Assembly: GCA_017551725.1 (NCBI GenBank)
Contig: JAFZKY010000066.1
Coordinates: forward strand, 1 to 46,601
Direction: 5' to 3'
DNA length: 46,601 nucleotides
From: Bacteroidales bacterium
GTDB lineage: Bacteria; Bacteroidota; Bacteroidia; Bacteroidales; WCHB1-69
Shown piece after piece: positions 1 to 46,601 of the stretch; position 1 is the first letter of the stretch; every line of letters begins with the position of its first letter. Position numbers and translations under genes: made by a program. The notes under the pieces are model-generated. The model worked only from the letters and a program-made list of their open reading frames with translations. It was not told the origin of the DNA and did no database searches.

Positions 1-545
1 AGGTGGCGGATGCGCCCGCGCACCACCGCCCCCACGCTGTCGCCATCGCGCGCGGGCGTGCCTGTGCGGAGAACTTCCGTCCCGAAGGTGATGTTGTAGG
101 GCATCAGGATCAGTTTGGCGATGGCGCCAGCGACCACGCGGCAGACCGTCTGCCGCGCGGATGCCCGCCCACACAATTCGTTGTCCGTGAAGCCGTATTT
201 CTTGAAATAGGTGTAAGAGGCGTGCGAGGGACGAATCACGTGCCTGTTCTCTTCTATAATGCGTACATCCCGGTTCGGAATCCGGAAATGGATGGGCTCA
301 CCGGTGGTGTGCTGGCTGTCATCTACGCCGGACAGGAATGTGACGGTGTCGGGCTCGTGCCGGCGCGTGGACGTCGGGTCCGCGTTGGGAGCACGGCGGT
401 TCAGCTCTTCTTGTATAAAGGCGGGATCCAGATAGATGCCGGCAGGACATCCCTCTACGCGTCCCTCCAAGGCATCGTCGTGAGTGTCGCCCCAGTCCGT
501 CAGCGTAAAACAGGTTCCGAAAGTGTCGAAGTCGTTTTCTTTCAT
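1..545 (-). CDS. aroC: Chorismate synthase-like protein, divergent (N-terminal part; gene runs off the left edge)
   Basis: The open frame starts at the ATG complementary to 543-545 and has no stop before the window edge, giving about 181 residues. Family landmarks are in order: FGTCFTLTDWGDTHD (canonical ending TTFGESHG), GCPAGI, ELNRR, RHEPDTVTFLSGV, TTGEPI, RPSHASYTY, KYG, SARQT, RVVAGAIAK and DGDSVG. Chorismate synthase converts EPSP to chorismate with reduced FMN, the last step of the shikimate pathway. Both conserved histidines (GDTHD and RPSH) are present. Several usually invariant positions differ: GESHG is GDTHD, HADYTY is HASYTY, and RGGGRSSARET is ELCGRASARQT. About 50 residues normally found between AGAIAK and GDSxG are missing. 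No stop or frameshift is seen. It lies 18 bp downstream of the AGCS symporter gene and is probably co-transcribed with it. Family membership is fairly sure; activity as a chorismate synthase is uncertain. Confidence 0.75.
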   Translation of the reverse strand, partial: MKENDFDTFGTCFTLTDWGDTHDDALEGRVEGCPAGIYLDPAFIQEELNRRAPNADPTSTRRHEPDTVTFLSGVDDSQHTTGEPIHFRIPNRDVRIIEENRHVIRPSHASYTYFKKYGFTDNELCGRASARQTVCRVVAGAIAKLILMPYNITFGTEVLRTGTPARDGDSVGAVVRGRIRH

Positions 546-563
546 TGTATTAGTTTTAAATAT

Positions 564-2087
564 CTAGCTTTGGATGGGTGGGTTTCCATCAGGAGGGGTG
601 GACTCGTTTTCGGGTAGGGTCTGTGAGGTCCAGTATTCGGCGTTTTCAATATGGAGCTTGTCGGGGTCGAAATAGGGTTCATAGCCCTCTTTCTGTTGTT
701 TTTCGTAATCTCGCAGGGCCCGGATGGCCTTGGGGAAGAGCAGAAGGATGGCGATGATGTTGATCCATGCCATAGCCCCGACACCGATGTCGCCCAAACT
801 CCAGGCTACCGAAGCTTTCTTTAGCGATCCGTAGAAAACGGCGACGAGGATGGCGATGCGCAGTATCCATACGGCAAGGTGCTCTTTCCGGCCTTTCCCG
901 AACAGATAGACTATGCCGGTCTCGGCATAGTAATAGTAGGCCATGATGGTGGTGAAGGCGAAGAAGGCCAGGGCCACTGCAATGACGATGTTGCCCAGAT
1001 TGGGTCCGAGCAGCGTGCCGATGGCGGTGGAGGTGTAGGAAACGTCGGGTTCGCCGAGTGGGTAGGGCGACTGGAACAGCACCGCGCCGGTTTCGGCGTT
1101 GATGACGTTGTAGGTCTGCGTGGCCAGTAGCATGACGGCGGTGGCCGTGCATACGAGCAGCGTGTCCACATATACGGAAAAGGCTTGTACTAATCCTTGC
1201 TTCACGGGATGCGACACCTTGGCGGCTCCCGCCACGATGGGACCGGTGCCTTGTCCGGCCTCGTTGGAGTAGATGCCTCGCTTCACCCCCCAGGCGATGG
1301 TGCTGCCTAGGATGCCGCCGAACACCTCGTGGGTGCCGATGGCACTGCGGAACATGTCCGACAGCACTGCCGGAATGGCGGAAGCGTGGCAGATGAGCAC
1401 GGCGAAGGCCAGCAGGATGTAGAGGATGGCCATGAACGGGGCGACAATCTGTGCCACATGGGCGATGCGCTTCACCCCGCCGATGATGACTAGCCCGAGG
1501 ATAAGAGCTGTGACCAGCCCGACGATGGCAGGGGATATGCGCATGGAATTGGCGAACGCGATGGCGATGCCGTTGCTCTGCACGGGTGGCATGAGCAACC
1601 CGCAGGCCAGGATGGAGCATACGGCGAAGAGGATGGCCAACCATTTGCAGCGCAGGCCTCGCTCAATGTAGTAGGCCGGGCCACCGCGAAATTGGCCGTT
1701 GTGGTTCACCTTGTAGATTTGTGCCAGAGTGGCCTCCACAAAGGCGGAGCCGGCACCTAGAAACGCAATGATCCACATCCAGACGATGGCACCGGGTCCA
1801 CCATACCCGATGGCGGTGGCCACCCCCACGATGTTGCCTGTGCCCACGCGGCCCGACAGGGCCATGGCAAAGGCCTGGAAAGAAGAAATGCCGACCTTCT
1901 GGCTCTTGTCTGTGGAAAACAGCAGTCGGATCATCTCCCGGATTTTCCGTACCTGCACGAAACGGGTGAGCAGAGAGAAAAACAGGCCTGCGCCCAGGCA
2001 AAGACACACCAGAGCGGGGCTCCATACCCATCCCGACAGGGTGGTGATGATGCGTTCAATGTCGATATGGAGAATCGTGATACCCAC
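564..2087 (-). CDS. Alanine/glycine:cation symporter (AGCS) family protein
   Basis: This is an integral inner-membrane symporter of the AGCS (DagA/AlsT) family, which imports alanine or glycine with sodium. Family sequences visible include SGRVGTGNIVGVATAIG, FRGGPAYYIERGL, SNEAGQGTGPI and a C-terminal region of hydrophobic helices, with a hydrophilic tail of about 50 residues. The frame opens further upstream with TTG at 2108, but that TTG is the end of a promoter-type TATTTTTG box (minus strand, 2106-2113). I therefore prefer the GTG at 2087, which gives 507 residues and an N-terminus aligned with the family (a short helix, then WVWSPALV). The chorismate-synthase-like gene follows after 18 bp. 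Substrate is inferred from the family only. Confidence 0.88.
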   Translation of the reverse strand: MGITILHIDIERIITTLSGWVWSPALVCLCLGAGLFFSLLTRFVQVRKIREMIRLLFSTDKSQKVGISSFQAFAMALSGRVGTGNIVGVATAIGYGGPGAIVWMWIIAFLGAGSAFVEATLAQIYKVNHNGQFRGGPAYYIERGLRCKWLAILFAVCSILACGLLMPPVQSNGIAIAFANSMRISPAIVGLVTALILGLVIIGGVKRIAHVAQIVAPFMAILYILLAFAVLICHASAIPAVLSDMFRSAIGTHEVFGGILGSTIAWGVKRGIYSNEAGQGTGPIVAGAAKVSHPVKQGLVQAFSVYVDTLLVCTATAVMLLATQTYNVINAETGAVLFQSPYPLGEPDVSYTSTAIGTLLGPNLGNIVIAVALAFFAFTTIMAYYYYAETGIVYLFGKGRKEHLAVWILRIAILVAVFYGSLKKASVAWSLGDIGVGAMAWINIIAILLLFPKAIRALRDYEKQQKEGYEPYFDPDKLHIENAEYWTSQTLPENESTPPDGNPPIQS

Positions 2088-2105
2088 AGTTTGAAATTCA
2101 AAGCG

Positions 2106-2113
2106 CAAAAATA
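2106..2113 (-). promoter_or_regulatory. Bacteroidota-type -7 promoter box before the AGCS symporter
   Basis: The minus strand reads TATTTTTG, matching the TAnnTTTG consensus. No clear TTTG -33 box is seen at the usual spacing. It overlaps the TTG at 2108, which argues against that codon as the translation start. Confidence 0.45.
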
Positions 2114-2158
2114 CAGTTTTATCCGAAAAAAAAACGGGTGTGTTTTATGAAAAAAATG

Positions 2159-2166
2159 TATTTTTG
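2159..2166 (+). promoter_or_regulatory. Bacteroidota-type -7 promoter box before rubrerythrin
   Basis: TATTTTTGCC lies about 90 bp upstream of the rubrerythrin ATG and about 45 bp from the opposing box at 2106-2113, so the intergenic region appears to hold two divergent promoters. The -33 element is weak. Confidence 0.5.
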
Positions 2167-2254
2167 CCATTCCGTATAATGGCGTTTTCATAGGGATGCC
2201 GTTTTGCGGTTTATACATTATTACAAAGAAAAAACAACAAAAAAAAACAACAAC

Positions 2255-2929
2255 ATGAAAAAGTACAAATGCAACGTTTGCGGCGTCGTCTTTGAAATCG
2301 CCGACAATGAGGAACCCGTATGCCCCGTTTGTGGCGTGGGAATTGATGATCTTGAATTGATAGAAGAAACTGCCGCCGAGGCTTCCGCCAAGACCAACCC
2401 GTATGCGGGAACGCAGACGGAAAAGAACCTGGAGGCGGCCTTTGCCGGTGAATCGCAAGCCCGCAACAAATATACCTATTTTGCATCCAAAGCTAAAAAA
2501 GAGGGTTACGAACAGATTGCCGCCCTTTTCCTCAAAACTGCCGACAATGAGAAGGAACACGCCAAACTCTGGTTCAAGGAGTTGAACGGTATCGGCAGCA
2601 CGGCTGAGAATCTGGCCGCCGCCGCTGATGGCGAGAACTACGAGTGGACAGATATGTACGAGGGTTTTGCCCAAACGGCTGAAAAAGAGGGCTTCCCCGA
2701 GCTGGCCGCGAAATTCCGCATGGTGGCTGCTATCGAGAAACATCACGAGGAACGCTATCGCGCCCTGTTGCACAATGTGGAGACGGCCCAGGTGTTCGCC
2801 AAGAGCGAAGTTAAGGTGTGGGAATGTCGCAACTGCGGCCATATCGTGGTGGGTACCAATGCTCCCGATGTTTGTCCCACCTGTGCCCATCCCCAGTCTT
2901 TCTTTGAGGTGAATGCCGAGAATTATTAA
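2255..2929 (+). CDS. Rubrerythrin with rubredoxin-like domains at both ends
   Basis: Rubrerythrins are cytoplasmic non-haem di-iron peroxidases that detoxify hydrogen peroxide in anaerobes, with electrons passing through rubredoxin-type iron centres. This 224-residue protein has a short N-terminal rubredoxin-like motif (C6xxC9 and C23xxC26). A four-helix di-iron domain at about 50-175 follows, with [31 protein letters not shown] and [10 protein letters not shown] carrying the Glu/His ligands. A C-terminal rubredoxin domain (C191xxC194 and C207xxC210) ends the protein. Ordinary rubrerythrin has only the C-terminal rubredoxin and reverse rubrerythrin only the N-terminal one. The frame opens at 2204, but the start is placed at the ATG at 2255 because residue 1 then begins the rubredoxin motif. 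It sits alone behind its own promoter-like box. Confidence 0.93.
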
Positions 2930-2964
2930 AAAACGGATTTTAAACATATTAAAATATTTGAATT

Positions 2965-3753
2965 ATGAAGAAAAGATTTTATTTCTTGATGGTGTTGGCT
3001 GTTTTGATAGCCGCTTGTAAACCTGAACCGGAACCCGAACCGGAACCGCAACCGGAACCCACTCCGTATGACAATCTTAACCCGCAGCAGAAGACGTGGG
3101 CATTGGTGTTCAATTACACGGGCAGCTGGTGTCAGTATTGCGGCCAATGGGGCGTGACTACAATGAGACAATGTGTGAATAACGGTGATTGTGTCGGTTT
3201 GTCCTTGAAGGTCGGCAGCGATCCACAGGCTATCCCGACATCTCTGTTGAACTCATTTAAGTCTGACCGCCCATATTCTGGTGTTCCCTCTTTCTTTGTG
3301 GGTAATAATACAAATAATGTTCAATCGCAGGCACCGTCATATTGCCAGAATCTCTTGAATACGTACTGCTATATGGGCCTTGATGTGTCACATGAAATCA
3401 AGGACGGCAAAATGCTGGTCTATGTGAAGACGCACAATTACGAGAGCATCATCAACATCCATGATTTCTATCTCGTGGCCTATCTTATGGAGGACGACTT
3501 GCACTATCCGCAGACAGGTAGTAATGAGGCAGACCCCGTTCATAACTATGTGGTGCGGAAAGCCTCTTCCGGCAATGATTATTTCGGAGAGCAACTCTTT
3601 ACGAATGGAGATAGCGGTGCCGAATTGACGCATACGTTCACCTTTGATTTGGGTAACTATGTGCCCGAAAACTGCTATGCTGCTGTCGTTGTTTATAAGA
3701 AAGCGGAAAATCCAACGTACCAGTATGTGAATTGCCGCTGGTCAAGAAAATAG
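2965..3753 (+). CDS. Thioredoxin-fold lipoprotein (Omp28/TlpA-like)
   Basis: The 262-residue precursor has a lipoprotein signal peptide with lipobox LIAAC (Cys18). A spacer of Glu-Pro repeats (about 20-34) follows, then a thioredoxin-like region with the redox motif WCQYCG (Cys56 and Cys59). The C-terminal half is predicted beta-rich and resembles Omp28-related or DUF-type Bacteroidota lipoproteins. After lipidation it would sit in the inner or outer membrane facing the periplasm or surface, where it could carry out thiol-disulfide exchange. The partner is unknown. It starts 35 bp after rubrerythrin and ends 12 bp before the EF-G gene, so it may be co-transcribed with both. The redox assignment rests on the CxxC motif and its surrounding sequence; no exact family match can be checked here. 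Confidence 0.75.
   Translation: MKKRFYFLMVLAVLIAACKPEPEPEPEPQPEPTPYDNLNPQQKTWALVFNYTGSWCQYCGQWGVTTMRQCVNNGDCVGLSLKVGSDPQAIPTSLLNSFKSDRPYSGVPSFFVGNNTNNVQSQAPSYCQNLLNTYCYMGLDVSHEIKDGKMLVYVKTHNYESIINIHDFYLVAYLMEDDLHYPQTGSNEADPVHNYVVRKASSGNDYFGEQLFTNGDSGAELTHTFTFDLGNYVPENCYAAVVVYKKAENPTYQYVNCRWSRK
3025..3060 (+). repeat. Six tandem hexamers encoding Glu-Pro repeats
   Basis: Six in-frame copies of GAACC(G/C), one of them beginning CAA, encode the EP-rich linker of the thioredoxin-like lipoprotein. Gain or loss of units would change linker length without a frameshift. Confidence 0.85.
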
Positions 3754-3765
3754 CCTGATCACAAT

Positions 3766-5829
3766 ATGCAGATATCAAAGTTGCGCAACATCGGCATCGC
3801 CGCTCATATTGATGCCGGAAAGACCACTGTGTCCGAGCGCATCCTCTTTTTCACGGGGGTGAATCGGAAGGTGGGGGAAACTCATGACGGTCAGGCCACG
3901 ATGGATTTCATGAAACAGGAGCAGGAACGGGGCATCACCATTGCCTCCGCTGCCATTACAGCCCAGTGGAACGACCATCAAATCAATCTGATAGACACGC
4001 CGGGACACGTGGACTTCACTATCGAGGTGGAACGCTCGCTGCGCGTCATCGACGGCATGGTGGCCGTGTTCTGCGCTGTGGGCGGCGTGGAGCCCCAGAG
4101 CGAGACGGTGTGGAATCAGTCGGAAAAATACCGCGTGCCCCGCATCGCCTTCGTCAATAAGATGGACCGCACCGGTGCAGACTTCGCGGAGGTGGTGTCC
4201 CAGATGAACAAATATCTGGGGGCCAATGCTATGCCCATCCAGATGCCCATCGGTGCCGAGAACGACTTTCTCGGCATGGTGGATCTGGTCTCCATGAAGG
4301 CCATCACCTTCCAGGAGAAGCAAAGAATCGTGTCGGACATCCCATCCGAATTGCTCCCTGCCGCCACGGAAGCACGTCGCCACATGATTGAGATTCTGGC
4401 GGACTATAATGACGACATCGCCATGCTCTATCTGGAGGATGCTGAAATTGACGAGCCACTCCTTAAAAAGGCCATTCGCGACGCGACCATCAAGCTGTTG
4501 GTCACGCCGGTGCTGTGCGGGGCTGCATATCGGAACAAGGGCATCCAACTTCTGCTGGATGCCATCGTGGATTATCTGCCGTCGCCTACCGATTTGGGCG
4601 GCGTGATGGCCCATGACCCCAACGACGAGGAGAAAATCATCCAGCGCAATCCCTCCAACAACGAAGCTTTCTCTGCGCTTGCGTTCAAGCTTATCAATGA
4701 TCCTTACGTGGGACAGCAGACGTTTATCCGCATCTTCAGTGGAAAACTGACAAGCGGTATGAGCGTATATAACACCAACAGAGGTAAATACGAGCGGGTG
4801 GGGCGCATCTTCCGCATCAAGGCCAAGGAACGTGAGGAGATCACGGAGGCCGGCACGGGCGAGATTGTGGCCTTGGTGGGCATGAAGTTCACCCGCACGG
4901 GCGAAACGCTCTGCGACGACAAGCAACCCGTTCTGCTGGAGTCCATATCTGTGCCGCCGGCCGTCATCGAGATGAAGGTGATCCTGGAGGACAAGAAGAG
5001 TCGAGACAAGCTGGGCGAGACCTTGGCTAAACTTTGCAATGAAGATCCCTCGTTCCATTCTCATTTTGATGAGGAAACCGAAGAAACCATCATCGCCGGT
5101 ATGGGCGAGCTGCATCTGGAAATCCTCGTGGAGCGTATCCGCGACGAGTTCAAGGTGCCGATTTCCGTGGGCGAGCCGTCGGTGTCGTTCCGCGAAACGC
5201 TGACCACAACGGTGGAGCAAGCCTACAAGCATGTGAAGCAAAGCGGCGGCAAGGGACAGTTTGCCAACACGGTCATCCGTTTCGAGCCCAATCCCGGCAA
5301 GGGGTTCGAGTTCGTGGATGTCACTAAGGGCGGCGTGATTCCCAAGGAGTTCATTCCTTCGGTGGAGAAGGGTCTGCGCAAGGCAATGGAGAAAAGCCCC
5401 GTGGCAGAGTATCCCGTGGTGGACGTGCGCTGTGTGCTGGTGGACGGAAGCTACCACCCGGTGGATTCCAGCGACATGGCCTTCCAGCTCTGCGCCGCGC
5501 AGTGTTTCAAACAAGCGTTCCGCAAGGCCAACCCCATCATCATGGAGCCGGTCATGAAAATCGAGGTCAATACCCCGGACGACTACATCGGCAATGTGAC
5601 CCGCGATCTGAACAAGCGGCGCGGACGCATTGAGAATATGCGCCGTTTCCGCAAGGGATCCCAAAAACTGGATGGTTTCATCCCGCTGATGGAGATGTTT
5701 GGCTATGCTACAGCTCTCCGCAATATCACGTCAGGTCGTGCGAACTACTCCATGGAGTTTTACCAGTACCAGCCGATGCCCGCTGCCAAACAGGAGGAGA
5801 TCATAGAGAAGGTGCGAAGTGGGAAATAG
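3766..5829 (+). CDS. fusA: Elongation factor G (probable paralogue)
   Basis: This 687-residue translational GTPase drives ribosomal translocation and/or recycling. All GTPase motifs are intact: AHIDAGKTT at 13-21 (G1), RGITI at 55-59 (G2), DTPGH at 77-81 with the catalytic-type histidine (G3), NKMD at 131-134 (G4) and [10 protein letters not shown] (G5 region). Domains II to V follow, including [35 protein letters not shown] and the C-terminal [14 protein letters not shown]. Its neighbours are not rpsL, rpsG or tuf, so this is probably not the str-operon copy but a second EF-G of the kind known in Bacteroidota. Unlike the GTPase-deficient EF-G2 reported in Bacteroides, it keeps the motifs expected for hydrolysis. 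Its last 11 bp overlap the MATE gene. Confidence 0.93.
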
Positions 5830-7120
5830 GGAGATATTGCGTCTGGCGGTCCCGAGCATCGTGACCAATATTACGGTGCCCTTGCTGGGTATGGTGGACG
5901 TGGCCATCGTGGGCCATATCGGGCAGGCCAGCTACATTGCAGCCATCGCGCTTGCCACGATGGTCTTTAATCTGATTTACTGGAACTTCGGTTTCCTGCG
6001 CATGGGCACGAGCGGGCTCGCCGCGCAGGCGTATGGTGCCAACGACAGGGCCGAATGTATCCATGTGCTGGTGCGCGGCATGGCTATCGCGGGCGCGGCG
6101 GCCCTGTTGATCATCTCGTTGCAATATCCCATCGCTTTATTGTGTAAAAAGCTGATACAAAGCACACCGCAGACTATCGAGCTGATGCTCACGTATTTCT
6201 ATATCCGCATTTGGGCGGCACCCGCCACTCTCGGGTTGTATGCACTCAAGGGATGGTTTATAGGAATGCAGAATGCAAAAGCCCCTATGTGGATTGCCAT
6301 CCTGCTCAATATTGTGAATATCGTGTGCAGCTTGTTATTTGTATTTGTGTTTCATGCCGGCATTGCGGGTGTGGCCTGGGGAACAGTCATTGCCCAATAC
6401 AGCGGCTTTGCCATGGCGGTGGCCATCTGGCTGTACCGTTACGGCGACATGCGTGGAGAAATCAATCTGCAGGAAAGCTTGAAGATGGCCGAGATGGTCC
6501 GTTTTTTCAAGATCAACACTGACATTTTCCTGCGCTCGCTCTGTCTGCTGGCGGTGTTCTCTTTTATACCTTATATATCTGCCGCTATGGGGGATGAGAT
6601 TTTAGCAGCCAACACTTTGCTGATGCAGCTCTTCATGTTGCTGTCTTATATTATGGATGGGTTTGCCTACGCCGGCGAGTCGCTGACGGGACGCTACGTG
6701 GGTGCGCGCGATGGCATTGCCCTGCGGGATGTGGTGCGGCGGCTGCTATTGTGGGGCCTCGGGCTGGCGATGCTGTTCACTGTTTTGTATGCGCTGTTCG
6801 GACGCGCTCTGCTCTCCATCCTTACCAATGACAGGGAGGTGGTGGACACGGCGATGCAATACATGCTCTGGATTGTGCTGGTGTCGCTCACGGGCTTCGC
6901 AGCTTTTATTTTCGATGGCATCTATATCGGAGCCACAGCGTCCAAGGCCATGCGTGACACTATGTTCGTGGCCACGGCGTTTTTCTTCATTCTCTATGTC
7001 CTGTTGAGCCGACTATGGGGCAACCATGGATTGTGGTTTTCTTTTATCGTTTTTCTGGTGCTTCGTGGTGCCTTGATGTTCCTCTTTCGAGATAAGTATA
7101 TTTTAACAGTTGATTCCTAA
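5819..7120 (+). CDS. MATE family multidrug/toxin efflux transporter
   Basis: This 433-residue polytopic membrane protein has the twelve-helix pattern of the MATE (DinF/NorM-like) family, which exports drugs or metabolites in exchange for sodium ions or protons. Visible family features are an N-terminal helix beginning [14 protein letters not shown], the [12 protein letters not shown] segment, the [13 protein letters not shown] loop, and the symmetry-related second half starting near [14 protein letters not shown] with [14 protein letters not shown]. Translation appears to start at the GTG at 5819, inside the 3' end of the EF-G gene (11 bp overlap), which suggests translational coupling. No upstream ATG is available. 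It ends 63 bp before the convergent CDF transporter. The substrate cannot be told from the sequence. Confidence 0.9.
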
Positions 7121-7183
7121 AAAAAATTAGAGGAGGAATCTATGGAAGAAAAATACATAATGCAGCATCGGGGTGGGAAGGTC

Positions 7184-8107
7184 CTAATAGTCTTTTTGCA
7201 CGTTGGTTTCCTCGCACAGGCCGGAACATCCGCAGTCGGAGGTCTCAAACTCCAAGGTGACATGACCAACGCCCTTTTCCTTTAGTTTGGTTTTCAACGT
7301 CTGTTTTACCTGTTCCATGTTTTGCAGGTCGTCTGTCACCACGTGGGCGGTGAGGGCGTTCTCCGTGGTGCCGATGGCCCAGATGTGCAAATGATGCATC
7401 CCGACCACACCGTCCGTGTGCTCGAAGATTTCCACAACATCGTCGTAATGAATCTGTTCGGGAACCCCGTCCAGGGCAAGTCGGATGCTGTCTTTGAGCA
7501 AATCCCAGGTGGCGAAGATGATGATGACGGCCACCGCCAGCCCGATGATGGCATCAATCATGTACCATCCGGTGAAATGGATGACGATGCCGGAGAGGAT
7601 GACACCCACGGATACGAGCGTGTCGGCTACCATGTGCAGGAATGCCCCCTTGACGTTCAGGTCCTTCTTGCGGTCCTTCAAAAACAGGTAGGCCGTGAAT
7701 CCGTTGACGAGCACCCCGACCGCCGCTACGAGGGAGATGATGCCCCCTTCAATGGGTTGCGGGTGAAGCAACTTTTGGATGCTTTCTATTATTATAAATA
7801 GTACAGCCCCACAAAGAATCAGTGCGTTGAGCAGCGAGATGAGGATGGTGCTCTTCTTGAAACCGTAGGTGTATTTTGGGTTGGAGGCAACCCCAGACAA
7901 TCGGAAGGCCATCATGGCCAAGGCCAGACTGACCACATCGCTGAGGTTGTGGGCGGCATCGGAAACCAAACCCATGGAGTTGAAAATCAGTCCGGCAACG
8001 GCCTCCACCAGCACGTATACCACGTTGAGGATGATGCCGATTTTGAAAGCCGTGTTCAACTCAGAAGGGAGCGTATGATGTTCGTGTTCGTGATGATGAT
8101 GTGACAT
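7184..8107 (-). CDS. Cation diffusion facilitator (CzcD/ZitB-like) metal exporter
   Basis: This 307-residue inner-membrane protein exports divalent metals such as zinc, cobalt or cadmium in exchange for protons. The N-terminus is histidine-rich (MSHHHHEHEHH). About six transmembrane helices follow, with the metal-site motifs SDAAHNLSD in helix 2 and HMVADTLVSVG in helix 5, and then a cytoplasmic C-terminal domain holding GMHHLHIWAIG. The last residues are cysteine-containing (SDCGCSGLC) and could bind metal. The ATG complementary to 8105-8107 was chosen because the His-rich leader starts there; the open frame upstream crosses the non-coding leader. A TACTTTTG box lies on the same strand about 145 bp upstream. 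Metal specificity is not determined, though His/Asp sites often indicate zinc or cobalt. Confidence 0.92.
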   Translation of the reverse strand: MSHHHHEHEHHTLPSELNTAFKIGIILNVVYVLVEAVAGLIFNSMGLVSDAAHNLSDVVSLALAMMAFRLSGVASNPKYTYGFKKSTILISLLNALILCGAVLFIIIESIQKLLHPQPIEGGIISLVAAVGVLVNGFTAYLFLKDRKKDLNVKGAFLHMVADTLVSVGVILSGIVIHFTGWYMIDAIIGLAVAVIIIFATWDLLKDSIRLALDGVPEQIHYDDVVEIFEHTDGVVGMHHLHIWAIGTTENALTAHVVTDDLQNMEQVKQTLKTKLKEKGVGHVTLEFETSDCGCSGLCEETNVQKDY

Positions 8108-8250
8108 GATCTTTCTTTTTTGAGAAACAGGGACGGAAAAAACGCCGCCCCTGTCTGAAAAACAATAATAAAACAACAACTAATAATTTATGTATTCTTC
8201 TGATTGTCAGTTTGTTTGAATTGATTCCGCTTTGCAGACGGAACAGTACG

Positions 8251-8258
8251 CAAAAGTA
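8251..8258 (-). promoter_or_regulatory. Bacteroidota-type -7 promoter box before the CDF transporter
   Basis: The minus strand reads TACTTTTG, matching TAnnTTTG. The leader to the ATG at 8107 would be about 140 nt. The rest of the 232-bp gap (8108-8339) shows nothing I can assign. Confidence 0.45.
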
Positions 8259-8339
8259 AAAAGAATATAGCAGGTCGCTATCCTCATAAATGGGGATTTT
8301 AAACGCCGGAAACTATAAATAGGGGATGGCCGTCGCCAA

Positions 8340-9284
8340 CTATTTTACCTTCATCATGCTGAACGCCCCGAAGAGGCCGAAGCCGTTTTCAATGTTGGTG
8401 TAGGCGTGAAGCGGTTCCAAAAGCAGGAAATTCAGTCCGCTGTTATCCGTCTGCGTAGTCTCATACAGGTAGCAGCTTTTGTCCAAGAAGAAAAGGTAAT
8501 ATTGGGCCGGATCTTCATCCTCATCATCCTCATCTTCATCCCATTCATCATATTCATAGAGGTCCACATCGAACATATACCGCATCACCGCGCCATCACG
8601 GCCCTGATCGGAGACATATTCATACTCGTCGGAACCATCCATCAGCCATTCGCTATAAAACTGCCAACCACCTTGTATGATTTCCCATTCCCCTTCTTCG
8701 TTTTCATGGAATATGTTCCTTTTATGATACGATTTCAGCGCGTAGGCGTTCTCCTCGCCCGGCACATCACGCCACTGCACATACACATCCTTGTGCGGCC
8801 AGTTGTAAATCTCGCCCCAATGCGAATCGCTGGTCACCGAGACCGTATCAAAGCGGAGTCCTACGTCATGCGTCAGGGGCACCGTGCAGGTGGCCGAGAT
8901 GTCCTTGTATCCTGAATAGGAGGCGCGGATGTGATAGGTATGTCCCTCCATCACAGGAAATTCCTGACGGGTAAGCCGATAACGTCGATGTTCGTTGTCG
9001 TACGAAGCACGCACCCACTGCGACCCGTCGGCAGAAAGCTCCACAATGGCATCTGATATGTTTGGGAAATCCCCTGTGTCGCCGCCGTACAGCAACTTGG
9101 TGCTCGACAGCAGAATGTAGGTGGTGTCTATCTGCGGACACAGCCGACAATACAGCACCAACTTCTTCGTTTCATGGAACTGGTTTTCCAAATCCACATC
9201 ATCAATACATCCAGCAAAAAACACGGATGCCATAATATAGCTGCATAATAGAAAAATTCGCGATATTGTCCGGTTGATTTTCAT
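8340..9284 (-). CDS. DUF4249 family lipoprotein, partner of the TonB-dependent receptor
   Basis: This 314-residue protein has a signal peptide with lipobox FFAGC (Cys26), followed by beta-sandwich-type sequence typical of DUF4249 (YCRLCPQIDTTYILLSSTK near residue 45, then WVRASYD and YHIRASYSGYKDIS). DUF4249 lipoproteins are commonly encoded immediately after a TonB-dependent receptor in Bacteroidota and are thought to be surface components of an import system with unknown substrate. The gene starts 12 bp after the receptor stop, as expected for an operon. An unusual feature is a strongly acidic stretch at residues 241-258 made mostly of Asp and Glu, just before a tyrosine-rich strand. No close function is known. 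Confidence 0.8.
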   Translation of the reverse strand: MKINRTISRIFLLCSYIMASVFFAGCIDDVDLENQFHETKKLVLYCRLCPQIDTTYILLSSTKLLYGGDTGDFPNISDAIVELSADGSQWVRASYDNEHRRYRLTRQEFPVMEGHTYHIRASYSGYKDISATCTVPLTHDVGLRFDTVSVTSDSHWGEIYNWPHKDVYVQWRDVPGEENAYALKSYHKRNIFHENEEGEWEIIQGGWQFYSEWLMDGSDEYEYVSDQGRDGAVMRYMFDVDLYEYDEWDEDEDDEDEDPAQYYLFFLDKSCYLYETTQTDNSGLNFLLLEPLHAYTNIENGFGLFGAFSMMKVK

Positions 9285-9296
9285 AGTTTGTGGAAT

Positions 9297-11759
9297 TTAG
9301 AATTTGAAATGATATGTGAACGTAGGTATAATGGGAAAAATGCTGATTTGCTGTATCTTATTTACAATCTCGGTGCCGTTTTCGGTGTAACGGGGTTCCT
9401 GTGTGGTGAAATAGAAGAAGGGGTTGTGATGGTTGTACAGATTGTAAATGCTAATCTCAAAGATGCTCTGCCCTTTGTTTTTCTTGTGCGGTTTGATGAA
9501 CTGAACACCGATGTCCAAATGATGGAACGGCTTCATGCGGAAGTCGTTCTTCTTCCCATAGTTTTCAATATAATCGTAATAATAATATGGCAAATCCTCT
9601 GTTGTCCCGATATTATCAAGATATGTGTCAAGATATTCACTCGGGTAGATGGAGGTGGGCAGTGTGACGGCGTTGCCGGTGGCGAAGACCCACGACAGCG
9701 ACAGGTTTACCCACGAAACGGGACTGTACATCAGCACGATGGAGACGTCATGGCGACGGTCGTAACGGGCGAAGAAAGGCTCCCCGAAGTTCAGCTCGTC
9801 GAACTGTTGTTTCGTCCACGACAGCGTATATCCGGCCCAGCCGGTGAATTTCCCGACCTCCTTGCGCACGAGGAACTCCACCCCGTACGACCATCCCTTG
9901 CCGCTGGTCACGTTGTTGGCCCACGTTTTTTGGAAATTGCTCGGCATCGATTCATCGATAATGTTATTAAGCATATTGGAGAAATAAGAGGAACCCTCTT
10001 TGTAGGCTAAGATATGGTCCATCTTCTTATAATAGCCTTCCAGTGAAAACGACAATCGAGGTTTCTTCAGGTCGTAGTGGATGCCGAAGGCCACCTGCTG
10101 GGAACGCTGTGGCCGGACGGAATCCGTGACCGGCACCCACAAGTCGGTGGGCAACCCTATGGTACTGGTGGACAGCAAGATCATGTTTTGGCTCATCATG
10201 GCGTATGAGGCTTTCAAGGCTAGATTCGAGAGGATGTTAAAACTCATGGAAAGGCGCGGCTCCGGCGAGAACCAAGTCTTATGCGGCACCGAAAAGGCCA
10301 CCAGGCGCACGCCGGGGTTAAAGCGGAAACGGTTGCGGATATTGATTTCATCCTCCACATAGAGCGCATATTCCAAGCCTCTGTTCTTTTCCACATTCCG
10401 CATTGTGAGGGTGTCGGCTTTCATCGTGATGGCGTTCGGACACGCCTCGTGATAGGTCACCGCCGCCCCCGCCAACAGATGGTGCGAGGCGTTCGGCTGG
10501 TACGTGACATCATATTTCAACGTATAGTCGCGGATGCCAGACTTGAAATCCGAGCTGAACGTTTCATTGTCCGGATTGTTGACACCATAGAAGTATTTGT
10601 AACTCAAGTAGGTGTTCATGGTATAATCGCTGAAAACGAACGACATATTGGAGAACACTTTATTGGTGAACAGATGGTTCCAACGGGCAGTGGCGGTGGC
10701 ATTTTGCCAGAAAAGTCCCATTTTGTATTTGTCGTATTCACCGACAGAACCGTAGTTGTCCGTCTCCGAAAGATGGAATTTGTCCTGCCCGAAATAGGCA
10801 CTGAAGTACAGCTTGTCCTTTTTCCCAAGGTCGAAGTTGAATTTTCCGTTCAAGTCGAAAAAGTAGTAGCCGGTTGACGCGCCATGCGTGACAATCTTCA
10901 TGATGGGCACCAGGAACAAGTCGAGGTAGGTGGTGCGACCGGAGAGCATAAAGGAAGCCTTGTTTTTGATCATGGGGCCTTCCACCATCACATTGGAGGA
11001 GATCAGCCCCACCCCGCCTTCGCAGTGGTAGCTTTCCTTGTTGCCATCTTTCATGTTAATATCGATGACAGAGGAGAGTCGTCCGCCGTAACGCGCAGGG
11101 AATCCGCCTTTTACCAGTTCCACCGATTTGATGGCATCCCCGTTGAAAACGGAGAAGAAGCCTAACAGATGGCTGGCGTTGTAGATGGTGGCCTCGTCAA
11201 GGATGATGAGGTTCTGGTCGGGCCCGCCCCCGCGCACGTATATGCCGGAGGTGCCCTCCGAGGCCGACTGCACGCCGGGCAGCAACAGCAGCGTCTTGAA
11301 CACGTCCTTCTCCCCAAACAGCATGGGAACACTTTGTATCTCCTTGGTAGAAAGCTTGATGGAGCTCATCTTCACCTGCTCGGTGTTCGTCTTCTCCGCC
11401 GTGATGTTTACCGCCTCCAGCATCGTGATTTTCGACAGCCGGGCATCGTATTCAATGTCCTCGGGAACTTTGACCCATAAGGTGTCGTTGACAAACCCGA
11501 AACTATTAAAAACCAAAAACATACCATCCCTATAAGGAACAGTGAGCGAGTAGAAACCATAATTGTTGGTGGTGGTGCTCTTTTGCGACACGGGCTCATA
11601 AATCAAGCCGCCGGGCAGCGATTCCAGACTGCCTTTCTCGTAAAGGTGGCCGCTAATGGTGATGTTCTGAGCAGACAAAAATTCGCCCAAAAAAAGGCAG
11701 AATGTCAGGCAAAGACTTGATAGCAAATATGTTGTTATAACTGGTTGTTGTTTTTTCAT
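9297..11759 (-). CDS. TonB-dependent outer-membrane receptor with N-terminal carboxypeptidase-like domain
   Basis: This 820-residue outer-membrane protein has a signal peptide (cleavage near LSAQ, about residue 31) and a CarboxypepD_reg-like beta-sandwich at about 32-110 (ITISGHLYEKGSLESLPGG to TTNNYGFYSL). A plug domain follows with LPGVQSASEGTSGIYVRGGGPDQN and GGFPARYGGRLSSVIDI. The remainder is a 22-strand-type barrel ending in the aromatic terminus TYHFKF. Such receptors import ligands with energy from TonB-ExbBD. It is not a classical SusC, since no SusD follows; the partner is the DUF4249 lipoprotein 12 bp downstream. A TATCTTTG promoter-like box lies about 30 bp upstream, and an AraC-type regulator gene precedes it on the same strand. 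The ligand is unknown. Confidence 0.93.
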   Translation of the reverse strand: MKKQQPVITTYLLSSLCLTFCLFLGEFLSAQNITISGHLYEKGSLESLPGGLIYEPVSQKSTTTNNYGFYSLTVPYRDGMFLVFNSFGFVNDTLWVKVPEDIEYDARLSKITMLEAVNITAEKTNTEQVKMSSIKLSTKEIQSVPMLFGEKDVFKTLLLLPGVQSASEGTSGIYVRGGGPDQNLIILDEATIYNASHLLGFFSVFNGDAIKSVELVKGGFPARYGGRLSSVIDINMKDGNKESYHCEGGVGLISSNVMVEGPMIKNKASFMLSGRTTYLDLFLVPIMKIVTHGASTGYYFFDLNGKFNFDLGKKDKLYFSAYFGQDKFHLSETDNYGSVGEYDKYKMGLFWQNATATARWNHLFTNKVFSNMSFVFSDYTMNTYLSYKYFYGVNNPDNETFSSDFKSGIRDYTLKYDVTYQPNASHHLLAGAAVTYHEACPNAITMKADTLTMRNVEKNRGLEYALYVEDEINIRNRFRFNPGVRLVAFSVPHKTWFSPEPRLSMSFNILSNLALKASYAMMSQNMILLSTSTIGLPTDLWVPVTDSVRPQRSQQVAFGIHYDLKKPRLSFSLEGYYKKMDHILAYKEGSSYFSNMLNNIIDESMPSNFQKTWANNVTSGKGWSYGVEFLVRKEVGKFTGWAGYTLSWTKQQFDELNFGEPFFARYDRRHDVSIVLMYSPVSWVNLSLSWVFATGNAVTLPTSIYPSEYLDTYLDNIGTTEDLPYYYYDYIENYGKKNDFRMKPFHHLDIGVQFIKPHKKNKGQSIFEISIYNLYNHHNPFFYFTTQEPRYTENGTEIVNKIQQISIFPIIPTFTYHFKF

Positions 11760-11788
11760 TTGTTAGTAATAAAAACCATAATGAGGAG

Positions 11789-11796
11789 CAAAGATA
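11789..11796 (-). promoter_or_regulatory. Bacteroidota-type -7 promoter box before the TonB receptor operon
   Basis: The minus strand reads TATCTTTGC, an exact TAnnTTTG match 30 bp upstream of the receptor ATG. No -33 TTTG box is found at 19-21 bp, which leaves room for activator dependence. Confidence 0.55.
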
Positions 11797-11860
11797 CTGT
11801 TTTTCTTCGTAGGTGTGCGTTGGATTTCAAATCTGCACGCAGGAGTCCAAACGTACCGTT

Positions 11861-12751
11861 TTAGAGATGTTTGCGGAATGCCATGGGACTTTTGCCTGCA
11901 ATTCTACGGAAAAAGGTGCCGAAATGGGACTGGTTTTTGAAACCGAGTTTGTCGGAGATCTGCTGCACAGAGAGTCGTGAGGTGGAAAGTAATGTCTTGG
12001 CCCGCAGGATAATATAATCGTTAAGCCATGAGCCTGCGGGTTTGCCGGTCGTTTTTTTGATTACATTGGCCAAATATTTGGGCGTGACATACAATTGTTC
12101 TGCATACCATGTTATGTTTTTGTGGATGAAATAGTTATGTTCGACAAGACCGAAGAAATCAGACGTCAACTGTTCGGCACGGGAGAGAGCCTCTTGCCTC
12201 TGATATAATTCATAAAAACTGCCTTGCAGATAATGGAACAGCGAACAGGTGAGTTTGAGTGTGCAGTCATGTGTGTTGGGATTGTACGTCTGTTGTCGTA
12301 AAATATTCTGCAAGAGGCGGAAATATTGGACGGTAGTCTGTAATTGTTCTTCTTTCAATTCGTTACATGGATAGGCAATAGCCGCCTGCTTGGCACGATA
12401 GGAGTAGTCGCTCATTTGCAGATCATCGGCGAACTTGTCATTGTGCGCCAAAATCAACGCCTTGCAGTTTTCGGACGCCGAATCCACATGCAGCACGAAA
12501 TCCGGCAACAAAGTGATCACACACGGGGCTTTGGCTTGCAGACGGTGAAGGTTGATGCTACACAGCATTTCCCCTTCAAGGAGTATCTCAACCGCATAGT
12601 GGTCAATACGGAAATATTCGGGAAATATATTCTTATTAGGTTGATATTCAACCACTTGAAAATAATCGTTGTCAAGTGTTAAAATGGAGTCCACCTTGTC
12701 GGTGTTGAAAATCGGAATATGGCTGTTGTATGGATGGGGATATTTTTTCAT
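11861..12751 (-). CDS. AraC family transcriptional regulator
   Basis: This 296-residue cytoplasmic regulator has an N-terminal cupin-like sensing region (RIDHYAVEILLEGEMLCSINLHR) and a C-terminal AraC double helix-turn-helix (about 195-296) with YFIHKNITWYAEQLYVTPKYL and the family signature SVQQISDKLGFKNQSHFGTFFRR followed by GKSPMAFR. It resembles the Bacteroidota AraC proteins whose N-terminal domain is only weakly related to cupins. It is encoded 101 bp upstream of the TonB receptor operon on the same strand and divergently from the GH53-like gene, so either is a plausible target, by context only. The ATG complementary to 12749-12751 has a TACTTTTG box just upstream. Confidence 0.92.
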   Translation of the reverse strand: MKKYPHPYNSHIPIFNTDKVDSILTLDNDYFQVVEYQPNKNIFPEYFRIDHYAVEILLEGEMLCSINLHRLQAKAPCVITLLPDFVLHVDSASENCKALILAHNDKFADDLQMSDYSYRAKQAAIAYPCNELKEEQLQTTVQYFRLLQNILRQQTYNPNTHDCTLKLTCSLFHYLQGSFYELYQRQEALSRAEQLTSDFFGLVEHNYFIHKNITWYAEQLYVTPKYLANVIKKTTGKPAGSWLNDYIILRAKTLLSTSRLSVQQISDKLGFKNQSHFGTFFRRIAGKSPMAFRKHL

Positions 12752-12769
12752 AAGATGGATATTAGACTA

Positions 12770-12777
12770 CAAAAGTA
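12770..12777 (-). promoter_or_regulatory. Bacteroidota-type -7 promoter box before the AraC-type regulator
   Basis: The minus strand reads TACTTTTG about 19 bp upstream of the ATG. The 5' leader would be very short. Confidence 0.5.
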
Positions 12778-12864
12778 CCCTTTTTTATAATAAAACTAGA
12801 AATAAATGTGGAAAAATGAACAATATTGGTGCGGTGTGGAACTTTTGATCAGGCTAAAAATCTG

Positions 12865-12872
12865 TAATTTTG
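12865..12872 (+). promoter_or_regulatory. Bacteroidota-type promoter before the GH53-like gene
   Basis: TAATTTTGCC matches TAnnTTTG, and a TTTG at 12844-12847 lies 17 bp upstream, slightly shorter than the usual 19-21 bp. Its position favours translation from the ATG at 12897 rather than 12888. Confidence 0.55.
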
Positions 12873-12896
12873 CCATCTCATTAAATAATGCTTGAT

Positions 12897-14837
12897 ATGA
12901 AAAGAATTTTTACGTTTTCTCTGTTCGTGCTGATATGCTTTTACGCTGTATCACAAACTGTTACATTTACTGGGCGGGATGTTTACAACCGTTATGTGCA
13001 ATTGGACCGCGTGGTCGTTACCAACCACACCAAAGGCTGGCAGCAGACCATTCTCTGGCCCGACACGATTTTGAAGTTGCAGAACGATAAAGGAAATGGC
13101 ATGGCAGAGACGAAAAATCTTTTGTCCCAACAAGCCGTGTCGTCCCTGCAGCTGTCGCATAATAACCCGAACCCTTTCAAAGCCTCCACGGATGTATTCC
13201 TCTCGCTGGCGGAAGAGGGGCCTGTAACGCTGATGGTTGCCGATATGCACGGACGTATTGTGCTGACGGATAATTACATGCCCAAGCCAGGCATCCAGCG
13301 CTTCCGTATCACCCTTGCCCATGCAGGCACCTACGTGATGAGTGCGCGCCAGAATGGTATCACATCGTCCATCAAAATGATGTGTAACGAGGGTGGTGGC
13401 GCAAATAAAATCGAAAAACGAGAATTCGTGGTGATGACCAATGATTTGATGGCGCCCACCAACAACGAACAATCATCTGCCATTGGCGACCAGATGGAAT
13501 TCGTGGGTTACGCTACCATTAACGGTACTGAGGTGGAAAGCCGTCATATAATGAAGGTGCAAGCCGTTACGCAGACGCTTGCTTTGCAGTTTGTGGCAAT
13601 TCCTTATAAGGTGGAAAAGACATCTCCGGCAGAATACAACTCCGAGGATTTCCGGGTGGCTCTCTCGCTGAGTCCCTTCTCCTTGAATCAGTTCCAAAAA
13701 GGATACAAATTCAACGTGGGCGACAGGACGGCAACAACTCCAGAAGAATTGCAGTCCATCTATCGCGACCTCGGTTCCACAGAAATGTACGTCCGCATTG
13801 CCACCAAACGCCATGTGACCGATGAGGATGTCACTGACGGCGAGCCGGACGAGAACGCCAACGTCCACACGTTCGACCAGGGAATCCGCATGTGCCAGAT
13901 TGCGGCGGCATTAGACATTCCCATCAATCCGGAGATCATGTGCGCCTACACCTATATGGATATGGATAAGCAGCAGGCGCCGCGCTTTGACGAATATCCT
14001 GAGTTCAATTATTTGATGAACGATAAAAAATGGGAGGAACTGACGCTGGATGAGATTTGTACGGTGTTGGAAGCCTACGGGGAGTTTGTGGCTGAGGCGA
14101 TTCTCAAAACTGGCTGCACTGTGAATAATTGGAATCTCGGCAACGAGGCCAACTTCGGCTTTGCCGGTATTAGCATGGGACTGAAAACGGCCGTGGATCC
14201 CAAACTGGAAAAGGCCGGAACGCTCAAGAAATACACAGCTCCCGTATTTGCACGCGGTTGGCTCAAGAAACATGTTTGGAAACATGACGCCCAAGCCTAC
14301 GCGGCAGTGAAACGGGGTGTTTTGAAAGCATACGCAAAATTGGGCATTGACGCTTCCAACGTCAAATTCTCAACCCATGTTGCCACGGTAGTTTTCCCGG
14401 CGGGATGCACGGCCAAATTCTTCAACTTCATGAAAGATAATGGCTATGAAATGGAAACAGCCGGTATCAGCTATTATCCCAGCGCTCCGTCCATGTCGGT
14501 GAACAAAAAGGCTCTCTTGAAGAAAACGGTCAAGAGAATCAACAAGAAATGCGGTCTCCACGTGTTTATCGGCGAGTTTTCCTATCCGTCGGGCAAGATG
14601 GATGGGCCTTTCGCCGGCTGGAATAAAAAGGTGCGGGGCTACAAGCACGACCAGCAGGGCCAGGCCAGTATATACTCCGATGTGGTGCGGTGGGGCATGG
14701 TCAACGGCATGGCGGGCATTCGCTATTGGGCTCCGGATTACGAAGGCTGGTATGCCATGTCGATGTTTGAGTTTTCCAACAAGGTGGGCACGGCCAAGAC
14801 CATCCTGCTGAACCACAAGGAGATTATTGGTGAATAG
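12897..14837 (+). CDS. Secreted GH53-like (clan GH-A) glycoside hydrolase with an N-terminal T9SS-like domain
   Basis: The 646-residue precursor starts with a signal peptide (MKRIFTFSLFVLICF to about VSQ). A leader module with GRDVYNRYVQLDRVVV comes next. A beta-sandwich at about 85-165 then resembles a type A T9SS sorting domain (NNPNPFKASTDVFLSL, VADMHGRIV, GTYVMSARQNG), although that domain is normally C-terminal. The rest looks like a TIM barrel of clan GH-A. The likely acid/base is Glu417 in NLGNEANFG and the likely nucleophile is Glu560 in IGEFSYP. The ISYYPSAPS motif between them recalls GH53 endo-beta-1,4-galactanases. It would act on extracellular polysaccharide. The start at 12897 is preferred over the in-frame ATG at 12888 because it gives a clean signal peptide. 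Substrate is inferred; family assignment is moderate. Confidence 0.7.
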   Translation: MKRIFTFSLFVLICFYAVSQTVTFTGRDVYNRYVQLDRVVVTNHTKGWQQTILWPDTILKLQNDKGNGMAETKNLLSQQAVSSLQLSHNNPNPFKASTDVFLSLAEEGPVTLMVADMHGRIVLTDNYMPKPGIQRFRITLAHAGTYVMSARQNGITSSIKMMCNEGGGANKIEKREFVVMTNDLMAPTNNEQSSAIGDQMEFVGYATINGTEVESRHIMKVQAVTQTLALQFVAIPYKVEKTSPAEYNSEDFRVALSLSPFSLNQFQKGYKFNVGDRTATTPEELQSIYRDLGSTEMYVRIATKRHVTDEDVTDGEPDENANVHTFDQGIRMCQIAAALDIPINPEIMCAYTYMDMDKQQAPRFDEYPEFNYLMNDKKWEELTLDEICTVLEAYGEFVAEAILKTGCTVNNWNLGNEANFGFAGISMGLKTAVDPKLEKAGTLKKYTAPVFARGWLKKHVWKHDAQAYAAVKRGVLKAYAKLGIDASNVKFSTHVATVVFPAGCTAKFFNFMKDNGYEMETAGISYYPSAPSMSVNKKALLKKTVKRINKKCGLHVFIGEFSYPSGKMDGPFAGWNKKVRGYKHDQQGQASIYSDVVRWGMVNGMAGIRYWAPDYEGWYAMSMFEFSNKVGTAKTILLNHKEIIGE

Positions 14838-14873
14838 TTGCCTGGAGGGGTGAGGAGCGTTCCGATTTTTTCA

Positions 14874-14881
14874 TATTTTCG
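14874..14881 (+). promoter_or_regulatory. Possible -7 promoter box before the HD-domain gene
   Basis: TATTTTCG is one base off TAnnTTTG and lies 27 bp upstream of the ATG. No -33 box is evident. Confidence 0.3.
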
Positions 14882-14907
14882 CACTCTCAAAAATTAAACC
14901 CTCAAAA

Positions 14908-15579
14908 ATGGCAACTGTTTGCGAACCAAATGTTAACACAGAACTTCAACGTTATGTTGAAGAGAATATCATCCCGTTGTACGACCATTTTGACAAAGCA
15001 CACCAAAGGGATCATGTCCGCATGGTGATTCATCAGAGCATGGAGTTGGCGGCGCAGATGGAGGTGGATGCAGATATGGTATATGCCATTGCCGCCTACC
15101 ATGACATCGGGTTGTGCGAGGGACGGGAACGCCATCACTTGGTGTCGGCGCAGATGATGTTGGCAGACAAAGTGCTTTGTCAGAGGTTTACGGATTCACA
15201 ATTGCATACGATGGCGGAGGCGGTGGAGGACCATAGGGCCTCAGCCAGTCACGCACCGCGCACCCTTTATGGTAGGATTGTGGCAGAGGCCGATCGTTTC
15301 ATCGACCCCGACACTGTCATCCGGCGCACTGTGCAATACGGTATGGAACATTATCCGGAACTGGACAAGGCGGGACATTACGCACGCATGTTGCAGCATC
15401 TGCACGAGAAATACGGGCGCAACGGTTATCTGCACCTTTGGTTCGAAAATTCGCCCAACGCCGGACGGCTGGAAACGCTGCGTCGGATGATTGACGATGA
15501 AGACTTGTTGCGTGAGAAATTTGAGGAATTTTATAGTGCGGAAGGAACGAGTGTCAGTTCATCCCCCGTGCTTTTTTGA
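14908..15579 (+). CDS. HD-domain metal-dependent phosphohydrolase
   Basis: This 223-residue soluble protein contains an HD domain. The metal-binding pattern can be followed: His36 in QRDHVRMV, His65-Asp66 in AAYHDIGLCEG, the HHLVSAQM histidines, EAVEDHRAS and the final aspartate in VAEADRF (Asp129). HD proteins hydrolyse phosphate esters of nucleotides or related compounds; the substrate here is unknown. The C-terminal third (EHYPELDKAGHYARMLQHLHEKYG) is helical. It lies 70 bp after the GH53-like gene, and its last 26 bp overlap the 3' end of the convergent TerB-DnaJ gene. The ATG at 14908 is the only good start. Confidence 0.85.
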   Translation: MATVCEPNVNTELQRYVEENIIPLYDHFDKAHQRDHVRMVIHQSMELAAQMEVDADMVYAIAAYHDIGLCEGRERHHLVSAQMMLADKVLCQRFTDSQLHTMAEAVEDHRASASHAPRTLYGRIVAEADRFIDPDTVIRRTVQYGMEHYPELDKAGHYARMLQHLHEKYGRNGYLHLWFENSPNAGRLETLRRMIDDEDLLREKFEEFYSAEGTSVSSSPVLF

Positions 15580-16375
15580 TGCGTTCGTAGGCTTCGTTCA
15601 CTTGGGCGAACTTCACTTCGGCGGCCTTGCGCACATCCTCGCCCAAGTGGCTCACCTTGTCGGGATGGTGCTTCTTGGCGGCGGCGCGGTAGGCTTTCTT
15701 CACCTCCTCGTCGGTGGCGTCAGGCGACACCTCCAGAATCCGGTAGTCGTTGTCCGAGGCCGTGCGGGTGGTGTAGGAGGACGATGATGAAGACGAGCCT
15801 CCACCATATTGCTGTTGTTCGTAATAACCGCCCCCGTAGTAGGAACTGCCCACAAACATGGTTTTGATTGACTCGTAAGTGCTGCGTGGAATGCCGCACA
15901 GGTCGGAGATGTGTTGTATGGCGTCCAGTTCCTCCTGGCGCATGGAACCGTCAGCTTGGGCGAATCCGAAGAGGAACTGCAGGATGATCAGTTTTTCGTA
16001 GATGGTGGCGTGCTGCCGGAGGTCAGCACACACGTTGACGATGTCAATGTCGGAGTTCAGAATGTCTCGGAACCGGAGCATGGCTGATTGGACAGCGGAG
16101 CTGCCAAGGTCTTTAAGGAGAAACTGCCGCACGTACTCCATCTCGGAACGCAATAGCCGGTTGTTGTCGGCTTTGGCCACGTAAGCGGCCAGAATCAGCT
16201 TGTCATCCGTGAAATCCTGGGGCTTGTAGTAATGCGTGGCCTGACCTTTCTTGACGGAAACACGGTTGATGATGGCATCGATGAACGCACCAAGCAAAAA
16301 ACCGCCCAACGCACCGCCCAGCCCGCCGTATGCGAAGCCTAGGATTGCCAGAATTATACTAAATGAACAGCCCAT
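15554..16375 (-). CDS. Membrane-anchored TerB-DnaJ co-chaperone (DjlA-like)
   Basis: This 273-residue protein has an N-terminal hydrophobic glycine-rich segment (about 1-35), a helical TerB-like domain (about 50-170, including ILAAYVAKADN, FLFGFAQADGSMRQEELDAI and ISDLCGI), a low-complexity Gly/Tyr/Gln/Ser linker (about 175-203) and a C-terminal J domain. The J domain reads NDYRILEVSPDATDEEVKKAYR and carries the HPD motif (KKHHPDKVSH). The domain order matches DjlA, a membrane co-chaperone that recruits DnaK. The acidic residues typical of TerB metal sites appear in AKADN and AQADG. Its 3' end overlaps the HD gene on the other strand, and AT-rich repeats lie upstream. The client is unknown. 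Confidence 0.87.
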   Translation of the reverse strand: MGCSFSIILAILGFAYGGLGGALGGFLLGAFIDAIINRVSVKKGQATHYYKPQDFTDDKLILAAYVAKADNNRLLRSEMEYVRQFLLKDLGSSAVQSAMLRFRDILNSDIDIVNVCADLRQHATIYEKLIILQFLFGFAQADGSMRQEELDAIQHISDLCGIPRSTYESIKTMFVGSSYYGGGYYEQQQYGGGSSSSSSSYTTRTASDNDYRILEVSPDATDEEVKKAYRAAAKKHHPDKVSHLGEDVRKAAEVKFAQVNEAYERIKKARGMN

Positions 16376-16409
16376 GGGAAAATTTTAATAATGAACAATT
16401 AATAATTAA

Positions 16410-16435
16410 TAGTGAATAGTGAATAGTGAATAGTG
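16410..16435. repeat. TAGTGAA tandem heptamers
   Basis: Three exact copies of TAGTGAA (16410-16430) are followed by a partial TAGTG. They stand between the 5' end of the TerB-DnaJ gene and kdsC, in a 150-bp gap that also holds the repeat at 16487-16507. Confidence 0.85.
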
Positions 16436-16486
16436 GGGGTGATTTTGATTCCGTAGCCTCATACTTTCTATGGTATATGTCAATTG

Positions 16487-16507
16487 TTAATTATTAATTA
16501 TTAATTA
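16487..16507. repeat. TTAATTA tandem heptamers after kdsC
   Basis: Three exact copies of TTAATTA lie 18 bp beyond the kdsC stop. The unit resembles the TTAACTA heptamers at 24937-24964 next to the korB stop. Confidence 0.85.
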
Positions 16508-16525
16508 TTGACTATTAACTACTTG

Positions 16526-17044
16526 TTACCACAGGCATGCGTCTTCGTCGAACCATTTTCCGTGCAGCTTGAGTACCTGCTCGATGATGTCGCGCACGGC
16601 CCCGTTTCCTCCCGGACGATGGGATACATAGTCGGCAATCCCTTTGATCTCCTCGGCGGCATCCGCCGGACAGCTTTTCACCCCGGCCAACAACATCATC
16701 TTGTAGTCGGGGATGTCGTCGCCCATTACCAGCACGTTTTCAGATTGCAGTTGGTGCTGGGCGAGGTATTGGTGAAACATCTCCACTTTGTCCCTGACTT
16801 TAAGAAACATCTCCATGCCGGGGAAGTCCTTGTAACGCAGCCTCATGGATTCGGCATAGCCGCCGGAGATGACGGCAACGTGGTAACCCTTGCGGAGTGC
16901 GTACTGGAGGGCGTAACCGTCCTTTACATTGGTGGCTCGTACCTGTTCGCCGTCATGCTGCACATAGATTTTGCCGTCGGAGAGCACCCCGTCGAAATCG
17001 AAAATGAACGTGTTTATGGCGTGTAGCTTGTCCTTGTAGTCCAT
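16526..17044 (-). CDS. kdsC: KdsC-type 3-deoxy-D-manno-octulosonate-8-phosphate phosphatase (HAD family)
   Basis: This 172-residue cytoplasmic HAD-family hydrolase matches KdsC in length and motifs. It has the nucleophile motif FDFDGVLSDG (usually DVDGVLTDG), motif II in AVISGGYAESMRLR, and motif IV in VMGDDIPDYKMM. It also has the VKDGYAL segment and the C-terminal SHRPGGNGAVRDI that caps the neighbouring active site in the tetramer. KdsC removes phosphate from KDO-8-phosphate to make KDO for the lipopolysaccharide core. The gene starts 10 bp after clpC on the same strand and is probably co-transcribed with it, an association with no obvious functional logic. Confidence 0.93.
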   Translation of the reverse strand: MDYKDKLHAINTFIFDFDGVLSDGKIYVQHDGEQVRATNVKDGYALQYALRKGYHVAVISGGYAESMRLRYKDFPGMEMFLKVRDKVEMFHQYLAQHQLQSENVLVMGDDIPDYKMMLLAGVKSCPADAAEEIKGIADYVSHRPGGNGAVRDIIEQVLKLHGKWFDEDACLW

Positions 17045-17054
17045 GACGGTCGGG

Positions 17055-19589
<2,535 letters not shown>

Positions 19590-19606
19590 CTGTGAAAAAT
19601 TTGCGG

Positions 19607-19614
19607 CAAAAATA
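19607..19614 (-). promoter_or_regulatory. Bacteroidota-type -7 promoter box before clpC
   Basis: The minus strand reads TATTTTTGCC, an exact TAnnTTTG match, 18 bp upstream of the clpC ATG. It rules out the longer upstream open frame as translated leader. Confidence 0.55.
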
Positions 19615-19732
19615 CAATTTAATTTGTAATGGACAGGAACGTCGTTGACCGGCGAATTCTCCTTTCCAACTTGAGCGGTTTGCCTGTGCAAAAAAAGTGC
19701 CAAAAAAATGACGCTGGAACGAAAATTTTTCG

Positions 19733-19740
19733 TATTTTCG
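19733..19740 (+). promoter_or_regulatory. Possible -7 promoter box before gyrA
   Basis: TATTTTCG is one base from TAnnTTTG and lies 67 bp upstream of the gyrA ATG. The 218-bp gap between clpC and gyrA would hold both divergent promoters. Confidence 0.4.
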
Positions 19741-19807
19741 TGCTTTATTTTGAATAATTGTAACTATTTAAAACATAATTTTTTAGGCTAAACTAAAAAG
19801 CGAGAAG

Positions 19808-22369
19808 ATGATAGAAGAAGAAACTTTAGGAGAGAAAATCGTACAAGTCAACATCGAAAATCAGATGAAAACGGCTTATATAGACTATTCCATGTCGGTG
19901 ATCGTGTCGCGTGCACTGCCGGATGTGCGGGATGGTCTGAAGCCGGTGCAGCGGCGTATCATCTACGCCATGTGGGACAACAACATCATATCCTCCCAAC
20001 CGTATAAGAAGTCCGCGAGAATCGTGGGTGAGGTGCTGGGTAAGTACCACCCGCACGGCGACACGGCCGTCTATGATGCCATGGTCCGCATGGCACAGCC
20101 CTGGTCGCTGCGCTATCCCTTCGTAGACGGGCAGGGTAACTTCGGCTCCGTGGATGGCGACAGCCCCGCCGCCATGCGTTACACCGAGGCGCGCCTCCGC
20201 AAGTCCGCCGAGGATATGGTGGCCGACATTGAGAAGGACACGGTGGACATGACGCTCAACTTCGACGACTCCATCCCCGAGCCGACCGTGCTGCCCTCCA
20301 AGATCCCCAATCTGCTGGTGAACGGTGCCGCCGGTATTGCCGTGGGTATGGCTACCAACATGGCCCCGCACAATCTCAGCGAGGTGTGCGACGGTATCTG
20401 CGCCTATATCGACAACAACGACATTTCCATTGAGGAACTTTCCCAATATATCAAAGCGCCGGATTTCCCGTCTGGCTGTGAGATTTACGGCTACCGTGGC
20501 GTGCAGGAGGCTTTTCAGACCGGTCGCGGGCGCATCGTGATGCGCGGACACGCCACCATCGAGACAGACAAGAACAAAAACCAGATTGTGGTCACATCCC
20601 TGCCGTACATGGTCAACCCGTCCGATATGATTAAACATACGGTGGAACTGGTGAAAGAGGATAAGATTGTCGGTATCACTAACATCGAGAACCTGACCAA
20701 CAAGCGCAATGGCACACGCATTGTCTATGATCTGCGCAAGGATGTCGTGCCTGAGGTGATCCTCAACAAATTGTACCAGATGACTTCCCTGCAATCTTCT
20801 TTCAGTGTCAACAACGTGGCGCTTGTGAACGGTCGCCCGATGACGCTGAACCTCAAGGATATGATTGTGGAGTACGTGAAACACCGCCACCAAGTGGTGA
20901 TCCGCCGCGCCCAGTTCGACCTCAAAAAGGCCCAAGCCCGCGCGCATATCTTGGAAGGCCTGCTCAAGGCACTTGACATCCTGGATGACATCATCGCGCT
21001 CATCCGTGCCTCGCAAACGGTGCAGGAAGCTCAGAACGGCCTCATGGAACGCTGGGATTTCTCCGAAGCGCAGGCACGCGCCATCGTGGAGATGCGCCTC
21101 CGCCAGCTCACTGGACTGGAACGCGAGAAACTCCAGAACGAATATGCCGACTTGCTGAAACTGATCCAATATTTGCAGGATGTGCTGTCTGATGAGCATT
21201 TGCGCATGGAAATCATCAAGAGCGAGTTGCAGGATATCAAAAACCGCTACGGCGACGAACGCCGCTCGCCCATTGAGATGGACGCTTCCGAGTTCCGCAT
21301 CGAGGACACCATCGCCGACGAGGAGGTGGTCATCACAATTTCCCATCTGGGTTACATCAAGCGCACCCCGCTGGCCGAGTATCGCGTACAGAACCGAGGC
21401 GGCAAAGGCTCCAAGGGTGGCAGTTCCCGCGACGAGGATTTCATTGAACATCTCTATATGGCCACCAACCACAACTACCTGCTCTTCTTCACAGAGAAGG
21501 GCAAGTGCTTCTGGCTGCGTGTGTTTGAGATTCCGGAGGGCGTGAAGACCTCGAAGGGTCGCGCCGTCCAGAATATCCTCCAGATAGAAGAGGATGACAA
21601 GATCGCCTCCATCATCAATCTGAAATCCATAACAGATCCCGATTATATCACCCAGCATTTTGTGTTCCTATGTACCGAGAAGGGTATCATCAAGAAAACG
21701 TCGCTGGAGGCCTATTCGCACCCGCGCAAGAAGGGCATCATCGCCATCAATGTGCGTGAAGGCGACCGCCTGATTGCCGCCCGTTTCACCGATGGCAACA
21801 GCGAGATGATGCTCGCGCTCCATTCGGGACGCGCCATCCGCTTCAAGGAGAATGAGGAGATGCGTGCCATGGGCCGTACCGCCTCCGGTGTGAAGGGTAT
21901 CACCTTGGCTGATGAAAATGACCGCATTGTGGGTGTGCTCACCATCGACAACCCGCGCAGTACCGTGCTCATCGTGTCGCAGCACGGCTTCGGCAAACGC
22001 TCGCTTCTTGAAGACTACCGCATCACCCATCGTGGCGGAAAGGGTGTCAGCACCATCAAGATTACGGAGAAAACGGGCAAGCTGATCGCCATGAAGGATG
22101 TGACCGACGATGATGACCTGATGATCATCAACCGCTCCGGCATCGCCATCCGTCTGCATGTGGATTCGTTGCGCGTGCTGGGACGTAATACGCAGGGTGT
22201 CAAGTTGATCGACCTTCGTAAGAATGACATCATCGCTGCCGTGTGCGTGGTGCCGCGTCAGGATGACGAGGAGTTTGATGATGAAAACGTTGAGATAACA
22301 GACTTGAACGAAACTCCCGAGGAACAGCCTTTAAACGAATCCGAAAACGTTGAATCTAACGACCGTTAA
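19808..22369 (+). CDS. gyrA: DNA gyrase subunit A
   Basis: This 853-residue type II topoisomerase subunit breaks and rejoins DNA and, with GyrB, adds negative supercoils. The breakage domain shows [26 protein letters not shown] and the catalytic tyrosine Tyr125 in [10 protein letters not shown]. The C-terminal beta-pinwheel has the GyrA-box-like QNRGGKG, which separates GyrA from ParC, and ends in an acidic tail. In the quinolone-resistance region the residue equivalent to E. coli Ser83 is threonine (Thr86) and Asp87 is kept (Asp90). Threonine there may be natural in this lineage. Two TPR genes follow after 11 and 38 bp, a neighbourhood I recall from other Bacteroidota. An ATG at 19808 gives the family N-terminus. 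Confidence 0.97.
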
Positions 22370-22380
22370 TTTCCGCGCCA

Positions 22381-23565
22381 ATGAAACGCCTGTTTTTATG
22401 TTGCATGATATTCATCGCCTTTCTGAGCCTGCAAGCCCAGAAAGCGTCGCTGAACAAAGCTTACAACTTTTATTATGACAAGGATTTTGTGAAGGCCAAG
22501 GAGGCGATTGATGCGTGCGTGCAGGATGAGAAATTCTCCACAAAGGCCCAGACGTGGCTATACAAGGGGAATATCTACTATTTCCTGGCCAACGAGGAGT
22601 ACAGCGCCAAGCAAAAGGACGAGCAATATCGGATATTGTATCCGGATGCACCGGTAGAGGCGTATGATGCTTTTGCCAAATCTTTGGAAATCAATGCTAA
22701 TGCGGAGGCGATGGATATGTTCTCTGCCAAAGAGGCTATGAAACAACTCTATCCGTTGCTTCTGGTTCGCGGCGTGGATCAGCTGATCGCGAAGGATTAT
22801 CCGGCGGCCAAAAACACGTTGGCCAAAGGTATCGCCTCGTATGAGATGGACAAGCCCCAATATCCCATGAATGGCGATCTGTATTACTATTATGCATACG
22901 CCTTGGAGTCTTTGGGTGAAAAGGATAATATAATATTGTATTATCAAAAGGCCATTGAGGACGGCTCTTCCAACCCGTACGTGTATGTGCGCCTGATGGA
23001 GGCATACGAGAAGGAAAACAAACCTGGAGAGGTGGACGAGGTGCTGGCCAAGGCAAAAGCAAAGTTGCCGGATAATATGGGCATCCGTTTGGCTGAAATC
23101 GACTATCTCTATTGGAAAGGCGACAGCGTGAAGGCTTCTTCCCTGTTGCACACCATTCCGGCCTCTTCCATCCAGAATGCCGACGAACTGGTGAATCTTG
23201 CCAATTTCTACATTCGGGAAAAAGAGTATGGAGAGGCCAAAGACCTTCTTGTGAAGGCCAACAAGTTGTCGCCGAACAACTTCGTGATACTCTATAATCT
23301 GGGTGTTTGCACGTACAGTCTTTCCGAACGGCTGTTTGACCAGTACAACAAGGCGGCCATCTCGGATCCGAACAGTGCGCAGGCAAAGGAATTTAAGGAG
23401 AAATCAGACGAGTGCATGAATCAGTCGGCCCGCTACTTTGAACAGGCTCGTGTGTTGGAGCCCAATGACAAGAGTCTGTTGATGACACTGCGTGCAATCT
23501 ATGCCCGTCAGCAGTCGCCGAAATATGACGAGATTGACAAATTAATCCAATCGTTAGAAAAATAA
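22381..23565 (+). CDS. Exported tetratricopeptide-repeat protein (first of two)
   Basis: This 394-residue protein has a signal peptide (MKRLFLCCMIFIAFLSLQAQ) and helical TPR-like repeats such as KAYNFYYDKDFVKAKEAID, AQTWLYKGNIYYFLA, LYYYYAYALESLGE, NPYVYVRLMEAYEKE and NFVILYNLGVCTY. It would act as a periplasmic or envelope scaffold for protein contacts. It starts 11 bp after gyrA, so it is likely co-transcribed. It is a clear paralogue of the next gene, sharing the same arrangement of repeats and the early WLYKGN/WLMKGN motif. No specific function is known. Confidence 0.87.
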   Translation: MKRLFLCCMIFIAFLSLQAQKASLNKAYNFYYDKDFVKAKEAIDACVQDEKFSTKAQTWLYKGNIYYFLANEEYSAKQKDEQYRILYPDAPVEAYDAFAKSLEINANAEAMDMFSAKEAMKQLYPLLLVRGVDQLIAKDYPAAKNTLAKGIASYEMDKPQYPMNGDLYYYYAYALESLGEKDNIILYYQKAIEDGSSNPYVYVRLMEAYEKENKPGEVDEVLAKAKAKLPDNMGIRLAEIDYLYWKGDSVKASSLLHTIPASSIQNADELVNLANFYIREKEYGEAKDLLVKANKLSPNNFVILYNLGVCTYSLSERLFDQYNKAAISDPNSAQAKEFKEKSDECMNQSARYFEQARVLEPNDKSLLMTLRAIYARQQSPKYDEIDKLIQSLEK

Positions 23566-23603
23566 TCCAATAAAATCACATAACAATACAAAATTTCAAA
23601 GCA

Positions 23604-24785
23604 ATGAAAAAATTAACGTTTCTTTTAGTCGGCTTAATGATTAGCACGACGCTGTTTTCTCAGTCCTGCCTTGATGACGTATGGCAGTGCCTGCGTAACA
23701 ACCAAGCCCCTAAAGCGAAAAAATTCATTGAGGAGTGCATGAATGCCTATCCCGACAACGCCCAAGTGTGGCTGATGAAGGGTAATGTGTATGTGAACCT
23801 CTATAATTCTGATCAGAAAAAGCTGAATGCGGATCCGAATTACACGCCGCGCTACCCGGATGCGCTGATGATTGCCAATGAGGCTTTTGTGAAAGCCTTG
23901 GAACTGGATCCTAAAGTGCAGCCCAAGACGGGCATGCTGGGAGCCATTGATGGTCAAAGACTGTGTGCCGATCCTTTTTATGAAATGGGAGCCAAATATG
24001 CTGAAAAGAAGGATTATGAAAACGCCATCAAATATTATACGTTGGCTGCCAAGAATTATGAGTTAGGCAAAAACAAAAAGAATGCGTCCGCAACTTACTT
24101 CCAGTTGGCCGTTGCCTATTTCAGCCAAGACAAGCAGGCTGAAGGTAAAGAGATGCTCCTAAAGTCTATTTCGGCATATCCTGCATTGCTTTCCGCGTCA
24201 TATACCACATTGTATGATGTGTATAAGAGCGAAAAAGACACGGTGAATTGCGGTAAAATTCTGGAAAAGGGTTTGGCCGTATTCCCCGAAGATGAGGATA
24301 TCATGAAAGCCCAGATCGACTATTTTGATATGACGGGGCAAGGTGAGAAGGTGCTGGCCTTGTGCGACACCATGCTGGCAAAGAAACCGGGCGATCTGAC
24401 CGTGGCCGCCAACTGCGCCAACTATATGAGCAACGCCAAATATTTCCAGAAAGCAGAGGAAATCCTGACCGGGCTTTTGGAAAAGAATCCGAACGATTTC
24501 CAGCTGAATTTCCAAATGGCCTACCGTTATTTCATGGAAGTGGTGGAGTATGAGGACAAGATTGACGCGGCTATGAAAGCCAAGCAGTACGCCGAGGTGA
24601 ACCCGTTGCGTACTGCCGAGAAGGAGATCATCCAAAAGGCCCACGACTGGAGCCAGAAGGCATACGACATCAATGGCAATGTGCAACAGAACAACATCAT
24701 GTTGCAGCAGTTGAAGGTTAAACTCCTCATTCCTGTGCCGGAAGAGCTGAAGGCCAAAGTGGATTCATACAGACATCAAAATTAG
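23604..24785 (+). CDS. Exported tetratricopeptide-repeat protein (second of two)
   Basis: This 393-residue protein has a signal peptide (MKKLTFLLVGLMISTTLFSQ) and TPR-like helices including AQVWLMKGNVYVNLYN, NAIKYYTLAAKNYELG, ATYFQLAVAYFSQDKQAEG, YTTLYDVYKSEKD and FQKAEEILTGLLEKNP. It is nearly the same length as the preceding protein and shares its layout, so the two arose by duplication. The gene starts 38 bp downstream and ends just before a strong rho-independent terminator at 24807-24833, which closes the gyrA unit. Function is unknown; a periplasmic scaffold role is inferred. Confidence 0.87.
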   Translation: MKKLTFLLVGLMISTTLFSQSCLDDVWQCLRNNQAPKAKKFIEECMNAYPDNAQVWLMKGNVYVNLYNSDQKKLNADPNYTPRYPDALMIANEAFVKALELDPKVQPKTGMLGAIDGQRLCADPFYEMGAKYAEKKDYENAIKYYTLAAKNYELGKNKKNASATYFQLAVAYFSQDKQAEGKEMLLKSISAYPALLSASYTTLYDVYKSEKDTVNCGKILEKGLAVFPEDEDIMKAQIDYFDMTGQGEKVLALCDTMLAKKPGDLTVAANCANYMSNAKYFQKAEEILTGLLEKNPNDFQLNFQMAYRYFMEVVEYEDKIDAAMKAKQYAEVNPLRTAEKEIIQKAHDWSQKAYDINGNVQQNNIMLQQLKVKLLIPVPEELKAKVDSYRHQN

Positions 24786-24806
24786 TCATTGCAGACGAAT
24801 AATATG

Positions 24807-24833
24807 AAAGCACCCGCAAGGGTGCTTTTTTTT
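24807..24833 (+). terminator. Rho-independent terminator of the gyrA-TPR unit
   Basis: A perfect 9-bp stem (AAAGCACCC with GGGTGCTTT) is closed by the GNRA tetraloop GCAA and followed by a run of T residues. Confidence 0.92.
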
Positions 24834-24909
24834 GTTTGTCACTAACTTTTGGGGGCAACAGTAACTCATATAGTGTATGTTGACTTTTTTATCGCTGGCA
24901 CAGGGAGAC

Positions 24910-24934
24910 AAAAAAAGGCACCCTCGCGGATGCC
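24910..24934 (-). terminator. Rho-independent terminator of the korA-korB unit
   Basis: On the minus strand the stem GGCATCC/GGGTGCC (one G-T pair) is closed by the GNRA loop GCGA and followed by seven T. It faces the plus-strand terminator at 24807-24833; the sequence between them shows no gene. Confidence 0.88.
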
Positions 24935-24936
24935 CT

Positions 24937-24964
24937 TTAACTATTAACTATTAATTCTTAACTT
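24937..24964. repeat. TTAACTA-type heptamers at the korB stop
   Basis: Four heptamer units (TTAACTA twice, then TTAATTC and TTAACTT) run into the korB stop codon. The unit resembles the TTAATTA repeat after kdsC at 16487-16507. Confidence 0.75.
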
Positions 24965-25997
24965 ATTCCACCTCCCAGGTGTCGCCGCTGTTGAGCAGGT
25001 CGTCCACGCATTTGAACTTGCCGTTGGTCATCTGTTCCTCCATCTGCTCTTCGTAGAGTTGGGTGTAGGAGGTTTTCTTGACGTTGCGGATGACGCCCAA
25101 GGCCACGGGAAGGTCGCCGCTCATGCGGGCCAGCATCATGTGGATGCCGGTGTCTTCCGTCGTCTCGTCGTGAATCATGATGTCGTCGATGGTGATGCCG
25201 TTCTCGCCGATGGTGACGGCTTCGAGGCAGCGTCCGTTGAAGCGGAGGCCTTTGTTCTTCTCCTTGCCGAAGATCATGGGCTTGCCGTGTTCGAGCACGA
25301 TGGTGCGGTCGTCGCGGACGGCGCGGTCGGTGATGGCGGCGTGTGCCTTGTCGTTGAAGATCATGCAGTTCTGCAGCACTTCCACCACGCTGGTGCCGTC
25401 ATGCTGGGCGGCGCGCGTCATGATGTCGGTGGTGAGTTGCGGCACACAGTCCAGTGCGCGGGCGTAGAACGTGCCCTGTGCGCCCATGACCAGCTCGCCC
25501 GGGTTGAACGGGTAGTCAATCGTGCCGAACGGCGAGGTCTTCGTCACCTGGCCGAACTTGGTGGTGGGACTGTACTGGCCCTTGGTGAGGCCGTAGATCT
25601 CGTTGTTGAAGATGGTGATGTTGAGGTCCTGGTTACGGCGCACCGCATGGATGAGGTGGTTGCCGCCGATGGCCATGGAGTCGCCGTCGCCCATGCTCAC
25701 CCACACGGAAAGAGCCGGGTTGGCGAGCTTCACACCCGTGGCGATGGCACACGCACGACCGTGGATGCTGTGGAAACCGTAGGTGTCCACATAGTAGGGG
25801 ATACGGGAAGAACAGCCAATACCGGAAACCATGCAGATGTTTTCCTTCTTGTGGTTGGTCTTCGGGAAGGTGTTCAACAGGGAGTTGAGGATGGCGTGGT
25901 CGCCACAGCCCGGACACCATTTGACCATCTGGTCGCTGGTGAAGTCGGCTTTGGTATATTCGCGGTCCGCTTTGGGAACAAAATGTCTTTCTGCCAT
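24963..25997 (-). CDS. korB: 2-oxoacid:ferredoxin oxidoreductase, beta subunit
   Basis: This 344-residue subunit binds thiamine diphosphate and works with the fused subunit encoded upstream to decarboxylate a 2-oxoacid oxidatively, forming acyl-CoA and reduced ferredoxin. The motif CPGCGDHAIL, then CSSR near residue 60 and GDGDSMAIGGNH (the TPP/magnesium motif), are typical, as is NNEIYGLTKGQYSPTT. The size and pairing fit KorB (2-oxoglutarate) of Bacteroidota, but pyruvate or other 2-oxoacids cannot be excluded. It begins 37 bp after korA and ends beside a heptamer repeat, with a terminator at 24910-24934. Confidence 0.94.
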   Translation of the reverse strand: MAERHFVPKADREYTKADFTSDQMVKWCPGCGDHAILNSLLNTFPKTNHKKENICMVSGIGCSSRIPYYVDTYGFHSIHGRACAIATGVKLANPALSVWVSMGDGDSMAIGGNHLIHAVRRNQDLNITIFNNEIYGLTKGQYSPTTKFGQVTKTSPFGTIDYPFNPGELVMGAQGTFYARALDCVPQLTTDIMTRAAQHDGTSVVEVLQNCMIFNDKAHAAITDRAVRDDRTIVLEHGKPMIFGKEKNKGLRFNGRCLEAVTIGENGITIDDIMIHDETTEDTGIHMMLARMSGDLPVALGVIRNVKKTSYTQLYEEQMEEQMTNGKFKCVDDLLNSGDTWEVE

Positions 25998-26034
25998 GAT
26001 GATTATGTTTTTGCTAATGGGTTACTAACTAAAA

Positions 26035-27885
26035 TTACTTGGCCAAAAGTCTTTCGAATTCGGCTTTCAGCTCGCCAACCTCGAAGGGGAGTCCCATGAT
26101 TTTGTTGTACTGTGTCATGGGGCATTCCTGGAACTGGGTCCGGAGGTAGTTGGCGAATTGGCCGTTGTTCAGTTCGCAGACGACAATCTTCTTGTACTTG
26201 CGGAGGATATCGCCGGTGTTCTTCGGCAGCGGGCAGATATAGTTGAAGTGGGTGTAGGCCACCTTCTTGCCTTCGTTGTTCATCTCCTCCACAGCCAGGG
26301 TGAGGGCTCCGGAGGTGCCGCCCCATCCGATGACGAGCAGGTCGCCGTCGGGATCGCCGGTCACTTCCTGGTCAGGGATGTAGTTGGCCACGCGGTTCAC
26401 CTTCTCCTGGCGGTTGTACACCATCAGGGCGTGGTTCTCGGGGTCGGTGCTGAGCGGACCGTCAGGGCATTTTTCGAGGCCGCCCACGCGGTGGCGCAGA
26501 CCTTCCATGCCGGGCAGTGCCCACCAGCGGGCGAATTTCTCTGGATCGCGGCGGAACGGACGGTAGTCCGGGTCGTTAGGGGTGGCCAGACGCGGCGTGA
26601 TGTCCGGCATGTCGGCCATCTTCGGGATGCGGAACAGCTGGGAACCGTTGCCCAGATAGCCGTCGGTGAGCAGGATGACGGGAGTCATGTGCTCAAGGGC
26701 GATCTTGGCGGCGTTGTAAGCCCAGTAGAAGCAGTTGGCGCTGGAAGAGGCAGCCACCACGACGAGGGGAGCCTCACCGTTGCGGCCGTACAGGGCTTGG
26801 TTAAGGTCGCCCTGCTCGGTCTTGGTGGGCAGACCCGTGGAGGGACCGCCACGCTGCACATCGACCACGACCAACGGGAGTTCCACCATGACGGCCAGAC
26901 CGAGAGCTTCGCTCTTCAGCGAGAGGCCGGGGCCGGACGTGGAGGTGCAGGCCAGTGCGCCGGCGTAGGAGGCGCCGATGGCGGAGCATACGCCCGCAAT
27001 CTCGTCCTCAGCCTGGAACACACGTGCGCCCAAGGCTTTGTGCTTGGCCAGCTCCACCATCACGTCCGTGGCGGGCGTGATAGGGTAGGAGCCCAAAAAG
27101 AGACGACGTCCCGATTTCTCGGAGGCAGCCAAAAGTCCCCATGCGGTGGCCACGTTGCCCGTGATGTTGCGGTAGCGGCCCTTCGGCATCTTGTCGGCAT
27201 GGGCGATTTCAAATATGTGGGAGTGCATCACCTCCAGCTTGTCGGCGTATTCGTAACCTTCGGAAAGCACGGCCTTGTTCAGCTTCACGATTTCCGGCTT
27301 CTTGGCGAATTTGCGCTCCAGGTAGGCGAATGTCTGGTCTAGTTTCTTATGGGTGGCATAGAAGATGATGCCCAGGGCAAACATGTTGCGGCATTTGTCG
27401 GTCGTTTTCTTGTCCACACCCTGCTCGGTGCCGATGCGATGCGTGAAGGAGGTCACGGGTGCCTTGATGATGGTGTAGGCACGCTCCATCTCGTCGGTGA
27501 ACGGATGGTCGTTCTCGGTGTAGCCGGCCTTGGTCAGGGCCTCGTCGGTGAAGGTGTCGATGTCCACGATGATGGTGGCGCCTTTCTTGGCCCATTTGAG
27601 GTTGGACTTGAAGGAGGCCGGGTTCATGGCGACCAGGATGTCGCATTTGTCACCGGAACTGTAGATGTGGTTGCCGACGTGGACCTGATAACCGGACACG
27701 CCCGCGATGGTGTTGTGGGGTGCGCGGATTTCGGCCGGGTAGTCCGGGAAGGTGGCGATGTCGTTGCCCGTGAGGGCGGACGCGTCCGAGAACAGGGTTC
27801 CCGAAAGCTGCATCCCGTCGCCGGAGTCTCCCGCAAAACGCACGACGATATCGTCGATTTTGGTAATTTGCTCGTTTGATGCCAT
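26035..27885 (-). CDS. korA: 2-oxoacid:ferredoxin oxidoreductase, fused gamma-alpha subunit
   Basis: This 616-residue protein joins a gamma domain (about 10-195, GDSGDGMQLSG and DYPAEIRAPHNTIAGVSGYQVHVG) to an alpha domain (from about 215, with GSYPITPATDVM, FQAEDEIAGV, STSGPGLSLKSEA and QRGGPSTGLPTK). Together with KorB it forms the oxygen-sensitive enzyme of reductive or oxidative 2-oxoacid metabolism in anaerobes. The gamma-alpha fusion is common in Bacteroidota KorA. No ferredoxin-type delta subunit is encoded beside it. The ATG complementary to 27883-27885 is about 98 bp downstream of a TACCTTTG promoter box, leaving a structured leader at 27951-27979. Confidence 0.95.
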   Translation of the reverse strand: MASNEQITKIDDIVVRFAGDSGDGMQLSGTLFSDASALTGNDIATFPDYPAEIRAPHNTIAGVSGYQVHVGNHIYSSGDKCDILVAMNPASFKSNLKWAKKGATIIVDIDTFTDEALTKAGYTENDHPFTDEMERAYTIIKAPVTSFTHRIGTEQGVDKKTTDKCRNMFALGIIFYATHKKLDQTFAYLERKFAKKPEIVKLNKAVLSEGYEYADKLEVMHSHIFEIAHADKMPKGRYRNITGNVATAWGLLAASEKSGRRLFLGSYPITPATDVMVELAKHKALGARVFQAEDEIAGVCSAIGASYAGALACTSTSGPGLSLKSEALGLAVMVELPLVVVDVQRGGPSTGLPTKTEQGDLNQALYGRNGEAPLVVVAASSSANCFYWAYNAAKIALEHMTPVILLTDGYLGNGSQLFRIPKMADMPDITPRLATPNDPDYRPFRRDPEKFARWWALPGMEGLRHRVGGLEKCPDGPLSTDPENHALMVYNRQEKVNRVANYIPDQEVTGDPDGDLLVIGWGGTSGALTLAVEEMNNEGKKVAYTHFNYICPLPKNTGDILRKYKKIVVCELNNGQFANYLRTQFQECPMTQYNKIMGLPFEVGELKAEFERLLAK

Positions 27886-27950
27886 AATGACTGTTTTAGT
27901 GTGAATTTTATTTTAATTAATTAATAATCAATACAATAAATAATGTTGGC

Positions 27951-27979
27951 GACGGCTTCCAAACCGTCTTTCAAAACGG
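27951..27979 (-). promoter_or_regulatory. Overlapping hairpins in the korA leader
   Basis: On the minus strand, right where a transcript from the box at 27983-27990 should begin, CCGT-8 nt-ACGG (27964-27979) overlaps GACGG-8 nt-CCGTC (27951-27968). They share the central arm, so only one can form at a time. The two loops are nearly identical (TTTGAAAG and TTTGGAAG). Confidence 0.5.
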
Positions 27980-27982
27980 CGG

Positions 27983-27990
27983 CAAAGGTA
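27983..27990 (-). promoter_or_regulatory. Bacteroidota-type -7 promoter box before korA
   Basis: The minus strand reads TACCTTTGCC, an exact TAnnTTTG match. The -33 region is not clear. The 200-bp gap also contains the divergent box at 28070-28077. Confidence 0.55.
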
Positions 27991-28069
27991 ATTATTTTAT
28001 AGGAAAAAATCCATTATAAAAATAAAATTCCATTGATTGCTGAAACCTGTCTTCTGTCCACTTTTTTTG

Positions 28070-28077
28070 TATTTTTG
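28070..28077 (+). promoter_or_regulatory. Bacteroidota-type -7 promoter box before the gene at 28086
   Basis: TATTTTTGCC matches TAnnTTTG and ends 8 bp before the ATG, implying a nearly leaderless transcript. Confidence 0.5.
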
Positions 28078-28085
28078 CCACCGTA

Positions 28086-28796
28086 ATGGCCAAACTGATA
28101 AAACTGAATGTCCCGAGGGAAACCAAGGTGGGCTGGCTGGATGATTTCGGCAAGTCGCGGGATTACTATCTCCTGCTGGCTTTGTCGGACCAGACCCCCT
28201 TGCTGTTTGCCGACACGCTGACGCACCTTTTCCACCGTGATTTTGTGTTCCTGGAGAACCATGCTCCCATCGCCGACCGTCCTGACCGGATGTTCCCCGT
28301 TTTTGACGCATGTCTGAATAGCTTGGGAGATGTGCGTATGATGCTTATGCCGAACAAGTTGTCGGAGGCCAACGACGACCAGGCCGTCCGTTTTCCGCTG
28401 TTGGGCTTTTCCATGTTCGAGGAGGATTTCTATCTTTTCAACAAACAGGGTTCCCGTCTGTTTCCATGCGACTATGCCGATTATGACTATCTCTTGCTGC
28501 TCTCCTGCAACCGGGGTGCTGACGTGTCGGATGTTTTCGGGATGCTCGCCCGGGAGACGCGTTTGGCCGTGCGTGACATCTCCGCCTTGTTCGGGGAAGA
28601 TGCCTCCGAAGAGGTTCGGGATTTTCTCCAGACCATGTGTGTGGCATTGGGTATTTCCCAAAGAGAGAGGGAGGTGCGCAACATCCAACGCCGGCTTGGG
28701 CCTGTCAGAGCCATTCAGGATAATAATTACTCGCTCGTTTTGTCCCGTACTGAGCAAATTCCGAACAGTCCGCTATTGGTGCGCGAGGATGTGTGA
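28086..28796 (+). CDS. Unrecognised conserved-looking cytoplasmic protein
   Basis: This 236-residue protein has no signal peptide or membrane helix. I do not recognise it firmly. The first part reads DYYLLLALSDQTPLLFADTL and DFVFLENHAPI, and the middle has FSMFEEDFYLFNKQG followed by LFPCDYADYDYLLLLS. That layout weakly recalls the Bacteroidota IPExxxVDY family, but the motif is not exact and the protein is longer. The C-terminal part is helical with many charged residues (REREVRNIQRRLG). It stands between korA (divergent) and yidC (downstream), behind its own promoter-like box. The place just before yidC is often held by pyrG in this phylum, but this protein is not CTP synthase. Confidence 0.7.
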   Translation: MAKLIKLNVPRETKVGWLDDFGKSRDYYLLLALSDQTPLLFADTLTHLFHRDFVFLENHAPIADRPDRMFPVFDACLNSLGDVRMMLMPNKLSEANDDQAVRFPLLGFSMFEEDFYLFNKQGSRLFPCDYADYDYLLLLSCNRGADVSDVFGMLARETRLAVRDISALFGEDASEEVRDFLQTMCVALGISQREREVRNIQRRLGPVRAIQDNNYSLVLSRTEQIPNSPLLVREDV

Positions 28797-28845
28797 TGTG
28801 CGTCAATAATAAATTGGCACGTCAAAAATATTCTCCATTTTTTTG

Positions 28846-28853
28846 TATCTTTG
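28846..28853 (+). promoter_or_regulatory. Bacteroidota-type -7 promoter box before yidC
   Basis: TATCTTTGCGCC matches TAnnTTTG. It overlaps the TTG at 28851 that opens the frame, so translation must begin later, at the ATG at 28875. Confidence 0.6.
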
Positions 28854-28874
28854 CGCCCGATTAAAATTGCAAAG

Positions 28875-30803
28875 ATGGATAAGAATACAGTTATTGGGCT
28901 ACTTTTGATTTTCCTTTTGTTTTTGGGCTTCAGCTTTTATCAGACAAATCGGAATCAAAAGATCAGAGAGGCGCAGGAAAAGCAGTTGGCAGAGCAAATT
29001 GCGCGGCAGGCGGAAGACACGGCCGCGCTCACATTGACGGCGGACACGGCCATTGCTGCCACAGCCGCAGGGAATCCTGCCCTCACTGCCGTGCAACAGT
29101 TTTCCAATCCCCAGATAGCGGATACGAATGATTATGTGGTGGAAACCGCCAAGGCCGTCTATTACTTCGGCAAGAAGGGCGGCTGCCTTCGCAAGGCCAT
29201 GCTGAAGGACGTTTACCGTTACACACCGAAGGATTCGGCCAAGCAGCCCCTGGTGCTCTTCGAGGACGGCTCGAACGAGATGGGCATCCAGCTGATGCTC
29301 CGCGACCAGACTGAAGTGAACACCCTCGACTGCTATTTCCTGTCGGAAGAGGCAGACACACTGGTGGTGGATGAGAAGAACAACACGCTGTCGCTGCGCA
29401 TTTACCCGAATGTCACGGGCGATGCGGTTGCTTGCCAGACGCAGGATGCCACTTCGTATATCGAATATCTCTACACATTCGCTCCCGACGACTATCGTTA
29501 TTCTTTTAAAATTCGTTTTGTAAACATGGAGAAATACCTCTATGCGAGCAAGCACGATTATACGCTGGAGTGGACCGCCCAACCCCGGACGGTGGAGAAG
29601 AATTACGAGACGGAAAAGAACCTCACCTCCATCTATTATATGGACAATGTGGACGATGTGGGTAATCTGGACGAGCGCAAGGATGCCCAGAAGGATTTCA
29701 CCTCCCCGTTGAAATGGGTTTCTTTCAAGCAGCAGTTTTTTACCACCTGCCTGATTGTGGATGACAAGCCGTTCAGTTCGGCCACGTTGCAGGTGTCATC
29801 GCCGGACAAGTCGGAGACGTCGGTGCTGAAGAACTGCAAGGCCACGCTGGATTTCGAGATGCCCGACCTGGACAAGGGTTCGTTTGGCATGTCGATGTAC
29901 GTGGGCCCGAACCAATACCGCCTGCTGAAAGGCTATAACATGAAGCTCGAACGCCAGGTGCCCCTGGGCTGGGGTTTCTTTCTGTTGCACTGGATCAACC
30001 GGTTTATCATTATCCCGATTTTCAACTGGTTGGAGGCATACGGCCTGAATTACGGTCTCATTATTTTGATATTGACTATCTTCATTAAGATTGTCGTGTT
30101 GCCGGTCAGTTACAAGACATACATGTCGTCAGCCAAGATGCGTGCGCTGAAGCCGGAGATAGAGGCTATCAATGCCCGTTATCCCAAAGATGAGGACATG
30201 ATGAAGAAGCAGCAGGCCACCATGAGCCTGTACAAAAGTGCGGGGGTGAGCCCTGCCGGCGGATGTCTGCCCATGCTGCTCCAGATGCCCATCCTGATTG
30301 CCATGTACCGATTCTTCCCGGCGGCATACGAGCTGCGGCAGAAGTCGTTCCTCTGGGCGGAGGATCTCTCCACGTATGACTCCATTTGGGACTTCGGTCA
30401 CAATGTGCCGTTGTACGGCGACCACATGAGCCTTTTCACTATCCTCATGACCATCGCCACCATTGTTTATACTTGGCTGAACAACAAGCTGATGAGTCCC
30501 ACCCAGGGCAACAAGGACCAGCAGCGCATGATGAATATCATGATGTATATGATGCCGATCATGTTCCTGTTCATGTTCAACAATTTCTCCTCCGCATTGA
30601 CCTATTATTATCTTTTGTTCAACTTGGCCACCTTCCTGCAGATGTTCATCTTCCGTTTTGCGGTGAACGAGGACAAACTGCGTGCGCAGTTGCAGGAAAA
30701 CATGAAGAAACCGGTGAAGAAGTCCAAATGGCAGCTTAGAATGGAGGAGATGCAGAAACAGCAGGCTAAAATGCTGAAAGAACAGCAGAACAGAAGAAAA
30801 TAG
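28875..30803 (+). CDS. yidC: Membrane protein insertase YidC
   Basis: This 642-residue inner-membrane insertase folds and inserts membrane proteins with or without SecYEG. It has an N-terminal membrane helix (VIGLLLIFLLFLGFSFYQ), a large periplasmic beta-rich domain (about 40-350), and the conserved C-terminal core starting near GWGFFLLHWINRFIIIPIFNW, with YKTYMSSAKMRALKPEI in the cytoplasmic loop and AGGCLPMLLQMPILIAMYRF. It ends in a basic tail rich in Gln and Lys. The start is the ATG at 28875 because the promoter box at 28846-28853 overlaps the earlier TTG. It heads a co-directional run of eight genes up to 36931. Confidence 0.96.
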   Translation: MDKNTVIGLLLIFLLFLGFSFYQTNRNQKIREAQEKQLAEQIARQAEDTAALTLTADTAIAATAAGNPALTAVQQFSNPQIADTNDYVVETAKAVYYFGKKGGCLRKAMLKDVYRYTPKDSAKQPLVLFEDGSNEMGIQLMLRDQTEVNTLDCYFLSEEADTLVVDEKNNTLSLRIYPNVTGDAVACQTQDATSYIEYLYTFAPDDYRYSFKIRFVNMEKYLYASKHDYTLEWTAQPRTVEKNYETEKNLTSIYYMDNVDDVGNLDERKDAQKDFTSPLKWVSFKQQFFTTCLIVDDKPFSSATLQVSSPDKSETSVLKNCKATLDFEMPDLDKGSFGMSMYVGPNQYRLLKGYNMKLERQVPLGWGFFLLHWINRFIIIPIFNWLEAYGLNYGLIILILTIFIKIVVLPVSYKTYMSSAKMRALKPEIEAINARYPKDEDMMKKQQATMSLYKSAGVSPAGGCLPMLLQMPILIAMYRFFPAAYELRQKSFLWAEDLSTYDSIWDFGHNVPLYGDHMSLFTILMTIATIVYTWLNNKLMSPTQGNKDQQRMMNIMMYMMPIMFLFMFNNFSSALTYYYLLFNLATFLQMFIFRFAVNEDKLRAQLQENMKKPVKKSKWQLRMEEMQKQQAKMLKEQQNRRK

Positions 30804-30847
30804 TTGTAATTATTAATTTAGAACAGAACACTTAAAAACATAAAAAA

Positions 30848-31186
30848 ATGGAAAATCAAGAGAAGAATGAAGTCTTATCGCGTGCTGTGAAGGCCGGTAA
30901 GAGAACGTATTTTTTCGATGTGAAAAGTACGAGAACGGAAGAGTTGTATTTGACCATTACGGAGAGCAAGCGCAAGTTCAATGCGGATACGGGTGGTTTC
31001 TTTTATGAAAAACACAAGGTGTTCCTTTACAAGGAGGATTTTGACAAGTTCCAGAATGCCTTGGCAGGGGTGATCGATTTCATCCGCACGGGCAAGGTTC
31101 CCGAGGAGACGATGTTCGACCCCGAAGTACGTACCGACAATGAGAAGGTGGACGTGGATTTTGATGATTTAGACCTCACGTTATAA
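30848..31186 (+). CDS. DUF3276 / PUR-alpha-like nucleic-acid-binding protein
   Basis: This 112-residue protein matches the bacterial PUR-domain family (DUF3276): AVKAGKRTYFFDVKSTRTEELYLTITESKR, then FYEKHKVFLYKEDFDKF, and an acidic tail. Bacterial PUR proteins bind single-stranded DNA and RNA; a Borrelia member is a gene regulator. Its stop codon shares one base with the parA start (TAATG at 31184-31188), so translation is likely coupled to ParA. It follows yidC by 44 bp. A role in chromosome partitioning is suggested by position only. Confidence 0.9.
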   Translation: MENQEKNEVLSRAVKAGKRTYFFDVKSTRTEELYLTITESKRKFNADTGGFFYEKHKVFLYKEDFDKFQNALAGVIDFIRTGKVPEETMFDPEVRTDNEKVDVDFDDLDLTL

Positions 31187-31959
31187 TGGGTAAGATTGTC
31201 GCCATTGTGAATCAGAAGGGTGGGGTCGGCAAGACGACCACCGCCGTCAATCTGGCTGCCTCGCTGGCGGTGCTGGATTTCCATGTCCTGCTGATTGACG
31301 CGGACCCCCAGTCGAATGCGTCCAGCAGCGTGGGCTTCGAGCCCGACGAGGACAGCGTCAGCGTGTATGACTGCATGATTGGCAACCGTATGGCGACGGA
31401 GGCCATACGGAAGACGAAGATCCCGCACCTGGACTTGTTGCCCGCCACCATCGACCTGGTGGGTGCGGAAATCGAGATGATCTCGTTCGACCGTCGGGAG
31501 TACCGTATGAAAGACGCGGTGTATGCCCTCAAGGGTGACTACGATTTCATCTTCATCGACTGTGCGCCGTCGCTCGGCCTGATCACGTTGAACGCGCTGG
31601 TGGCCGCCGATTCGGTCATCATCCCTGTGCAGTGCGAGTATTTCGCCCTGGAGGGGCTCGGCAAGTTGCTGAACACCATCCGCCTGATCCAGTCGAACAT
31701 GAATCCCGACCTGGCCATCGAGGGCATCCTGCTCACGATGTACACCTCGCGCTACAAGTCTTCGAATGCGGTGGTGGACGATGTGAAGCAGCACTGCAAG
31801 GGCATTGTGTTCGAGACGGTGATCTCCCGCAATGTGCGCCTGAGCGAGGCTCCCAGCTTCGGGAAACCTATCGTGCTGTACGATGTGCAGTCGAGAGGCA
31901 ACATCAACTATCTGAACCTGGCCAAGGAGTTCCTTCTGAAGAACGGTTATACTATTTAA
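31186..31959 (+). CDS. parA: Chromosome-partitioning ATPase ParA (Soj)
   Basis: This 257-residue ParA-family ATPase has the deviant Walker A KGGVGKTT at 11-18, the switch-type motif DADPQSNASSS near residue 40 and YDFIFIDCAPSLGLIT. ParA binds DNA non-specifically as an ATP dimer and moves the ParB-parS complex, segregating chromosome origins. The length is that of the short chromosomal type without an N-terminal HTH. The start overlaps the DUF3276 stop by one base, and parB follows after 12 bp. I did not see a full parS inverted repeat in the window. Confidence 0.97.
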   Translation: MGKIVAIVNQKGGVGKTTTAVNLAASLAVLDFHVLLIDADPQSNASSSVGFEPDEDSVSVYDCMIGNRMATEAIRKTKIPHLDLLPATIDLVGAEIEMISFDRREYRMKDAVYALKGDYDFIFIDCAPSLGLITLNALVAADSVIIPVQCEYFALEGLGKLLNTIRLIQSNMNPDLAIEGILLTMYTSRYKSSNAVVDDVKQHCKGIVFETVISRNVRLSEAPSFGKPIVLYDVQSRGNINYLNLAKEFLLKNGYTI

Positions 31960-31971
31960 ACAAACACGATT

Positions 31972-32847
31972 ATGACCAAGAACGACAAACCCCTCGGGCG
32001 TGGTCTGGGGGCCCTGTTGGGGGGCGCTGATATTCCCAAAGGGTCATCCAATCCCCATGTGTCCGGCAGCAACAGCTTTATACGGCTCGACTCCATAGAG
32101 GCCAACCCCTACCAGCCGCGCACCAAGTTTGACGAGGCGGAGCTGGAGGAACTGGCCGCCTCCATCAAGACGTACGGACTGATCCAGCCGGTGACGGTCC
32201 GCCCGATTGAGAACGGCAAATACCAGCTCATCTCCGGTGAGCGTCGCTTCCGGGCCGCCAAACTGGCTGGTCTTACGGAAATTCCGGCTTTTGTCAGGAC
32301 GGTTGATGATGCCCGCTCTATCCAGATGGCTCTGGTGGAGAACATCCAGCGCTCGGATCTGAACGCCATTGAAATCGCCGTGTGCTATCAGCAGCTGATC
32401 GAAGAATGTCACCTCAGCCAAGAGGAACTCAGCGAGAAGGTGGGCAAGGACAGGAGCACGGTGTCCAACTACCTGCGTCTGCTCAAGCTCTCCACGGATG
32501 TGCAGATTGCCGTGCGCGACAACCTCATTTCCATGGGACACGCTCGCGCACTGGTGATGGTGGAGGACGAACTGTTGCAAAACCGTATCGTGAAGCAGAT
32601 TATCCAGGACTCTCTGTCGGTGCGGCAGACCGAGGCTCTCGTGAAAAAGCTCCTTTCCGAGAATAAAACTCCCAAAACGCGGGTGAAAATCACCCTTTCG
32701 GACGAGGTTCGGAACTTCCAGACCGATATTTCAAAGAAATTAAAAACTAAAGTTAACATCAAGAAGGACATTTCCGGCAAGGGCGTTATCACGATTCCGT
32801 TTGCCTCCGATGAGGAGTTGAAACATATTATGGGTGTATTGCAATAA
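31972..32847 (+). CDS. parB: Chromosome-partitioning protein ParB (Spo0J)
   Basis: This 291-residue CTPase and parS-binding protein contains the ParA-stimulating N-terminus LGRGLGALLGG, the CTP-binding boxes NPYQPR and SGERRFRAAKLAGL, ENIQRSDLNAIE, a helix-turn-helix (EELSEKVGKDRSTVSNYLRLLKL) and a C-terminal dimerisation region. It loads on parS as a clamp and recruits SMC and ParA. It is 12 bp after parA, the normal order. A 40-bp gap precedes the DUF5683 gene, where the reading frame of the next gene could extend into parB but is better started at 32888. Confidence 0.97.
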   Translation: MTKNDKPLGRGLGALLGGADIPKGSSNPHVSGSNSFIRLDSIEANPYQPRTKFDEAELEELAASIKTYGLIQPVTVRPIENGKYQLISGERRFRAAKLAGLTEIPAFVRTVDDARSIQMALVENIQRSDLNAIEIAVCYQQLIEECHLSQEELSEKVGKDRSTVSNYLRLLKLSTDVQIAVRDNLISMGHARALVMVEDELLQNRIVKQIIQDSLSVRQTEALVKKLLSENKTPKTRVKITLSDEVRNFQTDISKKLKTKVNIKKDISGKGVITIPFASDEELKHIMGVLQ

Positions 32848-32887
32848 TAGCCCGAAATCAGCGTTTCTTATCCAAGTGTTTGAACCC

Positions 32888-33466
32888 ATGTTTCGGAAAT
32901 CGGCCCTCTTCCTGATGCTGTTGTTGATGGCGTTCCAGTTGCTGGATGCGCAGGATACGCTTACGTCGCGTAAGCCGGTCGGGAAAGTGAAGGCGGCGGA
33001 TTCGGCCCAGGTGGCCAAACACAGCCCCACGACGGCCATGTTGTTGTCCATCATCCCCGGCGGCGGCCAGATATATAACCGCAAGTACTGGAAGCTGCCG
33101 ATTGTGTATGGCTGTCTGGCAGGGTCGGGATATTTCTTGTACTATTCGGCTGACAAGATGCTTTCTTTCCGGAACGAATACATTTACCGGATGGAGGGTA
33201 ACGAATCGCTTTTGAATCCAGAGTATGCCCAATACCCGAACGAGAATATCATAGAATTGAAAAACAAATACCGGCGTTACCTGGAAGTTGCGGTTGGCAT
33301 TACAGCTATTTTCTATGCACTGAACATTATTGATGCCATGGTGGATGCGCATCTGTACTATTTCGACATCTCGGACGACCTCTCCTTGCAGTGGTCGCCG
33401 GCATTGATGCCAAGTTTAGCCAGGAATACAATGCATTATGGGATAAGTCTTCAGTTGCGTTGGTGA
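32888..33466 (+). CDS. DUF5683 membrane protein
   Basis: This 192-residue protein has a signal peptide (MFRKSALFLMLLLMAFQLLDAQ), then SPTTAMLLSIIPGGGQIYNRKYWKLPIVYG, two hydrophobic segments (YGCLAGSGYFLYYS and VAVGITAIFYALNIIDAMVDAHL) and a short beta-rich tail. This matches DUF5683, which is regularly found between parB and dapB in Bacteroidota; its function is unknown. The open frame begins earlier, at GTG 32834 inside parB, but the ATG at 32888 starts the signal peptide. It ends 26 bp before dapB. Confidence 0.87.
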   Translation: MFRKSALFLMLLLMAFQLLDAQDTLTSRKPVGKVKAADSAQVAKHSPTTAMLLSIIPGGGQIYNRKYWKLPIVYGCLAGSGYFLYYSADKMLSFRNEYIYRMEGNESLLNPEYAQYPNENIIELKNKYRRYLEVAVGITAIFYALNIIDAMVDAHLYYFDISDDLSLQWSPALMPSLARNTMHYGISLQLRW

Positions 33467-33492
33467 AACATATATGCAAAACTCTGAAAAAG

Positions 33493-34218
33493 ATGAAATT
33501 CGCACTGTTAGGATATGGTAAGATGGGTCGCCAGATAGAGACGCTGTTGCGCGACGGCGGTCATGATGTTGTCGCTGTCATCGACAATGAGGAGGACTGG
33601 ACAACCCGATGGTCGGCGTTTCTGACGGCAGATGTCGCCATTGATTTCTCCATGCCCTCGGTGGTGGTCCGCAATATGAGCCGATGTTTTGAAAACCATA
33701 TTCCGGTGGTGGTCGGCACTACCGGATGGCACGATAGGTTGTCGGAAATGGAAGCGCTGTGCCGTCAGCATGGCGGTTCGCTGGTGTATGGCTCGAATTT
33801 CAGCGTGGGGGCCAATCTCTTCATGCAGCTCAACCGGCAGTTGGCTGCCTGGATGGACAAGGAGCTCCAGTACGCCGCCGGTATTGAGGAGACGCATCAT
33901 GTGACCAAGAAGGACGCGCCCAGCGGCACGGCGGTCACGTTGGCCCAAGGTCTGCTGTCGGAGGTGGCGCGTTATCAGCGATGGCAGCTCGCCGACGGCA
34001 CGTCTGTACCCGAGAATACGCTTCCCATCGTTGCGCACCGCGAGGGTGCCGTGACCGGCATCCATCAGGTGCGGTGGCATTCGGCGGAGGACGACATCGT
34101 CATCATCCACCAGGCGCACAGCCGTCAGGGGTTCGCCTTGGGTGCGGTGAAGGCGGCGGTATGGCTCAAGGAGCATCCCGGCGTGTACGACTTTGCCACC
34201 ATTTTCATGAATTTGTAA
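33493..34218 (+). CDS. dapB: 4-hydroxy-tetrahydrodipicolinate reductase
   Basis: This 241-residue enzyme reduces 4-hydroxy-tetrahydrodipicolinate with NAD(P)H in the lysine and diaminopimelate pathway. It has the Rossmann motif ALLGYGKMGRQ at the N-terminus, VVGTTGWHD, SNFSVGANLF and the catalytic segment ETHHVTKKDAPSGTA, with Lys and His residues in the known places. It ends with HSRQGFALGAV and a short helix. The open frame begins at 33391 inside the previous gene, but the Rossmann motif sets the start at ATG 33493. lepB follows after 29 bp. Confidence 0.96.
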   Translation: MKFALLGYGKMGRQIETLLRDGGHDVVAVIDNEEDWTTRWSAFLTADVAIDFSMPSVVVRNMSRCFENHIPVVVGTTGWHDRLSEMEALCRQHGGSLVYGSNFSVGANLFMQLNRQLAAWMDKELQYAAGIEETHHVTKKDAPSGTAVTLAQGLLSEVARYQRWQLADGTSVPENTLPIVAHREGAVTGIHQVRWHSAEDDIVIIHQAHSRQGFALGAVKAAVWLKEHPGVYDFATIFMNL

Positions 34219-34247
34219 GCAATTTTTATCCGTAAAATATTAATCGT

Positions 34248-35888
34248 ATGTTCATATCAACAACAGCCCTTGTCGTAATCCTCATCATCGCCTTTGTCGG
34301 TTGGCAGGTTGGAATGTGGAAGATATTCCAGAAGGCGGGTCTTAAGCCGTGGCTCTCGCTGATTCCGTTCTATAATGTGTGGCTTTGGATCCGCAAGGTC
34401 ATTGACCGTCCCTGGTGGTGGATGCTCCTGTTCCTGATTCCCTATCTCGGCATTTTCATGTTCTTCTATATGGTATGGGAAACCATCCATCAGTTCAGGA
34501 AAAACAGCTACCTCCCGCTGATTTTGGGAACCTTGTTTTTCTTTTTGTATCTGCCGTATTTGGGTTTTTCAAAGAAAGAGCAGTTTGTCCCGCGGGCTGA
34601 ACTTCCCGAGGTTAAGAAGAGCAGCGCCCGCTCCTGGATTGATGCGCTGATCTTTGCCGTGGCCGCCGCCTATATCATTAGGGCTTGCTGGTTTGAACTC
34701 TACACCATCCCCACCTCCTCCATGGAGAGTTCTCTTATGGTGGGCGACTTCCTGTCGGTGAGCAAGTTGGCGTATGGCGTGCGCGTGCCGCAGACGCCCG
34801 TGGCCGTACCCTTTGTACACAACAAACTGCCGGGCACGAAATATGCCAAATCCTATTCGGAGATTATAAAACTTCCGTATCTGCGTACCAAGCCGATTCA
34901 TAAGGTGAAAAACAACGATGTGGTGGTGTTCAATTATCCCGATGGCGACACCGTGGCTCTGGAACGCCAGGCGGAAAGCTACTATGCCATCGTGCGCGAG
35001 TTTGAGGCGATGTTCAATCCCGACGCCTCGCCGGCGGAGAAACAGAACAACTATTACCGCTATGCTCCCGAGACCATCGCCGGCTATCTGGCAAAGTACC
35101 CCGGTGCCTATTATCCGGGCAAGGGACGCGATGTGGTGAAGAAAGAATACCGTGTGGTGGCCCGTCCGGTGGACAAGCGCGAGAACTATGTCAAGCGCTG
35201 CATTGCCATCCCCGGCGACGAGCTGCAGATTGTAGATCGTCAGGTGATGATCAACGGGAAGGCTGCTACCAACCCCAAACGCATCCAATACTCCTACTTG
35301 GTGTTTCATCCGACCGGAATGCAACTGTCGGCCAAGAAGCGGCATGAGCTGAACATCAACGAGGAGGATGCCCAGCGTTTTGACCAATATACGGTTCTCT
35401 ATCGTCTGAATGCGGAACAGCGCTCGAAAATCGAAAAGATGGGCTATGTGGTCCAATTGCTGTCGGATACTTTGGGTGGCTATGATCCCTCCGTGTTTCC
35501 CCATTCGCCAAACTATCCTTGGAACAAGGATCATTTCGGCCCGATTGTGGTGCCATCCAAGGGGATGACGGTTCCGCTCAACGACAAGAATATCGTTTTG
35601 TATGAGCAGATTATTCGCCAGTATGAAGGCAACAAACTTGCGGTGAAGAATGGGAAAGTCTATATCAATGATAAGGAAGTTTCATCCTATACTTTCAAGA
35701 TGGACTATTACTTCATGATGGGCGACAACCGCCACAATTCGGCGGACTCCCGTTTCTGGGGTTTTGTGCCGGAAGACCACATTGTGGGGAAGGCTTCCGT
35801 GGTGTGGTTGTCGGTGGACAAGTTCAAGGAGTTTGGCGAGAAGGGTAAGATTCGTTGGAACAGGATGTTTAAGAAGATTAAAATGTAA
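34248..35888 (+). CDS. lepB: Signal peptidase I with N-terminal DUF5684 region
   Basis: This 546-residue inner-membrane serine protease removes signal peptides from exported proteins. The N-terminal part (1-105) has three or four membrane helices with [17 protein letters not shown], a DUF5684-type extension common in Bacteroidota LepB. The catalytic domain has the nucleophile Ser158 in PTSSMESSL, Lys316 in [13 protein letters not shown], and the signature [18 protein letters not shown] at about 491-508. The sequence between Ser and Lys is about 150 residues, longer than in E. coli LepB, with a basic and tyrosine-rich insertion. It is 29 bp after dapB and 5 bp before the YwqK-like gene. Confidence 0.96.
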
Positions 35889-35893
35889 CGGAT

Positions 35894-36931
35894 ATGAAAA
35901 AATGGATTCTCTTCGTGCTGTGCCTGCTGGCGACGTCGCTGTACGCCCAGGTGGATACGGTTGGGTTTAACGCGACCGACAAACAGGGGCGCAAGCAGGG
36001 CCCGTGGAAGAAATACCAGAACGGGAAACTCGTTTACGAGGGCAGCTTCAAGGACAATGTGCCCGTAGGTACGTTTACCTATTATTTCCCGAGTGGGAAA
36101 AAGAAGAGCATCTCCGAATTCCAGCAGGGGGTCCATAAGGTGAAGACCACTATCTACCATGAGAACGGGAAAGTAGCCTCTGAGGGAGTCTTCGTGGATC
36201 AGATTAAGGACGGAATCTGGAATTATTATGCCAAGAATGGTAATCTGATTACGGTGGAAAATTATGTGATGGGTAAAAAAACGGGCGAGTGGAAGACGTT
36301 TTCGCCGGAGGATGGTGCTTTGCTGGAAGTTACGCATTATCTGGATGATAAAAAGCACGGCGACCATATTACGTATTATACGGATGGAAACCCTTGCTTG
36401 GAAGAAAATTATGTGGATGGCCAGCTCAATGGCAAGTCCACGTCGTATTTGCCGAAAAAGGTTGTTTCCTGTACGGGCAATTATCTGAAGGGGAAACGCA
36501 TCGGGGATTGGGACTATCATGACATCAACGGGAAGATCCGGACCACGGAGGAGTATGTCAATGGACGTGTGCAGAAGACATACATATATATATATCGTCA
36601 TGGTGTTCCGCAGAAGTTGAACCAGGAACTTATCGCCTATTTTATAAAAAAAGAGGATAAAACGTCTTTGGTGCTGCGCAACGGGAATATCCTTTCGCAG
36701 GATGAGGATTTGAATGATGTGGCTATGTGGGTGGATTTCCTGAATTTCACGCGTGTGTCGCCCCGGATTCTGGCGGCCAACAGAGCCATTGTCGGCTATA
36801 AATCGGTTAAGGATTCCGATGGCGCGATCATCGTCCGCCTGAAGCCCGCCCCCAGCGAGGAGGTCTATGCCGAAGGCTTGGAGGCCCAGATGGTGAAAGC
36901 TCTTTTCAATACGGAAAAACCGAAGGAATAG
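35894..36931 (+). CDS. Exported YwqK/MORN-like repeat protein
   Basis: This 345-residue protein has a signal peptide (MKKWILFVLCLLATSLYAQ) and repeated MORN-like strands such as GPWKKYQNGKLVYEGSF, GTFTYYFPSGKKK, GIWNYYAKNGNLI and GDHITYYTDGNP. These resemble the YwqK antitoxin-type domain, although no toxin gene is nearby. The C-terminal half from about 245 (YFIKKEDKTSLVLRN) is a different, unrecognised domain. It is 5 bp after lepB and ends the long co-directional run. The gene contains a run of six AT dinucleotides at 36584-36595 encoding YIYIY. Function is unknown; MORN-type repeats often bind membranes or proteins. Confidence 0.85.
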   Translation: MKKWILFVLCLLATSLYAQVDTVGFNATDKQGRKQGPWKKYQNGKLVYEGSFKDNVPVGTFTYYFPSGKKKSISEFQQGVHKVKTTIYHENGKVASEGVFVDQIKDGIWNYYAKNGNLITVENYVMGKKTGEWKTFSPEDGALLEVTHYLDDKKHGDHITYYTDGNPCLEENYVDGQLNGKSTSYLPKKVVSCTGNYLKGKRIGDWDYHDINGKIRTTEEYVNGRVQKTYIYIYRHGVPQKLNQELIAYFIKKEDKTSLVLRNGNILSQDEDLNDVAMWVDFLNFTRVSPRILAANRAIVGYKSVKDSDGAIIVRLKPAPSEEVYAEGLEAQMVKALFNTEKPKE

Positions 36932-36957
36932 TTTGGATTTATTGCTGTCTGCCGGAT

Positions 36958-39033
36958 TTAGTACAGCAACGTTACCGTACCTTCTTTGATTATCGGACTG
37001 GATTCTCCCGGGATGAAGTATGAGATTTTGTACACATATACGCCCGCGGGACAGATTTTGCCATTCAGGCGCCCGTCCCATCCCGCGTTGGGGTCGGTGG
37101 TGCGGAATACCATCTGCCCTTGCCGTGAGAAGATGGAGAACTGGTATGTTCCGTCGGTGGGCATAAAACTGTTTATCGGCTTGAATACTGTGTTGACGGT
37201 GCCTAAGGGGGTGAATGCGTTGGGAATGTAGTACTCCGGTCGCTGTTCCACAGTGATGTGATTGGAGGCGGAAGTGTCTTGGAAACCGTAATCGTTGGGA
37301 TTCTCTTCGGCAACCACGTAATAGGTGAATTTGGATCCCAGTTCGTATAGGGTGGATACATCATCAAAGAAGTTTGTGTTCGTGGATCCGCCGTCTATTT
37401 CACTGAAAGTGGATTCGCCTTCGATGCGCCGGTTGATCTTGTATTGGAACACGCCGCCATCCCATATTCCGTAACTGTTCCAGTTGATGAGGTTTTCAAG
37501 ATGAGATGCCTTGCCCGTCAGCAAGATGTTATGCGCTATGTTGGAATGTCCGGCTTCTAACCCGCAGCTGTTGGTGATGTATGTTTGATAGTAGTAGATG
37601 TTCTTATTGAAGTCGGCGGTCGCATCCTCAAACTGGTAGGCGCTTGTAGATGATTGATAGTTTTTTGTCTCGATAGGCGTGAAAGTGATGCCGTCGTCGC
37701 TGCGTTGGAGAGTGATTTTCTGGAATTCCAACGTGTCGCCGCTGGTGTGAACCCGCACTTCGATATGATGGTTGTTGGCTACCGTAACCGACCGGATGTA
37801 GGAGAAGTCAACCGATTCATCGGCCATCAGATTGAAATTCGACCGGTCGCTGCTGGCTGTGATGGTGTTCGTCTGGTTCACCACGCGGACAAACACTCGG
37901 TATGGTTGGTTAAGAGACAGGTTTTCAATTGTATAGGAGTTGGTGGGACTGGTTCCGGCCAATTGGTAGGTGTTGCCGTTGTCGGTGCTCAGCCAGATGT
38001 CGTAGCGGCCGATGCCGTCGGCCAGATTGCGGTACGCCGTCCAGGTCAGCTTGGCCTTGCGCAGGCAGGCATCTGGAGTGACGGAAAGCTGCATTCCGCT
38101 TTGGGGATCGTTGGTGATGATGGAGGCATTGGAACGAGGAAAACAGGAGTCGAAAACGCTGAGAAAGTAATCGCGTCCGGCTCCGTTGGGGTCAATGTAG
38201 AAAGTCTGGTTGTAAACGGTGGCCAGTTCTTCATGCGGGTCGTTGATATAGACGATATACCCCTTCATGTAAGGGTCTGGCGAATGGAATCCCAACTGTA
38301 TCTGATTGTTTTCCAAAAAACTGACACTGTCCAAGATGGGCATACGCGGCTCCGTGTGGTCGATGACGGTGGCTTGCTTGGTGGAGGACATGAACTGGCA
38401 GTTGCGTTGGGATTGGGAACCGTTGATAAGCGGGATGTAGTATTTGTGGTCGATGCCGATGGCGTAGTCGATGGTGGTCTCGCACACATCTGCCAGGTCC
38501 AGATATGTGGTGACGGTGTTCGGTACAGAATCAGAGATTGTAAATGTGTTCTCGAAGGCGCGTCGTTTGAAAATGTAGAATTGGTTTCCCCAGTTGGCAT
38601 CCAGGACGGCCATAGGACTCGCCCAGGAGAGCTCGGCATCCACTCCGATGTCCCCGTTCTGCAGGTTCACTGTTCTCGTGGAAATTTGCAGCTCCAGAGT
38701 TTGGATCGTGTCGGAGTTGGCCAACTCGCCGCTGGTATTTTTGGCCACAATGAAACAAGCGAAAGTGCTGGTGCTGCCAGCCATGCCGATGACCTTGTCG
38801 CCGAAATCGTAGGGATGATAGGTGGCGGTGGTGATAATGGAGTCCACCAGGATGTTGTTGCAGTAGAAATAGTAAGTTGTGATTTGAAGATTGGCAGCGT
38901 TGGCGGGGTTTTTCCAGAAGACTTTCAGATGCGTGTTGTCATGGATGGCGATGCACTGCATGGCCGGCGGCTCGAAGGCAAAACCGACACATGTCAGACA
39001 TAGGAGTAGGACGGTGCATATAAAAGTTCTCAT
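36958..39033 (-). CDS. Large secreted protein with a C-terminal T9SS type-B (CHU_C) sorting domain
   Basis: This 691-residue precursor has a signal peptide (MRTFICTVLLLCLTCVGFAF), several fibronectin-like beta-sandwich regions (for example YDIWLSTDNGNTYQLAG and YQTYITNSCGLEAGHSN) and a gliding-motility-associated C-terminal domain at about 597-691: YYIPNAFTPLGTVNTVFKP, then FSIFSRQGQMVF, GWDGRLNGKICPAGVYVYKI and the end EGTVTLLY. In T9SS, type-B domains direct cargo across the outer membrane with SprF-like partners. It would be a surface adhesin-like protein; no enzyme domain is seen. It is the last gene of the sigma/anti-sigma operon (21 bp after the M16 gene). Its C-terminal domain is of the same kind as the end of the anti-sigma protein. 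Confidence 0.85.
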   Translation of the reverse strand: MRTFICTVLLLCLTCVGFAFEPPAMQCIAIHDNTHLKVFWKNPANAANLQITTYYFYCNNILVDSIITTATYHPYDFGDKVIGMAGSTSTFACFIVAKNTSGELANSDTIQTLELQISTRTVNLQNGDIGVDAELSWASPMAVLDANWGNQFYIFKRRAFENTFTISDSVPNTVTTYLDLADVCETTIDYAIGIDHKYYIPLINGSQSQRNCQFMSSTKQATVIDHTEPRMPILDSVSFLENNQIQLGFHSPDPYMKGYIVYINDPHEELATVYNQTFYIDPNGAGRDYFLSVFDSCFPRSNASIITNDPQSGMQLSVTPDACLRKAKLTWTAYRNLADGIGRYDIWLSTDNGNTYQLAGTSPTNSYTIENLSLNQPYRVFVRVVNQTNTITASSDRSNFNLMADESVDFSYIRSVTVANNHHIEVRVHTSGDTLEFQKITLQRSDDGITFTPIETKNYQSSTSAYQFEDATADFNKNIYYYQTYITNSCGLEAGHSNIAHNILLTGKASHLENLINWNSYGIWDGGVFQYKINRRIEGESTFSEIDGGSTNTNFFDDVSTLYELGSKFTYYVVAEENPNDYGFQDTSASNHITVEQRPEYYIPNAFTPLGTVNTVFKPINSFMPTDGTYQFSIFSRQGQMVFRTTDPNAGWDGRLNGKICPAGVYVYKISYFIPGESSPIIKEGTVTLLY

Positions 39034-39054
39034 CTTCCAAAAAACAATACAAAT

Positions 39055-40332
39055 TCACTTAACGATAACTTGGGTGAAATTATTGTGAGACAAATATTTT
39101 TTCGCCAAAGTCTGGATGCGGTCAGGGGTGATTTCACGAATATGTCGCATCATAGTCGGAAATTCTTCTTCCGTTAGGCCGAATGACTGCCAGAAAGCGT
39201 ATTTTTTCATGTAGGAAACCGAGTTTTCCACATCGCGCAGCATGTCTCCGATGATGTAATTCCGGACGGAATCCAATTCCTCTTGCGGGACGGGCTCGTC
39301 CTGCATCCGCTGCATCTCCTCAAAACAGGCTGACAGGGCGGCGTTTGCGTCAGGCGCATTGACGTTGCTGTCGATGATGAAGAGCGACTGGCTCCCGAAA
39401 TAGACGCTGCCGGACGACACGCCGTAGGTGTATCCCTCTTTCTCGCGCAGCCGCTGCATCAGTCGCGAACCGAAATAGCCGCCCAGGAGCGTGGATAGGA
39501 TAGAGAAGTCCCGTTTGTCGGGGTCGAGATAGCCAATGTTCGGCATCCCGAGGCTGATGGAGGCTTGCACGGCGGTAGGGATGGTGCCGTGAATGACAGG
39601 CGTGCGGTCAGAGGGTAACGGAATGGCGCCGAGAGGGAGAACGGCTTTCCCCGAGGGGATTTGGGAGAAAAGGTTGACAATGAGTTGATTTAGCGTATCA
39701 TCGATGTTTCCGGTCGCGAAAAGGGTGATGTTCTCGGCCACAAATGTCTCTTGATGATAGTTTTTCATCTGTCCGATGGTGATGGCGGAAATAAATTCCT
39801 TGGTGGAGATCTGTCCGGCGGTGACAGCATCCCCGAACATGGCGTGCAATAGCAGTTGGGTGGCCTTGAATTCCGTTTTCTGCTCGTTGTATTCCAGGTC
39901 TTTGATGCGGATGTTCCGATATATGGAAAGATTTTCTTCTCGGAATTCGGGACAGGCCAAAAACTCGAAGATGACAGGCAATATGTTCGATATCTGGCAT
40001 TTCGGGGCGGATATGGAGATGTTAACCCATTCCAGCGTCTGCGAAACGGTATAGTGCGTGCCGTTGAAGTCCATCCGGTCGGCAATCTCGTTGGCCGTAT
40101 ATCGGGGTGAACTCTCTTTTAGCAGCGAATAGGTGAACAGCGCCAGGTGCTTGACGTGTTCGTGAAGGGTTCCCGCTTTCACTCGGATGAGCAGGTGGAT
40201 GAGGTCCAACGGTTCGTTCGGGAAAATGAAAAGGGGAATGTGGTTCGGCAGATGTTGGAGAATAGGAGCCTGCAGCCTGATCTGGTCGATAGGCTGGATG
40301 ACGGGTGGGGTGGACCTGTCAGGCGAGTGCAT
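39055..40332 (-). CDS. M16-family peptidase homologue lacking the HxxEH zinc motif
   Basis: This 425-residue protein has the two-domain M16 (insulinase/processing-peptidase) layout. The N-terminal domain would place the zinc motif HxxEH near residues 65-74, but the sequence there is LFTYSLLKES, so the histidines and glutamate are absent. The C-terminal domain keeps GGYFGSRLMQRLREKEGYTYGVSSG (284-308), the Arg/Tyr substrate-binding motif of the non-catalytic partner subunit. No signal peptide is present, so it should be cytoplasmic. M16 enzymes often pair an active with an inactive subunit; no active partner is encoded beside it. It lies 6 bp after the anti-sigma gene and 21 bp before the type-B cargo gene, firmly inside the operon. 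Confidence 0.88.
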   Translation of the reverse strand: MHSPDRSTPPVIQPIDQIRLQAPILQHLPNHIPLFIFPNEPLDLIHLLIRVKAGTLHEHVKHLALFTYSLLKESSPRYTANEIADRMDFNGTHYTVSQTLEWVNISISAPKCQISNILPVIFEFLACPEFREENLSIYRNIRIKDLEYNEQKTEFKATQLLLHAMFGDAVTAGQISTKEFISAITIGQMKNYHQETFVAENITLFATGNIDDTLNQLIVNLFSQIPSGKAVLPLGAIPLPSDRTPVIHGTIPTAVQASISLGMPNIGYLDPDKRDFSILSTLLGGYFGSRLMQRLREKEGYTYGVSSGSVYFGSQSLFIIDSNVNAPDANAALSACFEEMQRMQDEPVPQEELDSVRNYIIGDMLRDVENSVSYMKKYAFWQSFGLTEEEFPTMMRHIREITPDRIQTLAKKYLSHNNFTQVIVK

Positions 40333-40338
40333 GGGTGT

Positions 40339-41268
40339 TTATTTGAGCAGGGTGATGGTCCCCTTCTGATATTTCGGGGAACCGTCTTTCTTCTTGAAGC
40401 GGATGGTGTAGATGTAAACGCCAGGAGGTAACACTGCACCCGAGTTTTGAATTCGTCCGTTCCAGCCTTCGTTCATGTCGCGGGTGTGGAACACCAGTTG
40501 GCCGTTCCGGGAGAAGACGTTCAGTTCGAAGGTGGCGACATCTATTTCCCTGTGTGTGACCGTGTCGGGGAACACGTAGAACTTGTCGTTCTTGTTATCG
40601 TCGTTAGGTGAGAAGGCGTTCGGAGCCCAGAAAGAGTAGGGGATTTCGTTGTTTCGGGCACTCTTCATAGGAGCGGTTGGAGTGTTCTCCATATCAATGT
40701 CCGCAACAGCTTCTTCAGGATGTTGGACGGGCCTGTTTATGTTTGGTATTTCTGTGTTGGAGGAAAGGACAGGTTGGATGGTCCCGGTGCCTGATTTTGG
40801 TTGCATGTTGAAGGCAACGGGTGCGGCGGGGATGTTGTTGGGCACAGGAGAAACCGCGATCACAGGTTCTGCCACAGGCGTGTTGAGTGTAGCGGTAACC
40901 GATGGAATGTCAGTGTTTTCCGCTTGTGTCGCGGGCGTTTCAGGTGCAGTGGGGACTTCTTGGAACGGTGCGGCTTGTGCGACAGTCTTGTCGGTGGCCG
41001 GTGTGGCGGAAATCATTTCCTGTGTGACGGGGACTGGTTCTGACGGTTGGTTGGTGCCAACTTCGGAACGGGTGCCCATTGTTCCCGCCAGTATGAGGGC
41101 ACTGGCGGCGGCTATGGTCGTCAGCCCGCCGAGCGTGTAGCCCGCTATGCGGCGCACGAGCCGGCCTTTGTTATATTTCATCACCGTAGGATCTTGGGAA
41201 ATGGTTTCCCAGCCCGCTTCATCCATGGGGGATTGATATTGTTCAAACTGCGTTTTCAGATCTTTCAT
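40339..41268 (-). CDS. Anti-sigma factor fused to a T9SS type-B (CHU_C) domain
   Basis: This 309-residue protein has a short cytoplasmic region (1-40, FEQYQSPMDEAGWETI, as in Bacteroidota anti-sigma N-termini), one membrane helix (about 42-65), a long Pro/Ala/Thr/Val linker (about 66-208) and a CHU_C domain at about 212-309. That domain reads FWAPNAFSPNDDNKNDKFYVFP, FELNVFSRNGQLVF, GWNGRIQNSG, PPGVYIYTI and ends KGTITLLK. It lies 17 bp after the ECF sigma gene, so it is very likely its anti-sigma factor, with the sorting-type domain in the periplasm. A CHU_C domain on an inner-membrane regulator is unusual, since such domains normally mark secreted cargo. An alternative is a T9SS cargo protein with an atypical leader, but position and N-terminus favour the anti-sigma reading. 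Confidence 0.82.
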   Translation of the reverse strand: MKDLKTQFEQYQSPMDEAGWETISQDPTVMKYNKGRLVRRIAGYTLGGLTTIAAASALILAGTMGTRSEVGTNQPSEPVPVTQEMISATPATDKTVAQAAPFQEVPTAPETPATQAENTDIPSVTATLNTPVAEPVIAVSPVPNNIPAAPVAFNMQPKSGTGTIQPVLSSNTEIPNINRPVQHPEEAVADIDMENTPTAPMKSARNNEIPYSFWAPNAFSPNDDNKNDKFYVFPDTVTHREIDVATFELNVFSRNGQLVFHTRDMNEGWNGRIQNSGAVLPPGVYIYTIRFKKKDGSPKYQKGTITLLK

Positions 41269-41285
41269 ATTTTATATAATTTGGT

Positions 41286-41840
41286 TCAAAATTGAAATTC
41301 CTCGTTGTTGAGATAGTTTTGTATTTTTTTTCGCAATATGCTTTTGGCACGTGAAATGAGCGATCGCACATTGCTGTGACTTTCATTCATCATGACCACG
41401 ATTTCGTTTTGGCTGATGCCGTCAATGACGTACAGGTTGAAAGCTGTGCGGTATTTGTCGGGCAGCTCGTTGATATACCGGAGCAGTTGTGCCATGGTCA
41501 GCGTCTCGTTGCCCATGACGGGTGCGGCCGGGTCTGCGTAGTCTGCCGATTCGATGTCGTCGGTCTGTCGTCGTTGTTGGCGCCGGTAGTGGTCGATGGC
41601 CTTGTTGATGGTGATGGTGCGAAGCCATCCGTTCAAAGAACTGATGTTTTTGTAATCCTTGAAATGCGTCAGAATGAACACGAACGTGTCGTGGAACAGA
41701 TCTTCGGCATCCTGTCCATTGGCGGCATATCGCTCGCAGATGCCTTTTATCATTGGACCGTATTGGAGGTATAACTGTTTCTGGCTGTGTGTTTTACCAG
41801 CAATACACCCTTTGATTATCTGTTTTTCTTCTTCAGTCAT
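41286..41840 (-). CDS. ECF-type RNA polymerase sigma factor
   Basis: This 184-residue sigma-70 family factor of the extracytoplasmic-function type has region 2 (AEDLFHDTFVFILTHFKDYKN, SSLNGWLRTITINKAIDHYRR) and region 4 (LPDKYRTAFNLYVIDGISQNEIVVMMNESHSNVRSLISRAKSILR) joined by a short acidic linker. Such factors redirect RNA polymerase to stress or envelope genes and are held by a membrane anti-sigma factor. It is the first gene of a tight minus-strand operon with gaps of 17, 6 and 21 bp. A TATTTTTG box at 41886-41893 precedes it, so basal transcription by the housekeeping factor is likely. Target genes are not shown by the sequence. Confidence 0.95.
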   Translation of the reverse strand: MTEEEKQIIKGCIAGKTHSQKQLYLQYGPMIKGICERYAANGQDAEDLFHDTFVFILTHFKDYKNISSLNGWLRTITINKAIDHYRRQQRRQTDDIESADYADPAAPVMGNETLTMAQLLRYINELPDKYRTAFNLYVIDGISQNEIVVMMNESHSNVRSLISRAKSILRKKIQNYLNNEEFQF

Positions 41841-41885
41841 GGAATCACATAACTTCTATATAACGATTCTGCCTCTCTTTTGTTG

Positions 41886-41893
41886 CAAAAATA
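41886..41893 (-). promoter_or_regulatory. Bacteroidota-type -7 promoter box before the ECF sigma operon
   Basis: The minus strand reads TATTTTTGC, matching TAnnTTTG, 46 bp upstream of the ATG. The best -33 candidate is TTTC at 41917-41920, with a spacer of 23, longer than usual. Confidence 0.45.
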
Positions 41894-41940
41894 ATATGCA
41901 TAAAAAGTGTTTTCTTGAAAAAATAAAATTCACAATGTAT

Positions 41941-41971
41941 TTTGTAAATTAAAAATTAATTCGTATATTTG
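41941..41971 (+). promoter_or_regulatory. Consensus Bacteroidota promoter before the T9SS type-A gene
   Basis: TTTG at 41941-41944 and TATATTTG at 41964-41971 are separated by 19 bp, matching the TTTG-N19-TAnnTTTG consensus exactly. This is the best promoter in the window. The leader to the ATG at 42056 would be about 78 nt. Confidence 0.75.
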
Positions 41972-42055
41972 CAGCGTTTTTGTGCGCGTGTTCTGATTTG
42001 GTAATTTTGCGTCAAATACTTGTTTGTGCGCTTTTTAACAATGATTACCATAATT

Positions 42056-43609
42056 ATGAAAAAGTTAAACAAATTGCAAATCAGAACATTTTTTGGATTT
42101 TTCTTCCTCGCTGTGTTTTCCTTGGCTTCGGAAGCGCAGACGGTACTTTACAAAGAAAATTTCGGCCTTCCGGCGGGCACCACGCTGGTTCAGCAATATG
42201 CCGGCTGGGAGGACACTTCGGTGGTTTACAGCGGCGACGGCACCTGCGACTTGCGGATCACGTCTGCCTCTTCGGGGTATGGCGGCGCTTCCGGTGGCGG
42301 GAATGTGATGATCAACGACACGGTGAAGTGGTTTCAGATTTCGGGGTTGAATACGTTGGCATACACGGACATGTCGCTCTATTGTGGCCTTCGGAAGACC
42401 GCATCGGATGATGGTACTAACCTTGTCGTCAAGGTGTCTGCCGACGGTGTCGCGTGGGCACGTTTGACGATGGAGGACTCGCTGCCCAGCGGCACGGGCA
42501 CGTCGGGCTGGTATCGTGTCCGTTTCCCCAATGTGCCGGCTACTTCCAACCTGCACATTCGTTTCACCAACATATCGCAGAAGGAGTACCGCCTGGATGA
42601 TTTGGCTCTGGTCGTCGGCACGGAAACGGTGCTGGAAACGGTGTCGGTCCCTGCGTTTTCTCCGTCTGGTGGTACCTATTATGAGGCCCAGCAGGTCACA
42701 ATCACCACCACTACCGCCAATGCGGAGATTTACTACACACTTGACGGCTCCGTGCCCACGCGCGCGAGTATGCTCTATCAGAATCCCGTCACGGTGGACC
42801 GCACAACGACACTGAAAGCGATTGCCGTGTCCGACGGGATGTACGACAGCGATGTGGCAACGGCTTCCTACGTGATACTGGACACAAACTCTCTCGTGAC
42901 CTTACCGTTAGATCTTTCTGACAATAGCTCAAACTCGCATCTGGACATCACGCATCTGGAGGGTTTCCGGGCCTATGATCTGGGTACGTCGTACGCGGAC
43001 GGGTCGGCGAAATTCGAAGCATCGAATGCCGGTTCGGCTGCCCTGGTGGCCCATCTGGACAGCGCCCCGCTCGAACTGATGTTCGAGGTGAAAGGGAAGA
43101 AGGCCGGTTCCAACCCGTCGGCATACCAGGGAATCCTCTTTTCGGTCAGCCAATCGCCGGATGGCCACTCCTGGAGCGACTTGCTTACCCTGACGGAACA
43201 GGATATCCGGGAGGACGACTTTGTTTCCGTAAGCAATCTTACGCTCCGTCCGCAAACCCGTTACATTCGATGGAAACTGGTCCAAGCCGAAAAGGGGAAC
43301 ACCCAGCTGAACAATATCGTCATTACACAGAACACGAATCCGCCATCGGGCGACACCACGCTTGTGTTGGACTATAACCACTATCCGTTTGCCTTGTACC
43401 CAAATCCCACATCGGGCAGGGTTTATCTGCATGATGGCGGTATGCACCTGATTGATTTACAACTTTTTGATATTAAAGGGCAGATGGTGGCGTCGTGGTC
43501 TGACAATATCCCGAATAGCATCTCCTTGTCACATTTGCCGCAGGGCTCATACGTGCTTCGCATTCATACGGACGAAGGCATCTTCTTCCGGAAGGTGGTG
43601 AAATACTGA
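42056..43609 (+). CDS. Secreted protein with chitobiase-type C-terminal domain and T9SS type-A sorting domain
   Basis: This 517-residue precursor has a signal peptide (start MKKLNKLQIR; cleavage near ASEAQ). An N-terminal beta-sandwich with NFGLPAGTTLVQQYAGWED and YRLDDLALVVG follows. A CHB_HEX_C-type domain comes next (SPSGGTYYEAQQVTITT, AEIYYTLDGSVPT, then TTTLKAIAVSDG), followed by a second beta-rich domain. The protein ends in a type-A T9SS sorting domain (YPFALYPNPTSGRVYLHDGG, LFDIKGQMVASW, LPQGSYVLRIHTDEG, FRKVVKY). It should be secreted to the cell surface. The start is the ATG at 42056, since the in-frame codon at 42020 would lengthen the signal. It is divergent from the sigma operon across a 215-bp gap with a consensus promoter. 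No catalytic domain is seen. Confidence 0.88.
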   Translation: MKKLNKLQIRTFFGFFFLAVFSLASEAQTVLYKENFGLPAGTTLVQQYAGWEDTSVVYSGDGTCDLRITSASSGYGGASGGGNVMINDTVKWFQISGLNTLAYTDMSLYCGLRKTASDDGTNLVVKVSADGVAWARLTMEDSLPSGTGTSGWYRVRFPNVPATSNLHIRFTNISQKEYRLDDLALVVGTETVLETVSVPAFSPSGGTYYEAQQVTITTTTANAEIYYTLDGSVPTRASMLYQNPVTVDRTTTLKAIAVSDGMYDSDVATASYVILDTNSLVTLPLDLSDNSSNSHLDITHLEGFRAYDLGTSYADGSAKFEASNAGSAALVAHLDSAPLELMFEVKGKKAGSNPSAYQGILFSVSQSPDGHSWSDLLTLTEQDIREDDFVSVSNLTLRPQTRYIRWKLVQAEKGNTQLNNIVITQNTNPPSGDTTLVLDYNHYPFALYPNPTSGRVYLHDGGMHLIDLQLFDIKGQMVASWSDNIPNSISLSHLPQGSYVLRIHTDEGIFFRKVVKY

Positions 43610-43668
43610 TCGGATGGGGCAGAGGATGTTCTTTTCTGCCAGGAGGATGTTCTCTGCTCCTTTTTTTG

Positions 43669-43676
43669 TACTTTTG
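43669..43676 (+). promoter_or_regulatory. Bacteroidota-type -7 promoter box before the YwqK-like lipoprotein
   Basis: TACTTTTGCAG matches TAnnTTTG, 22 bp upstream of the ATG at 43699. The frame opens at 43666, but that start overlaps the box. Confidence 0.6.
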
Positions 43677-43698
43677 CAGCCGAAGAAACAGTTGCGTT

Positions 43699-44367
43699 AT
43701 GAGAAAAATAACTTCGGTTGCGGCTATGTTTGTGCTTGCGTTATTGCTGCTTTCGTGTACGAAAACGGAAAGGACCTACTATCCGGACGGGCACGTGCAG
43801 TCCATCATCCAATATCGTTTCGGAAAGGAACATGGCAAGACACAATATTATTATGATAATCCAAACACCTTGGAAATTGAGGTTCAGATGCATCGGGGCA
43901 AGCGCAATGGCGAATTTTTCCGCTATTTCGAGAATGGGGCGCTGGACGCGCATGCCTTCTATGTGAATGATTCCCTTGACGGGGTGCAGACGCTCTATAC
44001 AGCCAACGGCGAGAAGACTCAGGAGACCACATACTCGCACGGCCATCGTGAAGGTCCCTTCAGAGCCTATCATCTGAATGGCGATCTGAACATCGAGGGC
44101 AATTTCAAAAATGACCTGTATGATGGAAAATGGTCGTATTACGACGAACGCGGTGTGCTGGTGGGAGAAGGCGATTTCCATGAGGGCAGCGGGGAACAGG
44201 TTTCGTATGATGCCCGAGGCTTGAAATCCCTTCTGACTCGTTACGTGCGTAATGAGAAGGATGGGAAGGAGGAGTATTATGACCAGAATGGCCGTGTTAT
44301 TCGCGAGATCACCTATAAACAAGGCCGGATTGTCTCTCAGTGGGAGGATTCCACTATGGTGAAATAA
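43699..44367 (+). CDS. YwqK/MORN-like lipoprotein
   Basis: This 222-residue protein has a lipoprotein signal with the lipobox LLLSC and consists of repeated strand pairs such as RTYYPDGHVQSIIQYRFGKEHGKTQYYYD, GEFFRYFENGALDAHAFY, GPFRAYHLNGDLNIEGNF and GKWSYYDERGVLVGEG. These YwqK/MORN-like repeats resemble those of the protein at 35894-36931, which lacks a lipobox. It lies 6 bp before the OstA-like gene and is probably co-transcribed. The start is the ATG at 43699 since the promoter box at 43669-43676 overlaps the earlier codon. Function is unknown; an envelope scaffold role is inferred. Confidence 0.88.
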   Translation: MRKITSVAAMFVLALLLLSCTKTERTYYPDGHVQSIIQYRFGKEHGKTQYYYDNPNTLEIEVQMHRGKRNGEFFRYFENGALDAHAFYVNDSLDGVQTLYTANGEKTQETTYSHGHREGPFRAYHLNGDLNIEGNFKNDLYDGKWSYYDERGVLVGEGDFHEGSGEQVSYDARGLKSLLTRYVRNEKDGKEEYYDQNGRVIREITYKQGRIVSQWEDSTMVK

Positions 44368-44373
44368 TCGGTT

Positions 44374-45924
44374 ATGAGAAAGACAATCCTGTTGTTGGGC
44401 CTGTTGTTGCTTGCGTCTGCTTTTGTGCAGGCGCAAAGCGGTCGTAAGATCCAATATAGGGCCGATATGGGGTTTTACGATGATGACTATTTGCCGGGCG
44501 CACAGCGTCTGGTCGGGCATGTTGCGTTCGCGCAGGATAATGTGAGGGGCTATTGCGACAGTGCCTACTTGTACGAAAAGGATAACTATCTGGTGGCCTT
44601 CGGCGACCGCGTGCGCATCTTGGTGGGCGACTCCGTCCGTCTGTATGGACGACGCGCTTATTATGACGGCAACAGACGAACAGCCTCCATCGCGGTGCGT
44701 GTGCGCCTGGAAAAAGATAAGGCCTATCTGACGACGGATAGTATGGTGTATGATCTGAACACGGATGTGGGTTATTATCTGACGGGCGGCAGGCTGATCA
44801 GCGAGGAAGACACGCTGACAAGCCGTATAGGACGCTATTATACCAAAACCGATGACGCATACGCCTTTGAAAATGTGTGTATGCAAAGCTCTTCGTATAA
44901 GGTGGATTGCGATTCGTTGCAGTATAACACGGTGTCTAAGAAGGCTTTCTTCATCTCCCCAACACAGATGGTTTCGAAAGAAAACACGATACTGACCAAT
45001 GCGGGATGGTATGATACCGACAGGGAGATCGCTCTATTGGTCGGGGACGTGCGCCTGCACAATGAGTCGCAAATCATGTCGGCAGACAGCGTTTACTATG
45101 AGCGGGAACGACGCTTTGGACAGGCATGGCACCGGGTTTCCATTGCCGATACCGTCCAGAAATATGTGGTGCAAGGCAATTATGTGGAACATTATGAGAA
45201 CGGCGGCACTTCTTTGGTGACCGACAGCAATCTTGTCATACTGATTGATGATAACAACGATTCCCTGTTCCTACATTCCGATACCATAAAGGTCCTTTTC
45301 AATGAAGACAATGAAATGGAGCTGATGCGGGCGTATAATCATGCGAAATTCTATCGGAACGATTTGCAGGGCGCTTGCGACTCCTTGATTTACAATGCGA
45401 AGGATTCGATGGTGATCATGTTTTATAATCCGGCGGTCTGGTCGGAGGAGTATCAGCTGACAGGCGATACAATCCGGTTTGTCCGCTTGGATTCTTCGGA
45501 AATGCGCATTGATTTGTGCAAGTCGGGCTTTATCGTCGGCGGCTTGTTCGATGACTCGGAGTTCAACCAGATAAAAGGGTTGAACATCACGGGCTTTATT
45601 CATGAAAAGCAGTTGCGGCAGGTGAACATTGTGGGCAATGCCGAGTGTGTGTATTATGTGCAAGAGGAAGACAGCTCGCTGATAGGTGTCAATTCTTCCA
45701 TCACGAGTGAAATGCGCATCTTCTTTGATGACAATAAGATACAGCAGATTCGTTTTTATGATGCTCCGGATGGGAAGATTTATCCGGATGAGCAGTTTGA
45801 GGACAAGAACCGGCGTCTTCAGGATTTCCGCTGGCTGGACGCCTATCGTCCCAAACGGATTGAAGACCTGTATGTTTCTCCAATCCCTCGGGAGAAGAAC
45901 AAAGAGGAAGGCGCTGACAAATGA
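44374..45924 (+). CDS. OstA-like envelope protein
   Basis: This 516-residue protein has a signal peptide (MRKTILLLGLLLLASAFVQA) and long stretches of OstA/LptA-type beta strands with repeated D-S-Y patterns (GYCDSAYLYEKDNYLVAFGDRVRI, LTTDSMVYDLNTDVGYYLTGG, SKENTILTNAGWYDTDREIA). OstA-like (LptA/LptD N-terminal-type) folds carry lipopolysaccharide between membranes, and this Bacteroidota family is annotated OstA-like. It is larger than LptA and lacks the beta barrel of LptD, so it could be an extended periplasmic bridge or an accessory. It lies 6 bp after the YwqK-like lipoprotein. Its C-terminal end has many charged residues. The direct role in LPS transport is inference. Confidence 0.85.
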   Translation: MRKTILLLGLLLLASAFVQAQSGRKIQYRADMGFYDDDYLPGAQRLVGHVAFAQDNVRGYCDSAYLYEKDNYLVAFGDRVRILVGDSVRLYGRRAYYDGNRRTASIAVRVRLEKDKAYLTTDSMVYDLNTDVGYYLTGGRLISEEDTLTSRIGRYYTKTDDAYAFENVCMQSSSYKVDCDSLQYNTVSKKAFFISPTQMVSKENTILTNAGWYDTDREIALLVGDVRLHNESQIMSADSVYYERERRFGQAWHRVSIADTVQKYVVQGNYVEHYENGGTSLVTDSNLVILIDDNNDSLFLHSDTIKVLFNEDNEMELMRAYNHAKFYRNDLQGACDSLIYNAKDSMVIMFYNPAVWSEEYQLTGDTIRFVRLDSSEMRIDLCKSGFIVGGLFDDSEFNQIKGLNITGFIHEKQLRQVNIVGNAECVYYVQEEDSSLIGVNSSITSEMRIFFDDNKIQQIRFYDAPDGKIYPDEQFEDKNRRLQDFRWLDAYRPKRIEDLYVSPIPREKNKEEGADK

Positions 45925-45970
45925 ATATGATTTTTCTTTCCGAAAGCAGTGTCCATTCGGCTATGCAATT

Positions 45971-46601
45971 TTACGGAATATACTGAATCAGACCGAAATT
46001 GGTGGTAATCCAAAGAGTACCATCTTCTATAGCGATTTCATTGATGACATTTTGGAACATGCCTTTGCGGAAAAAGACCGTCGAGACCTTCTTTCCATCA
46101 AATTTCACAAGTCCGTTGTTGGTGGCCATCCAATAATTCTTCCCATCAAACTCAATGTCGCGGACCATGTGGTCGGAAATGCCGGAATTGGACTTATTGT
46201 AGTGAGTCCATTTTTCCCCCTTCATTACAGAAAAACCTCCGTCACCGAACCCTCCGCCGTAACCGATGATCAAAGCACCGTCTTCAGTAAACTCCAACGC
46301 ACGTACCACATTGATGACAAGCGGCGAAGTTTTTTCGGAAAAGCTTTTCCATTTGCCGTTCTCATACAACAGCAATCCGCAGTCGGGCCTTCCAAAACCA
46401 AGAGCGATGACACCGTTGTCACTCACAGCAACAGAAAATGGGACCATATCCTTTTCTGGGAGTTCCAGCAATTCCCATTTGTTATCCCTTACCATTACCA
46501 GAAACCCTTGGGGTCCAGCAAAATAGAGAGTACCGTCTGCACCTTCACAAATGTCGTTTACCGATATTTCATACGGGCCTATATCTTCAGCTTTGTACCA
46601 C
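45971..46601 (-). CDS. Beta-propeller (two-component-regulator-propeller type) protein, C-terminal part, gene runs off the right edge
   Basis: The open frame extends from the stop at 45971 to the window edge with no start in view, about 209 codons. It shows blade-like repeats: DGTLYFAGPQGFLVM, DNGVIALGFGRPDCGLLLYENGKW, DGALIIGYGGGFGDGGFSVM and KNYWMATNNGLVKFDGKKV, then GTLWITTNFGLIQYIP at the end. These match reg_prop-type blades (W-x-T-x-x-G-L). Such propellers occur in hybrid two-component sensors and in surface proteins. The protein ends after the last blade with no kinase domain, so it may be a secreted or periplasmic propeller. The upstream part is outside the window. Confidence 0.75.
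   Translation of the reverse strand, partial: WYKAEDIGPYEISVNDICEGADGTLYFAGPQGFLVMVRDNKWELLELPEKDMVPFSVAVSDNGVIALGFGRPDCGLLLYENGKWKSFSEKTSPLVINVVRALEFTEDGALIIGYGGGFGDGGFSVMKGEKWTHYNKSNSGISDHMVRDIEFDGKNYWMATNNGLVKFDGKKVSTVFFRKGMFQNVINEIAIEDGTLWITTNFGLIQYIP

Follow-up and report, generated by a model that had tools for sequence, protein, structure and literature searches.

A conserved four-gene operon of Bacteroidales encodes an ECF sigma factor and a predicted anti-sigma factor ending in a type IX secretion sorting domain

The window, i.e. the whole stretch of DNA analyzed, comprises 46,601 nucleotides of a Bacteroidales genome. Four open reading frames lie on its minus strand between positions 36,958 and 41,840, separated by gaps of only 17, 6 and 21 bp. 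These coordinates and the Pfam matches agree with the four-gene operon proposed in a first-pass annotation of the DNA, and the promoter-like box that it had noted upstream corresponds to an ECF-type motif. The features, with the evidence for each, are as follows.

41861..41887, minus strand: ECF-type promoter motif TGCAACA-N14-TCGTTA (alignment of upstream regions)
41286..41840, minus strand: ECF sigma factor, 184 aa (Sigma70_r2, r4_2, sigma70-ECF, tree)
40339..41268, minus strand: predicted anti-sigma factor with a type IX secretion system (T9SS) type-B sorting domain, 309 aa (CHU_C, TIGR04131, conserved architecture)
41134..41268, minus strand: its N-terminal domain, residues 1-45, with invariant Trp20 (alignment)
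41077..41133, minus strand: its single predicted transmembrane (TM) helix, residues 46-64 (hydropathy and charge count)
40624..41076, minus strand: its Pro/Thr/Ala-rich tether, residues 65-215 (length measurements)
40342..40623, minus strand: its type-B T9SS sorting domain (CHU_C), residues 216-309 (Pfam, NCBIfam, alignment)
39055..40332, minus strand: M16 homologue without zinc ligands, 425 aa (Pfam, alignments)
39424..39447, minus strand: its retained R..Y residues (REKEGYTY), as in a non-catalytic M16 subunit (alignment of active and inactive subunits)
36958..39033, minus strand: secreted FN3/type-B sorting-domain cargo, 691 aa (Pfam, orthologues)

The first gene product matched Sigma70_r2 (1e-16) and r4_2 (1.4e-11) in Pfam and sigma70-ECF (2.2e-25) in NCBIfam. 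The second matched CHU_C (Pfam, 8.4e-16) and exceeded the NCBIfam type-B cut-off (TIGR04131, 40.9 vs 35 bits); its position and architecture suggest that it is the anti-sigma factor. The third was recognized by Peptidase_M16_C (Pfam, 3.8e-30), with Peptidase_M16 just under the cut-off (21.2 vs 22.3 bits), and by reading it has no signal peptide. The fourth, the cargo, passed the Pfam cut-offs for CHU_C (3.3e-7) and fn3 (4.9e-6), while staying below the NCBIfam type-B cut-off (30.9 vs 35 bits); by reading it carries a signal peptide, and its orthologues in the operon are mostly 680-715 aa long. The same genome encodes SprA of the T9SS (5e-162) and three PorP/SprF proteins. According to the accessible part of one report, PorP-like anchors are bound by proteins with type-B sorting domains (PMC9143113).

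The comparison covered 59 M16-centred stretches of the family, chosen by hand; they come from 58 genomes, out of 93 in which a match was obtained, and many of these genomes are incomplete. The M16 gene was preceded by the sigma and anti-sigma genes in 35 of the stretches, in six genera, and the complete set of four genes was found in 25. Since the same gene order recurs in several genera of the family, chance is excluded, and the four-gene operon is real and conserved. An oddity confined to one strain, which the annotation had named as a result that would speak against it, was thus rejected.

The N-terminal 45 residues of the anti-sigma factor are presumed to be cytoplasmic and to bind sigma; four Lys/Arg residues occur in the 12 positions before the TM helix and one in the 12 after it. 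The tether (151 residues, 70% P/T/S/A/N/Q/E/K) measured 137-203 residues in 33 family proteins and 134-296 residues in 64 of 65 sorting-domain anti-sigma factors, the remaining one being excluded for want of a TM call; in the latter measurement the best domain per protein was used and weak extra matches were ignored. Its length is therefore bounded below, and its sequence is not conserved. The window genome also carries a second sigma/anti-sigma pair, which is among the 33 proteins measured. The sorting domain occupies the very C-terminus, as it does in cargo, and in 33 of 38 aligned rows, by reading, the tether and this domain are all that lies outside the inner membrane; some members have an extra module before it (PKD by Pfam in L148 and L150). 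Judged as a T9SS type-B substrate, the protein has the type-B sorting domain and lacks a cleavable N-terminal Sec signal peptide, having the internal TM helix instead.

With a profile of the N-terminal domain, matches were obtained in 193 of 295 order-level genomes (E 0.01) and in 149 of 395 class-level genomes (E 0.001), and the best 30 loci of each search were read. An ECF sigma gene lay directly upstream at all of the best-scoring loci outside the genus (26/26 and 28/28), so that an anti-sigma gene without a neighboring sigma gene, the other outcome set in advance as adverse, was not seen among these 54. A T9SS sorting domain ends the protein at 20 of them, and most of the others look barrel-ended, resembling in this the Dma proteins of Bacteroides, a label taken from length, position and C-terminal pattern; two of six such proteins scanned with Pfam passed an OMP_b-brl cut-off, and 18 of 30 end in Phe or Trp (hand count). 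Outside the window, sorting domains were called with a profile constructed for this analysis unless the protein was scanned with Pfam or NCBIfam. The claimed class of CHU_C-ended anti-sigma factors is thus conserved together with sigma, but it belongs to a wider class with more than one outer end. The type of end varies within one sigma family: a 95-row sigma tree required five changes, compared with 25.6 after shuffling, although well-supported branches force only one change. This tree was built without L093 (anti-sigma frame broken by a stop), L167, L212 and L221 (short proteins in which the N-terminal domain is followed by neither type of end), duplicate loci, and L003 (a near copy on a cut contig). 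The presence of a T9SS was also considered as a discriminator of the two types and rejected: SprA was found in 28 of 29 genomes with the sorting-domain form, the exception being the 94%-complete G352, and in 30 of 30 others, and a marker present in 58 of 59 genomes cannot separate them.

The promoter motif, 20 bp before the sigma start codon, matched once in the window against 0.10 matches expected from shuffles, and its strict form was present in 14 of 20 same-genus stretches (L084-L103). Ten genomes of the genus contained 53 sites, compared with 16 for the reversed pattern, a control of counts only. Among 49 distinct sites, seven lie upstream of the sigma operon and nine stand before full-length genes for secreted proteins that bear a T9SS sorting domain (seven type B, two type A). 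Another ten are followed by a gene whose product has a signal peptide but which is truncated at the end of a contig or stretch, and nine of these resemble, by reading, families of the sigma operon or of sorting-domain cargo; 19 sites fall within open reading frames or have no gene downstream, and four precede other genes. Five of the seven type-B genes were scanned with Pfam, four passing the cut-off and L273 lying 1 bit under it; both type-A genes passed, and the sorting domains of L285 and L289 were called by the profile built here alone. In genus g3, the motif lies 29 bp upstream of an M16-cargo pair that stands without the sigma genes. The idea that the regulon takes in every T9SS cargo gene was rejected, because none of nine usable genes, out of ten additional CHU_C genes examined in the window genome, carries even the relaxed motif (the tenth, L023, starts outside its stretch); the motif therefore covers only a subset of cargo. 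Within the family, the relaxed motif precedes 14 of 36 sigma genes paired with a sorting-domain form; in the order and class it precedes none of 29 such genes, and among class-level sigma genes whose partners end otherwise, two of 18 have it. Furthermore, none of the motif sites in the window genome lies before its SprA or PorP/SprF genes. Taken together, these data point to T9SS cargo genes as the predicted targets in one genus. The link between the sigma factor and T9SS genes suggested by the first-pass annotation is thereby retained, as a prediction, for cargo, but the predicted regulon does not look like one of machinery.

The M16 protein is indeed zinc-less, as had been claimed: HxxEH is absent from it and from 19 other inactive orthologues aligned. 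In two-subunit M16 peptidases, one subunit carries HxxEH and the zinc-less other the R/Y pair, and the Sphingomonas enzyme 3amj is of this kind. The best reading of the window protein is accordingly the non-zinc subunit of such a peptidase, with a predicted dimer, rather than simply the cytoplasmic partner first suggested, although its lack of zinc ligands and its conservation in the set stand. A zinc partner (HxxEH, without the R/Y pair) is encoded in the window genome, unlinked, at C12 (L195), and in 91 of 104 family genomes. Counted by hand, both subunits occur in 86 of these, the inactive one only in seven, the active one only in five and neither in six; these absences are partly inflated because the genomes are incomplete. 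In contrast to 3amj, M16 genes of other Bacteroidales flank the sigma and anti-sigma genes: at 10 of 20 order-level sorting-domain loci (11 known ones and nine chosen by ORF length), an HxxEH M16 gene lies upstream and a zinc-less R/Y one downstream. Within the order, and with equal flanks, an M16 neighbor was found at 6 of 11 sorting-domain loci and at none of 15 loci for other anti-sigma factors (p 0.002; related genomes, not fully independent). None of nine class-level sorting-domain loci (3 kb each) had one.

We considered whether the M16 protein might be a bystander, i.e. a housekeeping peptidase subunit co-transcribed for, e.g., EF-P or tRNA-linked processing, which we regard as unlikely, though the least unlikely of the alternatives. 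Its nearest NCBIfam relatives are YfmF/YfmH, far under the cut-off; the sigma pair was not seen beside it in 24 of the 59 stretches; and in other genera, with one protein of each arrangement scanned, it follows cysS or is fused to a tRNA nucleotidyltransferase (cca), apart from the sigma genes, so it may have another job. Arguing against a bystander are its preference for sorting-domain loci, the motif kept in g3 where it is unlinked from sigma, and its position immediately after PorX in all three g12 loci fetched (gene order; two PorX neighbors confirmed by Pfam, one by a PorX model).

These findings led us to propose a trans-envelope sigma switch coupled to the T9SS, in which new cargo restores the brake and the M16 half-peptidase clears a fragment, and we give this mechanism about an even chance. 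Residues 1-45 of the anti-sigma factor would hold the ECF sigma factor in the cytoplasm, the TM helix would anchor the protein in the inner membrane, and the tether, at least 134 residues long, would span to the outer membrane. There the sorting domain, with no barrel of its own, unlike Dma (see below), would engage both the translocon of the T9SS and an anchor of the PorP/SprF type. When the machine has free capacity and takes the sorting domain, perhaps by pull or surface docking, the anti-sigma factor would release sigma, which would transcribe the operon that encodes it together with genes for T9SS surface cargo; new cargo would then compete for the same T9SS and restore the brake. The cytoplasmic peptidase containing the M16 non-zinc half would most likely degrade the short anti-sigma fragment left by membrane proteolysis. 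The architecture, its conservation, the M16 complementarity and the promoter motif with the genes behind it are read from sequence; we infer that the N-terminal domain binds sigma and that the sorting domain is exported, as well as the topology, the signal direction and the proteolysis. Somewhat more tentatively, the whole may be a system in which the anti-sigma factor is itself a type-B substrate, passed through the translocon and docked on a PorP-like barrel, the state of the T9SS directly gates cargo transcription, a dedicated M16 pair removes the used brake, and the receptor is evolutionarily interchangeable with the barrel-ended ones of the Dma type; the logic of FlgM would then have arisen a second time, around the T9SS.

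The outer end could also be read as a receptor for a surface ligand: exported once, the sorting domain would dock on a PorP-like barrel with the FN3 cargo as co-receptor, the T9SS would serve for assembly only, and an outside ligand or surface contact would be sensed, like the proposal for Dma2. The operon itself contains an FN3 cargo, the class includes proteins that look barrel-ended, some members insert a further module between tether and sorting domain, and glycan sensing at the surface was hypothesized by the Dma2 authors; nevertheless, beyond the inner membrane most aligned members have only tether and sorting domain, and the predicted targets are T9SS cargo, so we hold this reading to be rather improbable. 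Less probable still is an alarm of opposite sign, in which a jammed or missing machine leaves the sorting domain in the periplasm, cleaved or rebinding, and sigma is freed. Envelope-stress ECF systems are usually of this kind. In Flavobacterium psychrophilum, moreover, as far as the accessible part of the report goes, an ECF-type promoter class, one sigma/anti-sigma pair among its members, drives T9SS components such as GldN and PorU (PMC9723704). However, the window-genome sites do not precede SprA or PorP/SprF genes, and extra cargo would make a jam worse. That CHU_C is just a folded periplasmic module of an ordinary one-membrane anti-sigma factor, never exported, seems very improbable: the internal TM helix in place of the cleavable signal peptide of usual cargo fits it, whereas the cargo-like C-terminal position of the domain, the tether with a length floor and no conserved sequence, and the barrel-like character of the alternative ends do not.

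If the coupling to the T9SS is correct, secreted surface proteins would be made only when the T9SS can take them, which touches the question of how Bacteroidota fit surface-protein output to T9SS capacity. An anti-sigma factor with a T9SS signal would be a direct, testable link between secretion and transcription; it also suggests that a receptor spanning the envelope can leave its outer part to a secretion system, and hints at a function for the M16 pair of Bacteroidales.

FlgM, the soluble anti-sigma factor of sigma-28, leaves the cell through the flagellar type III system. By analogy, the anti-sigma factor described here would likewise bear the export signal of a machine and, at the same time, restrain a sigma factor predicted to transcribe that machine's late genes; in contrast to FlgM, it is predicted to be membrane-fixed and would use the T9SS, and no homology is claimed. 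Closer in design are Dma1 and Dma2 of Bacteroides thetaiotaomicron, anti-sigma factors paired with Das sigma factors (ECF21), which share an N-terminal anti-sigma domain, one TM helix, a long tether, an outer-membrane end and an adjacent ECF sigma gene. With Dma compared by description, the N-terminal domain beside an ECF sigma gene was found in the window and at all 54 loci, those with barrel-like ends among them, and the single helix and long tether, of putative disorder, are present in the window protein, which ends in CHU_C rather than in a C-terminal outer-membrane beta-barrel. The operon also differs from Dma/Das in its M16 and type-B cargo genes, and its sigma factor is predicted to act on T9SS cargo genes, not on polysaccharide utilization loci and OMV genes. 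The best worked-out case of regulation matched to the T9SS is, in the sources as far as available, PorXY-SigP of Porphyromonas gingivalis, where the ECF sigma factor SigP is tied to the T9SS, is controlled by PorX binding and is influenced by the sorting-domain protein PorA; the accessible part of that report names no anti-sigma gene for SigP (PMC7712824). Both systems would link an ECF sigma factor to the T9SS through a sorting-domain protein, but here the sorting domain lies within the anti-sigma factor itself and the predicted targets are cargo, not machinery. Similarly, in the available portion of the report on F. psychrophilum, the SM6 class of ECF promoters has a CGT box and covers T9SS genes as well as a sigma/anti-sigma pair (PMC9723704); that set includes T9SS machinery genes, unlike the targets predicted here.

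The operon and promoter-like box that the first-pass annotation had claimed were both borne out. The four minus-strand genes occupy the same coordinates, with gaps of 17, 6 and 21 bp from the sigma to the cargo gene, and a motif whose consensus in aligned upstream regions is TGCAACR-N14/15-WCGTYW stands 20 bp ahead of the sigma gene:

41286-41840, minus strand: ECF sigma gene, first of the operon
40339-41268, minus strand: anti-sigma gene, second
39055-40332, minus strand: M16 homologue gene, third
36958-39033, minus strand: secreted cargo gene, fourth

The anti-sigma protein starts with about 45 residues ahead of a single transmembrane helix, which has positive charges on its inner side. A tether of 151 residues, enriched in Pro, Thr, Ala and similar amino acids, then leads to the C-terminal type-B T9SS sorting domain. 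The M16 homologue lacks the HxxEH motif and, by reading, a signal peptide; the cargo combines FN3 and a type-B sorting domain with a signal peptide, likewise by reading. The divergent neighbour (42020-43609, plus strand) encodes a chitobiase-like/Fn3_assoc protein whose T9SS tail is of type A, and near the contig end (45971-46495, minus strand) lies a fragment weakly similar, below cut-off, to the N-terminal propeller of PorZ.

The M16 homologue was matched in 93 of the 104 genomes of the family, and conservation was assessed in 59 M16-centred stretches out of 58 M16-matching genomes, plus one anti-sigma-centred stretch. Sigma and anti-sigma genes directly precede the M16 gene in 35 of the 59 stretches, representing six genera, with the anti-sigma frame broken in one (L093). 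By hand count, 25 stretches from four genera carry the complete set; in L086 and L100 the cargo gene runs past the contig end. The remaining 24 M16-centred stretches, some of them at contig ends, showed no sigma pair adjoining M16. The window genome has a second pair (locus L013, 5538-7022), a sigma factor and a sorting-domain anti-sigma without M16 or cargo alongside, and this sigma factor forms the longest end branch of the sigma tree.

Among the matches listed from an open-licence library, none presents, in its title or the opening lines of its abstract, an anti-sigma factor that carries a T9SS sorting domain. The nearest described architecture is that of the Dma proteins (PMC13088901), which carry a barrel at the outer end, whereas the window anti-sigma ends in a sorting domain. 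A 70-position profile of the anti-sigma N-terminal part alone (A1), in which Trp20 is the sole invariant position, gave hits in 193 of the 295 order-level genomes (E 0.01) and in 149 of the 395 at class level (E 0.001). In all 54 best-scoring A1 loci outside the genus (26 from the order, 28 from the class), an ECF sigma gene lies directly upstream. Twenty of the 54 proteins end in a type-B sorting domain according to the profile built for this analysis, three short ones (198-257 aa; L167, L212 and L221) show neither end type, and the rest look barrel-ended, as judged by length and C-terminal pattern; Phe or Trp is the last residue in 18 of 30 barrel-like proteins, and two of six scanned passed the Pfam barrel cut-off. 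In a 95-member sigma-factor tree, a quick method gave 5 changes of end type versus 25.6 after shuffling, only 1 of them forced by the starred branches, which indicates that a single regulator family carries both kinds of outer end. SprA was ruled out as a discriminator of the two forms, since it occurs in 28 of 29 sorting-domain genomes and in 30 of 30 others tested. Between helix and sorting domain, 64 of 65 sorting-domain proteins (one had no transmembrane call) have 134-296 residues (median 167.5); tether sequence is not conserved, and the length floor is as expected for a periplasm-spanning cable.

FlgM, a brake bearing an export tag, gates flagellin, the cargo of its own machine. In like manner, the export tag on the anti-sigma brake would allow the cell to control T9SS cargo according to the state of that machine. 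As read from sequence, the operon parts fit such a switch, in which signal sign, tag export and proteolysis are hypothetical. The window genome possesses T9SS, with SprA and PorP/SprF genes. PMC9143113 reports binding of PorP by a type-B protein in P. gingivalis and of SprF by SprB in F. johnsoniae. Of the related literature, PMC7712824 treats PorA and SigP, PMC9723704 a class of ECF promoters that includes T9SS genes, and PMC8999054 reviews unusual ECF factors.

Other Bacteroidales frequently show the order HLFEH-bearing M16, sigma, anti-sigma, M16 without HxxEH, and cargo. Among 20 order-level sorting-domain neighbourhoods, the first M16 gene is present in 11, the second in 11, both in 10, and both together with cargo in 6. 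In alignment the two subunits complement each other: (i) 11 zinc-bearing proteins have HxxEH and lack the R/Y pair, and (ii) 20 zinc-less ones, the window's included, have the R/Y pair and lack HxxEH. With equal flanks, M16 adjoins 6 of 11 sorting-domain loci of the order versus 0 of 15 others (p 0.002); at class level it was found in 0 of 9 and 0 of 19, respectively. The window genome's partner is unlinked (L195; HLMEH, no R/Y pair), and a zinc-bearing partner occurs in 91 of 104 family genomes; by hand count, 86 of the 104 have both subunits, 6 neither and 12 a single one. M16 peptidases favour short peptides, from which we infer that the pair may remove the released anti-sigma fragment. Elsewhere, the zinc-less gene directly follows the PorX gene in three loci of genus g12 (L123-L125; gene order), where two of the three upstream neighbours have response-regulator and PglZ domains and one matches the PorX model at 1.8e-225. 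It follows cysS in g14, and in g17 (L142, 442-3264) it forms a fusion with a CCA-type tRNA nucleotidyltransferase (one protein scanned in each genus).

The promoter motif recurs in 14 of 20 same-genus stretches (L084-L103), and ten same-genus genomes contain 53 sites versus 16 for the reversed pattern. Genes behind the 49 distinct sites were sorted by hand. Seven sites belong to the sigma operon, covering 8 of the 10 genomes, two of which share one sequence. Complete cargo genes stand behind 9 sites, 7 of them encoding a C-terminal type-B sorting domain and 2 being type-A cargo. A further 10 sites precede a signal-peptide gene cut by a contig or stretch end, and 4 precede other genes (FISUMP-domain protein, response regulator, lipoprotein-like, unknown), while 19 have no gene behind them or lie inside an ORF. 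A motif-bearing 27-mer, or a version one base off, is repeated in six of the ten genomes (L232, L237, L244, L269, L272, L281), and no gene clearly starts within 150 bp of it. In the window genome no match lies ahead of the SprA gene or of those for PorP/SprF, and none of 9 further usable CHU_C genes has even the relaxed motif. Relaxed sites precede 14 of 36 sorting-domain sigma genes in the family versus 0 of 29 in the order and class; these counts argue for a lineage-specific motif that takes in a portion of the cargo. In L104 (5177-8526), a stretch with M16 and cargo and no sigma genes, the motif stands 29 bp upstream. Three type-B targets behind the motif are tiny (145-147 residues; L257 1554-1991, L270 1939-2376, L294 1121-1564), comprising little beyond signal peptide and sorting domain, and could possibly act as a competitor or primer of the T9SS machine.
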